Shown here one piece after another: positions 1 through 64,000 of a stretch of DNA of 64,000 bases. The notes beneath the pieces are model-generated. The model had not been told where the DNA came from. It worked only from the letters and a program-made list of their open reading frames with translations, and searched no databases. Made by a program: the position numbers and the translations under genes. This stretch comes from Natrialba magadii ATCC 43099. Lineage in GTDB: Archaea > Halobacteriota > Halobacteria > Halobacteriales > Natrialbaceae. The stretch is taken from contig NC_013922.1 of assembly GCF_000025625.1 (NCBI RefSeq), positions 2,914,001-2,978,000 of the forward strand. The letters are read 5' to 3'. How positions within the stretch are numbered: position 1 is the first letter of the stretch; each line of letters begins with the position of its first letter.

Positions 1-19
1 TGCTATCTGCTTTCTGGGG

Positions 20-110
20 ACCAGGTTCCAGGTTCCAGATTCCAGATTTCAGGTTCCGGACACCGGGCACCAGGCTCCAGGTTCCGGGTTCCCGGTTTCA
101 CTTTTCACTC
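20..110. repeat. degenerate CCAGGTTCC-type simple repeat
   Basis: The stretch is built from imperfect copies of CAGGTTCC, CCAGATT and GGTTCCGG. No ORF with coding character runs through it. It looks like an intergenic minisatellite of the kind seen in several other spacers of this window. Confidence 0.45.
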
Positions 111-247
111 TGGCCTCACTCCCGTCCACTGAGGACGATCAAGTAAATACGAGATTGAGCCAACGCCCCACAGGTACAATGACAACCGAGTACGACCCCG
201 AGCAGCGACGGGCCTATGTGGCAGGCGACCGAACGAGTACAAGTACT

Positions 248-559
248 ATGTCGGATCGGCGGCGGCTTGAGCGGTTCCTTCGGTCGAAACTGCAAGAGGC
301 GGGTGAGCAGTACGAACAGCTGCGGGACTCGACGGATAAACAACTCGAGGACGCACAGCAGGCGTACGAAGTAGCGAAGAACGCTCGGCAGTTGCCGTCG
401 GACGACGACGGGCGTGTAAAACTGGTCTGTCGGCGGTATGCAGAGCGGCGAGCAGCGATGCTCGACGAGGAGTATCGGCCGGCATGTTACGAAGCGGGGC
501 ACCCGGATTGTGAGGGATGTGCAGAGGATGTTCGGGAGGGGCGGATTGAGACCTGGTGA
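248..559 (+). CDS. small conserved haloarchaeal protein with C-terminal cysteine cluster
   Basis: A protein of about 103 residues starting MSDRRRLERF. The reading frame stays open upstream to an ATG at 179 and a TTG at 155, but the extra residues are low complexity and the family as I recall it begins at the SDRRRLERF segment, so I chose 248. The N-terminal two thirds is a charged helix (ERFLRSKLQEAGEQYEQL). The C-terminus carries several cysteines, including ACYEAGHPDCEGCAEDV, which could bind a metal. Function is unknown. It stands alone, convergent with the gene on its right. Confidence 0.6.
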   Translation: MSDRRRLERFLRSKLQEAGEQYEQLRDSTDKQLEDAQQAYEVAKNARQLPSDDDGRVKLVCRRYAERRAAMLDEEYRPACYEAGHPDCEGCAEDVREGRIETW

Positions 560-650
560 GTTGTGAGTTGGCAGGTTGTCTGGTTGGAGGGTTGATAGAC
601 TGGCTGGTTGGTAGGCTGGTGAACCGATGAATTAGTGAGTCAAAACAACC
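560..650. repeat. degenerate GGTTGG/GTGAGTT simple repeat in convergent spacer
   Basis: The spacer between the two convergent genes consists largely of short imperfect GTTGGTNGG and GTGAGTTG units. I see no terminator hairpin or gene in it. Confidence 0.35.
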
Positions 651-685
651 CCTAAAAAGAACGCGCACTCTCCGAACGACAGAAA

Positions 686-1762
686 TCACGCGCTCGCCTG
701 CAGTCTGTCGAGGTCACGTTCCAGACGATCTGCATACTGGAGCCGAAGTTCGCGTGCGTCCTCGAGAGAAACCGATTCGCCTGAATCAACCTCGGTAGTC
801 AACGGATCGTACCGATCCGTCTGGAACCCAAGTCTGTCGAGGTAGTCGACGACAGCCTCTGAGTCGAGCCCATCGATCATCGCGGCGTCGACGTACTCGT
901 GGAGCGAGTCGAACGTGGGCAGGACGATGTCATCCGTCCCGTGGCTTGTGGTCTCGCCTTCGATTCTGACGTTCGTGTGGTGGAGGGCTTCCATGATGGA
1001 GTCCATGTCGGAAACGAGTTGTAGCACGTGACTTGGGAGCGTCGCGTCGGGCGAGCGCCACTCGACAGTCGGCATCTCGTCGCGCAACCTGACTGGTGCC
1101 CACACGGCGTCGTCGACCGTGAAGTGCTCATCGATCTGTGCCCGAGAAATCCCGTTTGCTGCCGCTCGCTCGGTGAACTCGTCGAAACAGTGCTCGAGTC
1201 GGCGGTGCCACTCGGCGACGGTGTCGACGTAGTTCCAGAGCTGACCGTGATTCGGCAAGTCCGCATAACACTGTCTGCGGTAGATGTGTGCACGAGCGCT
1301 ACTCGCGACGTATTCGCCCTGAAAGTACGGCGAAGAGTTACACAGTGCAAGCGCCGGATCGAGTGCGATGAGTGTGTTGAGCTGGTCGGTGACGTTTCGC
1401 TTTTCGAAGTGGATGTGCGTTCCGGCGCAGTGTTTCGCGTAGTCGAAGTTCGTCCCGAGTAGCTGGCGCTGAATCTCTCCTCGCTCGTCGGCTCGCAACT
1501 CGATCGACTCACTGTTGATCGGGGTTCCGAGCGGGACCAGCGCCTTGTCGAGTTCGGCTGCCCGGTCGAGAACCGTACGGAACTGTTCGACGAACGTCCG
1601 TCGGAGTTCAGGAATTGTTTCACATGGCGGTGTCTTCAACTCGAAGAGACAGTCAACGAACTCCGTCTCTGTAAATTCCGAGATGTCGGCCAGTTCACCA
1701 GGTGCTGTGAGCGCACCTTCGTTATCGACGACCCAGTATTCGACCTCAATACTCTTTTGCAT
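686..1762 (-). CDS. gshA: glutamate--cysteine ligase, GCS2 family (GshA)
   Basis: A 358-residue protein of the ATP-grasp-like carboxylate-amine ligase/GCS2 family, which joins glutamate and cysteine to gamma-glutamylcysteine, the main low-molecular-weight thiol of haloarchaea. Visible family features are the N-terminal IEVEYWVVDNEG segment, FELKTPPCE (about residues 40-48), HCAGTHIHFEKRNVTDQ (about 112-128), the asparagine/serine motif CNSSPYFQGE and VEWRSPDATLPSH. Length matches the haloarchaeal enzyme. The ATG start directly precedes the conserved beta strand. It is divergent from the amidase gene with a 209-bp spacer. Confidence 0.85.
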   Translation of the reverse strand: MQKSIEVEYWVVDNEGALTAPGELADISEFTETEFVDCLFELKTPPCETIPELRRTFVEQFRTVLDRAAELDKALVPLGTPINSESIELRADERGEIQRQLLGTNFDYAKHCAGTHIHFEKRNVTDQLNTLIALDPALALCNSSPYFQGEYVASSARAHIYRRQCYADLPNHGQLWNYVDTVAEWHRRLEHCFDEFTERAAANGISRAQIDEHFTVDDAVWAPVRLRDEMPTVEWRSPDATLPSHVLQLVSDMDSIMEALHHTNVRIEGETTSHGTDDIVLPTFDSLHEYVDAAMIDGLDSEAVVDYLDRLGFQTDRYDPLTTEVDSGESVSLEDARELRLQYADRLERDLDRLQASA

Positions 1763-1971
1763 AGGTGAAAGCAGGTAGCTGATTCGGGGGGCAATTGGGG
1801 ACCAAGCGGGCCGAGGCTCGACTCGCTCGGGTAGTCGACGGGCAGTCGCACTGACACTGGTTGGGAGATAGTCTGTCCAACGTTTGTTAGTGTAGGGCTG
1901 GAAGCCGAGAATGCCCAGTGCTTGCTAGTGCCACCTCCGATCACATTACTCAGACGGTCAACGATTCCTGT

Positions 1972-3483
1972 ATGCCCCTTCGACCGCCGACGAAAGCCAC
2001 CTTCGACGACCTCGGCGACGAACTGTTTCTCGATCTGACTGATGAGGAACTCGAGTACTTCGTCGAGTTGGCCAACGAGAAGCGCGACGCCTACGAGACG
2101 GTGATGCACTACGAGCCGACGCCGCGACTTGGCGGTGCAGAACGACGCGAGCGCAGTGGCGGAACGCGGGTACCACCGGCGGAAAACCCACACAATGCGT
2201 GGGTGAACGCGTGTTACGTCGGTGGCGACGAGGATGGAGCGCTCGACGGCTGGGAGGTCGGCATCAAGGATAACGTCTCCGTTGCTGGCGTCGAGATGAC
2301 CTGTGGCTCGCAGGTCGTCGCGGGCTACGTACCGAACCGCGATGCGACGATCGTCACGCGGTTGCTGGAGGCCGGCGCGGATATCGTCGGCAAGACGAAC
2401 ATGGACGACATGGCAATGACCTCGACGGGCCACAGCGCGTTCGGCCCGATTACGAACCCGCACGATGAAGCCTATCTGGCCGGTGGCTCGAGTGGTGGGA
2501 GCGCAGTCGCCGTCGCTCGCGGCGAGGTCGACGCCGCAATCGGCTCCGATCAGGGCGGCAGTGTCCGCGTGCCGGCAGCCTTCTGTGGTATCGTCGGCCA
2601 CAAGCCAACGTACGGACTCGTCCCCTACACGGGCTGTATCGGCATCGAGCACGCGATCGACCACCCCGGTCCGATGGCTGCTGACGTGGAGACCGTCGCC
2701 CGAATGCTCACCGTCATCGCCGGGAGCAACGAGCGCGACCTGCGATCACACGCACCCGTCCCAACCGAACAGTACGAAGACGCACTGGACGGCGACATCT
2801 CCGACCTGACGATCGGCGTCCTCGAGGAGGGGTTCGATATCGACGGTGCAAACGAGGCAGTACTCGAGACGGTTCGCGATTCGATCGACGACCTCGAAGC
2901 GGCGGGTGCGACGACCGAAGCGGTGTCAGTGCCGATGCACTCGGACGCGAAGGACATCCACGACGTCTGTACCTCGGAGGGGCTACTCGATGCGATGCTT
3001 GGCGAGGGACTGGGTCACGGCTGGAAAGCGTGGTACAACCGGTCGTGGATCGAGTCCTTCGGCAAGGCGCGTCGCGCACAGAGCAACGACCTTCCCGCGC
3101 GGCTCAAGCTCCTGTTACTCATGGGCGCGTACACGAACAGCGAGTACCACTCGCGCTACTATGCGCAGGCGATGAATCTCGTCGTCGAACTCACTGAGCA
3201 ATACGATTCCGTACTCGAGGACGTCGACCTGCTCGCGATGCCGACGGCCGTCACGAAACCGCCAAAACACGACCCCGACCGCGATCAGTACGACCGCCTG
3301 CAAGAGACGAACCTGATCCACAACGCAACGCCGTTCAACCGAACCGGTCACCCAGGTGTCAGCGTTCCCGCCGGACCCGTCGATGGCCTCCCAACCGGCC
3401 TCATGCTGGTCGGCCAGCGGTTCGACGACGCGACCGTGTTGAACGCAGCGAGTGTACTCGAGTCCGAAAGTGAGATGGACTGA
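1972..3483 (+). CDS. amidase (amidase-signature family)
   Basis: A 503-residue amidase-signature serine hydrolase. The signature lies around GGSSGGSAVAVARG and SDQGGSVRVPAAFCG, giving the Ser-cisSer-Lys triad: Lys in GIKDNVSVAG, Ser in GSDQGGSVRVP. The C-terminal FNRTGHPGVSVPAG is typical. I chose the ATG at 1972; an in-frame GTG at 1918 would add 18 residues lacking family character. Similarity to GatA is generic: haloarchaea have a separate gatA, and no gatB/C is nearby, so a catabolic amidase acting on an unidentified amide is more likely. Monocistronic. Confidence 0.8.
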   Translation: MPLRPPTKATFDDLGDELFLDLTDEELEYFVELANEKRDAYETVMHYEPTPRLGGAERRERSGGTRVPPAENPHNAWVNACYVGGDEDGALDGWEVGIKDNVSVAGVEMTCGSQVVAGYVPNRDATIVTRLLEAGADIVGKTNMDDMAMTSTGHSAFGPITNPHDEAYLAGGSSGGSAVAVARGEVDAAIGSDQGGSVRVPAAFCGIVGHKPTYGLVPYTGCIGIEHAIDHPGPMAADVETVARMLTVIAGSNERDLRSHAPVPTEQYEDALDGDISDLTIGVLEEGFDIDGANEAVLETVRDSIDDLEAAGATTEAVSVPMHSDAKDIHDVCTSEGLLDAMLGEGLGHGWKAWYNRSWIESFGKARRAQSNDLPARLKLLLLMGAYTNSEYHSRYYAQAMNLVVELTEQYDSVLEDVDLLAMPTAVTKPPKHDPDRDQYDRLQETNLIHNATPFNRTGHPGVSVPAGPVDGLPTGLMLVGQRFDDATVLNAASVLESESEMD

Positions 3484-3608
3484 TCGCCAAGGACGAGAAG
3501 TGTGTGTGAGTATGAAACGGAGAGAACCTGCGGAAGTGTGGAACTGGAACGAATAGCGGAGTGGACGAAGAGGGACTTATCGCTCGGTCAATGAGTACTT
3601 CGAGAAAA

Positions 3609-3679
3609 GCCTAGGCCGGGATTTGAACCCGGGCTCTCGTCCTTACCAAGGACGCGCTTTACCGCTAAGCTACCCAGGC
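3609..3679 (-). tRNA. tRNA-Thr (anticodon GGT)
   Basis: A 71-nt cloverleaf on the minus strand. The acceptor stem GCCTGGG pairs with CCTAGGC, the D arm is GCTT/AAGC, the anticodon stem CGTCC/GGACG encloses TTGGTAA, giving anticodon GGT, and the T arm is CCGGG-TTCAAAT-CCCGG. No intron is present and CCA is not encoded. Confidence 0.95.
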
Positions 3680-3703
3680 ACGCATTTAGATGGAGTAGTG
3701 CCA

Positions 3704-3717
3704 TGGGTTATATCCCT
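3704..3717 (-). promoter_or_regulatory. TATA-box for tRNA-Thr
   Basis: On the minus strand GGGATATAACCC lies about 30 nt upstream of the tRNA 5' end, the usual archaeal TATA distance. Confidence 0.5.
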
Positions 3718-3891
3718 TTCCATCTACGCCAGCCGTGTCAGGCGATTTCACTCGTTGAGCCAACAGGCTCACGCCAGTTTTGACACACGAAACAGGTGAG
3801 CGAAGCACATGGCAGCCGGGGCGACAGGAGTGGCAGACTCACGAACAGGTACTCAAGTACACTGAGACTGTGATCGCTGCGGGAGGAAGAG

Positions 3892-4962
3892 TTAAGGGTC
3901 GGTGGCAGAGGTGGCGCGACCGGTGGAGCAGTCCTCGAGTGAGCGCTCGGTTGCCGTCGGGTCGAGAGAGATGTGACACGCTGCGACGGGTGGAAACGCC
4001 GGCGGGGAAGTTGTTGTAAGTCGAGCGACGAGTGTGCGTGCACAGTCGAGAACGCGGGGATCTGGTGACGCGTCGACGGCGGCGGCACCGGTTCGGACAG
4101 CGAGTTCGATGATGTCGCACTCGAGATTGGTGTCGAGTGTAGTCGGGGATGGAGGGGTGGTGGTTGGCGCTGTCTCTGTGGGAGTATCGCTGTTGGCGTT
4201 GGCGTCGACGTCGGCGTTGGTGTTGGTGTTGGTGTTGGTGTTGGTGTTGGCGTTGGTGTTGGTGTTGGTGTTGGTGTTGGTGTTGGCGTTGGTGTTGGTG
4301 TTGGCGTTGGTGTCGCCCTCGATGTCGATGTCGCGGGCCACAGCGGCGTCGCTGACCGGCGTTCCACCGTCGGAAGCCGCAGCCGGTGTGGATTCTGTGG
4401 CGAGGTCAGCGCGTCTGGTCTGGTCGTGACCGAAGGCCTGGACGGTCCGGACAGCTTTCTCGGCGGCATCGGTGTGTGCGAGGAGATAAAACCCGCGAGC
4501 GACGAGGATATCGGCGGCGAGGATTGCGAGGTCCCCGGTAGCTGAGTCCATTGGTGTGTCGGTCGTGTCAGTGCTATCGGCGCTCACCGATGCTGACTCA
4601 CCCGTCGCCGGCGAGGCACTCCAGGGTTCGTCGTGAGCGAGCGTCCGCGTGAGTCGGAGTCCTTCGTAGATGAGCTGTACGCCGGCAGCGCGAGTGAGCA
4701 GGGACGCTGGGTCGACGCCGGCTGGAATGTCGGTATCGCCCGTGTCGTTGGTGTCGCTGGTGTTGGGTGTCCCAGTGTCGACAGCAGTGTCGAACTCACC
4801 CTCACTAATCGATGCGTGGATCGTTGCACTCTCGATCGTCAGTGCTCCCGGTACCATCGACGCCTCCTCGAGTACAGCGTCGACGAGCTCGGACAATCGC
4901 GGCGGTTCGACGTCCGCGACAGCGTCGGAGGCGGCACGCCGACAGGAGTCGGCTTTGTCCAT
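3892..4962 (-). CDS. conserved haloarchaeal protein of unknown function with Asn-Thr repeat tract
   Basis: A 356-residue protein beginning MDKADSCRRAASDAVADVEP. It is mainly helical: LSELVDAVLEEASMVPGALT near the N-terminus, a conserved central GVQLIYEGLRLTRTLAHDEP, then LAILAADILVARGFYLLAHT and a C-terminal helical part. Between the second and third blocks lies a long Asn/Thr tract encoded by GTTGGT/GTTGGC hexamers. The frame extends far upstream, but the conserved helices begin at the ATG at 4962 and the enoyl-CoA hydratase is divergent there. I recognise this as a haloarchaeal-only family; the helical pattern loosely recalls small polyprenyl-synthase subunits, which is only a guess. Confidence 0.6.
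   Translation of the reverse strand: MDKADSCRRAASDAVADVEPPRLSELVDAVLEEASMVPGALTIESATIHASISEGEFDTAVDTGTPNTSDTNDTGDTDIPAGVDPASLLTRAAGVQLIYEGLRLTRTLAHDEPWSASPATGESASVSADSTDTTDTPMDSATGDLAILAADILVARGFYLLAHTDAAEKAVRTVQAFGHDQTRRADLATESTPAAASDGGTPVSDAAVARDIDIEGDTNANTNTNANTNTNTNTNTNANTNTNTNTNTNADVDANANSDTPTETAPTTTPPSPTTLDTNLECDIIELAVRTGAAAVDASPDPRVLDCARTLVARLTTTSPPAFPPVAACHISLDPTATERSLEDCSTGRATSATDP
4197..4312. repeat. in-frame hexanucleotide microsatellite GTTGGT/GTTGGC
   Basis: About nineteen 6-bp units run through the minus-strand gene and encode alternating Asn-Thr and Asn-Ala. Unit loss or gain would keep the frame. Confidence 0.85.
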
Positions 4963-5022
4963 TATTGGGACCTTACGAGGGCGGAGGCAAAGACCTTTGG
5001 AAACGCCCGATCGACTCTCGCC

Positions 5023-5787
5023 ATGATCGACAGTTCCGACGGCCTGGGGCCTGCTGCCAGTCCCACAGCTAGCGCCGACGACGCCGACGCATCCATCCGA
5101 ACGATCACCCTCGATCGACCCGAGGCACGAAACGCACTCACTGTCAACGGACTCGAGTCCCTCGCCGCAACGATCGAATCGTGCACAGCCCGCGCTGACG
5201 CCCCCGCAGTCATCTACCTTCACGGTCGCGGCCCCGCCTTCTGCGCCGGCGCGGATCTCGACGCTGTCGCCGATCTCGACGGCGACCGCGACGCTGCCCG
5301 CGAGTTCGCGCGTCTCGGCCAGCGCGTCGCCCGCGCGATCGAAACCTGTCCATCGATCGTTGTCGCTGGCATCGACGGCCCCGCGATGGGCGGTGGCCTC
5401 GAACTCGCGCTGGCCTGTGACGTTCGCGTCGGCACACCGGATTCGACCTACGGCGAACCGGGCGTCACCTTCGGCCTCTTCGGGGCCTGGGGCGGCACCG
5501 TCCGGCTCCCGCAGGTGATCGGCCAGGGTGATGCACTCGAGTTCGCTCTCTCTGGACGAGCGATCGACGCCGAGGAGGCACGTCGGATGGGACTTATCTC
5601 CCGGATCGAGGACGAGCCCCACGAGGTGGCGGGGTCGATCGCCGAGAATCCGAGTGAGACGCTGGCTGTGTTGAAGCGTCGGCTTCGAGACGACAGCGAG
5701 CACGCAGAACAGGAACGGCGTGAGGCAGATGCGTTCGCGGATCTGGTGGCTGCGCACGCAGATGAGATCGAGTCGGTGCTGGAGTGA
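5023..5787 (+). CDS. enoyl-CoA hydratase/isomerase family protein
   Basis: A 254-residue crotonase-fold protein that likely hydrates or isomerises acyl-CoA thioesters. It carries TLDRPEARNALT, the oxyanion-hole segment GRGPAFCAGADLDAV and the second oxyanion loop GPAMGGGLELALACDVRV. A glutamate follows in STYGEPGVTFGLFG and the position after it is glycine-rich, as in 2-enoyl-CoA hydratases and related isomerases. The ATG at 5023 was chosen because upstream in-frame sequence overlaps the divergent gene. Substrate cannot be read from sequence. Confidence 0.8.
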   Translation: MIDSSDGLGPAASPTASADDADASIRTITLDRPEARNALTVNGLESLAATIESCTARADAPAVIYLHGRGPAFCAGADLDAVADLDGDRDAAREFARLGQRVARAIETCPSIVVAGIDGPAMGGGLELALACDVRVGTPDSTYGEPGVTFGLFGAWGGTVRLPQVIGQGDALEFALSGRAIDAEEARRMGLISRIEDEPHEVAGSIAENPSETLAVLKRRLRDDSEHAEQERREADAFADLVAAHADEIESVLE

Positions 5788-5912
5788 ACTGCTGGTGTGA
5801 GTCGGTGCGCAAGTGAGCCGCTAGTAGGCGAGTCGGTGTGAGTGAACTGCTGCTTCGATACCTCTCTCAAACGACGCGTGGCGACAGGCTGTGTCTGCCG
5901 GAGCGGACGGAC

Positions 5913-6707
5913 TTACGAGAGTGGTTCTGGCGACGGTGGGACCTGCCGCTTGTGCTCGCTATGTTGGTACATCTCGCGAACACGTTCGACGGTTTCTGGT
6001 TCGACATCGAGTTCGCGACAGGTCGCGGCGACCGAGAGTGGGCCGTCGACGTGTGTGACGAGGATCGAGTCGAGTGTTTCGTAGCTGAGTCCCATCTCGT
6101 CCTCGTCGGTCTGGTCGGCCCACAGCTCCGCGGTCGCGGGCTTGGCTGCGAGGTCCTCGGGGACGCCGACGTGGCGGGCAAGCTGGCGAACCTGTGCCTT
6201 GTAGAGATTTCCGATCGGATGGCAGTCGACCGCGCCGTCACCGTACTTCGTGAAGTAGCCGACGGCGGCCTCGCTGCGGTTGCCCGTTCCCAGCACGAGT
6301 CGGTTCTCGTGGTTTGCGACGAGGTAGTTGAGAACCGCCCGAACGCGGGCGCGAGCGTTGCCGACGGCCTCGCGGTCGCCCTCGGCTTCCGGATACGCCG
6401 ACAGCAACGAGTCGACGATCGGTTCGATTTCGATGAGATCGTGCGGGAGTCCGAGGTCCAGGGCGACCCGCTCGGCGTCACTCATGTTCTCGTCGCCGCT
6501 GACGACAGCGGGGAGGACGAGGCCGTGTACGTTCTCGGCACCGAGTGCATCTGCTGCGAGGTAGGCCGTAAGCGTGCTGTCGATCCCACCCGAGAGACCG
6601 AGGACCGCGCCGTCGGCGCCCGCCGTATCGATCTGGTCTCGGATGAACGTGGTAATATGGTGTTGGTGCTGGTCGAGTTCGGCCTCCGAAAATCGTGGAT
6701 CGATCAT
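5913..6707 (-). CDS. nadE: NAD(+) synthetase
   Basis: A 264-residue ammonia-dependent NAD synthetase converting deamido-NAD to NAD with ATP. The P-loop-like pyrophosphatase motif is GLSGGIDSTLT near residue 40. LGTGNRSEAAVGYFTKYGD and HPIGNLYKAQVRQLARHVGV are hallmark segments, followed by the KPATAELWADQTDEDEMG substrate loop. No glutaminase domain is present, so it is the short archaeal form. ATG at 6707 is preferred; a TTG two codons upstream is in frame. Confidence 0.92.
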   Translation of the reverse strand: MIDPRFSEAELDQHQHHITTFIRDQIDTAGADGAVLGLSGGIDSTLTAYLAADALGAENVHGLVLPAVVSGDENMSDAERVALDLGLPHDLIEIEPIVDSLLSAYPEAEGDREAVGNARARVRAVLNYLVANHENRLVLGTGNRSEAAVGYFTKYGDGAVDCHPIGNLYKAQVRQLARHVGVPEDLAAKPATAELWADQTDEDEMGLSYETLDSILVTHVDGPLSVAATCRELDVEPETVERVREMYQHSEHKRQVPPSPEPLS

Positions 6708-6855
6708 GGGCAACTATACGCTGCCAGGCATCTAATATGCTGCCCACGCGGGCAATTGTTGGACGGGCGGTCACTCATCGCCCGATCTGGTAGCCAAAAA
6801 CACCCAGAGATGGGAGTACAGCAGTGATTTTAACGACTGACAGAGCGAATTGCGA

Positions 6856-8883
6856 TCACAGGTACCCGAACAGCGTCCCGACGAGTACCAGCACCCACGT
6901 GCCGGCACCGACGAGAAGCATGTCGTTGAATCGGCTCTCGCGTGTCGCCCGGTGTGCAGCGCCACCGGCGATCAGTCCGAGTGCGACGACGACGAGCATG
7001 CGCTGGACGACTACGTCGAGCGGCAACACGTCGACGCCAAGCAGGCTGTAATCGAGCCAGATTGCCACTGCCAGCGAGGCCGATGCTGCAAGTGCAGCGT
7101 CAAGACGGCGTTCGAGACCGCTCGCGATCACGTACGTTGCAATCGGCAGACCGAGTGCGATGAGCGGGTAGAGCGTCGCTGCGATCATATGGACGGTCAT
7201 GAACGAGAGCGTCCGGTCGAAGGCAATGCCAAGAATCCTGACGCCGAGAACGATCGTGAGGATCGTACCCGCGAGGATGAGGTGTCGTGCCTCGACGCGG
7301 TCTATGGCTGCAGCGAGTCGTTGTCGGCCGCTCTCGCTGAGTCTGTCAGTGAGTTCGGCGCTGGTCCGTTCTGCGATTCCCTGTGGTGGCAACCGTTCGT
7401 CGGACGACCGCTCTGCTGGGTCGATCGACGAGAGTTGGAGCCAGCCACGCCCACCGTGATCGATACGATTATCGCGGCTGTCACACCCACCCCAACCACG
7501 ACCGCCACGACTGCCACACCCACCCCAACCACGACCGCCAAACCGCAAACCGGCTCGGCGATGCAAAAGCATCCCGAGAAGCAACGGCACAACGAGTGCG
7601 GGAGAGAACGTCAGATCGACCTTGGTCGCCCAGCCATCAGCATCCGACGGGCCGCTGTTGTCGAGGTAAATCCGCTGGAGGTCCTCCTGCTGGTCGACAC
7701 CCGGAATCGCCATCAGATCCTGTTCGAGACGCGACTGTGCACCCTCGACGCCGTCGACGCGATGTCGCAAAGTGAACCAGTCGAAGTGCTCCGAGTGCGT
7801 CTGCATGACGACCCACTGGTCGTCAGGATTCGGCGTCTCGTAGAGTCGGATGTGGTAGCGGTAGCCGTAGTACTCACCATCCTCGAGTTGCAGCGTTTCG
7901 GTCGTCCAGTACGCCGACTCGTCCGGCCCCGGATCGAGGTAGGCAAACCGGGTCGCTCCATCGGCCTGCGACCACGGGATATCCGTCGGCGAGACAGGGC
8001 GAATCACGTGCTCGTGGCCGGCCCCGGATTCGTTGCTGGGCTCGGTCTCGGTCGGCTCCGTTCCCTCGGTGCGCTCGACGCCAGTCGCACTGTCGCCGCT
8101 GTCGTCTGTCTCACCCGCATCGTTTCCGTCGGCTGTCTCGGTTTCGTCTGTTGACTCGGCTTCGTCCGTTGACTCGGTTTGTGCAGTTGTCTCGGTTTCG
8201 TCCGTTGTACTCGAGTACGAGGCGGAGTCTGTCTCAATGTGTGATTCTGGGTCTGGTGTGGACTCGGGTTCTGATTGTGTGCTTGGTTCCGTGTCGGATT
8301 CCATACCCGATTCCGTGCGCAGTTCTGTCTGCAGTTCTGCATCTTCGCCTGTGTCCACAGTCGACCCCGTTTCGGAATTTGGCAGTTGATTTGGTTCTGA
8401 CTCGGTCTGAGTCACGGTCTCGGCCTCGGCCTCGGTTTCGGTCTCGGCCTGAGTCTCCGCTTCCGACACTGACTCAGTCGTCGCTGCCTCTTCAGAAGAT
8501 TCCGCTGGTGAGTCTTGGTCAGTGTGATCGTCCTCGGATGTCTCGTTTTGGGCAAATCCAACGAGTTCGTCCGCATCGAAGTGGTCGTGGTCCGTTTCTT
8601 CCCAGTCACCGGTGCCATAGGTGGTCAGCAACTGAACGATTGTATCCGTTTCACCGCGAACGATGACGTTGAGCGGACTGCGCTGTTCGTGGCTCTGTTG
8701 AGCGTTGAGGTACGGCCAGAAGCCGCTGTCACTGTCCTCGAACGAAATGATCTCGGGTGTGGGTTCGTCCTCAGTCTCGGGGGCCACGTCACTCGTCGAC
8801 GGCGAGAATAAGAGCGACGGACCACCGATAAGCACGATGGTAGCTGCCAACAGAATACCTCCGATCACGATCGAGCGACGCAT
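6856..8883 (-). CDS. haloarchaeal membrane protein with acidic Thr/Glu-rich linker
   Basis: A 675-residue protein. An N-terminal hydrophobic helix (IVIGGILLAATIVLIGG, about residues 5-21) acts as signal anchor. A first globular part (about 45-115) is followed by some 180 residues of Glu/Thr/Ser low complexity (TETEAEAETVTQTESEPN style). A second conserved globular block includes DQWVVMQTHSEHFDWFTLRH and IYLDNSGPSDADGW. The C-terminal third has about six hydrophobic segments, for example LILAGTILTIVLGVRILG and IAATLYPLIALGLPIATYV. I know similar halophile-only membrane proteins but no function. Next to it is a small amphi-Trp gene in the same orientation. Confidence 0.6.
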   Translation of the reverse strand: MRRSIVIGGILLAATIVLIGGPSLLFSPSTSDVAPETEDEPTPEIISFEDSDSGFWPYLNAQQSHEQRSPLNVIVRGETDTIVQLLTTYGTGDWEETDHDHFDADELVGFAQNETSEDDHTDQDSPAESSEEAATTESVSEAETQAETETEAEAETVTQTESEPNQLPNSETGSTVDTGEDAELQTELRTESGMESDTEPSTQSEPESTPDPESHIETDSASYSSTTDETETTAQTESTDEAESTDETETADGNDAGETDDSGDSATGVERTEGTEPTETEPSNESGAGHEHVIRPVSPTDIPWSQADGATRFAYLDPGPDESAYWTTETLQLEDGEYYGYRYHIRLYETPNPDDQWVVMQTHSEHFDWFTLRHRVDGVEGAQSRLEQDLMAIPGVDQQEDLQRIYLDNSGPSDADGWATKVDLTFSPALVVPLLLGMLLHRRAGLRFGGRGWGGCGSRGGRGWGGCDSRDNRIDHGGRGWLQLSSIDPAERSSDERLPPQGIAERTSAELTDRLSESGRQRLAAAIDRVEARHLILAGTILTIVLGVRILGIAFDRTLSFMTVHMIAATLYPLIALGLPIATYVIASGLERRLDAALAASASLAVAIWLDYSLLGVDVLPLDVVVQRMLVVVALGLIAGGAAHRATRESRFNDMLLVGAGTWVLVLVGTLFGYL

Positions 8884-8975
8884 CTCGCCACACTACCGAC
8901 TCCTGTGTTATCAATCTACTCTATCAGCCGCTGTTCTCCCAGCAGCGCCAACACGACCGGTGCAGAGAACGACGG

Positions 8976-9221
8976 CTACTGCTCGGATTTCCAGTTCAAC
9001 TCGATCCGTACCGTTTCCCGGTTGCCGCGAAACATCGTCGATCGTTCGATCACGTCGACCGACGTCTCGATCGTTTCGGGTGGCGAGAGCGAGACCGTCT
9101 TGTTCCCAACGTCGATATCGACGTCTTCGCCCCCGGCTCTGAACTCCGCAGCGAGGTGCTCGAAATAAGCCGCGAGGTCTTCGCGTGACTGTGCCGCATC
9201 GGCCGTCGTGCGCTGTGCCAT
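8976..9221 (-). CDS. amphi-Trp domain protein
   Basis: An 81-residue protein consisting of one amphi-Trp domain: helix EDLAAYFEHLAAEFRAGGED followed by strands VDIDVGNKTVSLSPP and VRIELNWKSEQ at the C-terminus, where the conserved Leu-X-Trp lies. Function of the family is unknown; it is common in haloarchaea. The next gene on the same strand begins 92 bp downstream. Confidence 0.75.
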   Translation of the reverse strand: MAQRTTADAAQSREDLAAYFEHLAAEFRAGGEDVDIDVGNKTVSLSPPETIETSVDVIERSTMFRGNRETVRIELNWKSEQ

Positions 9222-9400
9222 ACTCGCTGGTGCCCTCGGGTTCGGAAAAGTATGGGCTGCGAACGGATTCCTAGTCGCGGTTTACTCCTGAACGGCGTCC
9301 CCCACGGACACGCATACGCAACCCACCTCGAATCCAGAGCCAGGGCCTCGAATCCAGAGCCAGGGATGATTTTTTGCCACCGGCGACGGTACTCGAACCG

Positions 9401-10288
9401 ATGGCAGACGATCCGGATGCCGCCGTCACTGTTGGTCTCGTCGCTCAGCGGGCGAACGAGCGGGCGCACGAACTCGCCGCAGCGCTCCAGGAGGGACTCG
9501 AGAGCCAGGCCGCAGTCCTCGACGTTGTACTCGACGAACTGACTGCGTCAGCGCTCTCGGTATCGGGCCGGCCTGTCGCGGCGATGAGCGACTGTGACCT
9601 CGTCGTGAGTATCGGTGGCGATGGCACGCTCCTGTTCGTCGCCCGCGAGGTCAGCGACACGCCGATTCTCGGTGTCAACCTCGGCGAAGTCGGCTTTCTC
9701 AACGCCGTCGCACCCGGGGACGCGCTCGACGTCGTTCCCGAGATTGTTTCACAACTGCAGACCAGTGAGGGCCTGGAGACGCAACGACGAACGCTCCGCA
9801 GACTCACGGCGATGCCCGTCGCCAACAGTACCGAACCCACGACCGACAGCTGGACGCTCGACCCCGCGCTCAACGAAATCGTCGTTCACGGCCCACGTCG
9901 CGGACACGGCGGCGGTGCAACGATCACCGTTGAGGTTGATGGGCGACAGTACGTCGACGGCCACGCCGACGGCGTGCTCGTCACGACACCCACGGGCTCG
10001 ACCGCGTACAACCTGAGCGAGGGTGGCCCGCTCGTCCACCCCGACTCGGAGTCACTCGTCGTCACACAGATGGCCGCTACGGACGGACGACCCCCGCTCG
10101 TCGTCGACGCCGACGCAACCGTGACGGTCACCGTCGACGATGCAGACTCCGCGTTCGTAATCAGTGACGGCCGCGACCGCCAGCAACTCGAGCCACCTGC
10201 GAGCGTCACGATCGCGAGCGCAGACGACCCGGTTACACTCGTTGGTCCCCAGTCGGATTTCTTCGCTGCACTCGAGAAACTCGAGTAA
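9401..10288 (+). CDS. nadK: NAD kinase
   Basis: A 295-residue ATP-NAD kinase forming NADP. The GGDG motif is in SIGGDGTLLFVAREV, followed by LGVNLGEVGFLNAV, the substrate motif NEIVVHGP and TPTGSTAYNLSEGGPLVHP. The ATG at 9401 gives an N-terminus DAAVTVGLVAQRANERAHEL matching the first Rossmann-like strand; upstream codons from 9374 have no family character. Convergent with the RNA polymerase epsilon gene with 17 bp between stops. Confidence 0.9.
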   Translation: MADDPDAAVTVGLVAQRANERAHELAAALQEGLESQAAVLDVVLDELTASALSVSGRPVAAMSDCDLVVSIGGDGTLLFVAREVSDTPILGVNLGEVGFLNAVAPGDALDVVPEIVSQLQTSEGLETQRRTLRRLTAMPVANSTEPTTDSWTLDPALNEIVVHGPRRGHGGGATITVEVDGRQYVDGHADGVLVTTPTGSTAYNLSEGGPLVHPDSESLVVTQMAATDGRPPLVVDADATVTVTVDDADSAFVISDGRDRQQLEPPASVTIASADDPVTLVGPQSDFFAALEKLE

Positions 10289-10305
10289 CGTGTCGTGCCG
10301 GTGGG

Positions 10306-11109
10306 TCAGTTGGTGGTGTGGTCGCTGGAGTTGGTACTGGTATCAGAATCAGTATCAGTATCAGAATCCCCAGTCGCATCGGCATCGGTCGAAGCCGGCA
10401 AGTTCGGATCCCGGTACGGATTTCGCCCATACGCCGGCAATTCCTCGTCGAGCTGGGCCTTCAGCACGCGCCGAAGGCGGTTCAGACTCGTCGTATCGAG
10501 GCCGTGGTCCGCCGCGAGGCGTTTGAACGTCTGCTCGTCGGTGATGTCGTGAGCGCGGTACTGACCGAACAGTTCGTCCATTCGATCGGTCGACAGCGCC
10601 TGTACGTCGAGCTCATCGAGTCCAAAGTAGGCCCGGCGGTCGACGTCGACGACGTGACGGATCACGACCAGCGCGACCTTGGGAATCGCACGCTGGCTGC
10701 CGAACTCGGTGAGGTCGATTTCGTCCATGACGCCGAGCGCGAGGTCGCGCTGCCAGGGTGTCAATTCCAGGGCGTTACACAGCGCCTGGGTCGTCCGCAA
10801 CCGGTCGAGGTGGTGAGCGCGCTCGCTGTAGCCCGGCGTGGCGGCGTGCTGTTCGTCGTGGAGTCGACGAACGCTCTCCGAGAGGTCCGCATCGGGTGAC
10901 TCTGCGCGGCCGATGACGGTCGCACTCGGTGTGACGACACCCCACTGGCGGACGGTCGTATCCCGCCTTGCAGCGGCACGGGAAAGCGTCCCCGCACCGG
11001 GACGGGTCTCGAGCGGGTGCTCGGGACGCTCAGAAGGGCGATCTGGGCGGGCAGTGACGGCTCCTGCCCGCTCGGGGACTGGACCGGGATCAGCACCGTC
11101 GTCGTACAT
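10306..11109 (-). CDS. haloarchaeal DNA-directed RNA polymerase subunit epsilon
   Basis: A 267-residue protein whose core VRQWGVVTPSATVIGRAES, LHDEQHAATPGYSERAHHLD and TPWQRDLALGVMDEIDL matches the haloarchaeal family annotated as RNA polymerase subunit epsilon, which copurifies with the enzyme in Halobacterium. The helical core resembles the cyclin-like repeats of transcription factor B. The first 50 residues are Pro/Arg-rich and the last 30 are Ser/Asp/Thr-rich, both probably disordered. A later start near residue 40 is possible. The nearest repeat copy on the 5' side starts 168 bp upstream. Confidence 0.75.
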   Translation of the reverse strand: MYDDGADPGPVPERAGAVTARPDRPSERPEHPLETRPGAGTLSRAAARRDTTVRQWGVVTPSATVIGRAESPDADLSESVRRLHDEQHAATPGYSERAHHLDRLRTTQALCNALELTPWQRDLALGVMDEIDLTEFGSQRAIPKVALVVIRHVVDVDRRAYFGLDELDVQALSTDRMDELFGQYRAHDITDEQTFKRLAADHGLDTTSLNRLRRVLKAQLDEELPAYGRNPYRDPNLPASTDADATGDSDTDTDSDTSTNSSDHTTN

Positions 11110-11538
11110 TGTCTGTCGCTCAGACAGGGAGACAGAAAAAGGCTCGCTCGTTTCGCGTGGCGTTTCAGCGGAACTGACAATTATGACGATAGCTCTGGAC
11201 GGGAGGAGACTCGAGTGGAGACGATCACGACCGATGCGGTCGCTCCGGAGTGCGTAGCCTCACCGCGAAAAGCCCTTCGTAGCTACACCTTGTGACCAGA
11301 AGCACTTAAAGGACGAGTGAGGGACGAGTGAGTGGTGACGTTCCGCAGAATCGGTCCGAGAAGACGGTGAACCGGCATCGGGAGGGAATCGGGACGGAAT
11401 AGTGGCTGGGGCGAAACGAGCGACCAAATGGAGCACGGAACAGTCCGGCAGCTCCGCACCCAGGACAAGCAGGAATGAGACCGACGCAAAACAGCGCGTC
11501 GGTGACCCGTCGTATCTACACCTTGTGACCAGAAGCAC
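11110..11538. other. 429-bp spacer without a supported gene
   Basis: The spacer holds repeat copy 1 and most of copy 2 and a perfect 7-bp stem (CCGACGC with GCGTCGG, 11481-11502). I see no convincing coding sequence; open frames here are out-of-register translations of the repeats. Confidence 0.5.
11277..11311 (+). repeat. 35-bp dispersed direct repeat, copy 1
   Basis: Begins TCGTAGCTACACC and ends AGAAGCACTTAAAG; differs from the other copies at one base (G for T at the seventh position). It lies 168 bp upstream of the RNA polymerase epsilon start. It is preceded by a small CGAA/TTCG inverted repeat, as is copy 3. Confidence 0.9.
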
Positions 11539-11544
11539 TTAAAG
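11510..11544 (+). repeat. 35-bp dispersed direct repeat, copy 2
   Basis: Exact consensus. The TAA stop codon of the nucleotidyltransferase gene (11539-11541, minus strand) lies inside it, so the gene ends within the repeat. Confidence 0.9.
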
Positions 11545-12690
11545 AACTGCCGCGAGCAACTCGTCGGTGAACTCGTCCAACCGCGCTGGCTCCGGCCCTG
11601 AACGTACGTGAATCGACGGCTCGATCTCGACCGACGGCTGTGCGAACTCGCGACCGACGACGTCGCCGACTTCCTCGTCGCCCTCGCCACGGCGCTTGCG
11701 CTCGAGCAGGTCCCGCGCGCGCTGGATTCGTTCAGTGTCGAAGACTGCCGGTGCCTGTTCGGTGAGAAATTGTTCGAACTCGAGTGCTGGGAGGTCGTGA
11801 CTGGTGTTGGTATCGGTGCCGGCATCACCAGTGGCGACAGTGTTGCCACCAGTTTCTCCGCACTCACCGGTTGCTTTCAGGTAGCGCGCGGCCATCGCCG
11901 CGCGATAGATAGTGAGGTTTCGTTTGACGGTGGGTTTCGTCTGTGTTTCAGTGAAACGCTCGTCGTCCGCAGCGATGGTCGTCGTCGGTACGTCGTCGCC
12001 ATCAGTTGCCAACGTGTCGGCTGGTTCGGCTGTTTCGACGACGTATTCGTCCGCGCGCGTCTCCACGATCGGAAAGAGTTCGTCGTCGCTGCGCACGAGG
12101 TGGTGTGAGATGTATTTCCGGTAGTTACTCGTGGCGATTCCACGGTAGGCGTGGTAGAGATCCATCGGGTTGTAGGTTCGTTCGACGTAGACCCGGAGTT
12201 CGTCGAGAACGGACGGATCGCACGCAAGTCGGTAGCGGATCGGGCTCCGAAGGAGGTCGATTGCGCCGTCGTTGGAGTTGGCAAGTAGGCGCATGAACTG
12301 CCGTATGTCCCAGCCCTGGTAGTCGAATTCGGCTCTGTTCTCGTCTCCGGTGGTGCTGTCTCTGCCGTCTCCGCTGTCGTTGCCGCGGTCGCTGTCGTCT
12401 CCGCAGTCTCCGTGGGCTCCAACGTCTTGATCCCCGCTATCGCCACGCTCCTCGCGCTGGATCACGATTGTCTCGTCAGGTCTCTGGAGGTGTGCGTATC
12501 GCCGGAAGTCAGTCGGAACGAAGACGAATCCGACGTCGTAGTCGCTCGCTGGACTCGCACCGCCCCAGGCGTAGCTCCCCCGGGCGACAGCCAGTACGAC
12601 CGTCACGTCGTGCACTCGTTCGATATCCTCGAGATGCGTCTCGACGGTTGTTCGAACGCGTGTAGAGATCCGCGATGCTGTCGGTGACAC
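11539..12690 (-). CDS. nucleotidyltransferase of the RlaP/YcgL-like family
   Basis: A 383-residue protein with a polymerase-beta-type nucleotidyltransferase motif: GSYAWGGASPASDYDVGFVF, where Gly-Ser and Asp-X-Asp supply the metal site, then QGWDIRQFMRLLANSN and AIDLLRSPIRYR, typical of the RlaP predicted nucleotidyltransferase family. The frame is open up to 12801, but those residues come from the repeat copy 3 translation; I chose the GTG at 12690 just before the first conserved helix, and the start is uncertain. Substrate is unknown; RlaP proteins are tied to RNA repair. The gene is bracketed by repeat copies 2 and 3. Confidence 0.7.
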   Translation of the reverse strand: MSPTASRISTRVRTTVETHLEDIERVHDVTVVLAVARGSYAWGGASPASDYDVGFVFVPTDFRRYAHLQRPDETIVIQREERGDSGDQDVGAHGDCGDDSDRGNDSGDGRDSTTGDENRAEFDYQGWDIRQFMRLLANSNDGAIDLLRSPIRYRLACDPSVLDELRVYVERTYNPMDLYHAYRGIATSNYRKYISHHLVRSDDELFPIVETRADEYVVETAEPADTLATDGDDVPTTTIAADDERFTETQTKPTVKRNLTIYRAAMAARYLKATGECGETGGNTVATGDAGTDTNTSHDLPALEFEQFLTEQAPAVFDTERIQRARDLLERKRRGEGDEEVGDVVGREFAQPSVEIEPSIHVRSGPEPARLDEFTDELLAAVL

Positions 12691-12772
12691 GTGTGTCTCA
12701 ACCGATGATAACGGAATGAAGTGTAAAGAGAACCGCGGTAACCGTGACGGGGTGGTGACCGCGAAGTGCCGT

Positions 12773-12807
12773 TCGTATCTACACCTTGTGACCAGAAGCA
12801 CTTAAAG
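12773..12807 (+). repeat. 35-bp dispersed direct repeat, copy 3
   Basis: Exact consensus, 83 bp upstream of the nucleotidyltransferase start on the minus strand and 86 bp upstream of the SDR start on the plus strand. Read on the minus strand it contains TTTAAGT, a possible TATA element. Confidence 0.9.
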
Positions 12808-12892
12808 GAATACTGGCAGCGGTGTGCGACGAACTCACGCCTGTCTTTCCGGCTTCTCGAAGGTTTTTGGTGATCCTCGGCGGGGCAGTAGT

Positions 12893-13654
12893 ATGATGGA
12901 TGAAAACACACTACAAGGGAAGTCAGCACTGGTGACCGGCGCAAGCGCAGGTATCGGACGCGAAACTGTTCGCGCACTCGCAGACGAAGGAATGAACGTC
13001 GCACTCGCGGCACGGCGCGCCGACGAATTGGACGAGCTGGCTGGGGCGGTCGAAGCGGAATATGGTGTCGAAACGGTCGCAGTACCGACGGACGTAACCG
13101 ACGAGGCTGCTGTCGATGACCTGGTCGCCGAGACAGTCGAGACCTTCGGCGGGCTCGACGTAGTGGTCGCGAACGCGGGAACCGGAACCGAACGCGGCGT
13201 CGGAATCGAGGAGTTAGACACCGAACAGTATCGGACCGTGATGGACGTCAACACCGACGGAATGTTCTTCACGACGCGAGCGGCCGTTCCACATCTCGAG
13301 GAATCGGCCGGGACGATCGTGTTCGTTGGCAGTTTCGCGGGGAAGTTTCCGCGGTCGGGAAGCCCAGTTTACGCGGGAACGAAGTGGTGGACCCGCGGGT
13401 TCGCGTTGAGTCTAGCCGCACAGGTCGGACCGGACGATATCGGTGTGACGGTCATCAATCCGTCCGAGGTCAGAACGGAATTCGGCAAGGAATATCGTGA
13501 CGAGGCGGAGTTATCGAAACAGCGGTACGAGCCGGGAGAGATCACCGAACCTGCGGACATCGCGGCGGCGGTTGTCTTCGCCGCGCAGCAGGAACCGCCA
13601 AACACCGTCACCGAGATTGACCTCTACCGACGGGATAAGTTCGAGATGATGTGA
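12893..13654 (+). CDS. short-chain dehydrogenase/reductase
   Basis: A 253-residue classical SDR. The dinucleotide-binding motif is TGASAGIG, ARRADEL follows beta 2 as in NADP-preferring enzymes, NAGTG lies after beta 4, the catalytic Ser is in FVGSFAGKFP and the catalytic Tyr-Lys pair in YAGTK. The ATG at 12893 (second ATG at 12896) immediately precedes the fold. Substrate unknown. It sits alone between repeat copies 3 and 4. Confidence 0.85.
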   Translation: MMDENTLQGKSALVTGASAGIGRETVRALADEGMNVALAARRADELDELAGAVEAEYGVETVAVPTDVTDEAAVDDLVAETVETFGGLDVVVANAGTGTERGVGIEELDTEQYRTVMDVNTDGMFFTTRAAVPHLEESAGTIVFVGSFAGKFPRSGSPVYAGTKWWTRGFALSLAAQVGPDDIGVTVINPSEVRTEFGKEYRDEAELSKQRYEPGEITEPADIAAAVVFAAQQEPPNTVTEIDLYRRDKFEMM

Positions 13655-14005
13655 AGGACGAGTGCGAACCGGATGGCACTCCGTTGAAGCGCTGCCGACG
13701 CAGATTTTGGCAGATGCCGCGCATGATCTGTCCTGTGTGGACGCAGGGTCTCCCTCAGAACTGTGCGGAATAGAGGGGTGCGGTCGATATGTGGAGTCCA
13801 GTCTCTTCAGTCAGAACAGTATGGAGCACGATCTGCAGAACGACGTTCTTCCGTCGTATCTACACCTTGTGACCAGAAGCACTTAAAGAGATGTTGTGCT
13901 GGAGTGGTTTCGCCGTTCGCCACTGCAACCGAGCCGTCTGCCGGTATTCGGCAGTGAACTGTCCGTTCCGAAAGGCATAATCGCGCGCTCCCCTGAATGC
14001 TGACA
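13655..14005. other. 351-bp spacer without a supported gene
   Basis: Contains repeat copy 4 but no coding sequence I can support. The start of MptA has little upstream leader of note. Confidence 0.4.
13854..13888 (+). repeat. 35-bp dispersed direct repeat, copy 4
   Basis: Exact consensus, 199 bp after the SDR stop and 117 bp before the MptA start. A five-base inverted repeat, ACGAC/GTCGT, overlaps its left edge. Confidence 0.9.
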
Positions 14006-14938
14006 ATGAGTCACCAGTTGCCGGACGTACAGGCGTCTTCGCCAGACGTCACCGTCGGCCTGAGCCAGGTCGGTGTCACCGGTGTCGAAAAGCTCGTCAA
14101 GCTCGCCCGCGAGGACAAGCGCCCGATCGTCCTCACCGCCGAGTTCGAGGTCTTTGTCGACCTTCCTGCCTGGCGCAAGGGCGCGGACATGAGCCGCAAT
14201 ATGGAGGTCATCGACGAAATCCTCGAAGACGCCACGCGCGAAGAGGCCTACCGCGTCGAAGAGGTCTGTGGTGACGCTGCAGAGCGCCTCCTCGAGAAAC
14301 ACGACTACACCTCTACTGCGAAAGTGTCGATGGAAGCCGAGTTCATGCGTCGCGAGCAGACGCCCGCAAGCGACCGCGAGACCCAACACACCGTCGACAT
14401 CATTGCCTCCGCGACAGCGACCGAAGACGGCACGCGCGAAGAAATCGGCGCGGAAGTAACTGGGATGACCGTCTGTCCGTGCTCGCAGGGCATGTCTGCC
14501 GCGCGTGCAAAGCAGACACTCGAGAACCTCGGCGTCGAGGAGGACACCATCACGCAGTTCTTAGAGGAGGTGCCACAGCCGGGTCACTCCCAGCGCGGGC
14601 ACGCGACGCTCACCGTCGAAGCAGGAGGTGACCCGGACGTGGATCTGAACGACATCATCGATATTGCGCGGGATTCGATGAGCGCGCGAATCTACAACCT
14701 GGCCAAGCGTCCCGACGAGGATCACATGACGTACGAGGCACACGCAGACGCGAAGTTCGTCGAGGACTGCGTGCGCTCGCTGGCCGAGGGCGTCGTCGAC
14801 GAATTCGACCACCTGTCGGACGATGCAGTTATCACGATGAAGCAGTCGAACGACGAGTCGATCCACCAGCACAACGCTCACGCCGAGCGCATCGTCGAGA
14901 TGGAGACGCTACGCGAGGAAGTAGCGGCCGATGAGTGA
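14006..14938 (+). CDS. mptA: GTP cyclohydrolase MptA (GTP cyclohydrolase IV)
   Basis: A 310-residue Fe(II)-dependent enzyme of the FolE2/MptA family that opens GTP to 7,8-dihydroneopterin 2',3'-cyclic phosphate, the first step towards methanopterin-like pterins and folate in haloarchaea. Conserved segments include [15 protein letters not shown] at the N-terminus, the cysteine-containing [17 protein letters not shown] in the middle and [14 protein letters not shown] with two histidines. Length fits the archaeal enzyme. The ATG at 14006 is preferred over an in-frame codon nine bases upstream. Confidence 0.9.
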
Positions 14939-14942
14939 CTGA

Positions 14943-15093
14943 GAGCGGAAGAGCGGAAGAGCAGAAGAGCGGAAGAGCAGAAGAGCGGAAGAGCAGAAGA
15001 GCGGAAGAGCAGAAGAGCGGAAGAGCAGAAGAGCGGAAGAGCGGAAGAGCAGAAGAGCGGAAGAGCAGAAGAGCGGAAGAGCGGAAGAACGGA
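14943..15093. repeat. 8-bp tandem repeat GAGCGGAA/GAGCAGAA
   Basis: About nineteen head-to-tail copies of GAGC(G/A)GAA fill the space between the MptA stop and the convergent TrmB gene. Confidence 0.9.
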
Positions 15094-15107
15094 TACCGAA
15101 ACTAAAA

Positions 15108-15911
15108 TCAGAACTTCAGCGGCTCTGCATCCTCCCACCGCGGCGCGAACTCGTCGTGGACGTTCGCCGCGAACTCCGGGTCCTTGAGGTCGATCATGCC
15201 GAACGCATCGCCCGACGAAAGCGGATTCGGCACCTGAATACAGACCTCGGAATCGTCGAGGAGGTTGAACGACCCGGTCACTTCTTCACTCGTTCGGACA
15301 TCGAAGTCATCACGTGCCTGTAGCGTCGTCCGATAGCGCTCGCCGACGTTCTCGGAGAGCGAGTTGACGAGTCGGCGCGTCATCAACACGTCGACCGAAA
15401 CGCCGCGGTCGAGGGCGTCCTCGAGTGTCGCCAGCACGTCGTCACCGACGGTCCGCATGTCCCGCTGTGGAACGGGGTCCGCAGCGACCATGATGATCGA
15501 CTGATCGGCGGCAGCGAGTCGCTCCAGGAAGAGATCGATCGTCTCTTCAGGTCCGACGGCTGCGGTCCAGAACTGCTCTTCGACCGGATCAGCAGCGTCG
15601 AGTTCGTCCGAGAGGTCGTCGACGATGGATTCGTACTGATCCGCTTTCTCGGCGAGTTCGCGCTTCTTGTCGTCGAGCAAGCGGTCGAGCGCAGTCGAGG
15701 GCTCGACGGCGACGTACTTCTTCGGCCGACTCGCGGTCTGTGTTCGAACGAGATTGTACTGCTCGATGCTGTTCAACACGTCGTAGATACGGCCCATCGG
15801 AACGTCACTGGCGCGTGACAACTCCTTGGCCGTTGTCGGACCGGTATTCAACAGCGCTCGATACGCTCGAGCCTCGTACTCCGAGAGCCCGAGGTCCCTG
15901 AGGCTGGCCAT
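15108..15911 (-). CDS. TrmB family transcriptional regulator
   Basis: A 267-residue regulator. The N-terminal winged helix-turn-helix (LSEYEARAYRALLNTGP, then AKELSRASDVPMGRIYDVLN, residues about 7-52) is the TrmB signature. A coiled linker (LDRLLDDKKRELAEKADQYE) leads to a C-terminal phospholipase-D-like TrmB domain with LERLAAADQSIIMVAADPVP. The sugar-binding third domain of full-length TrmB is absent. The ATG at 15911 starts the helix-turn-helix; upstream in-frame codons lack conservation. It follows the DUF255 gene by 79 bp on the same strand. Confidence 0.82.
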   Translation of the reverse strand: MASLRDLGLSEYEARAYRALLNTGPTTAKELSRASDVPMGRIYDVLNSIEQYNLVRTQTASRPKKYVAVEPSTALDRLLDDKKRELAEKADQYESIVDDLSDELDAADPVEEQFWTAAVGPEETIDLFLERLAAADQSIIMVAADPVPQRDMRTVGDDVLATLEDALDRGVSVDVLMTRRLVNSLSENVGERYRTTLQARDDFDVRTSEEVTGSFNLLDDSEVCIQVPNPLSSGDAFGMIDLKDPEFAANVHDEFAPRWEDAEPLKF

Positions 15912-15990
15912 GTACTGACCACTCGACCGGAGAAACATAAACGCTGTGGTGGTTTGCGATCGGGTCGATCCGACCCGTTTCAGCCCCCGA

Positions 15991-17679
15991 CTAGTCAAGA
16001 ACGGACTGCACCGCCTCGCTCAACTCAGTTGGAGTTTCAGCGACAGTCGAGCTGCGATCGCCGCGGAGTACGCGGGCTGTTCCAGGCTCGACTTCGGGTG
16101 CACTCTCGACCGCGTCTGCGCCGGGAACGACTACCTTCTCGTGGTCGGCCATTCGCAACGCTGCCCGGTGCAGGTCCGTTCCCGGCTCGTCGGCGACCGC
16201 AATGACGAGCGGCCCCTCGAGTAGCCGCGATGTCGCTGTCGCGTACTGTGCGATCTGGACACCGAACCGATCGCTTGCGCCGGCGAAGGACTCCAGTACC
16301 TCCCGGGCGACGGTGCGGTACGCATCGTCGCCGGTGAGCGCCGCGAGGTCCAGCAGCGCGTCGGCGAGTGCGACGTTCGAATCGAGCGGCCGCAGCGGCT
16401 GATCGAGGAGCCCTGCGCCCGCTGCCGGCCCGTCGACGAACGAGTCGCCATCGCGCAACTGGTCGATGGTCGCGTCGGCGACGGCGGTCGCGGTCGACAG
16501 GACAGCCGGATCGAGAACACTCGCGGCCGTCGTCAGTGCCGAGAGCGTCCGGGCCTGGTTCGCGAGCAACGGCGCGGTTGCACCAGCGTCGTCGGCGACG
16601 GTGTCGGGATGCGCGTGCGTGACGACACCCTCGTCGATCAGCTCAGTCTGAAGCGTCTCGAGTGCCCGCGTTGCGTACCGTCGCGCGCGCTCATCGTCCG
16701 TGTAAGCCGCGTAGGTGAGCAGCCCCTCGATCGCGAGCGCGTTCGGGCCGGCGAGGACGATGTCGTCGACTGGCGGCTCGGCTGCCGCCTCGCGATCCGT
16801 CGCATCGAGGCTGTGGGCGTCGGTCTCACCAGGTGGCTGGCTGTTCGCGAAGGCATCGACGGCGTCGTTCCAGAGCGTCGTCGTCAGGAACTCGATCGTC
16901 CGCGCAGCCGGCTCGCGGTACTCGTCTTTCCCAGTAAGCAGATACGCGTTCGCGAACGCGCGCACGAGCGCGCCGTTCGAATCTAACAGCTTCTCGTGCT
17001 GGAGACCGGACCAGTCGGAATCCGTTGCGAAACGGTAGAAGCCCCCGTCGTACTCGTCGAGCAAGTTCGCACTCACCGCGTCGAACGAGCGCAGCGCCAT
17101 CTCCCGGTCGCGCTTCAGAGCGAACTCGAGTGCGTCGGGCAGCGGGAACTTCGGTTGTTGGCCCCAACCGCCGGCGGTCTGGTCGTACACCTCGGAGAGT
17201 TGGCCGAGCATGGCGGATTCGACAGCCGACGTGAGTTCACCAGCAGGCGGGTTGTCCTCGCGGAGCGGTCGCGGGACGCGACCGGCACCGCTGCCTTTGG
17301 TGTCCCACATGGTGCGGACGCTGTCGAGGACCTGTCGCATGCCATCGTGGCCGAGATAGCCCGCACCGGTCAGCACTGAGCCGTCGGGGGCGAGAAAGAC
17401 AGTCGAGGGAAAGCCGCCCATATTGTACCGATCACGCACGCGCGGACGACGGTCGACGTCGACGCGGACGGGCACGAAACTGTCGTTGACGTTCGCCGCG
17501 ATCCGCGGCTCTGCATAGGTCTCTTCGTCCATTTCGTGACAGTGGTCACACCACGTCGCAGTGAGCGAGAGTAAGATGGGGCAACCGGCCTCCGCTGCCT
17601 CGTCGAAGGCTTCCTGGCCCCACTCGCGCCACTCGACGCGCGTTCCGTCGTCGCGGTCACTGCCCATACCGATACCCAT
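15991..17679 (-). CDS. DUF255/thioredoxin-fold protein (SSP411-like)
   Basis: A 562-residue protein. The N-terminal thioredoxin-like domain carries the CxxC motif CDHC in LTATWCDHCHEMDEETYA (about residue 45) and the cis-proline loop YNMGGFPSTVFLAPDG. The rest is an alpha/alpha barrel resembling glycosidase/epimerase folds, with EYDGGFYRFATDSDW and LLDSNGALVRAFANAYLLT. It is shorter than bacterial homologues of about 680 residues. Cellular role of the family is unresolved. A second start twelve bases in (MGSDRDD) is possible. Confidence 0.8.
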   Translation of the reverse strand: MGIGMGSDRDDGTRVEWREWGQEAFDEAAEAGCPILLSLTATWCDHCHEMDEETYAEPRIAANVNDSFVPVRVDVDRRPRVRDRYNMGGFPSTVFLAPDGSVLTGAGYLGHDGMRQVLDSVRTMWDTKGSGAGRVPRPLREDNPPAGELTSAVESAMLGQLSEVYDQTAGGWGQQPKFPLPDALEFALKRDREMALRSFDAVSANLLDEYDGGFYRFATDSDWSGLQHEKLLDSNGALVRAFANAYLLTGKDEYREPAARTIEFLTTTLWNDAVDAFANSQPPGETDAHSLDATDREAAAEPPVDDIVLAGPNALAIEGLLTYAAYTDDERARRYATRALETLQTELIDEGVVTHAHPDTVADDAGATAPLLANQARTLSALTTAASVLDPAVLSTATAVADATIDQLRDGDSFVDGPAAGAGLLDQPLRPLDSNVALADALLDLAALTGDDAYRTVAREVLESFAGASDRFGVQIAQYATATSRLLEGPLVIAVADEPGTDLHRAALRMADHEKVVVPGADAVESAPEVEPGTARVLRGDRSSTVAETPTELSEAVQSVLD

Positions 17680-17803
17680 ACCGGAGGGTGGGTGAGTGAG
17701 CGGCGTAAGCCCTTCGTTCGGCCGTGCTGGCGGTCGTCGTGAGCCTGGTCGTCAGGTGTAGTGAGAGTAAAGGGTTTTCACCCTTCGCTGGCTATATTGC
17801 GGT

Positions 17804-18523
17804 ATGCTCCGGTGGATCTTCGCGCTGTTGCTCATCCCGTTTCTCGACGCGGTGCTTCTCGCGGTCGTCGTCAGTCAGACGACCTACATCGGCTGGGTCG
17901 GTATGGTGCTTCTCGTCGTTCTCACCGGCCTCGTCGGCATGCTCCTCGTCCGTGCAGAGGGGCGCAGAACGCTTCGGAAGATGCAACGCTCGCTCGTCCA
18001 GGGTGAGCCGCCGACGAATCAACTCCTCGATGGGGCACTCCTGATTGCGGCCGGTGCGTTCTTGCTCACGCCCGGCCTCGTCACGGACCTCATCGGGTTC
18101 CTGATCGCGGTTCCGATCACTCGGATCCCGATCAGAACTGCCCTCAAGCGGTACGTGGTCATCCCCTACGCCGACAAGAAGACCGACGGCCTCGCGAGTG
18201 GTGCCGTCTGGACGTTTGGGTTTCCCGACGGCGACCATCCGGGTGCAGGCGGGCCGACGGATACGGGCAGTGCGGGTCCCGCGGGTGGTTCTGGGTCGAG
18301 GACGCAAGGCCCTGGAACCGGGATCGGCACCGGTACCGCCGGTGGCACGTACGATCTCGGCGACGACGACTACACGGTCGACACCGGCTCCAGCTCCAGT
18401 TCCGGAACGGAAGCAAGGAGCAGTCGGGACAGCGCTACCGATAGCAACACGATCGACATCGGCACGGGTGAGGAGACAGAGAACGCGGATGACAGCGACG
18501 AAGACAGTCAGCACGCGCGGTAG
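17804..18523 (+). CDS. FxsA family membrane protein
   Basis: A 239-residue membrane protein. The FxsA domain has three to four transmembrane helices: IFALLLIPFLDAVLLAVVV, VGMVLLVVLTGLVGMLLVR and LIAAGAFLLTPGLVTDLIG. The following ITRIPIRTALKRYVV ends the domain. The C-terminal 100 residues are Gly/Ser/Thr/Asp-rich and presumably disordered and cytoplasmic. Homologues modulate phage exclusion in bacteria, but the normal role is unknown. The ATG at 17804 begins directly with the first helix. Confidence 0.8.
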   Translation: MLRWIFALLLIPFLDAVLLAVVVSQTTYIGWVGMVLLVVLTGLVGMLLVRAEGRRTLRKMQRSLVQGEPPTNQLLDGALLIAAGAFLLTPGLVTDLIGFLIAVPITRIPIRTALKRYVVIPYADKKTDGLASGAVWTFGFPDGDHPGAGGPTDTGSAGPAGGSGSRTQGPGTGIGTGTAGGTYDLGDDDYTVDTGSSSSSGTEARSSRDSATDSNTIDIGTGEETENADDSDEDSQHAR

Positions 18524-18551
18524 CGCATCGCACAGGACAAACAGAAAGAAA

Positions 18552-18560
18552 CCCTTAAAC
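18552..18560 (+). promoter_or_regulatory. TATA-box for tRNA-Ile
   Basis: CCCTTAAAC lies about 33 nt upstream of the tRNA 5' end. Confidence 0.45.
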
Positions 18561-18591
18561 ATCCCACCGAGCAACTAACGAGTGCAGACGC

Positions 18592-18665
18592 GGGCCAATA
18601 GCTCAATCAGGTTGAGCGCCACTCTGATAAGGTGGAGGCTCTCGGTTCAAATCCGAGTTGGCCCA
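18592..18665 (+). tRNA. tRNA-Ile (anticodon GAT)
   Basis: A 74-nt cloverleaf: acceptor GGGCCAA with TTGGCCC, D arm GCTC/GAGC, anticodon stem CCACT/GGTGG around CTGATAA giving GAT, and T arm CTCGG-TTCAAAT-CCGAG. Discriminator base is A and CCA is not encoded. This tRNA stands alone and not in an rRNA spacer. Confidence 0.95.
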
Positions 18666-19356
18666 TACTTTTCCGACGAACAAATCCGTGAGTCGGAACT
18701 ATAGAATCCGAGTGACCCACTTCTCTCAGCGAGCAAACTCGTGAGCGTAGCGAGTGGAACTGTCCACAGGATCTCACAGGTAGTCCACTCACGTCCTCGT
18801 TACAACTCACTCTCCAATCGTACTTTGCGGGCGGTGTCCGTTCGCAGACAGTGCCTGTCTCACTACGCTACTTTCCTGTAACGTAGTACCCAACACAGCC
18901 GATACGACCGTGCAACGCGGTTCTTCTCACCTGCCTGCTCCCACAGAACTCTCTCCCCTCGCTTCGGTCGGTCTGTCGGTACTCGAGTACGCCGTACTCC
19001 ACAGTCAGCCGCTCGATACCAGCGGGAGACAGACGCGACAGACGCGACAGTGGTGACAGAAAAATAGTAGGTTCTAAAAGTACTATGGTAGGAGAACAAT
19101 ATTGGAAGATGATCCTTGGAACACCCATAACTGACATATTCCTCGAAATGCGGCGCTAGAGTGTCTATTAGTGGATGAGGCGTGGACAACTGCAAAGGTG
19201 AGAGGACACCGACAGGATTGGCCGTTTCAGTCCGATATACGGCCGCTTATACACGTATACTACAAGACAGCACCACGTCTGTAGAGCAAGCAATCTAGGA
19301 GGTAATATATTTATGGATAGTATAGTTGGGATCTGATAGTCGACAACTGTGCCGGT
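18666..19356. other. 691-bp low-GC spacer after tRNA-Ile
   Basis: No gene is supported. The first part contains a degenerate echo of the tRNA 3' end (AATCCGAGTGACCCA near 18705-18720). A minus-strand open frame around 18868-19137 ends in HGRIGCVGYYVTGK, which I suspect is a dispersed haloarchaeal repeat and not a gene. From about 19030 to 19330 base composition becomes clearly AT-richer than the surroundings. Confidence 0.4.
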
Positions 19357-22119
19357 TCAGGAAAGGTTCGCAATAACGAGCCCTTCAGCTCGAAGGACGA
19401 CACCCACGTCGCCGCTGTCTCCCTCGAACACCTCTTCGTGCGAGGTAATATCGTCGACACCGGCACCGACACGGAACTGCGCTACGTCCGGCAGGGATGC
19501 AAGCGTCCGTCGTTCATCCGGTTGCAACTCGAGATCCTGCATGAAGACCGTCTCCTCGGCCGTCTGGCAGCGCACGCGAACCGTCGCCGCCCGCGGCAGT
19601 TTGTTCTGGACGACCAGCGTCCCTGCCCCGAGTCCGACGACCCCCTTGACGGTCGCAACAAGCATCGAAAGGTTCGTCGCACGAATCTGATGCGCGATTT
19701 TGGTGACCTCCTCCTCGAGTATCCCTGGGACGGCGGCCGGTTCCGGCGGGAAGTTCTCCGGATCGTTACGGTAGACGAGCAGGGTGAGCGACGAGACGAG
19801 GACACCAAGGAGCCCGAGGAGGATGAGGAACCACGGAAGACCCGCCTCCTCTTCCGGCGGGTCGGTTGCCGATTCGGATTCGTTAGTTGGCTCCGTATCG
19901 GACTGGTTAGACGATGGCTCGTCCGACTCGTCACTCGGCTCGTCGTCGATAATCTCGACACCAACGCCGACCGTCTCCTCGGCGGTCTTGTCGTCTGTCT
20001 CAACGGTAAAGTCGTACGCGCCACTCTCTTCTGGAGCGTCGATCGTCGTCGAAACGTTCGTCGACTCCCAGGGATCCAGACTGACTCGGTCGACGTAGAC
20101 GAGTTCGTCGTCGAGCATGAACTCGACGTACTGATCGTCAGGCTCGGTTCCGGTATTGTTGATCTCGGAAGATAACGTCAGTTCGCGGTCAGTGTCGTTC
20201 GTGTACTCTGCCGTCAGATTCTGTGGTTCGTACCGTGAAGTGCTGGCACGAACGGTTGCGTTGCCGAGTGCCTCGTCAGTTTCGCTGAGTATCGCAACTT
20301 CTACTTCTGGAACGTCTCTATCTGCGGTCCGGTACGAGAATTGTTCTGTCGTTCGTTCCCCGACATCGAGGGAGATGTTCTTGCGGTCCCGGATCTGTCG
20401 ATTTGTTCGGTGTGGATCGCCGTATCCAGTATCGATCCGCATCCGAACTTCTTGCTCGCCCGCGAGATCACCGGTGTTCTCGAGTACGACCGTTGTCACG
20501 AGTTCCTCGCTCGCGTTGACTGGTTCGTCGATGGCCTCGATTTCGACGTCGAAGCCGCTGCCGTTGACGCGCGGGCGTGCTGTATCACCGGATCCCGGTG
20601 TGTCAAGTGCAGCGTCGACACGCGGTGCGTCGCCCTGTTCGGTTTCGTACTCGAACGTTTCGGTGAGCGTCTCGTCGCCGTCCAGTTCGACTGTTCGGTT
20701 CTCGACGAGTTCGTCGTCGATGCTGAACTCGATGGGGTACTCCTGTGGCTCGTCGGGGATTCGATCCCATCTATCGTATCCGATTTCAGCGGTAAGCTCG
20801 AGTGTGTCGCCCTCGTCCGGCCAGTTGCGGTCGACGAACTCGGCCTCGACGTTCTGTTCGTGGGTCGCCTGTCCGAGGACGTCGACGACAGCAGTAGCCG
20901 GGCCCCCGCTGCCACTCTCGACGGTCGCTTCGACTGATGGGGAGTCGCTCTCGTTGGTTTCGTAGGTGAACGTCTCGGTTGCCTCTCCGCCGGGTTCGAT
21001 GTCGACGGGTTTCGTGGTGACGTGGTCGCCGTCGATCGAGAAGTCGATCAAGAACTCCTGGTCACCAGGTGGGTAGTTGCCGTATCGATTGATTTCGGCG
21101 ACAACCTCGAGTTCGTCGCCTGCAGCAGTGTTCGTCCAGTCACTGATATTGACTACTGCCTTGGACTCGTGAATCGTCACCGCTTGCCGATCCTGGTTCC
21201 CATCGTACTCCACGTCCACGATCACCTCGTCTGCAGTGTGATCGCCACGGACCGTTTCGTACTCGAAGGTCTCCGTCGTCGTCTCACCGCCCTCGAGTGA
21301 GACTGACTCGTTCAGTGTCGCGAGCTCGTCGCCATCGGAGAGCGTGAGCGTGACGTTCTTCTCTCCTGTCCCGTACTCCGTATTCGTGATATCGACTGTC
21401 ACTTCGAGGGGTTCACCTTCGCCTGGCGTATTGATGTCCGTTATTTCCGGCCGAAAATTCGTTTCGTTGACGTGGCGGTAGCGAACACCATCACCGTCTT
21501 CAGTCGTGACGGCCGATTCACCTTCGACTGTCTGGATGCTCCCGTTCTCCGTGACTTCGAGCGTATCGTTCAGCACGTGGCCGTCAGTAACGACGAGATC
21601 GGGGTCGCCGTCGACGGCTCGGACCGTATGATTCTCGACAACGATGGGATCACCGCTGTCTGTTTCGACAGTTCCGTCAACGACTACGAGGTCATCACCA
21701 TCAGCAGTGACGACCGGATCTGACGGAACCGACTCCGCAGCGTCACCTGTGACGACGTGTTCGTCGGCAAATCGCACGACGACAGTGTCTGTATACTCCT
21801 CAGAGTCCACATCAGAAACGGAACCGGAGCTACTCGCGACCACAGCAGTCGAGAGCTGTCCCTCACCTCCAGCGGCCGCAGTCGGGACAGCAGCGAGCAA
21901 AACGACAGCGAAGAGCACTCCAAGAACGAGCGTACTCACGGCAAGCGCGCGCGTTGAATCCAAGTCCAAGTGAAACACCCCAACCCCACTTCCTGTCGTT
22001 TTCTGCTGCCTATCCAGAGTCCCTCGTACTCCACCGAACCTCGTCCGAAGACCTCGCCACAGCTGTCCGACCGCCATTACTGCCGATTGCCCACCACGGA
22101 CACTGTCCTTCTGTTCCAT
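19357..22119 (-). CDS. large membrane-anchored CARDB-like surface protein
   Basis: A 920-residue acidic protein. About 55 N-terminal residues precede a signal helix (STLVLGVLFAVVLLAAVPTA). The extracellular part contains about five repeated beta-sandwich modules of CARDB type, each ending in a pattern such as GGETTTETFEYETVRGD or GGEATETFTYETNESDS. An acidic Asn/Ser linker leads to a transmembrane helix (PWFLILLGLLGVLVSSLTLLV), then a cytoplasmic tail of about 140 residues with MLVATVKGVVGLGAG and CQTAEETVFMQDLELQPDER. Start at the first ATG is uncertain; an internal ATG 14 codons in is possible. Probably a surface adhesin or sensor, function unknown. Confidence 0.65.
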   Translation of the reverse strand: MEQKDSVRGGQSAVMAVGQLWRGLRTRFGGVRGTLDRQQKTTGSGVGVFHLDLDSTRALAVSTLVLGVLFAVVLLAAVPTAAAGGEGQLSTAVVASSSGSVSDVDSEEYTDTVVVRFADEHVVTGDAAESVPSDPVVTADGDDLVVVDGTVETDSGDPIVVENHTVRAVDGDPDLVVTDGHVLNDTLEVTENGSIQTVEGESAVTTEDGDGVRYRHVNETNFRPEITDINTPGEGEPLEVTVDITNTEYGTGEKNVTLTLSDGDELATLNESVSLEGGETTTETFEYETVRGDHTADEVIVDVEYDGNQDRQAVTIHESKAVVNISDWTNTAAGDELEVVAEINRYGNYPPGDQEFLIDFSIDGDHVTTKPVDIEPGGEATETFTYETNESDSPSVEATVESGSGGPATAVVDVLGQATHEQNVEAEFVDRNWPDEGDTLELTAEIGYDRWDRIPDEPQEYPIEFSIDDELVENRTVELDGDETLTETFEYETEQGDAPRVDAALDTPGSGDTARPRVNGSGFDVEIEAIDEPVNASEELVTTVVLENTGDLAGEQEVRMRIDTGYGDPHRTNRQIRDRKNISLDVGERTTEQFSYRTADRDVPEVEVAILSETDEALGNATVRASTSRYEPQNLTAEYTNDTDRELTLSSEINNTGTEPDDQYVEFMLDDELVYVDRVSLDPWESTNVSTTIDAPEESGAYDFTVETDDKTAEETVGVGVEIIDDEPSDESDEPSSNQSDTEPTNESESATDPPEEEAGLPWFLILLGLLGVLVSSLTLLVYRNDPENFPPEPAAVPGILEEEVTKIAHQIRATNLSMLVATVKGVVGLGAGTLVVQNKLPRAATVRVRCQTAEETVFMQDLELQPDERRTLASLPDVAQFRVGAGVDDITSHEEVFEGDSGDVGVVLRAEGLVIANLS

Positions 22120-22304
22120 ACTTATCCTCTCTCAGCAACCTCGAACAACAGCCGAGTCTCTCATTAACGAGCAGTAGGAAATCCATTCATATCATATTGC
22201 CGGCCCCGCGAACTGCGTTCTGGCACCAAGGGGCCGAAACAGTTACCCGTACACACCGAACGGCCGACGAATTTTTCACGGTCTGGTGTGACGGCATCGT
22301 AACG

Positions 22305-23273
22305 ATGCCACGATATCCTGGGGGGCGCTCTGTTTGTGACGACGAGAGTGACCGGGACTCTTTACGAGATCGATCACCGACTACCTCACCACCAACACGG
22401 ACCGCTACCAACGCCGACTCGAGTTCGACTCCCCACTCGAGTACCGGTGCCGGACGCTCTGGTTTGACTCGCCGCACTGCGCTGGGGGCGATGACGACCG
22501 CCGCGGTTGGACTGACGGCGGGTTGTCTGGACTCGGTCCGCCAGATTGGCCAGACTCGAGTGGCGGTCGATCCCGAAGAGCCGGGTGACGATCCGGATGC
22601 GACGCCTGGTGAGTTCTACCACCTTCTCGAGCAGAACGATATTGCGGTCGACGAGCTGTATCACGATACGGAGGACGACGACTGGATTTTGTTCTACGAG
22701 TCTGCGGCGTCGGATGCGGTCGAATCAGACGACGAGATTGCGCTCATCTACCGCGTGTTCAGCGAGGGAATGGTCGACCGCGGTGCAGACGTCGACCACC
22801 TCTACACTGAAGTCGAAGGTCGATTCGATGGGCAGGTAGAAGGCTGGGCGGTCAACGCCCAGTGGGCCGAAGAACACCTCGACGGAGAGGCCTCGGATAT
22901 CGAAGTGTGGAACGCGATCGCTGGAACGAAACAGTACGAAGATGGCGAGGAGCCAGGAGCCGATGCGAACGAGTCCGACGAGAAACTCGGTGAGGCGCCC
23001 GACGAGGGTGATGAAGATAGCGCTGACGGGGACGAAGAGAGTGGTAACGAAGACGGTGGTGACGACAGTGACGAGGGTGGCAATGGTGACGATAGTGACG
23101 ATGGAGACGGCAGTGACGATGATGACGGCAGTGACGATGATGACAATGGTGATGATGACGACAGCACCGAAAGCGACGAAACCGATGGGAGCAACGAAAA
23201 CGACAAAAACGACGATCCGTCGGACGAATCACCCAACAACGAGACAACAAATGGCACTGAAAGCGACGAGTAA
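22305..23273 (+). CDS. secreted Tat-type lipoprotein with acidic C-terminus
   Basis: A 322-residue protein. After an unusually long hydrophilic N-terminus comes a Tat signal with a lipobox: LTRRTALGAMTTAAVGLTAG followed by CLDS, so the mature lipoprotein should begin at that cysteine, near residue 68. The globular part (about 75-200) contains GEFYHLLEQNDIAVDELYHD and DWILFYESAASDAVESDDEI. The last 120 residues are almost only Asp, Glu, Gly, Ser and Asn. No known domain is recognised. The true start may be closer to the twin arginines. It is divergent from the CARDB-like gene. Confidence 0.65.
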   Translation: MPRYPGGRSVCDDESDRDSLRDRSPTTSPPTRTATNADSSSTPHSSTGAGRSGLTRRTALGAMTTAAVGLTAGCLDSVRQIGQTRVAVDPEEPGDDPDATPGEFYHLLEQNDIAVDELYHDTEDDDWILFYESAASDAVESDDEIALIYRVFSEGMVDRGADVDHLYTEVEGRFDGQVEGWAVNAQWAEEHLDGEASDIEVWNAIAGTKQYEDGEEPGADANESDEKLGEAPDEGDEDSADGDEESGNEDGGDDSDEGGNGDDSDDGDGSDDDDGSDDDDNGDDDDSTESDETDGSNENDKNDDPSDESPNNETTNGTESDE

Positions 23274-23377
23274 GTGCACTCGGCGTCACAGCCGATCCCG
23301 AACCGCCACTGTGAGAGCGCACCCAGAACCTGCACCGCGGAGACAGGTTTCTGGCCCCCAGCGGTGATCCCGTAGCT

Positions 23378-24664
23378 ATGGCGTTATTCGAACTCGAGCG
23401 CAACGCGAACTTCGAACAACTCATCCGGCACCTCGAGGGCAGTTCCAACCCGGACATCCGCCGCCGGGCTGCCGAAATCCTCGGTAGTCTCGAAACGAGT
23501 GCGGACGACGTAGTCAGCGAGGGACAGCCGCGGTCCGTTCGGGACGACGTCGTCGAGGCACTCATCACGGCCTCACAGGACGACGAGAACGACGAGGTCC
23601 GGGCCGCAGCGATCGACGCCCTGGACCAGTACGGCCAGGACGCACTCGAGGAGTTCATCGGCGAACTCTCGGGCCAGGACTTCGAGAACCTCGCGGAGTG
23701 GAAGAAGGCGAAAGTGCTCGCGCGCGGGCTGTCCGCTGATCGCCCAGAGCTACGGATGGCAGCGGCAACCGGTCTCGGTCGAATCGGTGAGGACAACGTT
23801 GTGACGGCACTGGTGAACCGACTGGACGATCCAGACGAGCGCGTCCGAAAACGCGTCGCCCGCGCGCTCGGGCGCATCGAAGCCGCAGAGAGCGTCCCCG
23901 CGCTTTCGAAGCAGTTCCACGCCGATACCTACGGCGTTCGAATCGAGATTGCCTACGCGCTCGCGGATATCGGGACAGACAACGCGCTTCGCGAACTCAT
24001 CGATGTCGCCGACGCGGAGGACGAGGTGCTCCGACGGATTGCGGTCGACGCACTCGGTCGCCTCGGCAGCACGGAGGCCGTCGAGGTCCTCGCGAACGCG
24101 CTGAGCGACGAGACGGACATGGTTCGCCGGACGGCCATGTTCTCGCTCGTCCAGTTGCTCTCGGAGGCCCCCGCGAACGCGAGCCACCAGGTGCGCGAGA
24201 AAATCGTGGGGGAACTCGAGGCGGCCGACACCGACGAGGTGATCGATCCGCTGATCGAGATTCTGGACCGGAGTACCGAGACGGCACAACGGCGCAACGC
24301 GGCGTGGCTTCTCGGGCGCGTCGCGAACGACAACGACGGCCAGACGGAGGCCGCCCAAAATGCGCTCATCGAGACGATGGGCGACGACGACGAGATGACC
24401 TCGAAGTTCGCGGCGACGAGCCTCTCGTTGCTCGACAGCGACGGGCTGGAGTTGCGGCTGATCGAACTCGTCGAGGACGGGCTAAAGGACGAGGAGCTGC
24501 GCGTCAAGGCGCTGTTCGTCCTGGGGAAGATCGGCACGGACACCTCACGGCGGCGGCTCTCGAGTTTCGTCGAGCGAACCGACAGCGATCGGCTGCGAAA
24601 GCGTGGCTTCTCCGCGCTCTCGAAGCTCGGTGGCGTCGGCACAGTGGCTGGTGACGCAGTATGA
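23378..24664 (+). CDS. HEAT/PBS-lyase repeat protein linked to CheF
   Basis: A 428-residue protein made of HEAT-like helical repeats, for example PDIRRRAAEILGSLE, PELRMAAATGLGRIGEDN, ERVRKRVARALGRIEAAES and EVLRRIAVDALGRLGSTE. In Halobacterium salinarum the HEAT_PBS protein OE2401F next to CheF was shown to interact with Che proteins and the archaellum (Schlesner and colleagues), and the arrangement is the same here. The stop codon overlaps the cheF1 start (ATGA), implying translational coupling. Likely a scaffold at the chemotaxis-archaellum interface. Confidence 0.82.
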   Translation: MALFELERNANFEQLIRHLEGSSNPDIRRRAAEILGSLETSADDVVSEGQPRSVRDDVVEALITASQDDENDEVRAAAIDALDQYGQDALEEFIGELSGQDFENLAEWKKAKVLARGLSADRPELRMAAATGLGRIGEDNVVTALVNRLDDPDERVRKRVARALGRIEAAESVPALSKQFHADTYGVRIEIAYALADIGTDNALRELIDVADAEDEVLRRIAVDALGRLGSTEAVEVLANALSDETDMVRRTAMFSLVQLLSEAPANASHQVREKIVGELEAADTDEVIDPLIEILDRSTETAQRRNAAWLLGRVANDNDGQTEAAQNALIETMGDDDEMTSKFAATSLSLLDSDGLELRLIELVEDGLKDEELRVKALFVLGKIGTDTSRRRLSSFVERTDSDRLRKRGFSALSKLGGVGTVAGDAV

Positions 24665-25524
24665 GCAGTGGAGAACAGAAGCTGGCGGACGTGACGGGCA
24701 AGTTCACGCAGGTCGTCCGCGAGGGCCGCAAGCTCTCGGATACGAACTGGTCGAACGGCCGCATCGTCCTCTCGAACAAGCGAATCGTGATCGTCAGCAA
24801 CGACGGGAAAGTGACGATTCCACTCGGGAAGGTGCAGTCGATCCGCGGCCGGTACGACGTGAATCAGACCGTCGCGAAGGTCTCGAACTATATCAGCATC
24901 AACTACGGGGCGAACGTCTACCTCATCTCGATGGGCGACGTTCAGGAGTTCGAACTCCAGATCCAGAAGGCAGTGCTGGACGGCGAAATCGTCCTCGTGA
25001 GACACCCCGCGGTGAAAGGTGGGGTCGTCCAGGACTCCTCGTGGCGCAAGGCGCGCGTGAAGATCAACGAGGGCGTCGCGAACTTCGCCATCGAGAGCGG
25101 CGAGTTCGTCCAGATCGAGGTCGACGACGTGGGGACCGTCGAGAGCGGCGAACGGACCGTCCGCTCACAGGAACGACCCGTGATCGAAGCCGAGCACACG
25201 GAGGACGGCTCGAGTGTCCAGACGTATCTCTCGGGCTCGAGCCAGAACTGCGCGATGTTGAAGTCCGTGCTGGATCGCGGGGCGGAGAAGAACGCCTCGC
25301 AGATCGACCTCTCGGGGAAGGAAGAGGAGGTGTTGATGGCGATCTACTCGGGTGTGTCGCCGTTCGAGGTGCCGGAGTTTTTGGATATCGACACGGACGA
25401 AGTCGAGGAGATTTACGAGCGCCTGATCGAGTTGCAGGTGTTAGAGGAGGTTCGCGTTCGGCGGGAGGTCGCGTTGAAGCCACGCGGGCGGAACATCGCG
25501 AGTGAAGCGATGAACAACAAGTAA
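24661..25524 (+). CDS. cheF1: chemotaxis protein CheF1 (DUF439)
   Basis: A 287-residue CheF (DUF439), the archaeal adaptor that connects CheY to the archaellum switch. It begins KLADVTGKFTQVVREGRKLS and has the typical WSNGRIVLSNKRIVIVSNDG and KVTIPLGKVQSIRGRYDVNQ strands, ending in a winged-helix-like tail (EEEVLMAIYSGVSPFEVPEF). A second copy lies at 41038. It overlaps the HEAT-repeat gene by four bases. Which paralogue corresponds to which Halobacterium CheF is inference from position. Confidence 0.88.
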   Translation: MSSGEQKLADVTGKFTQVVREGRKLSDTNWSNGRIVLSNKRIVIVSNDGKVTIPLGKVQSIRGRYDVNQTVAKVSNYISINYGANVYLISMGDVQEFELQIQKAVLDGEIVLVRHPAVKGGVVQDSSWRKARVKINEGVANFAIESGEFVQIEVDDVGTVESGERTVRSQERPVIEAEHTEDGSSVQTYLSGSSQNCAMLKSVLDRGAEKNASQIDLSGKEEEVLMAIYSGVSPFEVPEFLDIDTDEVEEIYERLIELQVLEEVRVRREVALKPRGRNIASEAMNNK

Positions 25525-25747
25525 GGCGTGACACGGGTGCGGTAAGTAAGGAGTGACACGGGCACGGGTGCGGTCGGCAACGTTCGCGGCGATACGTTCT
25601 ACACGGGTACTTTCCATACTGAGATTATAGTGGGTAGGTGCGACTAGTTGTCCAGCGAACCGAGAGAATAGTGGGAGAAACCAGCGTGTTCCCCATCCCC
25701 CAGTGTGTCGTCTCTCCTGTCGTGCGCAGTGTGTCGCCAGCCGGCCG

Positions 25748-25942
25748 TCAATCGGTCTTGAGGTAGCTCACGTCGCGTTCGAGCTCGTAGCCGCGCGGGA
25801 CGCCGACGTTTTCCAGACAGTCGTTGCAGAGTGGCTTCGCGTAGGTGCGGTTGTTCGTCTTGCCGAGGATATTCGCATCGTCGAGTAAGATGAGGTCGTC
25901 ACAGCGGCTACACTCGATCTTGTCGCCGTCAATGATATTCAT
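25748..25942 (-). CDS. small zinc-ribbon protein
   Basis: A 64-residue protein with two CxxC knuckles, ECSRCDDLI and PLCNDCLENV, about 25 residues apart, so one zinc site is expected. The middle contains NILGKTNNRTYAKPL. No DNA-binding or enzymatic domain is evident. It sits between CheF1 and the archaellin operon on the opposite strand and its start is 236 bp from the first archaellin start, so the two promoters share the spacer. Function unknown. Confidence 0.7.
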   Translation of the reverse strand: MNIIDGDKIECSRCDDLILLDDANILGKTNNRTYAKPLCNDCLENVGVPRGYELERDVSYLKTD

Positions 25943-26018
25943 GGCGCAAATTCGTTCGAGCGGGGAGATAAGTCTCCCGGCCGACTGGAAGTCGACGGGG
26001 GTGGAACGGGGGAATCGG

Positions 26019-26177
26019 CCACCAAGTTTAATTACCTGTCCAGCAGTTCGGCCATTAGGTTTAAGATATCCACCTATCGGCAGTTAGAGTTAAGAGTGTA
26101 AAGTTTGGCAAGTAGACTTAAGAACAATCGCTCTGAATCTGTGTCCACTGCCCGGTATCGCCGGGTGTATAATACCA
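26019..26177 (+). promoter_or_regulatory. archaellin operon promoter region
   Basis: AT-rich against its surroundings, with three TATA-like elements: AGTTTAATTA near 26025, GGTTTAAGATA near 26058 and ACTTAAGAAC near 26117. A 5-bp stem with 5-nt loop, CCCGGTATCGCCGGG, occupies 26151-26165 in what would be the 5' leader. Which TATA element is used cannot be decided from sequence. Confidence 0.5.
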
Positions 26178-26783
26178 ATGTTCGAACAAAACGACGACCG
26201 CGACCGTGGTCAGGTGGGGATTGGCACCCTTATCGTGTTCATCGCGATGGTGCTTGTCGCTGCGATTGCCGCGGGCGTGCTGATCAATACGGCTGGCATG
26301 CTGCAGACGCAGGCAGAAGCCACCGGTGAAGAGAGTACAGATCAAGTAAGTGACCGCCTGGACATCGTCAGTGTCTCAGGGGATGTTGATGATCCCGATG
26401 ACCCTACTCAAATCAACAACATCAGTATGGTGACTGCGACTGCGCCGGGATCGGATCCAGTTGACTTGAATCAAACAACGGCGCAGTTCATCGGTGAGGG
26501 TGGTGAAGAGATGTTTAATCTTAGCCACGAGGGCGTCTTCATCAACAGCATCCAAGGCGTCAGCGATGAACCCGATAACAACGTCTTGACGGAAAGTTCG
26601 GACCGTGCTGAAGTTGTGTTCGAATTAGACGGAGCCCCAGGTAGTTACGATATTGGCTACGAAGCATTGGATGAGAGTGAACGGTTGACGGTTATCCTGA
26701 CGACTGACGCCGGTGCGTCCACCGAACAGGAGATTCGCGTTCCAAGTACCTTCATTGAAGACGAAGAATCGGTGAGACTGTAG
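26178..26783 (+). CDS. archaellin 1 (type A)
   Basis: A 201-residue archaellin. After a short charged prepeptide ([11 protein letters not shown]) comes the class III signal core [20 protein letters not shown], cut before Gln by the prepilin-type peptidase. The mature protein assembles into the archaellum filament through the hydrophobic helix. The globular part ends in [17 protein letters not shown], the same ending as archaellin 3. Several Asn-X-Ser/Thr sequons are present (NIS, NQT, NLS). It heads a four-gene array; the next start is two bases after its stop. Confidence 0.93.
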
Positions 26784-26785
26784 CC

Positions 26786-27565
26786 ATGTTCACTAACGAC
26801 ACCGACGACGGCCGCGGTCAGGTGGGGATCGGCACGCTCATCGTGTTCATCGCGATGGTGCTGGTCGCTGCGATTGCTGCGGGCGTCCTGATCAACACAG
26901 CTGGGATGTTGCAGTCCCAGGCTGAAGCAACTGGTGAAGAGAGTACCGACCTTGTCTCTGAACGGATCGATACCACGAGCGCAGTGGGTACCGTATCCAC
27001 CCATGTGGCAGACGGTGAAGACGGTGCAGATCGCGGTGACTTAGCGGAGATCAGTATTGGCGTTACCGGTGCACCCGGGGCAGATGATATTGACCTCAAT
27101 GAGACGATAATTCAGGTCGTCGGTCCTGAGGGGCAAGAGAATCTCGTCATGGCTGACGGAAGCAATGACATGAGTGAAGCTGGGTGGGACGAAACTAGCA
27201 CCACCGACATTGGGAGTACTGAGAGTACTGACCAAGGAGATACTGACGACGACGTAAACGCCTCAAACATCGAGAGCGGATACTTCGCTGTCGAAAACGA
27301 AGACGGATACTTTGTCGAGGGTAGCGATGCAGTCCTCGATGACAACAATGGCGAACTCACGATCGTCTTCAATCCAAAAGTCGCACCATTTGGTGAGGCT
27401 GATGATGTAAGCGGCATCACCCCTGGAGATCTTCATGAAGATGACGTCTTCGGTGCGGGCGACGAGGCCTCGGTCGACATCGTCTCGCCATCCGGTGCAA
27501 CCACCTCGGTCGAACTGAACTCCCCAGACCTCTTCAGCGAGCCTGGTGAAGCGGTCCGACTCTAA
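26786..27565 (+). CDS. archaellin 2 (type B)
   Basis: A 259-residue archaellin. Prepeptide [11 protein letters not shown] precedes the same [14 protein letters not shown] core. The C-terminal half ends [20 protein letters not shown] and SEPGEAVRL, matching archaellin 4 and not archaellin 1. The hypervariable middle (about residues 125-175) is rich in Ser, Thr, Glu and Asp. Expected in the filament with the other archaellins. Confidence 0.93.
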
Positions 27566-27592
27566 CTCGGATTTCTTATCTTTGCAATAATC

Positions 27593-28780
27593 ATGTTCAC
27601 ATCCAATACAGATGACGACCGTGGCCAGGTGGGGATCGGTACGCTCATCGTGTTCATCGCGATGGTGCTGGTCGCTGCGATTGCTGCGGGCGTATTGATC
27701 AATACGGCTGGCATGCTGCAGACGCAGGCCGAAGCCACCGGCGAAGAGAGTACAGATCAGGTAAGTGACCGACTTGAAATCTCGAGTACGTCTGGAGATT
27801 TCAGTGACGTAAATACCCTTGGTGCCGGTGAAGGCGAAGAATTGGAGGTAACGGTTGAAGCCGGTGACGCTACGGCAGCAGGCGAAGAAGTCGTAATAAG
27901 AGTTGCAACAAGTGCTGAATCTGGATTTGAGGACTCGAAGGCAATCGAATTACCTGATGAAGCCGGAGATCCAACAACTGTCACACTTGATAATCTTCCT
28001 TCAATAGGTGGTGCATTGGTAACTGTTGATGGAGAAAATGTTCAAGCAGTAACGGAAGACAGTGTGGACCTCACTCAAGGAGATCCAAGCGTCAGTTTTA
28101 ACGTAGACGAACTCAGTGATGATTCCGAGTCGACTATTGGTCTTCAACTCACCGCTGATGCTGGTAACAACTTCTGGGACGAAATAGCGGAAGATAATAT
28201 CGAAGATACCGTTACTGTTCAGTTGACCGACTACGAGCGTACTGAAGCTGAAATAACGAACGTGAATAATTGGGGCAGTGATGACGCAGAGATTGAGTGG
28301 GAAGCAACGGTGCCGGCTGACGAGGGAGACTATGCAGTGGAAGTAATAGGATTCGACTCAGCACGGATGCTTCCAATTTCGACAAATGAGGTAGCAAGTA
28401 CAACGGAAGATCCAGAACTTGGTGAAACTGACACTCAAATCGACAACCTTCAGTTCTCTGTCGCTACTGCACCTGGCTCTGACGCGATCGATCTTGAGGA
28501 GACGTCAGTGCAGTTCATCGGTGATCAGGGCGAGGAGACGGTTACGATCACTGACCGGAACGTCGAGAACATCCAGGGTGTCGACGGAAACGTCCTGACG
28601 GATAATTCCGATCGTGCACTCGTCTCGTTCGACCCAGTCGCCGACATTGACGGATTCAACCGAATCGAAGAGAGCGAGGACCTCACCGTCATATTCACGA
28701 CGGCATCGGGAGCCTCGACAGAGACCGAACTACGCATTCCAAGCACCTTCCTCGAAGGTGACGAATCTGTGAGGCTATAA
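27593..28780 (+). CDS. archaellin 3 (type A, with large insertion)
   Basis: A 395-residue archaellin, about twice archaellin 1. N-terminus [11 protein letters not shown] plus [14 protein letters not shown] and the C-terminal third [20 protein letters not shown] through [14 protein letters not shown] correspond to archaellin 1. Between them, roughly residues 70-285, lies an extra beta-rich segment with patterns like [20 protein letters not shown] and [20 protein letters not shown]. This segment is visibly AT-richer than flanking DNA. It would decorate the outside of the filament. Confidence 0.92.
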
Positions 28781-28782
28781 CC

Positions 28783-29568
28783 ATGTTTGTCAACGAAACT
28801 ACCGACGACCGCGGCCAAGTGGGGATCGGTACGCTCATCGTGTTCATCGCGATGGTGCTGGTCGCTGCGATTGCCGCAGGTGTACTGATCAACACGGCCG
28901 GGATGCTGCAATCCCAGGCCGAAGCAACCGGTGAGGAGAGTACCGATCTCGTTTCCGAACGGATCGATTCAACGACTGCAGTCGGTATTGTCTCCGAAAC
29001 CGAAGTTAGCGAGGAGGCTGGTGCCGACCGAGGTGAACTCGAAGAGATTCGTCTTGGCGTCAGCGGTGCTGCTGGCTCCGACAATATTGACCTCAGTGAA
29101 ACCATCATTCAGGTTGTGGGCCCTCAAGGACAGGATAACCTTGTGATGGCTGATCCTGGTGATGATGAAATCGATGCCAATGATGATGGATTCGTCACGG
29201 TGACTGACGAAGATGGTAATGTGGATGGAGACAGTACTGATGCAACTGATGCTGACCCATCCCACATTGCGTCTGGACACTTCGCCGTTGAAAACGAAGA
29301 TGGCAATTTCGTCGAGGAAAGCGATGCAGTCCTCGATAACGACAACGGCGAACTCACGATTATCCTCAATCCGAAGGTAGCACCGTTCGGATCGCAAATA
29401 AGCGAAAGTGATGAGGAACTAGATCTGCAGGATCTGGACACTGAGGACGCCTTCGGTGCTGGAGACGAATCCTCTCTCAGTATCGTTTCGCCATCCGGTG
29501 CAACGACGGAGGTCGAACTGAACGCGCCTGACCTCTTCAGCGAGGACGGCGAAGCAGTTCGCCTCTAA
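28783..29568 (+). CDS. archaellin 4 (type B)
   Basis: A 261-residue archaellin. Prepeptide [11 protein letters not shown] and the [14 protein letters not shown] core are followed by a globular part closely resembling archaellin 2: [40 protein letters not shown] and the ending [23 protein letters not shown]. Its start follows archaellin 3 by two bases. A T-run shortly after the stop suggests the operon ends here. Confidence 0.93.
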
Positions 29569-29577
29569 GCAGGCAGT

Positions 29578-29590
29578 ACTTCATTTTTTG
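29578..29590 (+). terminator. T-rich terminator after archaellin operon
   Basis: TACTTCATTTTTTG, with six consecutive T just after the archaellin 4 stop, fits an archaeal oligo-T terminator. Confidence 0.45.
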
Positions 29591-29657
29591 CAGCACTGGC
29601 TGATGACTGTCCAGTGACATCGTACGCTCCGTTGACCCACACTCCAATGGCCAGAGG

Positions 29658-29667
29658 TCTTTTAACA
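29658..29667 (+). promoter_or_regulatory. TATA-box for the flaF operon
   Basis: TCTTTTAACA lies about 30 nt before the FlaF ATG at 29694, which would give a very short or absent leader. Confidence 0.5.
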
Positions 29668-29693
29668 ACCTGAGCGAAACTACATACCTGAGT

Positions 29694-30215
29694 ATGGGGT
29701 TCAGTACGAGCGGCGCTGTTCTTATTATCCTGGTCGGATTTCTCATGGCGGTCAGCGTCATCGTCCCGACCGTATTCAGCGTTAGCTCCACAACTGGCGA
29801 CGCGTTCGCCACCCAGAACGACCAGCTTCGGGACCAACAGAACACTGCTCTCACCATCGACTCGTTCCACCACATCGATGAGTCGGACTCCGACACCGAC
29901 GCAATCGTCATCATAACCAACGACGGCTCGAACTCACTCTCTGTCTCCGAAACAACCGCCGTTGTCAACGGCCACTACTACCCCGTAGGCCCGTATACAG
30001 AGGCAACAACGATCATCGACGGTGATACGGAACGCGAGGACAGCAACGTCTGGGCACCCGGCACCCAACTCGAGATCGAACTCTCCGAATCTGACTCCGA
30101 GGTCACCATCGACGGCGACAGTGACAGCATCCGGATCACGACCGAACGCGGCGTCGCTGACCGGGCAACGATAAGCGATAGTGAGACCGATGGCGAAAGC
30201 GGAGGCGAGGACTAA
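29694..30215 (+). CDS. flaF: archaellum stator protein FlaF/ArlF
   Basis: A 173-residue protein with an N-terminal membrane helix (SGAVLIILVGFLMAVSVIVP, residues about 6-25) and an outer beta-sandwich domain (DAIVIITNDGSNSLSVSETT through ITTERGVADRATISD). FlaF binds the S-layer and forms the stator with FlaG. The acidic end SDSETDGESGGED is typical of halophiles. Its TAA stop overlaps the ATG of a 23-codon ORF. Confidence 0.82.
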   Translation: MGFSTSGAVLIILVGFLMAVSVIVPTVFSVSSTTGDAFATQNDQLRDQQNTALTIDSFHHIDESDSDTDAIVIITNDGSNSLSVSETTAVVNGHYYPVGPYTEATTIIDGDTEREDSNVWAPGTQLEIELSESDSEVTIDGDSDSIRITTERGVADRATISDSETDGESGGED

Positions 30216-30286
30216 TGGGACAGGACTCGACAGCCCAGCCCGCAGACGCGACACCACGAACACCGCTCAGTGAGGTGTGCCACTAA
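30215..30286 (+). CDS. 23-residue mini-ORF coupled to flaF and flaG
   Basis: An ORF of 23 codons plus stop running from MGQDSTAQ to LSEVCH. Both ends use TAATG overlaps: the flaF stop shares a base with its ATG, and its own stop shares a base with the flaG ATG. Either it encodes a small peptide or it is a ribosome-relay leader that couples FlaF to FlaG translation. No homologue is known to me. Confidence 0.4.
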   Translation: MGQDSTAQPADATPRTPLSEVCH

Positions 30287-30771
30287 TGGCGAGCGTCTCG
30301 GCAACACATCTGATCATGTTCATCGGCAGTCTCATCATCGCCTCAGCCGTCGCCGGAACGGTCATCATGGAGGTCGGGAACGTGAGCGACTCAATTGAGA
30401 TGCGCGGCTCGTCGGTCGCCGAAGAGATCGAAACCGACATCGCGATTATCAGCGACGAATCGCAAGGTGACACGATGGTCGAAGAAACCGGCGACGGCAT
30501 CTACAACGTCACCGTCCTGGCCAAAAACATCGGTAACAAGGACATACCTGCTGAACAACAGATCATCGACGCACTGATCGACGGCACCTACTCGACAGTC
30601 ACGGACGTGACTCGAGTAGACGAGGACAGCGACACCTGGCAGTCCGGTGGCGTCGTCGAGGTGACGATCGAAACGCACGAGGTAAGCGGCGACACTGAGG
30701 TCATCCTCCTCGTCAAGGGCAACGAGGATACGATCTCGTTCTACTGGGATGGAGACGAAGGCGGACACTGA
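30286..30771 (+). CDS. flaG: archaellum stator protein FlaG/ArlG
   Basis: A 161-residue protein starting MASVSATHLIMFIGSLIIAS, a membrane helix, followed by SDSIEMRGSSVAEEIETDIA and a beta-sandwich (NVTVLAKNIGNKDIPAEQQI, EVILLVKGNEDTISFYW). FlaG forms filaments capped by FlaF in the stator. ATG at 30286 was chosen over an in-frame GTG nine bases upstream because of the TAATG overlap with the preceding ORF. Confidence 0.82.
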   Translation: MASVSATHLIMFIGSLIIASAVAGTVIMEVGNVSDSIEMRGSSVAEEIETDIAIISDESQGDTMVEETGDGIYNVTVLAKNIGNKDIPAEQQIIDALIDGTYSTVTDVTRVDEDSDTWQSGGVVEVTIETHEVSGDTEVILLVKGNEDTISFYWDGDEGGH

Positions 30772-30853
30772 GACACTGAGAGCGAACCCGAACGACTGCA
30801 CGCATAGACCGGCAACAGCCCCCAACACACACTGAAACGAAACCAGACTACCC

Positions 30854-32302
30854 ATGACACTACTGCTATTCAGCCAACTCGGTGGCGGCAACGAATCGGA
30901 CGACGCTGACGATACCGACGCCGACGAGGGCGACGACCTCCTCGGCAGCGACGACGGCCTGATCGGCGACGACCTCGGCTTCGACGACGGCGACGACGAA
31001 GACTCGATGGACGAGGAACTCACCTACCGTCTCGACGAGGTCGAAAAGGAGGTCGACTCCCTCGAGAACAAGGTCGAAACCGTCCGCGGGGAGAACGAAC
31101 AGATCAGCGACTCGATCACGAGCGTCGAGCGCAACGTCGACAAGCTCGTCGACATGTACGAGATCGTCACCCAGGGAATCAACCCCTTCGTCGGCGATCA
31201 GGAACTCGGCAACGCGTTCGAAACCGCCGCGGGGCAGGGCGGCGTCTTCGGCGGCGAGGACGATCCTGCCGACGAGATCGACGATGATATCATCAACTCC
31301 GAAGCGGAGGACTTCCTCGATGACGACCTGGGTGAGGACCCCGCGGACGACGAGTTCGACGACGTGGATACCTTCGAGGAGACGGGTGACGACGTGCTGA
31401 CGGACGAGTTCGACGATGACGACGATATCAACGAGGAGGATGGCACCGAGTTCGACGACGACCTCGGTGTCGAGATGGATGCGGAGTCGGAACTCTCCGA
31501 CGAGCTCCTGGACGAAGCCGGTGCAGACGACGAAGACGACGAGGACGACGAAGACGGCGAAGACGGCGAAGACGGTGCAGAAAACGAAGACGAGATCGAG
31601 GCAGACCCCGTCGAATCGATCAGCGACGCAGACCCAGCTTCCGATGCAGCCTCTGAGTCAGCGCCAGCAGCCCAGGACCCACCTGCTCCAGCACTCGACG
31701 GAACGAACGGCGAGGACGGCGACCTCCCGTATCTCGTCACCCTCCCTGCCAGAAACGACGCCGAACTGGCGACACTCGAGTGGCTCCAGTTTCTCGTGGA
31801 TGCGGCGGGACTCGAGGGGGCGGCACAGACGATTGCGTACTACGAGTCGGTGGGCTGGATTTCGCAGCCGGTGGAGACGTACTTGCACCGGCTGTTGAAC
31901 GGGTTTGGCGGTGACGATGCGCCGCTTGCGGCTGCGGAGATCGAGCCGAAGTCGGTGTTGCGAAACGACGAGCACAAGCGGAGTTTGCGGTATATTGCGG
32001 GGATTGCGACGCCGGAGCGGGGTGTGTCGGATGTTGCTTCTGGTGTTGCTGGTGCCGCTGGTGTTTCTGGGGGGGCTGGTTCCTCTGCTTCCGCTAGTGC
32101 TTCTGCTTCCGCTGATGTTTCTGCTGCTGATGGAGGTGGTGGGACTGAGACGAAAAGTGTGTCAGATGCCGATACCGGATCTGAGACGGAGGGTGTCGCC
32201 GTAAGCGAGTCGGAGGCGGATGTGGGAGAGCTGAGAGAGTCGGAGGCGGATGTGGGAGAGCTGAGAGAATCGAAAGCGGATGTAAAGTCCGGTCGAGAGT
32301 GA
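30854..32302 (+). CDS. archaellum cytoplasmic switch protein FlaCE/ArlCE, first copy
   Basis: A 482-residue FlaC-FlaD/E fusion. The FlaC coiled coil lies at about residues 55-115 (VDSLENKVETVRGENEQISD, DMYEIVTQGINPFVG). The FlaD/E domain lies at about 295-400 (LPYLVTLPARNDAELATLEW, TIAYYESVGWISQPVETYLH, LLNGFGG). An Asp/Glu-rich linker joins them and an Ala/Ser-rich tail follows. The tail ends in a 30-bp tandem repeat encoding ESEADVGELR. FlaCE contacts CheF and CheY-P at the motor. Confidence 0.85.
   Translation: MTLLLFSQLGGGNESDDADDTDADEGDDLLGSDDGLIGDDLGFDDGDDEDSMDEELTYRLDEVEKEVDSLENKVETVRGENEQISDSITSVERNVDKLVDMYEIVTQGINPFVGDQELGNAFETAAGQGGVFGGEDDPADEIDDDIINSEAEDFLDDDLGEDPADDEFDDVDTFEETGDDVLTDEFDDDDDINEEDGTEFDDDLGVEMDAESELSDELLDEAGADDEDDEDDEDGEDGEDGAENEDEIEADPVESISDADPASDAASESAPAAQDPPAPALDGTNGEDGDLPYLVTLPARNDAELATLEWLQFLVDAAGLEGAAQTIAYYESVGWISQPVETYLHRLLNGFGGDDAPLAAAEIEPKSVLRNDEHKRSLRYIAGIATPERGVSDVASGVAGAAGVSGGAGSSASASASASADVSAADGGGGTETKSVSDADTGSETEGVAVSESEADVGELRESEADVGELRESKADVKSGRE
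32207..32266 (+). repeat. 30-bp tandem duplication in FlaCE tail
   Basis: Two identical 30-bp units (32207-32236 and 32237-32266) followed by a diverged partial third unit. They encode ESEADVGELR twice. Confidence 0.85.
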
Positions 32303-32411
32303 ACTCGGCGTCTGACCGGCAAGCACTGACCCGGATCGCCGAAATGAGACGTGTTCGCACACCGGCGCCGCCAGTTTTTGCCGAGTCGACAGTACCAGCC
32401 AGAAGTTTTGT

Positions 32412-32567
32412 ATGCTGAGCATTCAAAGGAGTGTCTACGACACGGAAGTAGTCGTGGCTGCGCCGACAGCTGGTGACGGAATCGACTGTTGGCGGTGTCG
32501 ATCGGCAACGGCCACTACAACCAGCGCAGGCGGAAGACGCAGGATGCACAATGGGTATTGCGGATAA
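32412..32567 (+). CDS. 51-codon ORF overlapping the flaJ start
   Basis: Runs from MLSIQRSVYDTEVVV to RRRMHNGYCG and contains CWRCR. It overlaps the chosen flaJ start by 17 bp in another frame. No clear TATA element precedes it at the right distance, so it may be a chance ORF; recorded because similar short ORFs overlap other gene starts in the cluster. Confidence 0.2.
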   Translation: MLSIQRSVYDTEVVVAAPTAGDGIDCWRCRSATATTTSAGGRRRMHNGYCG

Positions 32568-34275
32568 CACAGCGGCGATCAACGACCTCAGCAAGTCCAT
32601 CATTCGGTCGTACGACGAGATGGATCTCCCGGCACGGTTGTACGTCCCGGGGGTACTGCTGCCTGCGTTCCTGTTCTTCCTCGCAACCATCGTCATCGCG
32701 GTGGCCCTCGACGTCTTCGTGCTGGTCAAACTCCTGATTCCGGTGCTCGGCCTCCTCGTCTTTGTCGCGGCGGTGGGCTATCCCCGACTGGCAGTCGACC
32801 AGCGCCGCATCGAGATGGAGAACCGGTTCCATCTGTTCATTATTCACATGACCATTCTGTCGACGACGAACATCGACCGGATGGAAGTGCTGCGTAGGCT
32901 CGCCCAGGAAGAGGAGTACGGCGAACTGGCAGACGAGGTCCAGCGCGTCGTCGACCTCGTCGATGTCTGGCACCTGAGTCTCGGCGACGCCTGTCGCCGC
33001 CGGGCGAAGGCGGTTCCGAGTGAGTCTGTGGCCGACCTCTTCGAGCGGATGGCCTACACGCTCGGGGCTGGCCAGCAACTCGACGAGTTCCTACATCAGG
33101 AACAGGACGTCCTGGTAGAGAAGTACTCGACAGTGTACAGGCAGTCGCTTGGCAACCTGGACGTGCTGAAGGACCTCTATCTCTCGTTGATCATCTCGAT
33201 GACGTTCGCGCTGGTGTTTGCGATCGTCCTGCCGCTGCTGACCGGCAACGACCCGACGCTGACGACGAGTATCGTCATCGTCCTGTTCGTCTTCATCCAG
33301 ATCGGGTTCTTCTTCGTCATCCGCGCGGTCGTCCCAGACGATCCGATCTGGTATCTGGAGGATGGGTATCGCACGGCGACCAAAAAGCGGATGCTCGCCT
33401 CGACGGTCGTCGGCGTCGGGCTGAGCGTCCTCACCGTCATCCTTCTGGGGCTGATCTTTCTCGGCGTACTGCCGGAGCCAGGTGGTCTCCCGATTCGTGA
33501 CCTGCCCTCGATGCTCCACATGCCCATCGCAACCCTCCCGCTGTTGATTCCGGGACTCGTCTTCTGGTACGAGGAACGGCGCGCGTTCCAGCGTGATCGG
33601 GCGTTTCCAAACTTCATCCGCGCGCTCGGGACAAGCGAGAGCGCAAAGCAGAGTACGACCTCCGAAGTGCTCGCGACGCTGCGCTCGAAGGACTTCGGCC
33701 CGCTTACCGAGAACGTCGACGACCTCTATCGCCGGCTGAACATGCGCCTGAGCACCGAGAAATCCTGGCGCTACTTCACCGGTGAGGCAAACACGTTCCT
33801 GATCCAGAAGTTCAGCGAGATGTATCTGGTCGGTCGCGAGATGGGTGGTGGGCCAAAGCGCCTCGGCGAACTCATCAGTACGAACATGAGTGAGATTATC
33901 AACCTGCGCGAAGAGCGCAAGCAGCAGACGACCACGCTCGTCGGCGTCATGTACGGCATCACCGCCGCCTCGGCGTTCGCGTTCTTCATCGGACTCGAGT
34001 TAGCCCTGATGCTCTCGAGTTTCGATATCGATCTCGACGGCCAGATGGGCGGGCAACTCATCCACACGGACGAGTACAACGTGCCGGTGCTCCGGTATCT
34101 GATCGTGCTGGTGTTGATTTTCAACGCGTTCATCTCGTCACTGGTGCTTCGGGTGGCAGACGGCGGCCACTTCGGCAATTCGTACGTTCACTTCACGGCG
34201 CTGTTATGGATCGGCGCGGTGACGGGGACGCTCACGGAGCGACTGGTCGACCTGCTGATCACGGTGGATCTGTGA
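32551..34275 (+). CDS. flaJ: archaellum membrane platform protein FlaJ/ArlJ
   Basis: A 574-residue polytopic platform protein homologous to type IV pilus PilC/TadC. N-terminal helices VPGVLLPAFLFFLATIVIAV and LLIPVLGLLVFVAAVGYP, a first cytoplasmic domain (NIDRMEVLRRLAQEEEYGEL), helices around SLIISMTFALVFAIVLPLLT and TSIVIVLFVFIQIGFFFVI, a second cytoplasmic domain (GEANTFLIQKFSEMYLVGRE), and C-terminal helices. ATG at 32551 begins MGIADNTAAINDLSKSII. It is unusual that flaJ does not follow flaI but lies between two flaCE genes, 4.2 kb before flaH. Confidence 0.88.
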   Translation: MGIADNTAAINDLSKSIIRSYDEMDLPARLYVPGVLLPAFLFFLATIVIAVALDVFVLVKLLIPVLGLLVFVAAVGYPRLAVDQRRIEMENRFHLFIIHMTILSTTNIDRMEVLRRLAQEEEYGELADEVQRVVDLVDVWHLSLGDACRRRAKAVPSESVADLFERMAYTLGAGQQLDEFLHQEQDVLVEKYSTVYRQSLGNLDVLKDLYLSLIISMTFALVFAIVLPLLTGNDPTLTTSIVIVLFVFIQIGFFFVIRAVVPDDPIWYLEDGYRTATKKRMLASTVVGVGLSVLTVILLGLIFLGVLPEPGGLPIRDLPSMLHMPIATLPLLIPGLVFWYEERRAFQRDRAFPNFIRALGTSESAKQSTTSEVLATLRSKDFGPLTENVDDLYRRLNMRLSTEKSWRYFTGEANTFLIQKFSEMYLVGREMGGGPKRLGELISTNMSEIINLREERKQQTTTLVGVMYGITAASAFAFFIGLELALMLSSFDIDLDGQMGGQLIHTDEYNVPVLRYLIVLVLIFNAFISSLVLRVADGGHFGNSYVHFTALLWIGAVTGTLTERLVDLLITVDL

Positions 34276-34365
34276 GGAGATCTACAGACAACTATCGTGA
34301 GCCGACCGCTGGGAACGGCCACAAGACAATTAGTAGCTGCAGCGAAACCGATGGGATAGATAACG

Positions 34366-34503
34366 ATGCGTCTCGACCGAAATCAGCGGTTCCACGCAGC
34401 GACACGCGGCATCGAATCGGTACAAAGCGGTGCCCTTCTCTTTGGGTTCTCGCTTCTGCTCTCGTTTTTCATGGGAACGGTCATCTTCATGAACGGCGGG
34501 TAG
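34366..34503 (+). CDS. 45-residue single-helix membrane protein
   Basis: A short ORF, MRLDRNQRFHAATRGIESVQ followed by one membrane helix (SGALLFGFSLLLSFFMGTVI) and the end FMNGG. Positive N-terminus and hydrophobic C-terminus suggest an inner-in topology. It starts 91 bp after the flaJ stop and ends 51 bp before a MITE-like element. Coding is supported by the clean amphipathic-to-hydrophobic layout; no function is known. Confidence 0.5.
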   Translation: MRLDRNQRFHAATRGIESVQSGALLFGFSLLLSFFMGTVIFMNGG

Positions 34504-34553
34504 CGCGGGATTTGCAGAGATAGTCGCCTTCTGCAGAGATAGTCGTCTCCGTC

Positions 34554-34639
34554 CTATAGTAGCCACTGCAAGTCAATGCACACCTGATCGCCAGATGACT
34601 CGGCGATCAGTGTGTAACTAGGTGCAGTTGTTACTATAG
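34554..34639. mobile_element. 86-bp MITE-like inverted repeat element A
   Basis: The ends CTATAGTAGCCACTGCA and TGCAGTTGTTACTATAG are inverted repeats matching at 15 of 17 positions. The interior continues the symmetry (CACACCTGATCGCC with GGCGATCAGTGTG). The element could fold into one long hairpin. The same terminal sequence occurs at 61326-61595. No transposase is inside. Confidence 0.7.
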
Positions 34640-34659
34640 CAACGCGTACGCGCTTGAGT

Positions 34660-34735
34660 ACAGACACAGAGACAGACAGACAGACAGACTCAGAGAGACA
34701 GACAGACTCAGAGAGACAGACAGACAGACAGAACC
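34660..34735. repeat. CAGACAGA/CAGAGAGA microsatellite
   Basis: Tandem GACA and GAGA tetramers arranged in higher-order units ending ACTCAGAGAGACAGACAG, in the spacer before the convergent gene. Confidence 0.85.
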
Positions 34736-34821
34736 AGCGACCCACAGGCAACTCGAGTGACGCTGACTGCAGGGGCGACTCACAGTACACAAGACACAAT
34801 TCACAGCTCACAGCTCACAGC

Positions 34822-35664
34822 TCACTCGAGTGCATCGCGCAGGTCGCCGATGGTGTCGGTTTCGTCGAGTCCGTGTTTGGCGGCGGTTTTTCGCAGTTGT
34901 GACTCGGTGAGTTCGGGGGCAAATTCGGATTTCGCGAAGAGGAGGGAGGCGGTTCGCATCGTGGGTGTTTTGCGAGCGACGTGTTGGGCGTACCAGAGGA
35001 CGAGATTGTCGAAGGTGCCGACGATGTCGTCGGAGGCGGTTCGGTGGCGGACGGAGTCGCTGCCGAACTGGGCGACGATGTCGAGCGCGAGTCGCGCGTC
35101 GGTCCGATCGAGTTCGTCGGCGAGGATGGAGCGGGCGTGTTCGGGGCTCTGGGGGGGTTGTGGGGTGGGTTGGTGTGGGTGTTGTTGCTGTTGCTGGGGC
35201 GGTTGTTGGTCCTGTTGCTGTCGTCGTCCCTGTCCCTGTCCCTGCCCCTGCGCTTGCTGCGCTCGGTCCTGTTCGGACTCGACCTGTTCTCGTGCTGGCG
35301 CTTGCTGTGACGGGCGTTCCTTTCGGGTTTCGGTGTCGGTGCTGCGTCCGTCTGCAGTGCCTGGAGTGTCCGTAGCATCCGCAGCGGGCTGTGTCTGTGT
35401 GCTTGCGGATTCGTCGCGACTACTCGGCCGTCTCTGTGTCTCGTCTGGGACGTTCGGTGGGCTGTGGTCGGCCGAAACGACGTACCGGCTCTCGGAAACC
35501 TCGGCCACGTAGGGGCTCTCGGTGAAGTCCAGTTCGTCGGGCGAAAGGACGCCGCCGCCGTTGTTGCCGCCCGGTTGCTCGCTGGGGAGGACCGGCGGAA
35601 CGTCGGCGTCAGCATCGGCGTCGGCCGTCGACTCGGGATTGCCACCCTCGTTACGATCTGTCAT
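34822..35664 (-). CDS. conserved haloarchaeal protein in archaellum cluster
   Basis: A 280-residue protein. Residues about 1-160 are low complexity (Asp/Ala, Pro, then a Gln-rich run such as GQGQGQGRRQQQDQQ), with a short conserved motif SPDELDFTESPYVAEVSES. The C-terminal 110 residues form a helical domain: ARSILADELDRTDARLALDI, DNLVLWYAQHVARKTP and a SAP-like end LTESQLRKTAAKHGLDETDT. It is convergent with flaJ and divergent from the second flaCE. I recognise homologues in other haloarchaeal archaellum loci but no function. Confidence 0.6.
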   Translation of the reverse strand: MTDRNEGGNPESTADADADADVPPVLPSEQPGGNNGGGVLSPDELDFTESPYVAEVSESRYVVSADHSPPNVPDETQRRPSSRDESASTQTQPAADATDTPGTADGRSTDTETRKERPSQQAPAREQVESEQDRAQQAQGQGQGQGRRQQQDQQPPQQQQQHPHQPTPQPPQSPEHARSILADELDRTDARLALDIVAQFGSDSVRHRTASDDIVGTFDNLVLWYAQHVARKTPTMRTASLLFAKSEFAPELTESQLRKTAAKHGLDETDTIGDLRDALE

Positions 35665-35865
35665 GAAGCGATCGGTAGTGAGCGTACGAGAGCAACCGAA
35701 AAGAAACCTTTGTTCGGGTGAGCCCTGTGAGAACGGGAAAATCGCCCACTGTCGGAAGCGAGCAGAGACCCACATCGACGCTGGAACGCAGAATCTGACG
35801 GCTCGGAACGTAACGAGCCAATCGGCCACAATTACTTAATACGTAGGTTGTCATAGTTTTCCTGA
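35665..35865. promoter_or_regulatory. divergent promoter region upstream of second flaCE
   Basis: ATTACTTAATACG at 35830-35842 is a TATA-like element about 30 nt before the ATG at 35866. Minus-strand transcription of the 280-residue protein gene must also start in this region; I see no clear TATA for it. Confidence 0.45.
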
Positions 35866-35994
35866 ATGACGACTCGTAGCCAGTCAGAGCGCAGGGCCAC
35901 CACGCGGATTCGGTCCGGTGGCCGGCTCCGGATGGCGGCGAGCGAACGAGCGGTAGACGCCAGCGGAACAGGTTCACCATGGTACTCTCGATAA
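35866..35994 (+). CDS. 42-residue basic leader ORF overlapping second flaCE
   Basis: From MTTRSQSERRATTRIRS to SGTGSPWYSR, strongly basic, unlike the acidic proteins around it. The TATA element 30 nt upstream would put the transcript 5' end at this ATG. It overlaps the flaCE start at 35979 by 16 bp in a different frame, so terminating ribosomes would arrive at that start. Confidence 0.35.
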   Translation: MTTRSQSERRATTRIRSGGRLRMAASERAVDASGTGSPWYSR

Positions 35995-38414
35995 TCGGCA
36001 ACATACTCGGAGACGGCGATGGCAACAGCGGCACTCGCTCGAGCTCCGGGAACGATAGCGATGACATCCTCGGTGGTGACCTCGCCGGCAGTATGAGCGA
36101 CGACGAGTTGTTGCCCGGAGCGCGAGCGGAAAGCGCTACTGGGGGCAACGGCGGCGATGGCACTGGTGACGAGGCTCTCTTTGACGATGGCGATCTCGGC
36201 GGTGGCGACGACTTCCTCGACGACGACTCGATGTCCATCGACGGCATGGGCGAGATGTCTGACATGGACGAGATGGGCGGTATGGGCGAAATGTCCGATA
36301 TGGGGTCGATGGATGGCATGGACGCCATGGACGACGGCGGAACCGTCTCGAGTGAAGTCGAAGCGCGCGTCGAAGAGATGGAGAACAGCGTCGGCTCGCT
36401 CTCCTCGACGGTGAACACCGTCCAGAGCGAGAACGAAAAGATCGGCGAATCGCTCGACGACATCGAGGAGAACATCCGGAAACTCCTCGAGGTCTACGAG
36501 ATGGTAACGCAGGGTGTGAACCCGTTCGTCGAGGGCGACTCTCTCGCCGATTCGATGGGCGCTGGTGCCGCTGGCAGCGGTGACTTTGGCGGACAGAGCC
36601 TTTTCGACAGCGGCGACGGCGGCGAAGCGGACGAGACGATCGACGAAGATATCGCGAACGCCGAGGCGGACGACTTCCTCGACGAGAGTATCATCGACGA
36701 CGATGATGGCTTCGACGACGACTTCGACGACCTAGAGGACGAGACGAGCATGGACGGAGACGACAACCTCGACCCCGATGCAGACGCAGACGCCGCTGGT
36801 GACGATGAGCTGTCGTTCGACGAACTGAAATCTGAATACGAATCCGGTGACGCCAACTGGGACAGCGACGAAAGCGCTGCCGACGACGGCGACACCACCG
36901 ACGACGAGGACGACCTGGCAGCCGACGACGATGACGGTTTCGACGACGATCTCGCCGTCGACGGCGACGAAGCGGACGAGACCGACTCGCTCATCGACGA
37001 CGCTGACGCCATTGCGAGCGACGAGACGAGCGATACAGACGGCGACACAGCCGACCTCGCTGCACACGACCGTTCCCACCCCGTGTGGGACGACGGCGGC
37101 CGCCCGTACCTCGAAACCATCCCCTCCGAGTACGACACCGAGTTCGTCGTCATGGACTGGCTCGAGTACCTGGTCGACGAACTGGGGCTCAACGGTGCGG
37201 CCCGAACACTCCGGTTCTACGAGTCAGTCTACTGGGTGAGCACGTCGGTGGAATCACACCTACAGACGGTGCTGAACGGCTTTGGTGGCGGACCGGACAT
37301 CGGCGAGCCAGAACCACACTCCTCACTCGGCGTCGATCACAAACGCAGCCTCTGGTGGATCAGCCAGATCGCAACGCCGGAGAAGAAGCGGCGCCCGTTC
37401 GACGTGTGGGTCGACGAAGAAAATATCACGGTCGAGCAGGCGATGGCTGTCGCGGAACAACACCAGCCGGAAGTGGGCGCTGAGGATGGAGGTGACAGTC
37501 ACGGTCACGGTCACGATCACGATCACGATCACGGTGAAAACAAAGTCGAACACAACGACGCCGACCCAGCCGCCGGAACTGACCACACAACTGCAGTCGA
37601 CGAGTTCGAACCAGTTGCGGCGACAACTACGACCACGACCACGACTACGACTGACGCAATCGACACCGCCGATACTGCCACTGGTGAGGAACTCACGTTC
37701 GATGAAACGACAGTGGCCGACGATCACGCCGAACTCGAGTCACCGACGGAAACGGCTGCGGGAGACAACAGTCATATCGACCAGAATCTCGACCCTGATC
37801 CCGACCCCGACCCCGACTACGACCTAGACCCAGACTCAGACCCAGACCCCGACACAAACTCATCCGAAGACGACATCGAACTCGAGTTCGCCACGGACGA
37901 ACCACTCGATCCGTTCGCGGCCGAGGACGACTCGACCGACCAGACCGAGGGTGACGGCGAAGCTGACGGCCGGCCGGCTTCGGGTGCGGACACCGATGGG
38001 GAAGTAGCGACGACCACACCGGCAGCCGACACCGAACTCGAGTCCAGCGGCGCACAGAAAATCTTCATCGAGGAGGCAGAGGAGGACACGGTGGAGCAGA
38101 ACCACCGCAACGAACCGGCCGGCGAGCGAGTCGAGCCGGAAGCGGAGGTGACGGATGGTGGGCAGATGATCTGGGTCGATTCGGATGTCGTGCTCTCCGA
38201 GTCCGGTGCCAGACTGTGCAACACGCGCGCGACCACCGGTGGCGTCGACCGTGGGGAGCAGGCCGAAATCGCAAAGCCGCTCGTCGTTTCGGACGAACCG
38301 GCGGATCTCGACGGCTGGCAGGTTGAACGGATCAAGCTCCTGCTCGCGCCGGAGGAGTTCGAGGGTGGGTGTGAGCAGCCAACCGACGAGGCTGCACACG
38401 ACCACGAACAGTAA
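35979..38414 (+). CDS. archaellum switch protein FlaCE/ArlCE, second and enlarged copy
   Basis: An 811-residue FlaC-FlaD/E fusion, far longer than usual. FlaC coiled coil at about 125-185 (EEMENSVGSLSSTVNTVQSE, VYEMVTQGVNPFVEG). FlaD/E domain at about 370-475 (RPYLETIPSEYDTEFVVMDW, TLRFYESVYWVSTSVESHLQ, VLNGFGG). Odd segments: a Met-rich run near 85-115 (MGEMSDMDEMGGMGEMSDMG), a His-rich stretch HGHGHDHDHDHG near 510, a run of ten Thr, an Asp-Pro run DPDPDPDPDYD and a C-terminal block DGWQVERIKLLLAPEEFEGG. Next is flaH. Confidence 0.83.
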   Translation: MVLSIIGNILGDGDGNSGTRSSSGNDSDDILGGDLAGSMSDDELLPGARAESATGGNGGDGTGDEALFDDGDLGGGDDFLDDDSMSIDGMGEMSDMDEMGGMGEMSDMGSMDGMDAMDDGGTVSSEVEARVEEMENSVGSLSSTVNTVQSENEKIGESLDDIEENIRKLLEVYEMVTQGVNPFVEGDSLADSMGAGAAGSGDFGGQSLFDSGDGGEADETIDEDIANAEADDFLDESIIDDDDGFDDDFDDLEDETSMDGDDNLDPDADADAAGDDELSFDELKSEYESGDANWDSDESAADDGDTTDDEDDLAADDDDGFDDDLAVDGDEADETDSLIDDADAIASDETSDTDGDTADLAAHDRSHPVWDDGGRPYLETIPSEYDTEFVVMDWLEYLVDELGLNGAARTLRFYESVYWVSTSVESHLQTVLNGFGGGPDIGEPEPHSSLGVDHKRSLWWISQIATPEKKRRPFDVWVDEENITVEQAMAVAEQHQPEVGAEDGGDSHGHGHDHDHDHGENKVEHNDADPAAGTDHTTAVDEFEPVAATTTTTTTTTTDAIDTADTATGEELTFDETTVADDHAELESPTETAAGDNSHIDQNLDPDPDPDPDYDLDPDSDPDPDTNSSEDDIELEFATDEPLDPFAAEDDSTDQTEGDGEADGRPASGADTDGEVATTTPAADTELESSGAQKIFIEEAEEDTVEQNHRNEPAGERVEPEAEVTDGGQMIWVDSDVVLSESGARLCNTRATTGGVDRGEQAEIAKPLVVSDEPADLDGWQVERIKLLLAPEEFEGGCEQPTDEAAHDHEQ

Positions 38415-38496
38415 GACGCTGGACAGGACGAGCAAGTAGACTGAAGACTGAAGAGCCCGGAGAACGAGCCACGAGGCAAGACCAAGACGAGAGACG

Positions 38497-39255
38497 ATGA
38501 GTCAGTTTAAAAATATCTTCTCACTCGGTCTCGACGACCGCGACCGACTGAACAAGGAACTCGGGGGCGGTATCCCGACCGGGAGTATCGTACTGATGGA
38601 AGGCGACTACGGCGCCGGCAAGAGCGCCATCTCACAGCGATTTGCGTACGGTCTCTGTGAAACGGACAAATCCGTGACGTTCCTCTCGACCGAACTCGAG
38701 GTCAAGGGGTTCGTCGACCAGATGGACTCGCTGAACTACAACGTCGAGGAGCACCTCCTCTTCGAGAACATGCTGTTTCTCCACGGCGACCTCGACAGCG
38801 GGAGTGTACTCTCTGCGACTGACGAGGAACAGACCAGACAGGATCTGCTGACCGACCTCATGGACGAGGAAACCCTCTGGTCCGCCGATGTCATCATCAT
38901 CGACACCTTCGACGCCATCCTGCGTAACGATCCGAAGTTCGAGGCGCTGGTTCGCCAGAACGAAGAGCGCCAGGCCGCCCTGGAGATCATCTCGTTCCTT
39001 CGCAACATCATTTCGCAGGGAAAGATCGTCGTGTTGACCGTCGACCCCTCGACGGTCGGCGACGAGGCGATCGGTCCGTTCCGGTCGATCGCTGACGTTT
39101 TCATCGAACTCGAGATGATCGAGGTCGGGAACGACATCCGTCGGCAGTTGTTCATCAAGCGCTTTGCGGGGATGGGCGAACAGGTCGGTGACCGAATCGG
39201 GTACTCGGTTCGGTCGGGAACAGGTATCGTGATCGAGAACCGGAGTGTTGCCTAG
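38497..39255 (+). CDS. flaH: archaellum ATPase FlaH/ArlH
   Basis: A 252-residue RecA/KaiC-like ATP-binding protein that docks on FlaI in the archaellum motor. Walker A is GDYGAGKSAIS (about 36-46) and Walker B follows SADVIIIDTFDAIL. FLSTELEVKGFVDQM and VLTVDPSTVG are family segments. It lies 15 bp before flaI and the two are expected to be co-expressed. Confidence 0.92.
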   Translation: MSQFKNIFSLGLDDRDRLNKELGGGIPTGSIVLMEGDYGAGKSAISQRFAYGLCETDKSVTFLSTELEVKGFVDQMDSLNYNVEEHLLFENMLFLHGDLDSGSVLSATDEEQTRQDLLTDLMDEETLWSADVIIIDTFDAILRNDPKFEALVRQNEERQAALEIISFLRNIISQGKIVVLTVDPSTVGDEAIGPFRSIADVFIELEMIEVGNDIRRQLFIKRFAGMGEQVGDRIGYSVRSGTGIVIENRSVA

Positions 39256-39269
39256 AGGGTGACGGTTGT

Positions 39270-40943
39270 ATGACGGAAATGGGAACGCCGAAGCCGTCGG
39301 ACGAGCTCCAGGAGCTGGCCGCACGCCGCCCGCATCTGCGCGAGCATTTGAAGAAGTTCAGGCAGATCACGGGTGAGTTCCCGCTGTTGATCGACGAACC
39401 GTCCGCTGAGTACGAGACACCGCATCCGAACGTCCTGTACCCGGTCGGTGGCCCGATCTATAGCCACGTCTACGGCGACGTGGGGACGAAGATGCAGTAC
39501 TTCGCCGTCGAGCCAACGCTCTCTGACGAGGAGCAGTCCGTGTTCTCGACGGTCAAAGACTCGCTGCTTCGTCGAAGTGCGACCAAGGTAGCACCCGAGA
39601 AGGACGCAGAGTACAGCGACCGAATCGAGGAGTTACTGAGCGAGACGACCCACATCAAAGGCGACGAGGTCGAAAACATAATCGAGCGGCTCAAGGTCCG
39701 CTTCCATCCGGGTATTCAAGAGATTCCACAGGAGACCTACGAGAATATCCGCTACCGGTTGAATCGAGACATCGTCGGCCTGGGGCCACTCGAGCCGGTC
39801 ATGCGCGACCCGGCGAACGAGGACATTCACGTGATCGGTCCCAACGAGTGTTACGTCGATCACGGTGTCTACGGGATGGTTGAGACGACGGTCGACTTCG
39901 GCACGCAAGAGGAGTTCGACCGCTGGCTCTCGAACATGGGTGAGCGCATTGGAAATCCGATGACCGACGCCGAGCCAATCGTTGACTCGACGCTGCCCGA
40001 TGGCTCGCGTCTGAACGTCATCTACAGCGACGACGTGAGCGTGAAGGGGCCGAGCCTCACGATTCGTCAGGGCGACGAGGTGCCCCTGTCGGTCACCCAG
40101 ATTACGAACTGGGGGACGCTCTCGCCCGAGCTAGCGGCGTACCTCTGGCTCTGTCTGGAGAACGAGCGAACGGTGTTCGTCGTCGGCGAGACGGCATCCG
40201 GGAAGACGACGACGCTGAACTCGATCATGTCGTTCATCCCGCGGGACTCGAAGATCTACACCGCAGAGGACACGGCAGAGGTGCTTCCGCCGCACGACAC
40301 GTGGCAGCAGCTACTGACCCGCGAGAGTCGCAGCGAGGACAGTGCGGACGTCGACATGTTCAACCTGGTCGAGGCCGCGTTGCGTTCGCGTCCCGAGTAC
40401 ATCGTCGTGGGTGAGGTTCGTGGTGAGGAGGGGCGTATGGCGTTCCAGGCGGCCCAGACCGGGCACCCGGTCATGCTCACCTTCCACGCGAGCGACATCG
40501 TTTCGATGATCCAGCGCTTTACCGGTGACCCGATCAACGTCCCCGAGACGTTCATGGACAACGCCGACGTGGCGCTGTTCCAGAACCGCGTCAAGCAGGG
40601 CGACGACGTCCTCCGTCGGGTGACCTCGGTCCAGGAGATCGAAGGCTACTCCGAGCAGATGGATGGGGTCGTCACCCGGCAGGTGTTCTACTGGGACCCC
40701 GTCGAGGACGAGATCGTCTTCCAGGGAATGAACAACTCCTATGTGTTAGAAGAGCAGATCGCGACCCTGCTCGGATACGCCGACACCCGCGACATCTACG
40801 ACGACCTCCAGTTCCGTTCGGACATCATCGAGCGGATGATCCAGGAGAACATTCTGGCGTACCACGAGGTAAACGACACTATCGACTCCTTCCAGCGCGA
40901 CGGTGTCGAGGGACTGCCGTTCCACGTGACTCGGCCTGATTAA
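39270..40943 (+). CDS. flaI: archaellum motor ATPase FlaI/ArlI
   Basis: A 557-residue type II/IV secretion ATPase that drives filament assembly and rotation. Walker A GETASGKTTT at about residue 306, the Asp box IYTAEDTAEV, Walker B RPEYIVVGEVRGEE and the His box GHPVMLTFHA are all intact. The N-terminal part has YETPHPNVLYPVGGPIYS and RLNRDIVGLGPLEPVMRDP. Length matches haloarchaeal FlaI. flaJ does not follow; cheF2 does, after 94 bp. Confidence 0.93.
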   Translation: MTEMGTPKPSDELQELAARRPHLREHLKKFRQITGEFPLLIDEPSAEYETPHPNVLYPVGGPIYSHVYGDVGTKMQYFAVEPTLSDEEQSVFSTVKDSLLRRSATKVAPEKDAEYSDRIEELLSETTHIKGDEVENIIERLKVRFHPGIQEIPQETYENIRYRLNRDIVGLGPLEPVMRDPANEDIHVIGPNECYVDHGVYGMVETTVDFGTQEEFDRWLSNMGERIGNPMTDAEPIVDSTLPDGSRLNVIYSDDVSVKGPSLTIRQGDEVPLSVTQITNWGTLSPELAAYLWLCLENERTVFVVGETASGKTTTLNSIMSFIPRDSKIYTAEDTAEVLPPHDTWQQLLTRESRSEDSADVDMFNLVEAALRSRPEYIVVGEVRGEEGRMAFQAAQTGHPVMLTFHASDIVSMIQRFTGDPINVPETFMDNADVALFQNRVKQGDDVLRRVTSVQEIEGYSEQMDGVVTRQVFYWDPVEDEIVFQGMNNSYVLEEQIATLLGYADTRDIYDDLQFRSDIIERMIQENILAYHEVNDTIDSFQRDGVEGLPFHVTRPD

Positions 40944-41037
40944 CGGCCTCTCGTTCTCGATTCCGACACGTCGGCGAATCGACCGCACCGGCGAAAACGT
41001 GTAAAGAGCTAAGAGATTTCGACGAGAAGGAACTGCT

Positions 41038-41922
41038 ATGTCTGAAGACGTCGTTGCCGACTTTACCGGTCGGTTCTTCCGCAACCACGGAGAGTCACCG
41101 GGCACGCCAACGTCGGGACGAATCATCATGACGAAACGCCGCCTGGTCCTCGCGACGAACGACGACAAGACGACGATTCCGCTCTCGACAGTGATCGACG
41201 TCAACGTTGGAACCGTCCCCAGCCACGTCAAACAGTTCTTCGACGACACAGTGACCATCGGCTACAAGGACGACGGCCAGACCCGAAGCGCTGTCATCGA
41301 GAGCACGGGTGAAACCGTCGACACCTTCGTCGCAATTCTCTTTCGCTGTCTCCTCAACGGTCGCAAAGCGGCGGTCAAACACCCCGCACGGGTCGGTGGC
41401 CGCGTGAAAGACACGCCCGTCGTGCCTGGGAAAATTCGAATCAAGAATCGGCGGATCGAAGTCGCGAGCAAGCGCGGAACCTTCAGCTTCGACGTCGAGA
41501 CTGTGATGCGAATCGAACGCTCGAACAAACTCGGCGAGAGTGCCGACCGCGTCACGCTGGTCGTCAAGTATATCGACACGGATACCGACGCTGGCCTGAC
41601 CAAAACGTCGCTCATCTCACCCGTCAAGAGTCAGTACGTCAACCTGCTCGGACGCTTCCTCCGACTCGAGCTCGACGAGTTGCGCGAGGAGGTCGCCGAC
41701 ATCGAGTTGACGAATCCCGAAAAACGCGTGCTGGTCGGCATTCACGCGACTGGTGGCGACATCGACTTTACGAACATGCTGGACGGCGACCCGGCGTACG
41801 TGACGAACGTCCTGAACTCGGTCCAGAACAAGGACCTGGTACTCGAGAACGCAAGCGGACTGTCGTTGACGTCGAAGGGGCGGATTGTCGTGAGCGAGCG
41901 GATCGAGGACGTGAACGCCTGA
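41038..41922 (+). CDS. cheF2: chemotaxis protein CheF2 (DUF439)
   Basis: A 294-residue CheF paralogue: VVADFTGRFFRNHGESPGTP, IIMTKRRLVLATNDDKTTIP and RVGGRVKDTPVVPGKIRIKN correspond to the CheF1 core. The C-terminal winged-helix-like part contains PEKRVLVGIHATGGDIDFTN. Sequence divergence from CheF1 is high, so this is an old paralogue. It probably binds CheY and FlaCE, and its position after flaI supports that. Confidence 0.85.
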   Translation: MSEDVVADFTGRFFRNHGESPGTPTSGRIIMTKRRLVLATNDDKTTIPLSTVIDVNVGTVPSHVKQFFDDTVTIGYKDDGQTRSAVIESTGETVDTFVAILFRCLLNGRKAAVKHPARVGGRVKDTPVVPGKIRIKNRRIEVASKRGTFSFDVETVMRIERSNKLGESADRVTLVVKYIDTDTDAGLTKTSLISPVKSQYVNLLGRFLRLELDELREEVADIELTNPEKRVLVGIHATGGDIDFTNMLDGDPAYVTNVLNSVQNKDLVLENASGLSLTSKGRIVVSERIEDVNA

Positions 41923-42071
41923 CTACCGAACGGGGCGTTCGAGTGTGATTGGGATTGGAGTGTCGTGGCCGTTTCAGATGGATAGAAACGGACGACTCGC
42001 GCTGTACTGCAACACTGAGACGAAAAACGATTGCACAACACCGCACGACACCACTGCGTCTCGGAGGTGCG

Positions 42072-43292
42072 CTATCGCTGGCGGTCGAACAACTCGGCCG
42101 GATCGACGCGGGTGTTTTCGGAGTTTTCGATCAACAAATCGCCGAGCGCCTGCTTGAGTTCGGACCGTCGCGGTAGTGCGAGCATCTGGCAGGTGAACAC
42201 CTGGTCGCTGTTGGTCTGGATGTTCGAGTCGAGCATGAACGCGTGATCGTCGGTTTCGGCCATCTTGGCCGTGATCGGCGTCATGATCGACGAACCGGTG
42301 TCGGCGACGAACTGCGGCGGCTCGTGTTTGATCTCGGCGTTCAACACGTTCGCCCAGCCGTCGACGAAGCCGCTGGTCATGATGTTGCCGAGTTCCTTCA
42401 GCGCGCCCTGTTCGACGGAGCCCCACTGCTCGTCAGTTTCCATCGGAACCAGCGAGTCGACGACCGCCCGGCCGGAGGGCTGGTCGAACAGGATGACCAG
42501 ATTCCCGCTGAACTTGCCGTCGAACGGCATGACGGTCCCCACGTATCGCTTATTGCCGACCTCCGTCGGAATATCTTCGATCGGAACGAGCGTCAGACGG
42601 CTGATCTCGACCGTCGTGTCGATGCCGGTCATCGACGTGATGTTCGTCGCGGCCTTCTCTGCACCCTCCTTGGTCATGTCGTTGAAGACCTTGAGTTTCT
42701 CCACCGAGACGATGTCCTCGGTTCGCGGCTCGAAGGCGCGCTCGAGTGAACTCGAGTCGGGGACGAGCAGGATTCGGAAGTCGATCGGTTCGTTGACGCC
42801 TTCCTCGGCGGCTTCGACACGGCTCCGGAAGACGAACAGGTAGTTATCTTCGGTCGTTGCAGACTTTGGCAGCACGTCGGTTCCGGTGCCCTGGATGTAC
42901 GTCGGCGGCGAACTCTTGATCTTCGCGTTCAGGTAGTTCGCCCAGCCGTCGACGAAGCCGCTTGACATGATGTTGCCGACCTCCTCGATGCTGCTTTTTT
43001 TCTTTGCTGGATCGTCGGCCGGGACGAGTTTGTCCGTGATCGCTTTTCGGCCCTGTTCGTCGAACGCGAGGACGACTTCGCCCGAAATCTCACCAGTGAG
43101 ATCGATATTGACGCCGGCGAACTCGTTGCCGATGAACTCGTACTGGAGGTCCGAGGAGGACATGAGCGAGACGTTCGTCACCTGCACGCTCGTGCTGATG
43201 CCCGTCAGTTGGGAGAGCGATTCAGCAGCCGATTGTGCGCCGTCGTGAGCGAGCTCCTGGTAGGTTTCGAGCTCGCGAATATCGATTTCCAT
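42072..43292 (-). CDS. cheC: tandem CheC domain protein
   Basis: A 406-residue protein made of two CheC-like domains of about 200 residues. The first has the phosphatase motif SxxxExxN in SIEEVGNIMSSGFVDGWANY with the proline 22 residues after Asn. The second has KELGNIMTSGFVDGWANV, also with the spaced proline, but Gly at the Ser/Asp position. The other motif site of each domain is degenerate (YQELAHDGAQSAAES and KVFNDMTKEGAEKAA). CheC dephosphorylates CheY-P or binds CheD. It is downstream of cheY by 6 bp in one operon. Confidence 0.85.
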   Translation of the reverse strand: MEIDIRELETYQELAHDGAQSAAESLSQLTGISTSVQVTNVSLMSSSDLQYEFIGNEFAGVNIDLTGEISGEVVLAFDEQGRKAITDKLVPADDPAKKKSSIEEVGNIMSSGFVDGWANYLNAKIKSSPPTYIQGTGTDVLPKSATTEDNYLFVFRSRVEAAEEGVNEPIDFRILLVPDSSSLERAFEPRTEDIVSVEKLKVFNDMTKEGAEKAATNITSMTGIDTTVEISRLTLVPIEDIPTEVGNKRYVGTVMPFDGKFSGNLVILFDQPSGRAVVDSLVPMETDEQWGSVEQGALKELGNIMTSGFVDGWANVLNAEIKHEPPQFVADTGSSIMTPITAKMAETDDHAFMLDSNIQTNSDQVFTCQMLALPRRSELKQALGDLLIENSENTRVDPAELFDRQR

Positions 43293-43298
43293 GGAGAG

Positions 43299-43655
43299 TT
43301 ACCCGGCCGCGATGCTGTTGAGTTCCTCGAGGACGCTTTCCTTCTGGAACGGTTTCGTGATGTAGCCCTCGGCACCGGCTTTGATCGAGTCTTTCATCTG
43401 CTCTGCCTGCTCGACGCTGGTGCACATGACGACCTTCGCGTTCGGATCCATATCCGTAATCTCGTCGGTCGCCTCGATGCCGTCTTTGATCGGCATCACG
43501 ATGTCCATGAAGACGATATCCGGCTGTTCTTCCTGATAGAGTTCGACGGCCTCGACCCCGTTTTCGGCCTCACCGACGATGGTGTGGTCTTCTTCCAAAA
43601 TTTCACGGAGAAGATCCCGCATGAAGCCGGAGTCGTCCGTGATCAGCACATCCAT
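43299..43655 (-). CDS. cheY: chemotaxis response regulator CheY
   Basis: A 118-residue single receiver domain. Acidic pair Asp7-Asp8, phospho-acceptor Asp51 (DIVFMDIVMPIKDG), Thr79 (VVMCTSVE) and Lys101 (GYITKPFQ) are all in place. Phosphorylated by CheA, it signals through CheF to the archaellum motor. It leads the cheY-cheC operon. Confidence 0.93.
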   Translation of the reverse strand: MDVLITDDSGFMRDLLREILEEDHTIVGEAENGVEAVELYQEEQPDIVFMDIVMPIKDGIEATDEITDMDPNAKVVMCTSVEQAEQMKDSIKAGAEGYITKPFQKESVLEELNSIAAG

Positions 43656-44138
43656 GAACGAGTCAATACACGCAGATTACTTAATAATATTGACCAAGAT
43701 GGTGACACTCGACCGACTGTAATCCGCTGACAGCGTGGTGGTCGAGTATGCGGACGGGACGGACGATGAGGGACGAGTACGTAACGCTGGCCAATTACAG
43801 CGACACGAGGTCGTTTACGCCCCAAAACCAGGTTCAGCGTGTCTGTACTCGTCCTGGTTGACTGCACCCGAAGCGAGAATCGGCCATAAGCTTTACAACC
43901 GTATGGCCATAAATCGGTTTCAAATCTGATAATACGGTGTACCCGGTCGTTAGTACATCGGCGGGGGCGAGAAAACAAACGCTCCAGTCGTCTACGCGGC
44001 AGGTTTGGTCAATAGCGGGAACGCAGTACTCGTACAGACAGCACTCACTCGGCCGTAGACACAGTCTGTGTTCTCACACGCGCACACGCGCACTCGTCGA
44101 CTACTACTACTCGCCCAGTAGCGACAGCACACATCGAC
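43656..44138. other. 483-bp spacer between cheY and cheR
   Basis: No gene is supported. It contains the cheY promoter at its left edge, a 7-bp inverted repeat AACCAGG/CCTGGTT around 43828-43859, and two GGCCATAA direct repeats near 43882-43915 in an AT-richer patch. Confidence 0.4.
43676..43691 (-). promoter_or_regulatory. TATA-box for cheY-cheC
   Basis: On the minus strand AATATTATTAAGTAA lies about 22-35 nt upstream of the cheY ATG, predicting a leaderless or near-leaderless transcript. Confidence 0.5.
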
Positions 44139-44948
44139 TCACACCCGCTGGTAAATTCGGTGCCGGTTATCCGTCGCCTCGAACGTCGACTTCAACGACG
44201 GCGGAATCGTCTCACTCTTGCCGATCACCAGATACCCATCCTCCTCGAGCGACTGAGCAATCGTCTCGAGCATCGACCGCTTGTACTCCGTATCGATGTA
44301 GATGAACAGGTTGCGACAGGTGACCAGATTGAACCCCGACTTCGACGCCCCGCTGATCAGGTCGTGGCGCTCGAACGTCACCGGCCGCTTGACCCGGTCG
44401 CGCACGCGATAGACGCCCTCCTCTCGGTCGTGGTCGACGTACTGCTCGTAGTTCGAGAGGTACTCGAGTTCCCCGCCGAGATCGGTGGTTCGTGACTCCT
44501 CGTAGACACCGTCGCGGGCGACGTCGAGGGCGTCCTCGCTGATGTCTGTGGCGCGAATTTCGACGGCGGATTCGTCGATCTGGGGGTCGGCGTGGACGAG
44601 CATCGACAGCGAGTAGGGTTCACGGCCGTCGGCGCAGGCGGCGCTCCAGATCGAGACCTGCCGTTCGCGCGCGGAGAGGGTACGGAGGACATCGCGGATG
44701 CCGTCCCAGACTTCGGGGTTGCGAAAGAAGCCGGTGACGTTGATGCTCATCGAGTCGAGGAGGGCTGCTTGCTCGTCCGGGTCAGTCCGCAACTGGTCGA
44801 AGTACTCGCTGTAGTCGTCACACTTCGTCCGGCGGAGGCGAGCCGTGACTCGTCGGTCGAGGTAGCTATCGTTGTAGTGGCTGGTCGAGAATCCCAGTTC
44901 GGTTTCCATGTAATCGAGGAGAGCGCGGAACGAGTCATCGGCGGGCAC
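44139..44948 (-). CDS. cheR: chemotaxis protein methyltransferase CheR
   Basis: A 269-residue SAM-dependent methyltransferase that methylates glutamates of the transducers. N-terminal helical domain (SFRALLDYMETELGFSTSHY), then SINVTGFFRNPEVWDGIRD, the SAM motif IWSAACADGREPYSLSMLV and FNLVTCRNLFIYIDTEYK. The canonical glycine at the second position of the SAM motif (AGCSTGEE in bacteria) reads ACADGREP here. Start codon is GTG. Separate from the main che operon. Confidence 0.9.
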   Translation of the reverse strand: MPADDSFRALLDYMETELGFSTSHYNDSYLDRRVTARLRRTKCDDYSEYFDQLRTDPDEQAALLDSMSINVTGFFRNPEVWDGIRDVLRTLSARERQVSIWSAACADGREPYSLSMLVHADPQIDESAVEIRATDISEDALDVARDGVYEESRTTDLGGELEYLSNYEQYVDHDREEGVYRVRDRVKRPVTFERHDLISGASKSGFNLVTCRNLFIYIDTEYKRSMLETIAQSLEEDGYLVIGKSETIPPSLKSTFEATDNRHRIYQRV

Positions 44949-45332
44949 GGTTATACATAATTCTCAGATTCCGTGCAATAATAATCTTACGACACTGTTT
45001 AGCTCTCTTACGTCTCTGCAGTAGTTGATTCGAATATGTATTCATAGTTATGAGTGTGGTGAACTGCGAAAATCACAGGCAGGCAGCGGGGCGAAACGAA
45101 CGGCGGCGCTGACGGGAGTGGAAACCGGCTGGAACTATAGGTTCACAAACAATTATATGGGTTGTCACTCTATCACGAGTGGGTGAGTGCCTCTGACAGT
45201 ACGCAGTACTCCGCGACACAGCGAACGATGGGGCTGTCGGAACCGTTTCAAAAACAGCCGATACGGCACGGTGCGGGCTGAACGACGGCAGGCAGCAATC
45301 CGACGGAGAAGGCCGACAACGGAGGGGCGGCA
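44949..45332. promoter_or_regulatory. 384-bp divergent regulatory spacer cheR / opsin-like gene
   Basis: AT-rich at 44951-45060, where minus-strand GATTATTATTGCACGG could serve cheR, and again at 45148-45165 (ACAAACAATTATATGG), the best TATA-like element for the opsin-Htr operon. That would leave a leader of roughly 150 nt, unusually long for haloarchaea. No ORF in the leader is convincing. Confidence 0.4.
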
Positions 45333-46076
45333 ATGATCGCGAGCGAAACGATCCTCACGGGATCCGGACTGGCACTGCTCGTCGGTGCCGGCGGCTTCGC
45401 ACTCGGAGCGCGAGCGCTCCCCGCAGCGACGCGCCGATTCGGCTACGCGGTCGTTCTCGCCTGTGCGGGTATGGGGGTTGCGTACCTGCTCATGGCGGCC
45501 GGCGTCCTCACCGTTACGACCTCCGGCCGCGAAGAGTCTGCCGTCCGGTTCCTCGGCTACTCGGTCGCAATGACCGTCGGTAGCGTCGTCATCGGTGCAC
45601 TCGCCGGCGCGAGTACCCGGCGAACAGGTGCACTCGTCGGTGGGAACCTGCTGGCAGTCTGGGGAACGCTCGGAAGCTGGGTGTTCAGCGGAACCGGTGA
45701 AACCGTCGCCACAGTCCTCATCCTGGTGTCGTTTCTCGGCGTCGCCGTACTCCTCCTCGGACCGATGGCACGCACTGCCAGGACGGTCCACGCCGAACGC
45801 ACGCTCCTCTACGGCAAACTCAGAAACCTGGTGTTGCTCGCCTGGGCCAGCCTGATCGTCCTCGGCGCGATTTCGGCGCAGACGCTCGGCCTCACCGACG
45901 CCTTCGTCGGCCAGCTCGCCGCGACCTACGTCGACCTCGTCTTCCTGTTTGGCTTCGGCTTGCTCCTCTTTCGGAACGCCGACGCACTCGAGTACATCGG
46001 GACCGCTGGGGACGCCGACACTGGGTCGCAGTCAGGCGATGAGCCGTACGCGAGCACGGGTGTGAGCGGCAGGTGA
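45333..46076 (+). CDS. SRII-like opsin lacking the retinal-binding lysine, copy 1
   Basis: A 247-residue seven-helix protein collinear without gaps, by my reading, with Natronomonas sensory rhodopsin II. Helix B is AVVLACAGMGVAYLLMAAGV, helix F LRNLVLLAWASLIVLGAIS, helix G AATYVDLVFLFGFGLLLF. Using SRII numbering, Arg72, Trp171, Tyr199 and Asp201 are kept. Lys205 is Leu, the counterion Asp75 is Gly, Trp76 is Tyr, Tyr174 is Leu and Thr204 is Phe. The only lysine lies at residue 162 near the cytoplasmic end of helix F. Retinal cannot be bound covalently. Next gene is an HtrII-like transducer, 179 bp on. Confidence 0.85.
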   Translation: MIASETILTGSGLALLVGAGGFALGARALPAATRRFGYAVVLACAGMGVAYLLMAAGVLTVTTSGREESAVRFLGYSVAMTVGSVVIGALAGASTRRTGALVGGNLLAVWGTLGSWVFSGTGETVATVLILVSFLGVAVLLLGPMARTARTVHAERTLLYGKLRNLVLLAWASLIVLGAISAQTLGLTDAFVGQLAATYVDLVFLFGFGLLLFRNADALEYIGTAGDADTGSQSGDEPYASTGVSGR

Positions 46077-46255
46077 GCGGTGGTCCACGACGGGGGTCGA
46101 CGCACCGTCGTGCATGCCCGACCCACATGAAGCGAGCTATCGCGGCGGCAATAACGGTTATCAGGTGGCAGTGAGACGTCTATCCCAGGATGGGAGCCAG
46201 CAGTCCGTCCTGTCGGACGGGCTCGCTCCGAAGATGCATGAGGGAAGATCACGGG

Positions 46256-47899
46256 ATGCAATTCGATTCACTACTACCAGCACGGATTCGCCAACAGTAC
46301 AGTGTCAAGATCGCCGGTGCGCTCGGTTTCGTCGCCGTCGTGACGATCGGGTTCGGTGTCCTGTTCGGACTCCATATCGTCAGCGGTCCGACCGAGGGAC
46401 TGCAAGAACGTGCCATCGCCGGACTGACCGGACTGCTCGTGATTTTCTCGGTCAATCTCGGGCTCGTCGGGATCGTCCTCGGCGGCAACGTCGCGCTCTC
46501 GCTGCGCCAGCTTGGCGAGCGAACCGAGCGGATCGGGGACGGCGAGTTCGACGTCGACCTCGAAACCGATCGAGTCGACGAGATCGGCCAACTCTACAAC
46601 TCTGTCGACACGATGCGCGACTCGCTCGAGACGACACTCGAGGAGGTCGAGGCCGAGCAGGAACGTGCGGAGACGGCACAGGCGGAGGCCGAAGAGCAAG
46701 CCGCCCAGCTCGAAGAAGAACGCGAGCGGATTCAGGACCTCCAGCATCAGGCCGAACAGCAGAACCAGGAACTCGTCGCGGAAGCCCAGCGCTTCTCTGA
46801 CGTGATGGACGAGTGTGCGGCCGGTGACCTCAGCCAGCGTCTGGCTCCGCAGACGGACGACGAAGCGATGCAGGCGATTGCAGACTCGTTCAACCGGATG
46901 CTCGATCGGATTGGCGACGTCGTCGCCGAAGTGCAGGACGCGAGCGAGACAGTCGACGAGATGTCCGGCGACCTGCAGGGTTCGAGCCAGCAGATTCGTG
47001 CCGCCAGTCAGGAAGTCGCCGAGTCAGTCCAGGAGATCGCAGACGGCGCGACGAGCCAGACCGAGGACCTCGAACTCGCCGCCAGCGAGGTCAGCGACCT
47101 CTCTGCAGCCACGGAGGAAGTTGCAGCGACCACCTCCGAGATCGCGACCCAGTCCGAGGGGATGGCGACGCTGGCCGACGACGGCCAGGACGCCGCCGCC
47201 GACGCCGCACAGAACATCGACCAGCTCGTCGAGACGACTGAAACCGTCGTCGAAACGGTCGAGGAACTCAACGAGGAGGCCGCCCAGATCGGCGAAGTGA
47301 TCTCCCTCATCGACGACATCGCCGATCAGACGAACCTGCTCGCGCTCAACGCGAACGTCGAAGCCGCCCGCGCCGACGAGAGCGGTGACGGGTTCGCAGT
47401 CGTCGCGAACGAGATCAAATCGCTCGCCGAGGAAACCATGGACGCCGTCGACGAAATCGAAGGGACACTCGAGTCCATCCGTGATCGGACGGGGACGACC
47501 GCAGAGGAGATCACGATGGTCGACTCGAACATCAAGACGACGGCAACGCGCGTCGACGAGTTGCAGTCCCAACTCGAGACGATCAGTTCCGAGGCGGACC
47601 AGATGGACGCGAGTATTCAGGAGATTACGCAGACGGCGGACGACCAGGCCAGTTCGGCACAGGAGCTTGCGACGATCGTCGACGACGTGACGAGCGTGTC
47701 GGCGGAGACGAGCAGTCAGGCCGAGCAGGTCGCAGCAGCCTCCGAGGAGACGACGGCGACGACGGAGAGCGTCTCGACGATGGCGGGCGACCTGGACGAG
47801 CAGGCACAGCGGTTGAACGGGTTGATGGAGACGTTCACGATCGATCGCCGAGCCCAGTCTGCTGGGGCGGCCGCTGTCGCGCGAACGGGAGACGACTAA
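46256..47899 (+). CDS. HtrII-like methyl-accepting transducer
   Basis: A 547-residue chemoreceptor with two membrane helices ([40 protein letters not shown]) joined by a short loop and no outer ligand domain, the layout of Natronomonas HtrII. Asn67 in [14 protein letters not shown] matches HtrII Asn74, which bonds SRII Tyr199. HAMP repeats follow ([39 protein letters not shown]). The signalling tip is [20 protein letters not shown]. Start at 46256 aligns with the HtrII N-terminus; in-frame ATG at 46190 is possible. Flanked on both sides by lysine-less opsins. Confidence 0.88.
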
Positions 47900-47986
47900 C
47901 CCGTCTCGTCGCTTCCTGACCAGTACCGAAGTCGACCAGACCAGCACACCAACCACCAACACACCAACATCAGAACCATATCTACG

Positions 47987-48733
47987 ATGATCGAACACAC
48001 CACGACGTTTGTATTGACGAGCACGATTCTTGCAGTGATGACAGCGGTCTTCCTGCTGTGGACTCGGCGACTCGAGGACGGATCGCGGCGGCTCGGCTAC
48101 GCGGTCGTCGCCGCCTGTGGAGCGATGAGCGTCGCGTACCTGCTCATGGCTGCGGGCGTGCTGTCCGTGTCGACGACCGGGCGAGACGAGTCCATCGCGC
48201 GGTTCCTCGGCTACTCGGTCGCCTGGGGCGCAGTCTGTTACGTGATCGGGATGATCGCCGACGCAGAACGGCGGTATACACTCCTCCTGCTCGGCGGGAT
48301 CCTGCTAAGTCTCTGGGCGACCGTAGGAAGCTGGATACTCGGCGGGGCAGCGGGTACCGTCCTCACACTCGCGATCGTGGCCGGAGTCAGTGTGATGGGG
48401 GGCGTTCTATACGGCCCACTCGCACGCGAGGCACAGACCGTGAGCAGCGAGCGAACGCTGCTGTACGGGCGACTCAAGAATCTGACTATGCTCGTCTTCG
48501 TCGGCCTCCTCACAACCGGGATGCTCTCCGCACAGAATCTCGGGTTTACCGACGCCTTCATCGGACAGGCCCTCGCGACCTACCTTGATTTCGTCTGGCT
48601 TGCAGGCTTTGGCGGACTGGTACTCCGGAGTAGAGCTGCGCTGTCGGATGCTGGCAACGAGCGCGACGCCACGGAAGCGACGGGATCGAACGCTGAACGC
48701 GTTGCCGTCGGGACGGCACAGTCTGCCGACTGA
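47987..48733 (+). CDS. SRII-like opsin lacking the retinal-binding lysine, copy 2
   Basis: A 248-residue paralogue of the opsin-like protein at 45333, identical to it in many segments (VAYLLMAAGV, RFLGYSVA, ERTLLYG). Arg72, Tyr199 and Asp201 are retained in SRII numbering. Lys205 is Leu (TYLDFVWLAGFGGLVL), Asp75 is Gly, Trp171 is Phe, Tyr174 is Leu, Thr204 is Trp. The only lysine is at position 164. It begins 87 bp after the transducer stop on the same strand, so one opsin-transducer-opsin operon is likely. Confidence 0.85.
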   Translation: MIEHTTTFVLTSTILAVMTAVFLLWTRRLEDGSRRLGYAVVAACGAMSVAYLLMAAGVLSVSTTGRDESIARFLGYSVAWGAVCYVIGMIADAERRYTLLLLGGILLSLWATVGSWILGGAAGTVLTLAIVAGVSVMGGVLYGPLAREAQTVSSERTLLYGRLKNLTMLVFVGLLTTGMLSAQNLGFTDAFIGQALATYLDFVWLAGFGGLVLRSRAALSDAGNERDATEATGSNAERVAVGTAQSAD

Positions 48734-48822
48734 CTGCGAGCGCGAACCCGTCACAGCAGGCCCACAACCACAACGACAGCAACGGAGTGTTTTCGGCAGC
48801 GAAATCGAGACGTGAGAAGAGC

Positions 48823-48887
48823 GGCCGAGACGAAAGAAGAACAGATCCAGGCGAGAGAAGAGTAGGCCGAGACGAAAGAAGAACAGA
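48823..48887. repeat. two 23-bp direct repeats
   Basis: GGCCGAGACGAAAGAAGAAC followed by AGA occurs at 48823-48845 and 48865-48887, embedded in purine-rich sequence between the convergent opsin and HemAT genes. Confidence 0.8.
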
Positions 48888-48943
48888 CTCAGACAAAAAG
48901 GAGCGCAAACAGAACAGTTGCGACAGCGCGACGACGCGCGTGG

Positions 48944-50524
48944 CTACGTCGATACCGTCTCGTCCGCGAGTCGGCCGACCTCGGACTCGATTTCGTCCAC
49001 CAGCTCGTCGACCTGCTCGTTCTGACCGACGATCGCCTCGATTTCGGTTGCGACCTCGTGTGACTGTTCCATCGCGGTGTCGGTCATGCTCGCGACCTCT
49101 TCGGTGCTTGCCGCCTGGTCGTCAGTCGCCATCGCGACCTCCTGAATACCAGTACTCGCCTCCTGGACGGATTCCTCGATGCGCTCTAAGTTGTCGACCG
49201 TCTCCTCAACCAGCCCGACGCCGCTTTCGATCTCCTCGTTTGCCGTCTCGAGACTATCAACCGTCTCCTCGGTATCCGCCTGGATCTGGTCGATCATCCG
49301 TTCGATGTTCTTGGCTTCGTCCTGCGATTCTTCGGCCAGGGACTTGACCTCGTTTGCGACGACCGCGAACCCGTCTCCTGCTTCGCCCGCCGTCGCCGCC
49401 TCGATCGACGCATTGAGCGCGAGCAGATTCGTCTGGTCGGCGATATCGTTGATCACATCCACGATTTCGTCGATCTTCTGGACGCTCTCGCGCAAGTCCT
49501 CGACGTCGTCGGTCACCTCGTCCGCCGCATCGTCGACGACCGCCATCTTGTCGATCGCTTCCTCGGCCGTCTCCGTCGTGTCGTTCGCGATTTCCTCCGC
49601 GCGCTCGCTGGTTGCGCTGACCTCCTCGGCGTTCGAGGCAATCTCCTCGACCGTCGCCGATAGTCCCGCTACTTCGCCCGAAATCTCGCCCATCGCGTCG
49701 GACTGTTGGGCCGCCAGGTCGCTGATCTCGTCGGAACGGTCGGAGACCTCTACCGAACGCTCGCGGAGCTCGGTGACTGACGACTGGACGTTCTTCGAGA
49801 CCTCGGTCCGGTGCTCGAGTTCGTCCTCGATATCGGCGTAGGCGTCGATGTAGGTGTCCATCGCGATCTGCTGGTCGACGTTCAGTAGTTTGAGCGCAGA
49901 GAGCGATCGCTCGACAACGTCGTCGACCATCTCCTGGGCGTCGGAGAGGGGCACGAGCGGCTCATCCTGGGATGGGGCTGTCGACGACTCCGCGGACAGC
50001 TCTGTCTCCGTTTCGGGTGCATCCTCGACAGCCGTACTGGCGAGGTCGTCCATCGCTTCGTCCGCAAGCGCCGTCAGAATCCCCTCGTAGTAGATCGAAT
50101 AGCCGCCGAGATAGAACTTCGGCCCCATGTCCAGCATATCGTGAATCTTGCCGATCCTGGCACGGCGCTCGGCGTACGCCGTCCCGTACTCACCACGACC
50201 GATATCCATGAGATACTCATACTGGGTCCGCTCGAGTGCATCGACGGATTTCGAGGACGAGTTGAGAATCGCAGTGGCGTCGGCGTTCGACTGGAGGTGG
50301 GAGTAGAACTCAGCGACGAGGTCATCCGCAATCTCCTCGAGAAGCGGCGCCATCGACTCGAGTCGATCGGCATCGGTCTCATCGAAGCCGACGAACTCCT
50401 TTCGCCACTCGAGTTCACGGCGATCGAGCCCGATCCGGTCGGTAAGGTCACGTCCGTCGACCTGCCGTCTGTTGTGCTCGTCGATTGTAGCCTGCGCCTG
50501 ACGCTCGTCCTGGTGGGTAGGCAT
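48944..50524 (-). CDS. hemAT: globin-coupled aerotaxis transducer HemAT
   Basis: A 526-residue soluble transducer. The N-terminal globin sensor (about 25-185) has the proximal heme ligand His128 in [20 protein letters not shown] and the B-helix region [16 protein letters not shown]. The C-terminal signalling domain is a long coiled coil with the tip [20 protein letters not shown]. There are no membrane helices. In Halobacterium HemAT mediates aerophobic responses to oxygen. It ends in the conserved motif region without a pentapeptide tether. Its signalling region is nearly identical in DNA to the paralogue at 51572. Confidence 0.9.
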
Positions 50525-50804
50525 TGTCTCGACATTCCGGCGATCCGAACATATACTTACTGGCGGCGGTGGAGTTCACAGGCGTTCTCGGTTTGGAATG
50601 TGGTCAGGGACGAGGACTGAATCTGGGTCAGGTCTGGAACTGAGTCTGTGCTCGAGCTGGAGCCAGGGTTTCGAAACGCGACCGAAGCCAACCGCACCGT
50701 CAGATCAGGACCACTCAGTGTCACCAACTGGTAGCCACTGAATAGCAAACTGTGGCTGTACTCGAGTGCCGTTCGGTCGGTGCCGACCCGAGCCGGCGGA
50801 GCAA

Positions 50805-51338
50805 TTAAATACGAACGGCAGTCGGGTCGATCCACAGCACGAACTCGTCGTTCTGGCGGACGATGCCGGCGATTCCGTCGCCATCGACGGACGTATCGAC
50901 TGTCGTCGCGTCGATCTGGCGTACCTGTCGGACTTCGTCGGCGAGCCAACCGATTCGGTCGGTCGAGTCACGCTTTCGTTTGAAGACGATGATCCGATTA
51001 CCGAGGTCGTCGTTCTCGTTCTCGCCGAAGATCGTTCGCAGGTTGACGATCTTCGTCGTCTCGCCTCGGAGGTCCATCACGCCCTCGACGTGGTCGGGCG
51101 TGTTCGGGATCGCGGTCAGTTCGTCGGTGTTGACAATCTCCGCGACGTAGCCGATGTCGACGCAGTAGCGGTTCTCGCCGAGGTCGAACTCGAGGACGTG
51201 GACGCTGAGGTCGTCGGGTGTGGCTGTGTTGGTGGGCGTGTTGGTGTCTGTATTGCTGTTCGTATTCGCGCTCGTCTCCGTATTCGTAGTCGTCTCGTCG
51301 GTCGCGTTCGATTGTGTGGATTGGTTCGTAGATACCAT
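50805..51338 (-). CDS. cheW: chemotaxis coupling protein CheW1
   Basis: A 177-residue CheW. After about 40 Asn/Thr-rich residues the SH3-like fold begins: VHVLEFDLGENRYCVDIGYV, then TPDHVEGVMDLRGETTKIVN, the hallmark region for receptor and CheA contact, and IDATTVDTSVDGDGIAGIVR. It links the transducers to CheA. It lies between HemAT and its paralogue on the same strand. Confidence 0.9.
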   Translation of the reverse strand: MVSTNQSTQSNATDETTTNTETSANTNSNTDTNTPTNTATPDDLSVHVLEFDLGENRYCVDIGYVAEIVNTDELTAIPNTPDHVEGVMDLRGETTKIVNLRTIFGENENDDLGNRIIVFKRKRDSTDRIGWLADEVRQVRQIDATTVDTSVDGDGIAGIVRQNDEFVLWIDPTAVRI

Positions 51339-51354
51339 GGCAGTTCGGTGGGTG

Positions 51355-51535
51355 GGTGGTGATCGGTGGTCGGTAGTCGGTAGTCGTGGTCGGTGGTCAG
51401 TGGTCGGTGATCGGTGGTCAGTGGTCGGTGATCGGTGGTCAGTGGTCGGTGGTCGGTAGTCGTGGTCGGTGGTCGGTAGTCGTGGTCGGTGGTCGGTAGT
51501 CGTGGTCGGTAATCGGCGGTCAGTAGTCGATGGCC
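51355..51535. repeat. GGTCGGT/AGTCGTGGTCGGTG simple repeat
   Basis: About 180 bp of imperfect GGTCGGT, GGTCAGT and AGTCGTGGTCGGTGGTCGGT units between cheW1 and the next transducer. Confidence 0.9.
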
Positions 51536-51571
51536 GATGATATGCCGTGCAAGAGAGCGCTCAGCGATGCG

Positions 51572-53233
51572 CTACTCGTCCGCAGAGAGACTGCGAACAT
51601 CGGCTTCAACCTCGTCGACCAGCTCGTCGACGGTCTCGGCGTGGCGTTCGATCGCCTCGAGTCCGTTCGTGACCTGCTGGGACGTCTCCATCGCAGTGTC
51701 GGTCATGCTCGCGACCTCTTCGGTGCTTGCCGCCTGGTCGTCGGTCGCCGTCGCGACCTCCTGAATGCCCGTGCTTGCCTCCTGGACGGATTCCTCGATA
51801 CGCTCTAAGTTGTCGACCGTCTCCTCGACCAGATCGACACCAGTCGAGACGCGCTCGTTCGCCGTCTCGAGGCTGTCGACCGTCTCCTCGGTATCCGCCT
51901 GAATCTGGTCGATCATCCGTTCGATGTTCTTGGCTTCGTCCTGCGATTCTTCGGCCAGGGACTTGACCTCGTTCGCGACGACTGCGAACCCGTCTCCCGC
52001 TTCGCCCGCCGTCGCCGCTTCGATCGAGGCGTTGAGCGCGAGCAGATTCGTCTGGTCGGCGATATCGTTGATCACGTCCACGATCTCGTCGATCTTCTGG
52101 ACGCTCTCGCGGAGGTTTTCGACGTCGTCAGTCACCTCGACGGCTGCCTCCTCGACGCCTTCGATCTGATCGATCGCTTCCTCGGCCGTCTCCGTCGTGT
52201 CGGTCGCGATTTCCTCGGCGCGCTCGCTGGTGGCACTGACCTCCTCGGCGTTCGAGGCAATCTCCTCAACCGTCGCCGACAGCCCCGAGACCTCACTCGC
52301 AATTTCGTTCATCGAGTTCGACTGCTCGGCCGCGAGATCCGTCATCTCCGCGGTCCGATCGGTCACGTCGGCAGTCGAATCCGAAACCTCACGCAGCGAC
52401 TCCTGAATCCGATCACCGACGGCCTCGCGCTGGCGCTTCGTCTCTACCTGATTCGTGAGTTGCGCTTCGTACTCGGCGATGCGCTCTTCATCTGCTGCCT
52501 GCTGGCTGCGCTGTGCACTGGCGTAGGTCTGCATCGCGAGTTGCTGGTCGACCAGACTGTGGCGCAGCAGCGACAGCGTCCGGGAAACGACGGTGTCGAC
52601 TGCGTCGTCGACGGCTTCTCCAATGGCACCGGACTCGCCAGCAGTCTCAGCGTCAGGCGTCCCAGCATCACCCCCTCCTCCTCCTCCTCCTTCTCCCTCT
52701 CTCTTCCCCTCAAACCCCGCTTTGACGTCCGCCGCAATCGCCTCGAGTGCCTCCTCGTAGTACGCGCCGAACGACCCGATATAGGCGTCAGGCCCTGCTG
52801 CAAGGACCGCCCCAACGGCCGGCGACTCGAGTCGATCCGAGAAAACCGCCACGTCGGTCCGGCCCGCCGCTGCCGCGTCGACGAGGCCGGCCTGGTCCGA
52901 TTCGAGTTGGGCTTTGCTCGCGCCCGACTGCGTCTCGAGTGCACTCGAGACAGCCGGCTTGCGGCTGGCGGCGTCGGCGGACGCTGCGGCGATGTCCGCA
53001 CGGGCGTCTGCGAGGGCGTCCGAGAGCGACTCGAGTCGGGCCTCGTCGTCGGCGTCCAGTGAGACGAAGGTGTTCGCGCGCTCGACGCTGGCGGGGTCGA
53101 TGCCAGTGTTCATGATGGCGTCGACGTCCGCACTCGAGACCGAGGCCGAGGCCGAGCTCAAAGCCGTCCCACCGGAATCAGTGGAATCGGCTGCGGCTTC
53201 GAGACGGGACGCTCCGCCGTCTGTTCTGGGCAT
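51572..53233 (-). CDS. HemAT paralogue with histidine-free globin domain
   Basis: A 553-residue soluble transducer. Residues 48-170 align with the HemAT globin ([39 protein letters not shown]) but the proximal heme histidine is Gly141 and there is no histidine before residue 225. The domain is Ala-rich. A Gly run ([13 protein letters not shown]) links it to the helical part. The signalling tip [20 protein letters not shown] and surroundings equal those of HemAT. A non-heme globin sensor, as in Bacillus RsbR, is the natural reading. Ligand unknown. Confidence 0.82.
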
Positions 53234-53425
53234 AGTCGTGACAGTGAGAGTCAGCTAAATAAGTGTTTTTGCAGATCCCATCCATCGGGGAGTTTAGCGG
53301 CCACAACAGTCATATACGGTGTTCTGGCAAAGCGTGATTCCCGGAGTGGCAGCGACTGGATCAGCGAAAGTGGATGAAAGTGAACGTAAAACGGGAACTG
53401 CGCTACTCGTCGCGTCGGTCCAGTG

Positions 53426-54673
53426 TCAGTCGATGGTCGCGATGAGTTCGTCGATGTCCAGCCAGGCGACGAGCGTCGTTCGATCCTCGTCGTCCTGCTT
53501 CTTGATGATGCCACGGACGCACTCGTGCTGGTGGTCGCCCGCGGCGTCCATCACGCTGCCCGTCTCATCGATCTGGCTGTCGTGATAGGTGACCGCCTGC
53601 GAGACGTCGGTCACGCGGACGCCGAGCTTTTGCTTGTCGTCGTCGCGTTCTAAGACGACGATGTACTGGTCGTCGGAGAGTTCGTTGTGCTCGACGTCGA
53701 GCATCGTCGTCGGGTCGAGAACACCCGTGATCTCGCCGCGGAGGTCCGTCACGCCGTCGATGGCGGTCGGACCGCGCGGGAACCGCGTGATGTCTTTCAT
53801 CTCGACGATAGCGCTGATCCGATCGATCTCGATGGCGTAGCGGTTCTCGTTCAGGTAGAACTCGAGCATCTGGATTGTCGACTCGCTGTCGTGTGTCGAG
53901 TGGATCAGCGTGTTCCCCTGATCGAACATGGCGTCCTTACGGGCGCTGGTCGCGTCGCCGTACCCCTCGGCATCCGCCATCGTCGCAGAGCCGTCGACGG
54001 TTGGCTCCGCGCTGGTCCCCGTGAGTTCGGCGACGGTGGACTGGCTGGCGATTGCACCACCGAGTGCAGCGAGCGGGCCGTCCGCGCGGGATTCGGATTC
54101 GCCGTCGTCGAACGAGAGCGTAACATCAGTGTCGCCCGTCTCCATCGACGCTTCGGTATCTGTGGTCCCGGCAGCCACCCCTGCAGAGTCAACAGCCGCA
54201 GCATCGCCGGCGGCGTCAGCGCCAGCGGCGTCAGAATCGCCTGCTGTATCCGCAGCTTCTATCGCATCTGCCTCCGAATCGGCCGCGTCCGACCCCTGTT
54301 CGGGTTCGGAACTGGCGTCTGCTGTCTGTTGTCCGTCGCCGCAATTATCGTCACTGTCACCCGTGGCCCTGTCACTGCTCGCTGCTGGTTCGTCGCGTTT
54401 GCCCGCCGATTCGGTACCACTCTCTGTGCTGTCGTCGGCTGCGGACGGGGATTCTGCCGCTGACTCGTCTGCTTCGTCTTGTTCCGCGGTCTCTGCGGTC
54501 TCTGCGGCCTCCGCGGTCTCTGCAGCCTCTGCGGTCTCTGCGGCCTCCGCGGTCTCTGCAGCCTCTGCAGCCTCTGCGGTCTCTGCGGCCTCCGCAGTCT
54601 CTGCTGTCTCACGTGCCCCCCCAGCTGCACGGTTGCGCATCTCCCGAAGTCGACGTGCTCTGTCGTCAGTCAT
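53426..54673 (-). CDS. cheW: CheW2 with long low-complexity N-terminus
   Basis: A 415-residue protein. Residues about 20-65 are Ala-Glu-Thr repeats (AETAEAAETAEAAEAAETAE), followed by an acidic Ser/Ala-rich stretch to about 250. The C-terminal 160 residues are a CheW domain: IQMLEFYLNENRYAIEIDRI, PTAIDGVTDLRGEITGVLDP, VTDVSQAVTYHDSQID. The start ATG overlaps the parA stop in ATGA, so translation is coupled to the ParA ATPase. It likely joins receptor arrays through its CheW part while the extension contacts another partner. Confidence 0.85.
   Translation of the reverse strand: MTDDRARRLREMRNRAAGGARETAETAEAAETAEAAEAAETAEAAETAEAAETAEAAETAETAEQDEADESAAESPSAADDSTESGTESAGKRDEPAASSDRATGDSDDNCGDGQQTADASSEPEQGSDAADSEADAIEAADTAGDSDAAGADAAGDAAAVDSAGVAAGTTDTEASMETGDTDVTLSFDDGESESRADGPLAALGGAIASQSTVAELTGTSAEPTVDGSATMADAEGYGDATSARKDAMFDQGNTLIHSTHDSESTIQMLEFYLNENRYAIEIDRISAIVEMKDITRFPRGPTAIDGVTDLRGEITGVLDPTTMLDVEHNELSDDQYIVVLERDDDKQKLGVRVTDVSQAVTYHDSQIDETGSVMDAAGDHQHECVRGIIKKQDDEDRTTLVAWLDIDELIATID
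54481..54610. repeat. Ala-Glu-Thr coding repeat (TCTGCGGCC/TCCGCGGTC units)
   Basis: Tandem 6- and 9-bp units encode the AETAEA repeats of the CheW2 N-terminus; unit number changes keep the frame. Confidence 0.8.
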
Positions 54674-55464
54674 GCTGGTATCTCCTGTCGTAGCAACTGC
54701 TCGTCTACCTGCTCGGCCATCTCCATGAAGACCGCGCTCATATCCGTCTCTTCTTCCGCCGCAAACACCGACTTCCCCGACGCGAACGCCCGCTGCAACG
54801 CCACACGCTTTCGTATCCGATACAGCGGCACATCCGGCAACGCCTCGTCGAACCACTCGAGCATCTCTGTCGCCGCTCGCGTGTTCTCGATCCGATTCGC
54901 CACTAGCGCCAGCGGCTCGATCGTCACGTCGTGATCCAGCTCCAGTGCACCGACGTAATCGAAGAGCAACTCGAGTGACCGCTTGCTCGTCGGTTCGGCG
55001 AGTGCGGGGATCACGAGATTCTCCGTCGCGTACAGCGCGTTGTCGGTCAGGAGGCCGAGGTGGGGTGAGCAGTCGACGACGGTGACGTCGTACTCGCCCG
55101 CCTCCTCGAGTCGGTCGAGGAGTGCGTCGAGTCGCGTCTCGCCGTCGGGTTCCTGGACGAGCGTGGACTCGGCGGCGTTCATGTCGACGTTGCTCGCGAC
55201 GACGTCCATCTCTGGGTGAGCAGAGACGAGGTCATCGGGGTCGACAGCCGCCGGGTCGACGAGCGCGTCGAGTAGCGACGGCGGTTCGGCGTCGTAGGCC
55301 TCGAGCAGGCCGAGTCCTTCGGTCGCGTTCCCTTGCGGATCGAGGTCGACGAAGAGGACGTTACGTCCGAGTTCGTTCAGCGCACCCGCGAGGTTGATCG
55401 CGACGGTCGTCTTGCCGACGCCTCCTTTCTGATTTGTCACACACAGCCGAGCAGCTCCCGCCAT
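54670..55464 (-). CDS. parA: ParA/MinD-type ATPase coupled to CheW2
   Basis: A 264-residue deviant Walker ATPase: CVTNQKGGVGKTTVAINLAG with signature Lys13 and Lys18, switch FVDLDPQGNATEGLGLL and Walker B VTVVDCSPHLGLLTDN. ATG at 55464 is chosen over an upstream in-frame codon. No parB or centromere-like array is visible and the next gene is a CheW, overlapping by four bases. By analogy with the bacterial ParC-ParP system it may position chemosensory arrays. Confidence 0.85.
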   Translation of the reverse strand: MAGAARLCVTNQKGGVGKTTVAINLAGALNELGRNVLFVDLDPQGNATEGLGLLEAYDAEPPSLLDALVDPAAVDPDDLVSAHPEMDVVASNVDMNAAESTLVQEPDGETRLDALLDRLEEAGEYDVTVVDCSPHLGLLTDNALYATENLVIPALAEPTSKRSLELLFDYVGALELDHDVTIEPLALVANRIENTRAATEMLEWFDEALPDVPLYRIRKRVALQRAFASGKSVFAAEEETDMSAVFMEMAEQVDEQLLRQEIPA

Positions 55465-55602
55465 TCGAGTGAGTCGTTTCAACTCTGCCTACATAACTCA
55501 CACGGCCAGCACGGGTGAGAACGTGGCAGTCGCCGGATCGAGCGGCGCTTGCCGGTCGGTCCGGCCGAACGCTTTATGCGGGGATCATTACAAACCAGTG
55601 CC
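55465..55602 (+). promoter_or_regulatory. promoter of the cheB-cheA operon
   Basis: GCTTTATGCG at 55571-55580 lies about 28 nt before the ATG at 55603, predicting a leaderless transcript that starts at the 81-codon ORF ahead of cheB. Confidence 0.45.
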
Positions 55603-55848
55603 ATGGCAGTGAACGGATCGAGCGCTGATGCCGTCGATTCTACTCGCGCACTGGGAGGCGACCGCTGCGTGGGATGCGTGGGACGCGTGAAACTCGTGGA
55701 ACTCGTGGAACTCGTTAGACGAATCGACGCGTGGGGGCTCGGCGCTTCGGCGCAGCGCGGTGTGGAACTGAATCGCGACTGCAGCCGTCACAATCGACGA
55801 GCACCGAACCCGTCGGCCCAACCGACCGGGACACGGGAGGACACCTGA
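55603..55848 (+). CDS. 81-residue leader ORF coupled to cheB
   Basis: Starts MAVNGSSADAVDSTRAL, contains CVGCVGRVKLVELVELVRR and ends QPTGTREDT. A TATA-like element is placed for a leaderless start at its ATG. Its TGA stop shares one base with the cheB ATG (TGATG). Composition is less acidic than real proteins here, so it may be a regulatory leader more than a functional protein. I do not recognise a family. Confidence 0.35.
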   Translation: MAVNGSSADAVDSTRALGGDRCVGCVGRVKLVELVELVRRIDAWGLGASAQRGVELNRDCSRHNRRAPNPSAQPTGTREDT

Positions 55849-56897
55849 TGGTCGATGCAGTAATCGCGGACGACTCGGCGGTGATGCGCGAGACGCTCGG
55901 GAAGATTCTGGAGGACGGCGGGATCACCGTCGTCGCCCGTGCCAAAGACGGCACCGAGGCGGTCGAACTCATCGAGCGCCACGAGCCGGATGTGGCGACG
56001 ATCGACATTCAGATGCCCGGTCTGACCGGCCACGAGGTGATCGAGCAGGTGATGGCCGAGAACCCGATTCCGATGCTCGTCATCAGCTCGCAGACGACGC
56101 GCAATGCTGACGCGACGTTCGACGCGCTCGATGCCGGTGCGGTCGACTTTCTGGCAAAGCCGTCCGGTGACGGCTCGGTCAACATCTGGTCCCAGCAGGA
56201 GACGATCGTCGACCGCGTCCGTGCGGTTGCGGAGGCTGATGTCGCAGGGATGGAGACCGGCCGCGTGAGCGAGGAACAGTCCCAGACGATCAGCGTCAGT
56301 TCCGAGTTTCCCTGCAATCCGACGCTCGTCATCGGCGCATCGACCGGCGGCCCACGGGTCGTCGAACAGGTGCTGTCCGAACTCCCACAGCGGGCAGGGT
56401 TACGAGTGCTTGTGGTCCAACACATGGCAGATCATTACACAGAACGATTCGCGAAACGGCTCAACGAACGAACGGCATACGACTTCAGACAGGCCCGAGA
56501 TGGAGACACTGTCGGCCCCGGAGAAGGCGTACTGGCGAAAGGTGGCTCACACCTACGGGTGACTGCCGACCGAAACGGTCGACTCACCGTTTCCCACGAC
56601 AACGGCCCCAAACGCCATAACGTCAGGCCCGCCATCGACGTAACGATGGAAACCGCAGCCGAAACGGTCACCGGGAATCTCACCGGTGTGATTCTGACCG
56701 GGATGGGTGCCGACGGCGCTGCCGGCCTCGCCGCGATCAAAGACGCCGGCGGGAAAGCGATCGTCCAGGACGAGGCAACCTCGCGCGTCTACGGCATGCC
56801 GAAGGTGGCAGCCGAGGAAGTCGACGTGAACATGGTGCTCCCGAAGGATCGCATCGCCGAGGGAGTCACAAACGCCTTCCGGGGGTGGTCCGCGTGA
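55848..56897 (+). CDS. cheB: protein-glutamate methylesterase CheB
   Basis: A 349-residue response regulator with methylesterase activity that removes methyl groups from transducers and deamidates glutamines. Receiver: Asp8-Asp9, phospho-acceptor Asp53, Lys104. Catalytic triad Ser165 (VIGASTGG), His192 (VVQHMAD) and Asp289 (TGMGADGA). ATG at 55848 begins directly at the receiver beta 1. Its stop overlaps the cheA GTG start by four bases. Confidence 0.93.
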   Translation: MVDAVIADDSAVMRETLGKILEDGGITVVARAKDGTEAVELIERHEPDVATIDIQMPGLTGHEVIEQVMAENPIPMLVISSQTTRNADATFDALDAGAVDFLAKPSGDGSVNIWSQQETIVDRVRAVAEADVAGMETGRVSEEQSQTISVSSEFPCNPTLVIGASTGGPRVVEQVLSELPQRAGLRVLVVQHMADHYTERFAKRLNERTAYDFRQARDGDTVGPGEGVLAKGGSHLRVTADRNGRLTVSHDNGPKRHNVRPAIDVTMETAAETVTGNLTGVILTGMGADGAAGLAAIKDAGGKAIVQDEATSRVYGMPKVAAEEVDVNMVLPKDRIAEGVTNAFRGWSA

Positions 56898-58909
56898 GCG
56901 ACGCAACGAGCACCTTCGTTCAGGAGAGCCAGGAAGACATCCAGAAGCTGAACAACGCACTGCTCGACCTCGAGGACGACCCCGAGGGCTCGGACGCCAT
57001 CGAGACGGTGTTCCGCGTCGCCCACAATCTGAAGGGGAACTTCGGCGTGATGGGCTACACGACGGCGAGCAACCTCGCCCACGCCATCGAGGACTTGCTC
57101 GATTGCATTCGCGACGGCGAACTCGAGGTCACCCCCGAACGGATGGACCTCATCTTCAACGGCGTCGACCACCTCGCCCAGATGGTCGCGGAGATTTCGG
57201 ACACCGGCGAGACGAACACCGACCCCGAGGAGACGATCGAGGCGATCCGCGCGTCGATCGAGGATGGGGAGTCCGCAGGGGGAGAAGATGATGGGAACGA
57301 CGCCGACACTGATACGAACACTGACGCCGTCGCCACCGACCGCAAAGTCCCACTCGAGGACCTCGCCGACGACATCGACCGCGAGGCACTCGAGAACGAG
57401 ACGAACGTCTACCGGGCAGCACTCGAGTTAGACGACAGCGGTTCGCCGCAGGTCGACGCGATGTTCGTCCTCGACGCGGCCGGTGACGAGTTCGAGTTGC
57501 TCCGGACGGTGCCGGCGAACGAGACGATCGAGGCGGGCGAGTTCGATGCGGTCTTCGACGCCTACGTGACGGCGGCGGACGATGAGACGGACCGCGGTAG
57601 CGTCGAGGCGTTCTTCGACGACAATCGGTACGTCGAGGGTGCCAGCGTCACGGACGTAACCGACGACATTGTCGACGAGTTGACGGCGGATGGAGACGAT
57701 GCAGGCGATTCAGACGAAGAATCGGGTGACTCGACAGGTAGCAGCACGAACGTCACCCACAGCAGCAAGGAAGTCGAGTCGATCCGCGTCGACGTCGAAC
57801 AGATCGACCAACTCTACAACCAGGTCGAGGAGATGGTCACGAGTCGGATCAAACTCCGCAAGATCATCGAGGGCAGCGACCTCGTCGAAGCCGAGGACGA
57901 ACTCGAGGAACACGGCAAAATTACGGCCAGTCTGCAGGATACGGTCCTCGAGATTCGGCTGGTGCCGCTGAAGAAGATCGTCGGCAACTTCCCGCGGATC
58001 GTCCGCGACATCTCGCGCGATCAGGGCAAGGAGATCGACTTCCAGATGGAAGGCGTCGATATCGAGATGGATCGTTCGATCCTGAACGAACTGGGTGATC
58101 CGTTGATGCACCTCATCCGGAACGCGGTCGACCACGGCATCGAGTCGCCCGAAGAGCGCGAGGAGAAAGGCAAACCTCGTGAGGGGACGATCAAGCTCAT
58201 CGGCGAGCGCGAGCGCGACCGCGTCTCCGTGACGGTGAAAGACGACGGTGGCGGCCTCGACGTCGAGAAGATTCGCTCGAAGGCGGTCGAGAAGGGCGTG
58301 ATGTCCGAAGACGAGGTCCAGTTGCTCGACGACTCCGAGGTGTACGACCTCATCTTCCACCCCGGCTTCTCGACGACGGAGGAAGTGACCGAGGTCAGCG
58401 GCCGCGGCGTCGGCATGGACGTGGTCAACCAGGTCGTTCGCGGCGTCGACGGTTCGATCAACGTCGAGAGCGCACCCGACGAAGGGACCGCGATCACGCT
58501 GATGCTACCCGTCAGCGTCGCCATCGTTCGTGTCCTGTTCGTCACGGTCGGCGACGAGACCTATGGCGTCCCGATCAAGAACATCGACGAAATCTCCGAG
58601 TTCGAGGACGTCGATATCGAATCCGTCGAGGGACGAAAGACCGTCACCCACGACGGCAACGTCTACCCGCTGCTGTCGCTTGGCAACCGCCTCGACGTTC
58701 CCGACACCGAACCCGACGATGACGACATGGTCGTCCGCATCAAAGACAGCGTCAGGCAGGTCTGTCTGCGCTGTTCGGACGTGATGGGACAGGAGGAAGT
58801 CGTCATCAAACCGTTCGAGGGGGTCCTGAGTGGCGCACCCGGAATCAGCGGCGCGTCGGTGCTCGGCGAGGGTGAAGTCGTGATGATCCTCGACGTGGAT
58901 ACGCTGTAG
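56894..58909 (+). CDS. cheA: chemotaxis histidine kinase CheA
   Basis: A 671-residue kinase. P1 Hpt domain with His44 (RVAHNLKGNFGVMGY), an acidic linker and P2-like region, dimerisation helices from about residue 290 (IDQLYNQVEEMVTSRIKLRK), the catalytic domain with N box HLIRNAVDHGIE, G1 DDGGGLDV and the GFSTTEEVTEVSGRGVGMDV region, and a C-terminal CheW-like domain (DETYGVPIKNIDEIS). Start is GTG at 56894, overlapping the cheB stop. It phosphorylates CheY and CheB. Confidence 0.94.
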   Translation: MSDATSTFVQESQEDIQKLNNALLDLEDDPEGSDAIETVFRVAHNLKGNFGVMGYTTASNLAHAIEDLLDCIRDGELEVTPERMDLIFNGVDHLAQMVAEISDTGETNTDPEETIEAIRASIEDGESAGGEDDGNDADTDTNTDAVATDRKVPLEDLADDIDREALENETNVYRAALELDDSGSPQVDAMFVLDAAGDEFELLRTVPANETIEAGEFDAVFDAYVTAADDETDRGSVEAFFDDNRYVEGASVTDVTDDIVDELTADGDDAGDSDEESGDSTGSSTNVTHSSKEVESIRVDVEQIDQLYNQVEEMVTSRIKLRKIIEGSDLVEAEDELEEHGKITASLQDTVLEIRLVPLKKIVGNFPRIVRDISRDQGKEIDFQMEGVDIEMDRSILNELGDPLMHLIRNAVDHGIESPEEREEKGKPREGTIKLIGERERDRVSVTVKDDGGGLDVEKIRSKAVEKGVMSEDEVQLLDDSEVYDLIFHPGFSTTEEVTEVSGRGVGMDVVNQVVRGVDGSINVESAPDEGTAITLMLPVSVAIVRVLFVTVGDETYGVPIKNIDEISEFEDVDIESVEGRKTVTHDGNVYPLLSLGNRLDVPDTEPDDDDMVVRIKDSVRQVCLRCSDVMGQEEVVIKPFEGVLSGAPGISGASVLGEGEVVMILDVDTL

Positions 58910-59001
58910 CAACGCCTCTCCTACTCGAGTTCGACGGTGGCACAGACAACAGGTGCGGGTGGTGGCACACTGCCGGAACCGAACAGCCAACAATTCAGAC
59001 T

Positions 59002-59619
59002 ATGACGGACGAAAAACGACTCGGTCGGGACCAACCCACGCCAGGACAGGCGGAGACGCCGTCAACCGGCGAGAGTACAGATAAGATCATCGCGACCCTG
59101 CGTACAGACCCTGACTCTGCAGCCCGCTCTGCAGCGCGCGACGAAACCGACTCGATCCCCGTCGGCATCGCCGACTACGCGCTCACCGACGACGAGACGA
59201 CGCTCAAAACAAGCGGCCTCGGCTCCTGTATCGGCGTCGCGATCCACGACGAACGCGCCGGTGTCAGCGGCCTCCTCCACTTTATGCTCCCCGCCGCCGC
59301 CGACGCGAACGGCACCCATCCCGATGCGAAGTTCGCCGATACCGGCTTCGAATCCATGCTCGACGCCTTTCGCGACCTTGGCGGCACGCCCGCCCGCTCG
59401 TGGGCCAAAGTCGCCGGCGGTGCCGCAATGCTCGACACCCAGCTCACCGCCACCATCGGCGAGCGCAACATCGAAGCCGTCACGGCCGAACTCGAGTCCG
59501 CCCACATTCAGATCCGCGAGACTGATGTCGGTGGCTACCACGGCCGGTCACTCGCGTTCGATCCGGCGACGGGGACGTTGACGGTGACGAGCGCGAACGG
59601 AGATGTTCGGCAGCTGTGA
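59002..59619 (+). CDS. cheD: chemoreceptor glutamine deamidase CheD
   Basis: A 205-residue protein. About 45 N-terminal residues are a halophile-specific extension; the CheD domain starts near IPVGIADYALTDDETTLKTS. Catalytic Cys is in GLGSCIGVAIHD and His in GLLHFMLP; ETDVGGYHGRSLAFDPATG is the conserved tail. It deamidates transducer glutamines and pairs with CheC. Located 92 bp after cheA. Confidence 0.92.
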   Translation: MTDEKRLGRDQPTPGQAETPSTGESTDKIIATLRTDPDSAARSAARDETDSIPVGIADYALTDDETTLKTSGLGSCIGVAIHDERAGVSGLLHFMLPAAADANGTHPDAKFADTGFESMLDAFRDLGGTPARSWAKVAGGAAMLDTQLTATIGERNIEAVTAELESAHIQIRETDVGGYHGRSLAFDPATGTLTVTSANGDVRQL

Positions 59620-59678
59620 CGGTTGTCGAAGGCGTTTGCGGCGGATGAGCCGTAACGCGTCGTGAAACACGGCCGCCA

Positions 59679-59690
59679 GAATTTATTTAG
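59679..59690 (+). promoter_or_regulatory. TATA-box for the KaiC-like gene
   Basis: GAATTTATTTAG lies about 25-36 nt before the ATG at 59715. Confidence 0.5.
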
Positions 59691-59714
59691 TGGGTACGTC
59701 CCTGATTCCCGACA

Positions 59715-60425
59715 ATGCGAATTCCATCGGGTGTACCGGGGTTCGACGAACTGATCAGCGGCGGGCTGTTGAAAGACCGCCTGTACGTCGTTAGCGGTCC
59801 GCCCGGCAGCGGAAAGACGACGTTTTGCTCACAGTTCGCGACCAAAGGTGCAATTGACGGGGAGACGACGCTGTTTTTAACCCTCCACGAGTCCCAGCAG
59901 GAACTCGTCTCGGACATGGCAAACTACGAGTTCGGCTTCGATAAGGCCGTCAGCTCCGGCCACGTGAAGGTGCTCAACGTCTTCGACAAGGAAGCACAGC
60001 GACTCTTCTCGTCGTCCTCACGAAGTTCCGGAGACTTCCCCTCGAACGTCGAGAATCTTTCGAACCAGCTCGTCGCCTTCGTCGAATCGCGCGACGTCGA
60101 CCGGCTGGTCATCGACTCGACAATGCTACTCGAGTACTACTTCTCTGACGACCTGAACGCGCTGATCAAGTTCCTGACGAAGTTGAAGCGGGCCGACGCG
60201 ACGGTCGTCCTGATATCGGAGATGACAGATCCCTCCTCGTACTCGGATGGCCACTATCTGGCCCACGGCGTGGTCTTCATGCACAACTATCTGGAGGCCG
60301 GCGGGATGACGCGCGGGGTTCAGATCATCAAAATGCGCGGGACCGAGATTGACTGTGACATTCGGCAGGCCGAGTTCACGAACCGCGGATTGCGAGTCGA
60401 TCCGAGCACGAAGATCCAGACCTGA
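59715..60425 (+). CDS. KaiC/RadA-like ATPase (HTR-like protein)
   Basis: A 236-residue single KaiC-type domain: GVPGFDELISGGLLKDRLYV, Walker A GPPGSGKTTFC, a catalytic glutamate candidate in TLHESQQELVSDM and Walker B RLVIDSTMLLEYYF. In other haloarchaea the equivalent gene next to che genes is called HTR-like protein (HtlD). It is a distant relative of FlaH. Role unknown; its place suggests signalling. It has its own TATA element and is followed after five bases by its partner gene. Confidence 0.75.
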   Translation: MRIPSGVPGFDELISGGLLKDRLYVVSGPPGSGKTTFCSQFATKGAIDGETTLFLTLHESQQELVSDMANYEFGFDKAVSSGHVKVLNVFDKEAQRLFSSSSRSSGDFPSNVENLSNQLVAFVESRDVDRLVIDSTMLLEYYFSDDLNALIKFLTKLKRADATVVLISEMTDPSSYSDGHYLAHGVVFMHNYLEAGGMTRGVQIIKMRGTEIDCDIRQAEFTNRGLRVDPSTKIQT

Positions 60426-60430
60426 GTTCG

Positions 60431-61162
60431 ATGTACGACAAAAGCTTCGGCACGGACTGGGAGTCGATCGACGGCCGCGAGGAGGTCGTCGAACGGGCCT
60501 ACGCCCTCGGCGTCGCGGTGCGCCTCGGCGACACGTACAGCGACGAACTCGATCGGTTGACAGATCAGGTGGAGACGACCTACGACGAGAGTTTCGTCAA
60601 TCTCGCCTATCAGAAGGGGCGCGACGAGGCGGCCGGCCTGTCGAGTCAACCTCCCAGGGAGATCTGGGAGGAACTCGTCGAGGGACAGACGATCATCGAG
60701 ACGAACGAAACTGAGGAGACCGACGACACGCTCCCGGATGCAATTCGTGGCGTCGACATCGACAGTCCACCTGCCGACAGCACGGAGAGTCTCCGCAGAC
60801 CGGGGCTGCTAGAACGCCACCGTGCAACACAGGGCGAGTCGGAAGACGGTGTGCAGAGCCTGTTTGGCGACGGTCGGTCGATCTTCGGCCGCTCGATGGC
60901 CAAGATCAGGCGGACCCAATCACGTTCCGACTCACAGGACGGTGAGAGCGATGGTGACGGCGATAGCGACGACTCTGACGGCGACGGAGAGACAGCAGGC
61001 GAGGAGAACGAATCGAGCCAGCGCCAGACTCAGAATGAGAGTCAGAACAAGCACCAGTCGACGGGGAACTCGAGTAGCGCCGGACGAACGTCGTCTGCCG
61101 ACGGCGCTCGCCGATCGCAGTCGGGTGATCGGTCTCAGTCGACCGACGACCGTGACAGGTGA
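60431..61162 (+). CDS. partner protein of the KaiC-like ATPase, unknown function
   Basis: A 243-residue protein. A folded N-terminal domain of about 75 residues (EEVVERAYALGVAVRLGDTY, VNLAYQKGRDEAAGL, PREIWEELVEGQT) precedes a long Ser/Asp/Gln-rich tail (about 100-243). It starts 5 bp after the KaiC-like stop, so a co-translated pair is likely. I know the pair from other haloarchaeal che loci but not its function. The last codons fall in a 28-bp repeat. Confidence 0.6.
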   Translation: MYDKSFGTDWESIDGREEVVERAYALGVAVRLGDTYSDELDRLTDQVETTYDESFVNLAYQKGRDEAAGLSSQPPREIWEELVEGQTIIETNETEETDDTLPDAIRGVDIDSPPADSTESLRRPGLLERHRATQGESEDGVQSLFGDGRSIFGRSMAKIRRTQSRSDSQDGESDGDGDSDDSDGDGETAGEENESSQRQTQNESQNKHQSTGNSSSAGRTSSADGARRSQSGDRSQSTDDRDR

Positions 61163-61186
61163 TCGGTCTCAGTCGACCGACGACCG
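61125..61186. repeat. 28-bp direct duplication at gene end
   Basis: GTGATCGGTCTCAGTCGACC followed by GACGACCG occurs at 61125-61152 and again at 61159-61186. The stop codon lies between the copies' ends, so the duplication alters the C-terminus. Confidence 0.85.
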
Positions 61187-61325
61187 CTGACGGAGTCACG
61201 TCGGCACACCAAAGTCACGTATTGAGTTGTTGTTCTGTCTGATACCATACTATGAGCCATAGTAGACAAGAGTTGGACAACCGCTAGCTAGATCGCTGGC
61301 TACTGACCAGTGCTACACCGGTGTT

Positions 61326-61595
61326 CTATAGTAACAACTGAAACAGTTTACACACCAATCGCACTTCCGCGGCTCTCACTCGCTCCACTCGCTCACGGGT
61401 CACGTTGTTCCCCGCTCGCGGTCCGCGGTTCTCACTCACTTCGTTCGCTCACGGGTCACGGTGTTCCCCGTTCGCGGTCCGCGGTTCTCACTCACTTCGT
61501 TCGCTCCGAACCGCGCTCGCTCCGAACCGCGCTCGCTCCGAACCGCGCTGCCTTCGTGCGATCGGGTGCGCACTGACGTTCAGTGGCTACTATAC
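61326..61595. mobile_element. 270-bp MITE-like element B
   Basis: Ends CTATAGTAACAACTGAA and (right side) TTCAGTGGCTACTATAC are imperfect inverted repeats; the similarity extends about 40 bp inwards (CACACCAATCGCAC with GTGCGATCGGGTGCGC). Termini match those of element A at 34554. No transposase ORF inside. Confidence 0.6.
61390..61549. repeat. tandem repeats inside MITE-like element B
   Basis: Two 56-bp units (61390-61445, 61446-61501; CGCTCACGGGTCACG through TCACTTCGTT) followed by three 16-bp units CGCTCCGAACCGCGCT (61502-61549). Confidence 0.85.
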
Positions 61596-61863
61596 CGTCA
61601 GGGACCGCTGCGGCAGGCGATTGTTGTGACAGCGAGTGAGACGTGGCTACAACCGGTACTCGAGTACCGGTGCACGCACGACACACCAACAGAGACAGGA
61701 TCTGGTGCGACAGCGTGTGTGGTTGCGATTGGCGGCGTGTCTAGTTGCGATTGGCAGCCATAGAACTACCGAAGTTGGCAGTGACGGCTCAGTCTAAGAA
61801 CCGGTGTATGAATTCAGACGGTTCTTCCAACCCCTCAGGTGAAATGAATAGTCGCGGGCAGGG

Positions 61864-62931
61864 TCAGAACGACTGTAGGTCCTCGAGTACCGCTGCGGCG
61901 CTGCCGTCGTCGATGACCTCGCGGGCGCGCTCGAGTCCGTCTTCGAGACTGTCGACGTCCTGGCGGGCGTACATCCGGAACGCGCCGTTGAGTGCGATGG
62001 CATCGGCGAACTGGTCGTCGCGCTCGCCGGCGAGGACGGCCTCGGTGATCGCCGCGGAATCGGCGGTCACGTCGTCGACCGCGAGGTCGTCGCCCTCCAT
62101 CTCCATGCCGTACTCGGCGGTCTCGATCTCGTAATCTGCGAGGTCCTCGCCCTCGTCCCACTCGGCAACCTTCGTATACCCCGGGCGGATGTCGTCGTAG
62201 CCTTCCATTCCCTGGAAGAAAATCGCGCGGGTGAACTCGAGTGCCTCGCTCTCTTTGAGCAAGTCGGTCATCTTCTTCGCGAACGCGAGGTGGTAGAACG
62301 AGCCGAGGTGAACGTCGGCGTTCGCCGGGTTAGCGACGGTTTCGATGGTGTTGACGAAGGTACGGACGCCCATCTGGTCGCGCCGGTCGAAGAGGTCGTG
62401 GACGCCGGGGTTGAACTCGGGCTGGTAGTAGAAGCCGAATCCGGTCTCGTCGACCATGTCGGCGCTCTCCTGCGGTGCGAGTTCGGTCCGGACACCGAGT
62501 TCGTCGAGGACGTGCTTGTAGGCAGTCTCCTTCTGCGTGGGCACGCCGTCGCCGGAGTGGACGACGACGGGGGTTCCCGCAGCCGCAGCGACGACGCCGG
62601 CACCGACGCCGAGCAGGGCGGAGGTGTGCTTGCCGTCGTAGTTCGCGCCGCAGTCAACTGGATCACAGTCCGGTTCGGCGGTGATCACGGCCTCCTCGCG
62701 CATCACGTCGGTGTAGGCCGCGAGCTCCTCGGGGTTGTTGCGTTTCCAGCGATTCGCCAGCCAGAACGCGCCGAGCGTCGTCTCGTCGGGTTCGCCCGCG
62801 AGGATGCGCTGGAACGCCTCTCGCGCCTGCTCGCGGGTCATGTCGTCGGCGGACTTGTGCCCTGAGCCGACGACCTCGGTCATCAGCCGTTTGAGCGGCC
62901 ACTCACCGAACTCCTGGGATGCCTGAGCCAT
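61864..62931 (-). CDS. anthranilate phosphoribosyltransferase family protein (TrpD-like)
   Basis: A 355-residue member of the glycosyltransferase family 3 fold. N-terminal helices (GEWPLKRLMTEVVGSGHKSA; TREQAREAFQRILAGEPDET) precede the phosphoribosyl-binding part DCGANYDGKHTSALLGVGAG and GTPVVVHSGDGVPTQKE. The standard TrpD motif GTGGD is replaced by CGANYDGK, so it is a TrpD paralogue of the YbiB-like type and may not act in tryptophan synthesis; no trp genes are near. ATG at 62931. Confidence 0.75.
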   Translation of the reverse strand: MAQASQEFGEWPLKRLMTEVVGSGHKSADDMTREQAREAFQRILAGEPDETTLGAFWLANRWKRNNPEELAAYTDVMREEAVITAEPDCDPVDCGANYDGKHTSALLGVGAGVVAAAAGTPVVVHSGDGVPTQKETAYKHVLDELGVRTELAPQESADMVDETGFGFYYQPEFNPGVHDLFDRRDQMGVRTFVNTIETVANPANADVHLGSFYHLAFAKKMTDLLKESEALEFTRAIFFQGMEGYDDIRPGYTKVAEWDEGEDLADYEIETAEYGMEMEGDDLAVDDVTADSAAITEAVLAGERDDQFADAIALNGAFRMYARQDVDSLEDGLERAREVIDDGSAAAVLEDLQSF

Positions 62932-63189
62932 ACGAACAGCTTGGGACGGGCGGCGCAAAAGCTTCCCGTTTCCGCCGTCGGATACGCACCGAACACGATC
63001 GTTGGGAGGTATCACACCGTGCGTGTCACCTCGCTGAATCGCGGTGGGTTGTCCTCACGATCGGTGTTACGTGGACCTGCAGACAGACAGTGACGACACC
63101 AGACACAAGCCCCGTTAGACAGTCTCCCGGTCGCTATTTCGGCAAGATCTATTTCGCTCCGGACGCTACATCAAGCGTACGAGATATCT

Positions 63190-64000
63190 ATGTCTGCCCA
63201 CGACGAACGAACAGATGTCGACGTCGTCATCGTTGGTGCTGGGCTGTCCGGGCTCACAGCAGCGAGGGAACTGACGGCCGGCGGCCACGAGGTAGCGGTG
63301 CTCGAGGCCAGAAACCGTGTTGGCGGACGACTCGCTTCCCACAAACTCCCAGATGGCACCGTCGCCGATCTTGGTGCCCAGTGGATCGGGGCGTCCCACG
63401 ATGCCGTCATGTCGCTCGTCGAGACGTTCGATCTCGAGCTGACAGCACAGTACGAGGACGGGCGTGATCAGCTCGTTATCAGCTCCGAGCAGCTAGAAGC
63501 AACGGACGCGACCCAGGCGCTCCCGTCACAGGCCGACGCGGAGTTGACTGCAGCGGTCGACGAGCTTGAAACGCTCACAGCACAACTCGACTCTGACACC
63601 CCCTCTGCGACGCCGCACGCTGCAACACTGGATGCAACCACACTCGAGTCGTGGAAGCGAGACAGGATCGACTCGGCAGTCGCTCGCACGGCGTTCGATG
63701 CGTTCTTCCAGTCTGAGTTCCCCGTCGAGACAACCGATATTTCGGTGCTGTACTTCCTCACGCTTCTCGACGGGGTCGGCGGCATCGAACGACTGGTTGG
63801 CGAAACCGCGACGACCGAATCCTACCGACTCGTCGGTGGGTGCCAGCAACTCGCGAAACGGCTGGCCGACGACCTCGGTGACGCGGTTCGACTTGAAACA
63901 CCCGTGCGTGCAATCGAGCGGAGCGATGACAGCATCTGCGTTCGGGCTGCTGACACACAGGTCACCGGATCGTACGCCATCGTCGCCGTCCCACCAGCGG
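63190..64000 (+). CDS. flavin-containing amine oxidase, 3' end outside window
   Basis: The first 270 codons of an FAD-dependent amine oxidase. The N-terminal Rossmann motif is VVIVGAGLSGLTAARELTAG, followed by VLEARNRVGGRL, which contacts the FAD pyrophosphate, and LGAQWIG. LVGGCQQLAKRLADDLG is the GG-doublet region typical of monoamine oxidase and phytoene desaturase-like proteins. A TATA-like patch is not obvious. Substrate cannot be told; the C-terminal FAD motif is beyond the edge. Confidence 0.82.
   Translation, partial: MSAHDERTDVDVVIVGAGLSGLTAARELTAGGHEVAVLEARNRVGGRLASHKLPDGTVADLGAQWIGASHDAVMSLVETFDLELTAQYEDGRDQLVISSEQLEATDATQALPSQADAELTAAVDELETLTAQLDSDTPSATPHAATLDATTLESWKRDRIDSAVARTAFDAFFQSEFPVETTDISVLYFLTLLDGVGGIERLVGETATTESYRLVGGCQQLAKRLADDLGDAVRLETPVRAIERSDDSICVRAADTQVTGSYAIVAVPPA

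Follow-up and report, generated by a model that had tools for sequence, protein, structure and literature searches.

What are the four 35-bp repeats that bracket single genes, all in the same direction, at one locus of the haloarchaeon Natrialba magadii? The stretch of DNA under study (the window) comprises 64,000 nucleotides, and the original prediction made from it was of an integron-like arrangement, in which the repeats would be the recombination sites of gene cassettes; a repeated promoter, with TTTAAGT on the minus strand as a TATA-like box, was put forward as an alternative. The repeat, which we term M, was confirmed, and an integron-like nature is not supported. It is the promoter alternative that we favor, and we regard the four copies as probable tandem promoters of a class linked to the epsilon subunit of RNA polymerase.

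The repeats were found where they had been predicted, as three exact copies and one with a single mismatch. On the plus strand, M2 (11510-11544), M3 (12773-12807), and M4 (13854-13888) begin TCGTAT and are identical to each other, and M1 (11277-11311) begins TCGTAG. All four copies agree at every position of a 29-nt core, and the number expected by chance in the window is zero (100 shuffles). A search of the whole genome (4.44 Mb, four contigs), in which the pattern was degenerate and 3 mismatches were tolerated, returned these four copies only, and the reversed pattern, used as a control, gave no match. Read on the minus strand, in which orientation we treat all four as features, M starts TTCTTTAAGTG, ends GGTRRAGCTACGA, and as a whole reads TTCTTTAAGTGCnTCTGGTCACAAGGTGnAGCTACGA. 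M1, a type A copy, continues on the minus strand into ACGAAGGGCTTTTCGCGG; M2, a distal copy, is of type B.

The gene nearest to the array is rpoeps (10306-11109, minus strand), which has M1 as its closest copy. Its product has no Pfam match, and it was identified through plasmid orthologs (56-58% identity) annotated as “DNA-directed RNA polymerase subunit epsilon.” Its link to the repeats, just to their left, was missed in the original prediction. M2 and M3 bracket an RlaP-type (PF10127) nucleotidyltransferase gene (11539-12690, minus strand; start chosen by codon score), with M3 upstream of it. As had been claimed, its stop codon lies within M2: positions 11539-11541, the TTA in CACTTAAAG, correspond to the TAA of the gene. 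An SDR-family oxidoreductase gene (12893-13654, plus strand), present in only part of the genus, follows, and M4 forms the right boundary of this SDR unit. A TATA-like TTTTTGG ∼27 nt before the SDR start codon is read as a promoter that would belong to the SDR gene itself. Beyond M4 lies mptA (TIGR00294; 13970-14938, plus strand), encoding a GTP cyclohydrolase. Its promoter, CCGAAAGGCATAAT (TATA at 13976-13981), is located ∼23 nt before the ATG at 14006 and is invariant in all seven Natrialba genomes, and M is therefore not the promoter of mptA; the idea that M serves mptA or other plus-strand genes was set aside for this reason. Two further repeats were observed in the vicinity, a tandem 8-bp array (AGAGCGGA/AGAGCAGA; ∼19 copies, 14938-15093) directly 3′ of mptA and a perfect 20-bp tandem duplication, CCTCGAATCCAGAGCCAGGG (9326-9365), upstream of the NAD kinase gene.

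The genes between the repeats do vary, as the cassette reading had predicted. Across the stretch from the nucleotidyltransferase gene to mptA in seven Natrialba genomes, three, the genome of the window among them, have the SDR gene, another three have a VOC gene in its place, and in one genome (G006) there is nothing between the two genes except a single M. The left flank of this lone copy is that of copy 3 of its relatives and the right flank that of copy 4, so the change passes exactly through the repeat. Other genera have ABC genes or others between their repeats. In having direct repeats that enclose a changing set of genes, the locus does resemble integrons and attC arrays. However, the genome contains 13 matches to the tyrosine recombinase family PF00589, none of which is in the window and the nearest of which is 420 kb from the array, and no attC-like fold was found in the 35-mer (−0.5 to −0.6 kcal/mol; z of +0.7 to +0.9). 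The enclosed genes face both ways (the nucleotidyltransferase gene on the minus strand, the SDR and ABC genes on the plus strand), and single copies and arrays without genes also exist. The imperfect symmetry that had been taken as a feature of a recombination site is not kept across 219 usable M sites from 60 loci fetched from relatives, and the inverted repeat ACCGACGC/GCGTCGGT to the left of M2 (11480-11503; arms 11480-11487 and 11496-11503), similarly interpreted, is common to several copies in the genus and absent from other genera. Homologous recombination between 35-bp direct repeats, an ordinary process, would explain the same pattern of gene changes, and by this route the nucleotidyltransferase and SDR genes could be gained or lost. 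Considering also the tie to rpoeps described below, that M is an integron-like cassette site is very improbable.

The element extends well beyond N. magadii. M is a widespread haloarchaeal motif, present in 46 of 100 relatives (1 to 7 copies each, allowing up to 3 mismatches), mostly in clusters and in a single direction within each cluster; the reversed pattern had no match among the same 100. Most of the clusters occupy one setting, in the order NAD kinase, a DsbA-like gene, rpoeps (minus strand), the array, mptA (plus strand), a TrmB-type regulator, and a thioredoxin-domain protein, often with the RlaP-type nucleotidyltransferase gene (minus strand) inside the array. Among the 41 Natrialbaceae copies that lie nearest to rpoeps, TTCTTTAAGTGcnTCTGGTCACAAGGTGAAGCTACGAAGGGCTTTTCGCGG hardly varies, and near-invariance spans 50 bp. 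The sequence of M depends on lineage (variants include GTCACC, GTCGCC, and GTGACGAG), with most copies of one genome changing together. In one array, seen at two loci (L048 and L049), two subfamilies of M (TCGTATCTACTC... and CTATATCT...) alternate, as would be expected had they been copied in pairs.

What M might do is suggested by its layout, in which a TATA-like box is followed on one strand, after 25-26 nt, by a conserved start region. The closest precedent is provided by the class I intergenic repeats of the halovirus HF2, which reporter assays and primer extension established as promoters (PMC8707807). These 56-58-bp repeats lie between genes, in several copies of the same class; their TATA box is within TCTTTAAGT, and the mapped start is at the G of a conserved TAGAG motif 26 nt on (PMC8707807). 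Because M shares this layout, we read each copy as a putative minus-strand core promoter, with TTTAAGT as the TATA box and transcription predicted to start 25-26 nt on, in a strongly conserved GGTRRAGC stretch. The downstream CTTTTCG/TTCTC was our first choice for the TATA box and gave way to TTTAAGT on the HF2 precedent; in type A copies it may still be a second box. HF2 IR4 and M resemble each other in plan and are not close kin, since IR4 and the M consensus, aligned on TTTAAG, are identical at only 17 of 39 positions. The two differ further in that the HF2 repeats are viral, function in Haloferax volcanii, and have no tie to rpoeps. Tandem promoters are known from haloarchaeal rRNA operons, where several copies ∼100-130 bp apart precede one gene; their sequence is unrelated to that of M, and the gene here encodes a polymerase subunit.

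Applied to the window, this layout places the TATA-like box of M1 at 11304-11310 (plus-strand coordinates) and its predicted start near 11285. Transcripts from here and from the predicted start of M2, near 11518, would run into rpoeps, and those from M3 (start predicted near 12781) into the nucleotidyltransferase gene. Upstream of rpoeps, the four copies would together make up an array of tandem promoters. The predicted start of M4 lies near 13862. Like some other copies that follow inserted genes, M4 is directed at the 3′ end of a gene, which speaks against the promoter reading.

The association of M with rpoeps recurs in many genera. M is located upstream of rpoeps and points into the gene in 71 of 80 named rpoeps loci, at a median distance of 172 nt, in Natrialba, Natrinema, Natronorubrum, Halobacterium, Halorussus, Haladaptatus, Halococcus, and others. 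No reversed M was seen upstream of rpoeps in the Natrialbaceae loci; Halorussus and Haladaptatus have reversed copies as well, just past the gene. Across 232 genomes sampled class-wide, a clear rpoeps was detected in 93 and M in 94, with 92 having both, 137 neither, one rpoeps only, and two M only (Fisher p ∼1e−61 if kinship is ignored, ∼1e−8 if genera and split genera are counted). The single genome with rpoeps only has a diverged ortholog (40% identical), and of the two with M only, one has a single chance-like match and the other has M beside a distant rpoeps paralog. A distant epsilon paralog (∼30% identical; G138:C1:1425320-1425847, L201) was observed in a genome without a true rpoeps; its stop codon is followed, after 52 nt, by an M-like motif. 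Many genomes also carry M away from rpoeps, and within two genera (g42 and g12) the gene and the element come and go together. In g42, M occurs at 6 and 11 scattered sites in the two rpoeps-bearing genomes and at none in the four that lack the gene. Most genomes of what is probably the family of Haloferax volcanii in this sample lack rpoeps.

This co-distribution could stem simply from rpoeps travelling with its own promoter. M would then be the promoter or operator of rpoeps and a few other genes, read by general factors or by another regulator rather than by epsilon, and would track rpoeps only for that reason. The HF2 class I repeats, similar in layout, are active in Haloferax volcanii in the absence of viral factors (PMC8707807), and most loci have a TrmB-type regulator gene at a distance of two genes, both of which are consistent with such a reading. 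It does not explain the scattered copies, which lie far from rpoeps and are nonetheless confined to rpoeps-bearing genomes, even within one genus, and the conservation of M is far above what a general promoter would need. We therefore hold it to be a rather unlikely account, if one to be taken seriously. Judging from these sequence patterns, M is probably the DNA element with which epsilon works.

The scattered copies are also those that fit a promoter least well. Among ∼79 such sites in other families, rough gene calls place ∼28 in convergent and only 7 in divergent intergenic regions, and they are often found 5-50 nt behind a stop codon (loci L143-L202). This excess in convergent regions is unlike an ordinary mRNA promoter; transcripts from these copies would be antisense or orphan RNAs, unless the role of M goes beyond starting mRNAs. 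Several individual sites were recorded. In one genus of family f4 (L186, L187, and L191), M also occurs ∼100-110 nt upstream of the seryl-tRNA synthetase gene, pointing into it. A second M site is located between HtpX and a geranylgeranyl-reductase-like gene in three Natrialba genomes (L123, L124, and L125); it is absent from three others (L127, L128, and L129), and the locus is rearranged in the genome of the window. In genome G261 (L147, L148, L149, L151, and L152), M is flanked by a TRAM-domain gene and, in most cases, a PadR-like gene, both present in repeated and diverged copies; an ATPase gene belongs to the same larger repeated block.

A further possibility is that M is a dispersed element of a mobile or selfish kind, similar to a MITE or REP, spreading between genes with epsilon as its partner or passenger. 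Its spread in tandem, its excess between convergent genes, its presence and absence at the HtpX locus within a genus, and the repeated PadR-M-TRAM block would all accord with this. Against it, M is asymmetrical and without terminal inverted repeats, no link to a transposase was found, and its position and direction at rpoeps are fixed in many genera. An insertion footprint was sought at the HtpX locus, where the flanks are too diverged for a target duplication to be read, and the PadR-TRAM block was compared with congeners lacking rpoeps, the sequences of which are too diverged for an empty site to be called. Spread by viruses was rejected, with 8 exact matches among 2.9 million viral contigs being near chance by a rough estimate. 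On this evidence, we consider a dispersed element improbable.

Many M sites have gene-less neighbors at a spacing of ∼110-145 bp, and single copies also occur. This regularity, together with the orphan copies in convergent regions, might mean that M begins a small structured RNA gene, one for each ∼120-bp unit. Folding is, however, no better than that of shuffled sequences on either strand, no RNA structure was found downstream of M relative to shuffles, and nothing is conserved beyond the promoter-like part. Hairpins with TTCT loops, which at first impression seemed conserved, failed the shuffle test, and a known RNA family was discarded as there was no Rfam match. An RNA gene is accordingly highly unlikely, and we return to M as a promoter and to the question of which factor reads it.

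The epsilon subunit was described from Halobacterium by Madon and Zillig in 1983, as cited in PMC8305020. It occurs in a subset of the haloarchaea and allows the purified polymerase to transcribe native templates, and its role is described as enigmatic (PMC8305020). The protein encoded next to the array is this same subunit, known since 1983, and no DNA element or fold for it was found reported in the literature that we searched. An AlphaFold model of epsilon is all-helical, with a mean pLDDT of 71. The structures matched by the confidently modeled part are TFIIB, Brf2, and cyclins, with a VIA Z of at most 11.6 (that for TFIIB), which is modest for a helical protein. The match to a TFIIB profile is weak, extending to 2 of 41 epsilon homologs with a best E of 0.0016, and a Foldseek search with the model gave no significant match (best E, 0.5). 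Taken as a prediction from the model, a TFIIB-like cyclin fold is suggestive only. No epsilon was found in phages.

Bringing these strands together, epsilon may be a TFIIB-like promoter-specificity factor for a second class of promoter, M, found only in archaea that carry the subunit, and may control its own gene through the tandem copies; we offer this joint reading as plausible, at somewhat less than even confidence. Recognition of M by epsilon itself, from which autoregulation of rpoeps would follow, is put forward just as tentatively.

The arrays would illustrate how repeated promoters can serve as hot spots for the entry and exit of genes. M also provides a concrete target for asking which promoters need epsilon. 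If epsilon does recognize M, then the archaeal polymerase of haloarchaea would carry a sigma-like specificity subunit.

Follow-up and report, generated by a model that had tools for sequence, protein, structure and literature searches.

In Natrialba magadii ATCC 43099, two genes for opsin-like proteins without a retinal-binding lysine stand on either side of a single gene for an HtrII-type transducer. The window, that is, the whole stretch of DNA that was analysed, comprises 64,000 nucleotides (positions 2,914,001 to 2,978,000 of NC_013922.1) of a genome of 4,443,643 bases in four contigs (C1: 3,751,858 bases). Its features are collected in Table 1.

Table 1. Features of the opsin-transducer-opsin locus and its flanks (positions within the window; residues in SRII numbering)
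Feature	Coordinates	Strand	Description	Key residues	Evidence
Left flank, conserved	42072..44948	-	cheC/cheX two-domain gene 42072-43292, cheY 43299-43655, cheR 44139-44948		Pfam
ORP1	45333..46076	+	lysine-less SRII-like opsin, 247 aa; ORP1 clade	W171, L174, G178, D189, Y199, D201, F204, L205	Pfam PF01036, SRII fold, dN/dS, tree
HtrII-type transducer	46256..47899	+	TM1, ~14-residue outer loop, TM2, HAMP, MCP signalling domain		NpHtrII match, MCPsignal and HAMP
ORP2	47987..48733	+	lysine-less SRII-like opsin, 248 aa; ORP2 clade	F171, L174, G178, D189, Y199, D201, W204, L205	Pfam PF01036, SRII fold, dN/dS, tree
HemAT-type soluble transducer with protoglobin sensor	48944..50524	-	conserved right flank		Protoglobin 2e-28 and MCPsignal

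Two relatives of sensory rhodopsin II without the retinal lysine

The reading frames of the opsin-related proteins (ORPs) ORP1 and ORP2 are intact, and both products match the Pfam family Bac_rhodopsin (43.3 bits for ORP1 and 30.3 bits for ORP2, with a threshold of 24.6 bits). Among solved structures, the top sequence match of ORP1 was sensory rhodopsin II (SRII) of N. pharaonis (2e-11). The AlphaFold models (pLDDT 91.5 and 90.3, respectively), compared with SRII crystals, have the seven-helix type 1 opsin fold, and the crystal structures closest to both were those of SRII (3qap/5jje), with a TM of about 0.9 by target length and 2.0-2.4 A.

The SRII numbering is in register for both proteins (R72, G75, Y76, L174, D189, Y199, D201, F/W204, L205), and when profiles of 41 ORPs and of 7 lysine-bearing SRIIs are aligned with each other the ORP residues fall opposite SRII Thr204-Lys205, the register holding through helix G; one program opened a small, compensated gap within helix B, with the numbering unchanged on both sides. 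The first-pass annotation had matched both proteins to SRII by eye and without gaps, and every residue that it named was recovered: two independent alignments agree on Leu at the Schiff-base position 205 in both proteins, the counterion Asp75 is Gly, the Tyr174-Thr204 pair is replaced by Leu with Phe in ORP1 and by Leu with Trp in ORP2, and Arg72, Tyr199 and Asp201 are retained. It had also claimed that no lysine lies in the core of a membrane helix, and the sole lysine of each protein indeed sits at the cytoplasmic tip of helix F (position 162 or 164); for the true Schiff-base site, the alignments and the lysine positions show no lysine in either protein. ORP1 and ORP2 are SRII relatives without the retinal lysine, and the residues by which SRII is recognised as a photoreceptor (Lys205, Asp75 and the Tyr174-Thr204 pair) are all replaced.

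The transducer, its neighbourhood and the opsin contacts

For the transducer, the start at 46256 (MQFDSLL) was favoured over that at 46190 because homology starts at 46256. Its best solved match was NpHtrII (9e-30; 6e-31 for the N-terminal part), and it combines two TM helices bearing opsin-contact residues with the HAMP and MCP domains, an outer domain being absent. No other transducer of the N. magadii genome matches over both TM1 and TM2; in five of them the match starts only at about TM2 or HAMP.

Siddaramappa 2012 (PMC3403918) places transducer genes beside both ORPs (2880 and 2882) and pairs Nmag_2881 with 2882. Judged from gene order, 2882 is apparently the oppositely oriented protoglobin HemAT, which matches 1or4 with a His aligned to H123 and is no opsin transducer. 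As the gene after ORP2 is this HemAT, the pair ORP1 and ORP2 is left with a single HtrII-type transducer. The genome holds three ORPs for this one transducer, the third ORP being isolated from che genes and having no adjacent transducer.

The window contains the main archaellum/chemotaxis cluster, with arlCE-type proteins, homologs of arlJ, arlH and arlI, cheF, cheC/cheX, cheY and cheR, followed by ORP1, the HtrII-type transducer and ORP2 on the forward strand, two HemAT-type transducers, two cheW, cheB, cheA and cheD. The order cheC/cheX-cheY-cheR on the left flank is the same in Natrialba relatives, and the place of the ORP loci within the cluster is conserved across Natrialba. One HemAT paralog in the same cluster lacks its haem histidine.

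The named contacts between SRII and HtrII in the published complex, Tyr199-Asn74 and Thr189-Glu43/Ser62, have fared differently. Tyr199 is invariant in ORPs, and the ORP1/ORP2 loci retain the equivalent of transducer Asn74. At the second contact, T/S189 is combined with E/D43 in 8/8 canonical SRII pairs and D/T189 with H/Y43 in 30/30 short-loop ORP pairs, counts that include triad transducers twice and leave out the Arg205 group described below, in which extra sequence before TM2 makes the alignment of position 43 unreliable. This pattern is suggestive of an acid having moved from the transducer (43) to the opsin (189); it sits on one clade split and may represent a single event rather than repeated covariation.

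Proposed function and rival explanations

We consider it reasonably probable that ORP1 and ORP2 form a retinal-free receptor pair, derived from SRII, that feeds a non-light stimulus from the outer face into CheA via the one HtrII-type transducer. The two proteins are group B ORPs and would be descendants of SRII that no longer carry retinal but may have kept its way of gripping and switching the transducer, with opsin helices F and G against TM1 and TM2; judging from the contact residues, they would bind the 46256..47899 product, putatively also as a 2:2 complex. A stimulus other than light, acting at the outer half of the seven-helix bundle, would move the helix F/G interface in place of photoisomerisation, and the signal would run from TM1/TM2 through HAMP and the MCP domain to CheA, CheY and the archaellum, with taxis as the presumed output. 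Since the transducer itself has next to no outer domain, sensing most likely takes place in the opsins. The two paralogs, which differ in pocket type, would share the transducer and probably compete for its dimer or combine on it.

The nature of the stimulus was approached through the pocket and the outer face, by SRII homology and residue volumes. Sequences of the ORP1/ORP2 clades carry E68 (23/23), Q183 (23/23), Q194 (22/23) and a fixed G178, together with T188/D189, and NpSRII has Val, Trp, Pro and Val at 68, 178, 183 and 194, respectively. Positions 68, 183, 188/189 and 194 are predicted to lie at the outer end of the helix bundle. W178G, F127S/T and Y174L together lower the residue volume at the retinal-ring end of the pocket by about 270-290 cubic A, and at the Schiff-base end the volume is about equal to or higher than in SRII. 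The residues at 68, 183 and 194 are not the same in other ORP clades, as would be expected if the clades perceive different stimuli. Positional entropy is similar in the two halves (1.09 in the outer and 1.27 in the inner half), the outer positions being not strikingly more conserved as a group, and the case for the outer face therefore depends on the few residues 68, 183, 188/189 and 194.

ORP1 and ORP2 retain the R72/D201 pair of SRII and Y51 and have new outer acids, E68 and D189, which would also suit proteins that sense membrane or ionic state (proton-motive force, pH, Na+ or lipid) through this core and these acids, with no specific ligand; the transducer has no ligand domain, and two of the four hosts of the triad described below are alkaliphiles by title or name (N. 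magadii, PMC3403918; Natronorubrum halalkaliphilum). The polar set, however, varies between ORP subgroups, which fits different ligands better. Moreover, N. chahannaoensis, an alkaliphile, is without ORP1, and we regard a sensor of membrane state as unlikely.

The first-pass annotation had suggested a survey of whether the double lysine-less arrangement recurs. The opsin-transducer-opsin triad was found in four surveyed genomes, those of N. magadii, N. hulunbeirensis, Natrialba sp. SSL1 and Natronorubrum halalkaliphilum, and a 391-genome survey of the class gave no other ORP pair around one transducer among the places listed. The usual arrangement is a transducer followed directly by an ORP, often with an overlap of a few bases, ORP1 being an added upstream gene; many ORPs elsewhere, and the third ORP of N. 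magadii, are not beside a transducer, which counts against the receptor-pair reading. Transducer-ORP2 is present in 7/7 Natrialba genomes and ORP1 in 3/7, so that ORP1 is dispensable, another point against that reading. In the four Natrialba genomes that lack ORP1 at this site, searches for its remnants gave weak tblastn/blastn matches only; with a profile, L075 scored 2.1 bits (shuffle maximum 0.9) and the others nothing, a score too low to claim an ORP1 pseudogene in L075.

This distribution, in which ORP1 is the extra gene and ORP2 the constant one, would agree with ORP1 acting on the ORP2-transducer complex, as its modulator or a structural partner, rather than being a receptor for a stimulus of its own, and a precedent exists in SRM-HtrM, which dampens signalling by other sensory rhodopsins (PMC6450946). 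ORP1 has, however, its own fixed pocket and interface residues and is under purifying selection, and its clade also occurs without an adjacent ORP2, at Halobiforma loci, which leaves a purely modulatory role quite improbable.

Among the options listed in the first-pass annotation was also that the proteins bind retinal non-covalently. We surveyed 125 genomes of the host's family, with counts per genome and relatedness not corrected for. Brp, the beta-carotene cleaving enzyme that makes retinal, is present in 63/72 genomes with a canonical opsin and in 0/53 without one, whereas among genomes with an ORP it is present in 23/51 and among those without in 40/74 (p=0.37; counts ignoring kinship). 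A canonical opsin and Brp are both missing from 26 of the 51 ORP genomes, of which 21 remain after setting aside the 5 with an RPE65-type enzyme. Across these genomes canonical opsins track Brp, and ORPs are independent of retinal synthesis. The other six Natrialba genomes all keep transducer-ORP2, yet neither a canonical opsin nor Brp nor an RPE65-type enzyme was detected in them.

It is very doubtful, in our judgement, that the ORPs are still photoreceptors, with retinal or a carotenoid bound non-covalently in a reshaped pocket. Trp178Gly and Phe127Ser/Thr do open the ring end of the pocket, the region at which a carotenoid is accommodated in xanthorhodopsin-type proteins. N. magadii itself lacks Brp but carries a lysine-bearing halorhodopsin and, on the third contig, a smaller replicon, a gene for an RPE65-type carotenoid oxygenase, so that its cells may contain retinal; this gene may be the carotenase Nmag_4083 named in PMC3403918. 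Against this stand the replacement of the counterion D75 by Gly, the loss of the ring-pocket residues, the six Natrialba genomes that keep ORPs without retinal enzymes, and a purified N. magadii ORP, WP_004267173 (ORP1, ORP2 or the third one), for which Becker 2016 (PMC4915679) reports no pigment with retinal and no absorption at 480-580 nm. Of the four original options (the others being another ligand, membrane state and light-independent modulation), non-covalent retinal is unlikely, weakened as a main reading by the Brp/RPE65 survey; the first-pass view of selected, apparently functional lysine-less SRII relatives that retain a signalling core stood.

Selection was estimated from dN/dS. Against nearest relatives the values were 0.13-0.20 for ORP1 and 0.18-0.20 for ORP2; at larger, partly saturated distances they rose to 0.4-0.6 and about 0.3, respectively, most ORP2 comparisons giving 0.18-0.29, and among the very close L071, L073 and L075, with few changes, ORP2 gave 0.32-0.76. 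The flanking transducer and che genes evolve more slowly (mostly 0.02-0.2). ORP1 and ORP2 are subject to purifying selection, and neither frameshifts nor a dN/dS near 1 against nearest relatives, the findings that would have spoken for decay, turned up in relatives. In the tree, one split (ultrafast bootstrap at least 93) separates all sampled lysine-less opsins from the lysine-bearing ones, and ORP1 and ORP2 form sister clades with several genera in each, from which it follows that their duplication is old; a recent tandem duplication is ruled out as their origin. That the ORP genes are decaying remnants of phototaxis, as the missing lysine and their faster evolution relative to the transducer and che genes might suggest, is hardly credible given frames intact across genera, dN/dS of 0.13-0.29 in most comparisons and invariant non-retinal residues.

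Taken together, we favour an outer-face solute or ion acting on the receptor pair over membrane state, pure modulation and a non-covalent chromophore. A bolder and distinctly less probable version is a cofactor-free two-receptor chemosensor, in which ORP1 and ORP2 would form a mixed complex on the one transducer and report outer-face chemical cues singly or as a ratio. If so, a prokaryotic type 1 opsin would work like a ligand-activated seven-helix receptor, and both cofactor-based sensor types of the cluster, opsin and HemAT, would have cofactor-free versions. Type 1 opsins are usually regarded as light proteins, and a large branch that does without retinal, is under selection and is connected to chemotaxis transducers would show the fold retooled as a chemical or physical sensor, a parallel to animal opsins and other GPCRs. 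The contact change, the outer polar set and the natural experiment of Natrialba, with ORPs but no detected retinal enzymes, provide concrete residues and strains.

Comparison with published ORPs and with SRII-HtrII

By genome identity and gene order, ORP1 and ORP2 are published N. magadii proteins and their lack of the lysine is already known. Siddaramappa 2012 (PMC3403918) described Nmag_1701, 2879 and 2881 as distant lysine-less rhodopsin homologs and left retinal binding open, and Becker 2016 (PMC4915679) defined the class as ORPs, with Leu at the Schiff-base position in group B, proposed non-light taxis for them, modelled an outward-facing pocket and took up Y199 and D189. In the latter study, 8/9 ORPs tested, three of them from N. 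magadii, were transcribed, and native ORP protein was undetected by mass spectrometry despite transcription, which counts against the receptor-pair reading. Our analysis adds to this account the three ORPs per one HtrII-type transducer, the triad in four genomes, the retained Tyr199/Asn74 and altered Thr189/Glu43 contacts, the outer polar set and the Brp survey; the triad, the transducer change E43 to H/Y and the E68/Q183/Q194 set are not treated in the portions of PMC3403918 and PMC4915679 that were consulted.

ORP1 and ORP2 do not differ in kind from the group B ORPs of the same organism: they share the hydrophobic Leu205 where SRII has its Schiff-base lysine, W178 to Gly, Y174 to Leu, a polar 127 (F127 to Thr/Ser) and conserved Y51, R72, Y199 and D189, they adjoin a HAMP/MCP transducer and the che/arl cluster, and they fall inside the haloarchaeal clade of lysine-less proteins that adjoins the sensory opsins. 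With N. pharaonis SRII-HtrII they have in common the fold, the register, the neighbourhood of transducer and opsin, the Tyr199/Asn74 contact residues and a transducer layout of TM1-TM2-HAMP-MCP with a small outer loop. Unlike that system, they lack Lys205, Asp75 is Gly, the Tyr174-Thr204 pair is lost, the ring pocket is emptied and the Thr189/Glu43 contact has become Asp189/His43. A third group, the Arg205 lysine-less opsins of other Natrialbaceae (L110-L123 in part, L134-L137), is likewise SRII-derived, with Gly178 and an adjacent HtrII-type transducer, but these proteins keep Asp75 (or Glu), Tyr174 and Thr204, have Arg at 205, form a separate clade and are accompanied by transducers that measure about 760-890 aa and carry additional sequence ahead of TM2; these opsins are also distinct from the Asp76/Arg205 group A of Becker, represented in this analysis by L128/L129.

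A putative cofactor-free globin sensor beside the opsins

HemAT, the soluble protoglobin-bearing transducer on the right flank of the lysine-less opsin ORP2, is accompanied by a second HemAT-type transducer, in which the protoglobin domain is barely detectable (E 7e-4, below the cut-off). The histidine matching the haem-binding H123 of B. subtilis HemAT is retained by HemAT in 8/8 loci and is absent from all six examined orthologs of the second transducer. As judged from these sequences, a globin sensor without cofactor would adjoin opsins without cofactor in one cluster.

Likely retinal source in N. magadii

Brp, the retinal-making enzyme that cleaves beta-carotene, was not found in the N. 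magadii genome, which carries a lysine-bearing halorhodopsin-like gene; the likely retinal source is an RPE65-type carotenoid oxygenase.

Location of the features (L, loci from surveyed genomes; G000, N. magadii genome; C1 and C3, its first and third contigs)
Feature	Location	Strand	Remark
Second HemAT-type transducer	window 51572-53233	-	beside HemAT, 48944-50524 (-)
Halorhodopsin-like gene, lysine-bearing	L138:5940-6824		C1, about 2654 kb
RPE65-type carotenoid oxygenase	C3:125544-126917		third contig
Third lysine-less opsin	G000 C1:1734530-1735171	-	L064, about 6354-7346
Two ORP2-clade genes	L082, 6212-7084 and 7518-8414	-	Trp204
Arg205 lysine-less opsin clade	L110-L112, L114, L116, L117, L120-L123, L134-L137

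Further lysine-less opsins

The third lysine-less opsin of N. magadii belongs to the Glu201/Arg108-type clade, whose members adjoin transducers outside Natrialba, in other genera, but have no such neighbour within it; the N. magadii gene lies away from che genes, near those for an MC1 chromosomal protein and leucyl-tRNA synthetase. At locus L082 two ORP2-clade genes adjoin each other, with no HtrII-type transducer nearby, a further layout of lysine-less opsin pairs besides ORP1-transducer-ORP2.

Another clade carries Arg205 at the Schiff-base site and retains Asp75 (or Glu), Tyr174 and Thr204 (Ala204 in one member), and its partner transducers, of ~760-890 aa, have additional sequence ahead of TM2. 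This clade is not the same as group A (Asp76/Arg205; here L128/L129) of Becker 2016 (PMC4915679), and it may form a group of its own.

What the first reader, a model, noticed from the sequence alone, without database searches (positions are those of the whole stretch)
45333..53233. Cluster of sensors that lost their cofactor sites
Within 8 kb, three of the five sensor domains or sensor proteins (two opsins, one globin) are paralogues of cofactor-binding sensors lacking the attachment residue, while signalling parts are intact. The coincidence suggests selection for cofactor-free versions, perhaps for sensing lipophilic compounds, membrane potential or salt stress, or as regulators of normal paralogues elsewhere.
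Basis: inference. Interest (0 to 1): 0.7.

Follow-up and report, generated by a model that had tools for sequence, protein, structure and literature searches.

The report
Retinal-free opsins beside heme-free globin chemoreceptor
A salt-loving archaeon carries, inside its main swimming-control gene cluster, two light-receptor relatives that cannot hold their pigment and an oxygen-receptor relative that cannot hold its heme; the first pair is already described in the literature, the second is a maintained family I found no description of, and the two ended up side by side through separate histories rather than one shared cause.

Summary
Both opsins (45333-46076, 47987-48733) have Leu at the retinal-lysine position and have lost the counter-ion and pocket residues, but keep the transducer-contact residues. 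The MCP at 51572-53233 is a HemAT paralogue with Gly in place of the proximal His. The neighbouring HemAT (48944-50524) is canonical; the MCP between the opsins is HtrII-type. The interpretation mostly fails. (1) The opsins are 'opsin-related proteins' (group B of Becker 2016), already reported for Natrialba magadii, whose genome this matches; they inherit one old loss. (2) The globin is separate: orthologues without the His sit in the che cluster of 15 sampled Natrialbaceae genomes, 8 of which have no opsins there, while G103 has the opsin cassette but no such globin. (3) The genome's only canonical opsin is a halorhodopsin; there is no SRI/SRII/BR and no brp/blh. The less-known part is the globin receptor: AlphaFold gives the HemAT fold (Z 14.6), selection is purifying, heme-ligand residues are lost, and its signalling domain is homogenised with HemAT's by gene conversion. 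Most likely it is a heme-free globin chemoreceptor for a non-gas signal; the ligand is unknown.

The parts
45333..46076 (+). opsin 1: retinal-lysine-less opsin (opsin-related protein, group B type), K205->L
   Evidence: Pfam/PDB matches and residue table; orthologues in 3 of 7 Natrialba, a relative at the same position in G103
46256..47899 (+). HtrII-type two-TM + HAMP + MCP transducer between the opsins (ORF from 46190; likely start 46256)
   Evidence: NpHtrII in PDB E 3.6e-25 with the GINLGLV/SVNLGLV TM2 motif; HAMP and MCPsignal
47987..48733 (+). opsin 2: retinal-lysine-less opsin, K205->L
   Evidence: AlphaFold pLDDT 84, best PDB fold NpSRII 3qap TMt 0.89
48944..50524 (-). canonical HemAT aerotaxis transducer, proximal His (H128) and distal Tyr (Y74) kept
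   Evidence: Protoglobin 99.8 bits; RIGKIH motif
50805..51338 (-). CheW (a), directly downstream of the heme-less globin MCP in every orthologous locus long enough to show it
   Evidence: CheW E 3e-26; synteny
51572..53233 (-). heme-less globin-coupled MCP (His->Gly at residue 141, distal Tyr->Ala at residue 86)
   Evidence: AlphaFold pLDDT 87, HemAT-Bs 1or4 Z 14.6
52448..53128 (-). heme-less globin sensor domain used for the structure model (with Gly-rich loop, aa 36-262 of the protein)
53426..54856 (-). CheW (b) with a long acidic EAAETA-repeat N-terminal extension (start uncertain)
   Evidence: CheW E 3e-22 at residues 329-473

Best explanation
The region is the receptor section of the main che/archaellum cluster of a Natrialba genome and holds two unrelated kinds of cofactor-free receptor that share one CheA/CheW pathway. 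(A) Opsin 1 - HtrII-type transducer - opsin 2 is an operon-like membrane receptor: retinal-free opsins sense a non-light stimulus and pass a conformational change through the SRII/HtrII contact to the transducer. (B) The MCP at 51572-53233 is a soluble, heme-free globin receptor derived from a HemAT-like ancestor: it keeps the globin-coupled-sensor fold, has lost the heme ligands, and probably reports binding of a small non-gas ligand, or a physicochemical change, through the same helix movement that HemAT uses. Gene conversion keeps its signalling domain interchangeable with HemAT's. The two are neighbours because the che cluster collects receptors, not because of one selective cause. Shown here: homology, residue losses, predicted fold, purifying selection, separate histories, MCP homogenisation. 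Inferred: that B binds no heme in vivo, the nature of the stimuli, the signalling direction.
For: Opsin residue pattern and clade; published spectra without a retinal peak for an N. magadii ORP (PMC4915679); HtrII homology. Globin: 15 of 15 orthologues lack the proximal His (Gly, Ala, Glu or Pro) and none has Tyr in the distal-Tyr column (five have a Tyr one column earlier), against 26 of 26 HemATs with both; one clade, 99% SH-aLRT, together with a sister clade that always has Asp; fold; dN/dS. Decoupling. MCP homogenisation: HemAT and heme-less MCP cores of one genome are 88-98% identical in DNA (98% in G039) and cluster by lineage, not by sensor type; at least 4 label changes are forced by starred branches, whereas the sensor-domain tree separates the types cleanly. 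Precedents for heme-independent globin sensing: RsbR non-heme globin (PMC4976288) and ethanol binding by B. subtilis HemAT without the heme (PMC7542364).
Against: No expression, ligand or deletion data for the globin receptor. dN/dS of its sensor (0.33) is the highest of the set, so constraint is weaker. The former His position varies between orthologues, so nothing points to a specific replacement ligand. Non-covalent retinal, or heme bound through another residue, is not formally excluded.
Confidence: 0.75

Rival explanations
1. One selective pressure (for example lack of cofactor, alkaline brine, lipophilic signals) favoured cofactor-free versions of several sensors in this cluster.
For: Three cofactor-less sensors within 8 kb; all 7 Natrialba genomes lack Brp/Blh; genome-level co-occurrence p = 0.006.
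Against: The losses are separate and older than the neighbourhood; the two kinds are unlinked outside Natrialba; genus-level p = 0.14; canonical HemAT stays intact next door, so heme is not limiting; a halorhodopsin is kept and an alternative carotene cleaver is reported (PMC3403918).
Confidence: 0.1
2. The heme-less globin MCP is a modulator of HemAT, forming mixed dimers or mixed trimers of dimers, and has no ligand of its own.
For: Adjacent genes in Natrialba and G039; MCP domains kept nearly identical by gene conversion; the homodimer-forming globin fold is kept.
Against: In G012, G095, G096, G010 and G038 it sits in the che cluster without a HemAT beside it, although other protoglobin receptors exist elsewhere in those genomes; sensor domains have diverged strongly (about 28% identity).
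Confidence: 0.2
3. The sensors are decaying relics.
For: Opsin 1 is absent in 4 of 7 Natrialba; the globin orthologue of G046 has a frameshift in a draft assembly; the globin has the highest dN/dS.
Against: Open frames, dN/dS well under 1, conserved contact residues, conserved synteny over several genera.
Confidence: 0.04
4. They bind their cofactors in another way (non-covalent retinal; heme through another ligand such as Glu, Asp or Tyr).
For: Opsins of this type were never tested with every chromophore (PMC4915679); other globin clades have invariant Asp (9/9) or Tyr (4/4) at the His position.
Against: The retinal pocket and counter-ion are lost; an N. magadii ORP showed no absorption with retinal; in the heme-less clade the position varies (Gly, Ala, Pro, Glu) and the distal Tyr is gone too.
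Confidence: 0.06

Closest known systems
Opsin-related proteins (ORPs), group B (Becker et al. 2016, PMC4915679); Nmag_2879 and Nmag_2881 of N. magadii (PMC3403918)
   Same: Leu instead of the retinal Lys, Y174->L, W178->G, F127->T/S; Y51, R72, D189, Y199 kept; next to an MCP in the che/fla cluster; the gene order 2879-2884 matches the window
   Different: Nothing essential; these look like the published genes themselves. Added here: the MCP between them is an HtrII homologue flanked by two opsins, of which opsin 1 is absent in 4 of 7 Natrialba.
NpSRII/NpHtrII phototaxis complex
   Same: Fold (TMt 0.89) and transducer homologue (E 3.6e-25) with the contact residues kept
   Different: No Lys, no counter-ion, no retinal pocket; two opsins for one transducer
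HemAT (globin-coupled MCP)
   Same: Domain order, fold (Z 14.6 to HemAT-Bs), nearly identical MCP core
   Different: Proximal His and distal Tyr lost in all 15 orthologues, with other conserved positions around them
RsbR non-heme globin domains of Bacillus stressosomes
   Same: Globin domains without the heme residues that work as sensory input domains
   Different: RsbR has a STAS output, not an MCP; no specific relationship was tested

Membership tests
Group B opsin-related proteins | type 1 opsin homologue without the Schiff-base Lys, hydrophobic residue instead | tested here: met
   Leu in both opsins
Group B opsin-related proteins | retinal pocket residues lost, signalling residues Y51, R72, D189, Y199 kept | tested here: met
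   residue table; criteria from PMC4915679
Group B opsin-related proteins | no retinal binding in the purified protein | not testable with these tools
   published for one N. magadii ORP (WP_004267173); not measured here
HtrII-type transducer | two TM helices, HAMP and MCP homologous to NpHtrII | tested here: met
HemAT heme-based aerotaxis transducers | globin-coupled-sensor fold joined to an MCP domain | tested here: met
HemAT heme-based aerotaxis transducers | proximal His and distal Tyr for heme/O2 (51572-53233) | tested here: not met
   Gly and Ala; 0 of 15 orthologues have them
Non-heme globin sensors (RsbR type) | globin fold without heme ligands as an input domain | tested here: met
   fold and residue loss
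Non-heme globin sensors (RsbR type) | STAS output domain and stressosome assembly | tested here: not met
   output domain is MCPsignal

The most novel reading that the evidence does not exclude
Natrialbaceae use a family of heme-free globin chemoreceptors (at least two clades, with a variable residue or an invariant Asp at the former His position) that perceive a non-gas stimulus, with their signalling domains kept interchangeable with HemAT's by gene conversion, so that old O2-sensor hardware was re-aimed at a new signal.
Probability: 0.55. Interest if true: 0.55.

Novelty: new variant of a known kind. Interest (0 to 1): 0.4.

Why it matters
The opsin half is known and its stimulus is an open question. 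The globin half shows an O2-receptor scaffold kept without heme ligands across several genera inside a core chemotaxis cluster, next to an intact HemAT with an almost identical output domain. That gives a natural sensor-swap pair: one output, heme and heme-free inputs. It makes the question of what a globin senses without heme directly testable in a chemotaxis assay.

Tried and rejected
Brp/Blh absence from the own genome alone was uninformative because no control rang; repeated over 125 family genomes, it rings in 64 but in 0 of 7 Natrialba. PF01036 misses the third lysine-less opsin of the genome (C1:1734533), found only with a protein query. The genome-contig scan with opsin 2 gave only four Natrialba loci. 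The first MCP identity script stopped with an error, and its ungapped matrix is distorted by indels and offsets in G045 and G043; replaced. Htr stops in G042 and G043 were not looked into; they may lie upstream of the start codon. Foldseek E-values for the globin model are weak (best 0.06), so the fold claim rests on probability 1.0, TMt 0.77 and the VIA Z values. Heme-less relatives outside Natrialbaceae: of 12 further loci read from the order-wide search, the 10 from outside the family all have the His, so none was found there, with limited sampling. Literature searches for heme-less MCP globins found none, which covers open-licence papers only. Chance or sequencing error as the cause of the missing residues was rejected on orthologue data.

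Full report
What is there. The window lies on the 3.75 Mb chromosome of a 4.44 Mb, four-contig genome of the genus Natrialba. Its opsin inventory (one halorhodopsin, three lysine-less opsins), the absence of brp/blh and the gene order in the che cluster match the published Natrialba magadii ATCC 43099 genome (PMC3403918). The receptor section holds opsin 1 (+), an HtrII-type transducer (+) and opsin 2 (+), then on the other strand, in transcription order, CheW-b, the heme-less globin MCP, CheW-a and HemAT, with CheR, CheY and a CheC-like gene on one side and ParA, CheB and CheA on the other.

Opsins. Both match NpSRII and both lack the retinal Lys (Leu). They also lack the counter-ion Asp75 (Gly), Trp76 (Tyr), Phe127 (Thr), Tyr174 (Leu) and Trp178 (Gly), while Tyr51, Arg72, Tyr199 and Asp201 are kept and position 189 is Asp, as in other ORPs. 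This is the signature given for group B opsin-related proteins (PMC4915679). The N. magadii genome paper had already noted that Nmag_2879 and Nmag_2881 lack the Lys, and one N. magadii ORP was expressed and gave no retinal band. In a tree of 40 sequences all lysine-less opsins form one side of a supported branch away from SRII and the halorhodopsin (99/95); the two outgroups are long branches, so this support is to be read with care. Lys loss in the two window opsins is therefore most simply one old event. Opsin 2 is present in all seven Natrialba genomes; opsin 1 only in three, and a relative stands in its position in G103. AlphaFold gives a seven-helix fold closest to NpSRII (TMt 0.89). The MCP between them aligns with NpHtrII over TM1, TM2 and HAMP (E 3.6e-25) and keeps the Asn of the TM2 motif. 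The likely start of this gene is 46256.

Globin. The MCP at 48944-50524 is an ordinary HemAT. The MCP at 51572-53233 has the same domain order but a protoglobin domain that scores below Pfam's cut-off, with Gly at the proximal His and Ala at the distal Tyr. Orthologues from 14 further genomes (five genera in all) also lack the His (Gly 6, Ala 5, Glu 2, Pro 2 of 15). Of the columns that are conserved in at least 85% of 26 His-bearing HemATs, the ones lost include the B-helix Phe-Tyr, the proximal His with its Gly-Lys neighbours, an Arg and a Lys; the ones kept (Asp51, Arg54, Leu55, Gly111, Arg121, Pro135, Tyr138, Gly140, Tyr146) look like fold positions (the assignment to pocket or fold is my reading, not a structural measurement). 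Five orthologues from outside Natrialba have a Tyr one column before the distal-Tyr column, so loss of the distal side may be later than loss of the His. In a tree of 86 protoglobin domains the heme-less clade (99% SH-aLRT) joins a second clade with invariant Asp at that position (9 sequences; the pair also 99%); a third set has Tyr (4 sequences). Long branches meet in that tree, so one or two losses of His cannot be told apart. The sample of 86 is biased towards relatives of the query, so 28 of 86 without His is not a frequency. The model of the sensor domain has mean pLDDT 87 and its best structural neighbours are globin-coupled sensors (8h17 Z 14.8, HemAT-Bs 1or4 Z 14.6). Several outgroup members pass Pfam's Protoglobin cut-off on their own, which confirms the homology.

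Maintained, not decayed. Mean pairwise dN/dS in Natrialba is 0.15 (opsin 1), 0.15 (Htr N-terminal part), 0.23 (opsin 2), 0.23 (HemAT sensor) and 0.33 (heme-less sensor). One heme-less orthologue (G046) has a frameshift in a draft assembly and one (G043) contains an assembly gap inside the MCP core.

Shared signalling domain. Over about 500 bp of the MCP core, HemAT and the heme-less MCP of one genome are 88-98% identical (98% in G039, where they cluster with 100/100 support), and in the DNA tree the types are intermixed by lineage, with at least four changes forced, whereas their sensor domains split cleanly. In G045 both are longer in this region by the same amount (558 against 495 bp). Gene conversion is the simplest cause. 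It explains why the 'signalling parts are intact'.

Coincidence tested. In all 12 orthologous loci long enough to show it, the heme-less MCP is followed by CheW-a. Eight of the 15 genomes with it have no opsin in the che locus, and where these genomes do have lysine-less opsins they lie elsewhere (for example 2.3 Mb away in G010); G103 has opsin-Htr-opsin in the che locus and no heme-less globin. Association by genome is p = 0.006 but is driven by the seven Natrialba; by genus it is p = 0.14. The neighbourhood is thus best explained by the che cluster as a collecting place for receptors, with two independent cofactor losses.

Mechanism. For the opsin cassette I follow the published proposal of a non-light sensory receptor, adding that one HtrII-type transducer is flanked by two opsins, one of them absent in several relatives. 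For the globin receptor I propose that ligand or state changes are read by the helices that once enclosed the heme and passed to the MCP stalk. Two precedents exist: Bacillus RsbR has non-heme globin input domains, one crystallised with a fatty acid (PMC4976288), and B. subtilis HemAT senses ethanol through its globin domain without the heme (PMC7542364). The ligand is not known. A role as HemAT partner is the main rival for this protein.

Verdict. Observation confirmed; the shared-cause reading not supported; opsins already known; the heme-less globin MCP family appears undescribed in the papers I could search and is a new variant of a known kind.

Noticed in passing
window 48944-50524 and 51572-53233: MCP cores of HemAT and its heme-less paralogue are about 90% identical in DNA; in relatives up to 98%, with a shared extra length in G045, a sign of gene conversion.
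   Followed up: yes
L037, L038, L041, L074, L075, L126, L128, L130, L164 (globin ORFs): A second clade of protoglobin MCPs with invariant Asp in place of the proximal His, sister to the heme-less clade.
   Followed up: partly
L124 10640-12133, L125 8953-10428, L142, L143: A third set of protoglobin MCPs with invariant Tyr in place of the proximal His, in some loci directly next to a His-bearing HemAT.
   Followed up: partly
window 53426-54856: CheW with a roughly 320-residue acidic N-terminal extension containing EAAETA repeats; start codon uncertain.
   Followed up: no
G000:C1:1734533-1735177 (L116): Third lysine-less opsin of the genome (Ile at the Lys position, Arg in the retinal pocket column 108), missed by Pfam PF01036; belongs to a separate ORP subclade.
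   Followed up: partly
window 48944-50524: The genome paper lists Nmag_2882 as an MCP adjacent to a rhodopsin homologue; by gene order it is the soluble HemAT on the opposite strand, so adjacency to opsin 2 does not imply a pair.
   Followed up: yes
genus Natrialba (G000, G042-G047): All seven genomes lack Brp/Blh (PF15461) although at least the own genome keeps a halorhodopsin; the family is detected in 64 of 125 relatives.
   Followed up: partly

Follow-up and report, generated by a model that had tools for sequence, protein, structure and literature searches.

Non-heme globins are, to our knowledge, known so far only in stress and sporulation signaling. The proteins pXO1-118 and pXO2-61 were reportedly described by Stranzl et al. 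in 2011 as heme-free globin-fold sensor domains, and they bind fatty acid. RsbR has a globin fold in which the F8 His is replaced by Ala74 and heme is lost, according to the accessible parts of two papers (PMC4476040; PMC6614362). For HemAT-Bs, the available portion of one review assigns heme-pocket roles to His123 (proximal), Tyr70 (distal), and Thr95 (PMC13401364). The che/fla locus of Natrialba magadii has been reported to hold three MCPs, with one hemAT-type transducer, and two N. magadii opsin genes were found to lack the retinal Lys; the accessible text of that paper does not mention a lost His (PMC3403918). As its available part describes, a 2006 survey of globins made the F8 His a condition of its alignments and would therefore have excluded His-less receptors (PMC1457004). 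The initial annotation of the locus knew of no non-heme globin chemotaxis transducer in haloarchaea, and our limited search of the open-licence PubMed Central literature agrees, as it found no description of a heme-less globin chemoreceptor in this group. Here, we compare one N. magadii receptor, P0001, with these systems.

P0001 is a soluble globin-type MCP in the che cluster

The window, the whole 64,000-nucleotide stretch of N. magadii ATCC 43099 DNA that we analyzed, carries the P0001 gene at exactly the coordinates first annotated (51572-53233), and the coding strand is the minus strand. See Table 1 for all features. P0001 has the soluble MCP signaling domain that serves as a criterion for HemAT (PF00015, E = 4e-46, without a hydrophobic segment), and no transmembrane segment is evident, as the highest 19-residue Kyte-Doolittle mean is 1.13. 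His occurs only at residues 225 and 531 of the 553-residue sequence, as first noted for the region before residue 225, and there are no Cys or Trp residues. The globin core is rich in Ala, which makes up 26% of residues 49–180.

Table 1. Positions of P0001, its parts, and the neighboring chemotaxis genes in the window
Feature	Position	Strand	Details
P0002, HemAT-type globin chemoreceptor	48944..50524	minus	Heme-pocket residues His128 and Tyr74 present
CheW between the two globin receptors	50805..51338	minus	PF01584, 92 bits
P0001 gene	51572..53233	minus	553-aa cytoplasmic methyl-accepting chemotaxis protein, His-less globin-sensor domain, group A
P0001 MCP signaling domain, ~residues 300-512	51698..52336	minus	PF00015, 157 bits; near-identical to that of the neighboring HemAT
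P0001 globin-sensor domain, residues 42-241, with Gly-rich linker before helix H	52511..53110	minus	Pfam Protoglobin, AF2 model, 1or4 superposition
P0001 Gly141 codon	52811..52813	minus	Proximal heme-ligand position; equals His128 in the neighboring HemAT and His123 in HemAT-Bs
P0001 probable promoter and start	53231..53276	minus	AAAAACACTTATTTA ~23-37 nt before the ATG
Long CheW-domain protein, upstream of P0001	53426..54856	minus	PF01584, 79 bits, residues 329-473

The true start of the long CheW protein is probably further in; its N-terminal part is rich in Ala/Glu/Thr repeats (AETAEAAETAE), and a ParA-like ATPase (54670-55482) is its neighbor. Between P0001 and the shorter CheW gene, the intergenic stretch 51370-51530 contains a short tandem repeat run (ACCGACCAC...). 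Two bacteriorhodopsin-like proteins (PF01036), at 45333-46076 (+) and 47987-48733 (+), flank a HAMP-MCP at 46190-47899. By eye, the TM7 motif of both opsins is without the retinal Lys. This puts a pair of Lys-less opsins in the same che cluster as a His-less globin. A 648-aa frame for a third globin-coupled transducer is found in the same genome (G000:C1:1571145-1572806, L082), with a Protoglobin score of 97.9 bits.

The N-terminal domain is predicted to keep the globin fold

The N-terminal domain of P0001 had been annotated as alignable with the globin of the adjacent HemAT. Pfam Protoglobin (PF11563) matches residues 49–241 at 20.1 bits (E = 7e-4), which is under the 25-bit curated cut-off; several relatives of the P0001 type (group A, see below) pass that cut-off at 27–38 bits, and the neighboring HemAT, P0002, scores 99.8 bits. 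Searching the PDB with the P0001 sequence alone retrieved no relevant entry, and RsbR was not matched by sequence. A profile built from 16 relatives and searched against PDB sequences matched HemAT of B. subtilis (1or4, E = 5e-4) and the globin of AfGcHK (5ohe, E = 2e-4). We then modeled residues 33–245 with AF2 from a 16-row alignment (mean pLDDT 87.6, pTM 0.82). Using VIA-align, the model superposes on 1or4 with a Z score of 14.2 and 2.3 Å over 147 residues, and its Z scores to GCS globins are 14.2–14.6. Foldseek with the same model returned no match under E 0.001, the best being 1or6 at E 0.06 and probability 1.00. The RsbR structure 2bnl appears with a Z score of 9.7 among the best 50 matches listed for the HemAT model and is not among the matches listed for the P0001 model.

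The profile matches and the 1or4 superposition show that the annotated alignment is not due to chance. A predicted non-globin fold would have spoken against the initial annotation, but the structure prediction gave a globin sensor domain. Together, these results identify the N-terminal domain of P0001 as a globin sensor domain that lacks the proximal His. A control model of HemAT reached a confidence of 77.0 versus 87.6 for P0001, a weak comparison of one run each on the same 16 rows reordered; the gap would fit a packed heme-free core in P0001, but we do not count it as evidence.

Proximal and distal heme-pocket residues are both lost in group A

We aligned 136 globin-MCP domain rows from fetched loci, which are a subset of all matches. 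The proximal column holds His in 108 rows, which include one truncated P0002 copy, and Asp (9), Gly (6), Ala (5), Tyr (4), Glu (2), or Pro (2) in the other 28. His123 of HemAT lies opposite the Gly141 column, so the substitution of the proximal His by Gly141 is borne out. The His-less rows fall into group A (15 rows, the P0001 type), group B (6), group C (3), and group D (4, with Tyr), and the proximal His is present in none of the 24 receptors of groups A, B, and C. All 108 His-type rows have Phe(B9), Tyr(B10), Leu(E7), and His(F8). Tyr(B10) is missing from all 15 group A rows, where Ala, Val, Thr, or Ile replaces it; it is kept in three of six group B and two of three group C rows, and is Ala in 4/4 group D rows. 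The position equivalent to Thr95 is variable even in His-type rows (Thr in 53/108), and we did not use it as evidence. Conservation is distributed differently along the domain as well. Mean column identity in group A is highest in helices G (0.77) and H (0.73) versus F (0.57) and E (0.55), and the most conserved helix of the His-bearing rows is F (0.77).

If heme had been lost, its ligand and the distal residue would be expected to disappear together, and in group A both are gone. We also looked for an alternative conserved heme ligand, which would have spoken against the initial annotation, and no column of His, Cys, or Met is conserved in at least 60% of the 24 group A–C rows. Together with the predicted globin fold, this supports the annotated view that heme binding of the usual kind is impossible, and we infer that the globin head of P0001 no longer binds heme. 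Heme or another tetrapyrrole might still be held by an unusual ligand (Tyr, Lys, or Met) or without any protein ligand, since ligand arrangements in globins can change, as the accessible part of one paper describes for HGbRL (PMC4476040). Tyr151 and Tyr159 would be candidates, as they are conserved in 22/24 and 24/24 group A–C rows. However, both are equally conserved in HemAT-type rows (105/108 and 107/108), which points to another role, and the distal Tyr is also lost in group A. With no conserved His, Cys, or Met column either, we consider retained tetrapyrrole binding very unlikely.

The His-less lineage is old and has two fixed genomic locations

Within the window's family, 90 of 125 genomes match the N-terminal 240 residues of P0001 at E 0.001, and 243/391 genomes across the class match profile A1 at 1e-5. 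All 28 His-less rows come from the window's family, despite 66 fetched loci from other families. Group A is present in 15 genomes of five genera, namely 7/7 Natrialba genomes and eight genomes of four other genera, which rules out a recent mutation or a sequencing error. We built trees with the His column removed, a quick one from 136 rows and a careful one from 75 rows, and groups A, B, and C form one clade in both (SH-aLRT 100 and 100/100, respectively). Group D lies apart from them, which gives two changes; the AU test does not reject a single clade for all 28 rows that lack His (p = 0.384). The proximal His was therefore lost at least once, and probably two times. Judged from these trees, the loss in the P0001 lineage is old and shared rather than a local mutation, and the clade of groups A, B, and C is older than several genera.

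Group D is a second kind of His-less globin-MCP (L076:775-2256, L077:2953-4428, L078:3499-5253, and L079:3640-5133), in which the proximal His is changed to Tyr, Tyr(B10) to Ala, and six residues are deleted. Its Tyr could still ligate heme. In 4/4 genomes of one genus, it directly adjoins an intact HemAT.

In all 14 fetched group A loci, as in the window, cheA and cheB lie within the same 20 kb, and CheW genes are often on both sides of the receptor. The group B and C loci have mutS directly downstream in 9/9 cases and thiDN upstream in 8/9, the ninth locus being too short. These receptors keep this place between thiDN and mutS, away from the che genes (L058-L063, L065, L066, and L069).

The P0001 globin domain is constrained and its probable promoter conserved

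A 28-base block with a TATA-like element, ending 22 bases before the P0001 ATG, is identical in 7/7 Natrialba genomes, and the sequence further upstream differs among them. The transcript looks leaderless. In nine Natrialba pairs, the group A globin domain has a dN/dS of 0.22–0.44 and is therefore constrained. The corresponding HemAT values are 0.05–0.17 in six wider pairs and 0.24–0.43 in three very close pairs, and the group A globin evolves faster than that of HemAT in 6/9 pairs. Signaling-domain dN/dS values that involve N. asiatica are inflated by apparent draft errors.

The Ala-rich core and the faster evolution could also mean that P0001 functions weakly. Taken further, its globin domain could have had no sensory role since heme was lost, leaving P0001 as a constitutive component of the array or a gene heading for loss. 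A group A globin dN/dS of ~0.3 against 0.05–0.17 for HemAT in the wider pairs is in line with this, as are interrupted frames in two relatives, G046 (471 aa) and G043 (429 aa, with an unknown residue). However, both of these genomes are draft assemblies, dN/dS is well below 1, the promoter block is unchanged in all seven Natrialba genomes, the signaling domain is intact, the fold is confidently predicted, and the clade predates several genera. A receptor with a dead or decaying input thus seems quite unlikely to us.

P0001 and the adjacent HemAT have near-identical signaling halves

P0001 and the neighboring HemAT are 88.3% identical in DNA over the signaling halves (217 codons) and 44.3% over the globin domains. 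The group A gene of G039 and its HemAT are 96.6% identical in the signaling part and 46.8% in the globin part, and this group A gene is only 77–79% identical to those of Natrialba. Over six adjacent group A/HemAT pairs, signaling DNA is 87–97% identical, versus 57–68% for three non-adjacent pairs; two further adjacent pairs with draft frames give 86.7% (SSL1) and 76.4% (N. asiatica). The signaling-domain tree conflicts with the globin tree, as it joins the group A and HemAT rows of G039 (100/100) and places those of Natrialba in one cluster (90/99). In the window, this suggests gene conversion between the signaling halves of P0001 and HemAT, and the overall pattern fits gene conversion or transfer of the signaling half between neighbors, in either direction. 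Within Natrialba, several group A and HemAT rows of related species still cluster by kind in the signaling tree, so conversion there would not be very recent. These globin receptors show output domains homogenized while input domains diverge.

The same data bear on whether P0001 has an input of its own. P0001 might pair with HemAT in mixed dimers, or join it in mixed trimers of dimers, and so set the gain or baseline of the O2 signal, by analogy with soluble guanylate cyclase, whose alpha subunit is heme-free. HemAT is adjacent to group A in 8/15 genomes (7 Natrialba and G039) and to group D in every case, adjacent pairs have the more similar signaling halves, and the dimer helices G and H are conserved, all of which would suit such a partnership. 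Gene conversion can, however, be explained by adjacency alone, and the group D/HemAT pairs are not homogenized (65–67% identity in the signaling part). In five genomes (G010, G012, G038, G095, and G096), the 20-kb group A locus contains no HemAT, and two more loci reach a contig end. One of the five, G095, also has a His-bearing globin-MCP of another type. Furthermore, the group B receptor is the sole Protoglobin over the cut-off in G024–G026, so group B works without HemAT, and an obligate partnership is not general. Overall, we regard a P0001 that acts only through HemAT as rather unlikely.

A candidate sensor for a cue other than heme-bound O2

We lean, by a little, toward P0001 being a functional and independent non-heme globin chemoreceptor whose cue is something other than heme-bound O2. 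The computed features behind this reading are the fold, the loss of His and distal Tyr, a lineage that is both old and conserved, the intact MCP domain, the promoter block, and the fixed place in the che cluster. In such a receptor, the globin dimer, formed by helices G and H as its best-kept part, would change shape on the cue. The cue would most likely be a small molecule from the cytoplasm that occupies the vacated pocket, or else some physical or chemical condition of the cell, in line with proposals for non-heme globin sensors such as RsbR. Helix H would transmit this shape change to the coiled-coil MCP domain, and that domain would in turn drive CheA via the CheW proteins encoded alongside. 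Because the signaling half is near-identical to that of HemAT, the signals of P0001 and of O2 would probably be summed within a single receptor array.

A broader proposal, for which we see the case as evenly balanced, is that Natrialbaceae-type haloarchaea possess an ancient line of globin chemoreceptors that do without heme. These would sense something other than heme-bound O2 from two fixed homes, the che cluster for group A and a site upstream of mutS for groups B and C, and gene conversion would keep the Natrialba output near-identical to that of HemAT so that two inputs drive one array. If true, P0001 is a non-heme globin serving as a chemotaxis input. The receptors can be arranged in a natural series, from His-bearing forms through His-less ones that keep Tyr to those that have lost both, with which to ask what role a globin sensor can have without heme, and the adjacent HemAT is a built-in control for P0001.

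Comparison with known systems

Like HemAT-Bs and HemAT-Hs, P0001 is cytoplasmic and joins a globin-sensor domain to an MCP domain, and it shares its signaling half almost entirely with the HemAT next door. Unlike HemAT, it lacks both the proximal His (Gly141) and the distal Tyr(B10), which is Tyr70 of HemAT-Bs in the accessible part of PMC13401364. The Lys-less opsins of N. magadii, described in the available portion of PMC3403918, belong to the same che cluster and are likewise a sensor fold minus its cofactor residue, but they are membrane proteins of unrelated fold. As in RsbR, the globin fold is without the F8 His, heme is expected to be absent, and heme-keeping relatives exist; the output of RsbR is a STAS domain in the stressosome, whereas that of P0001 is an MCP domain in an archaeal che system. 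Set beside P0001 by description, pXO1-118 and pXO2-61 are similar in being heme-free globin-fold sensor domains, but they stand alone, act on sporulation, and have no MCP domain. Non-heme globin sensors and HemAT are thus each already known, and P0001 pairs a non-heme globin with an MCP output.
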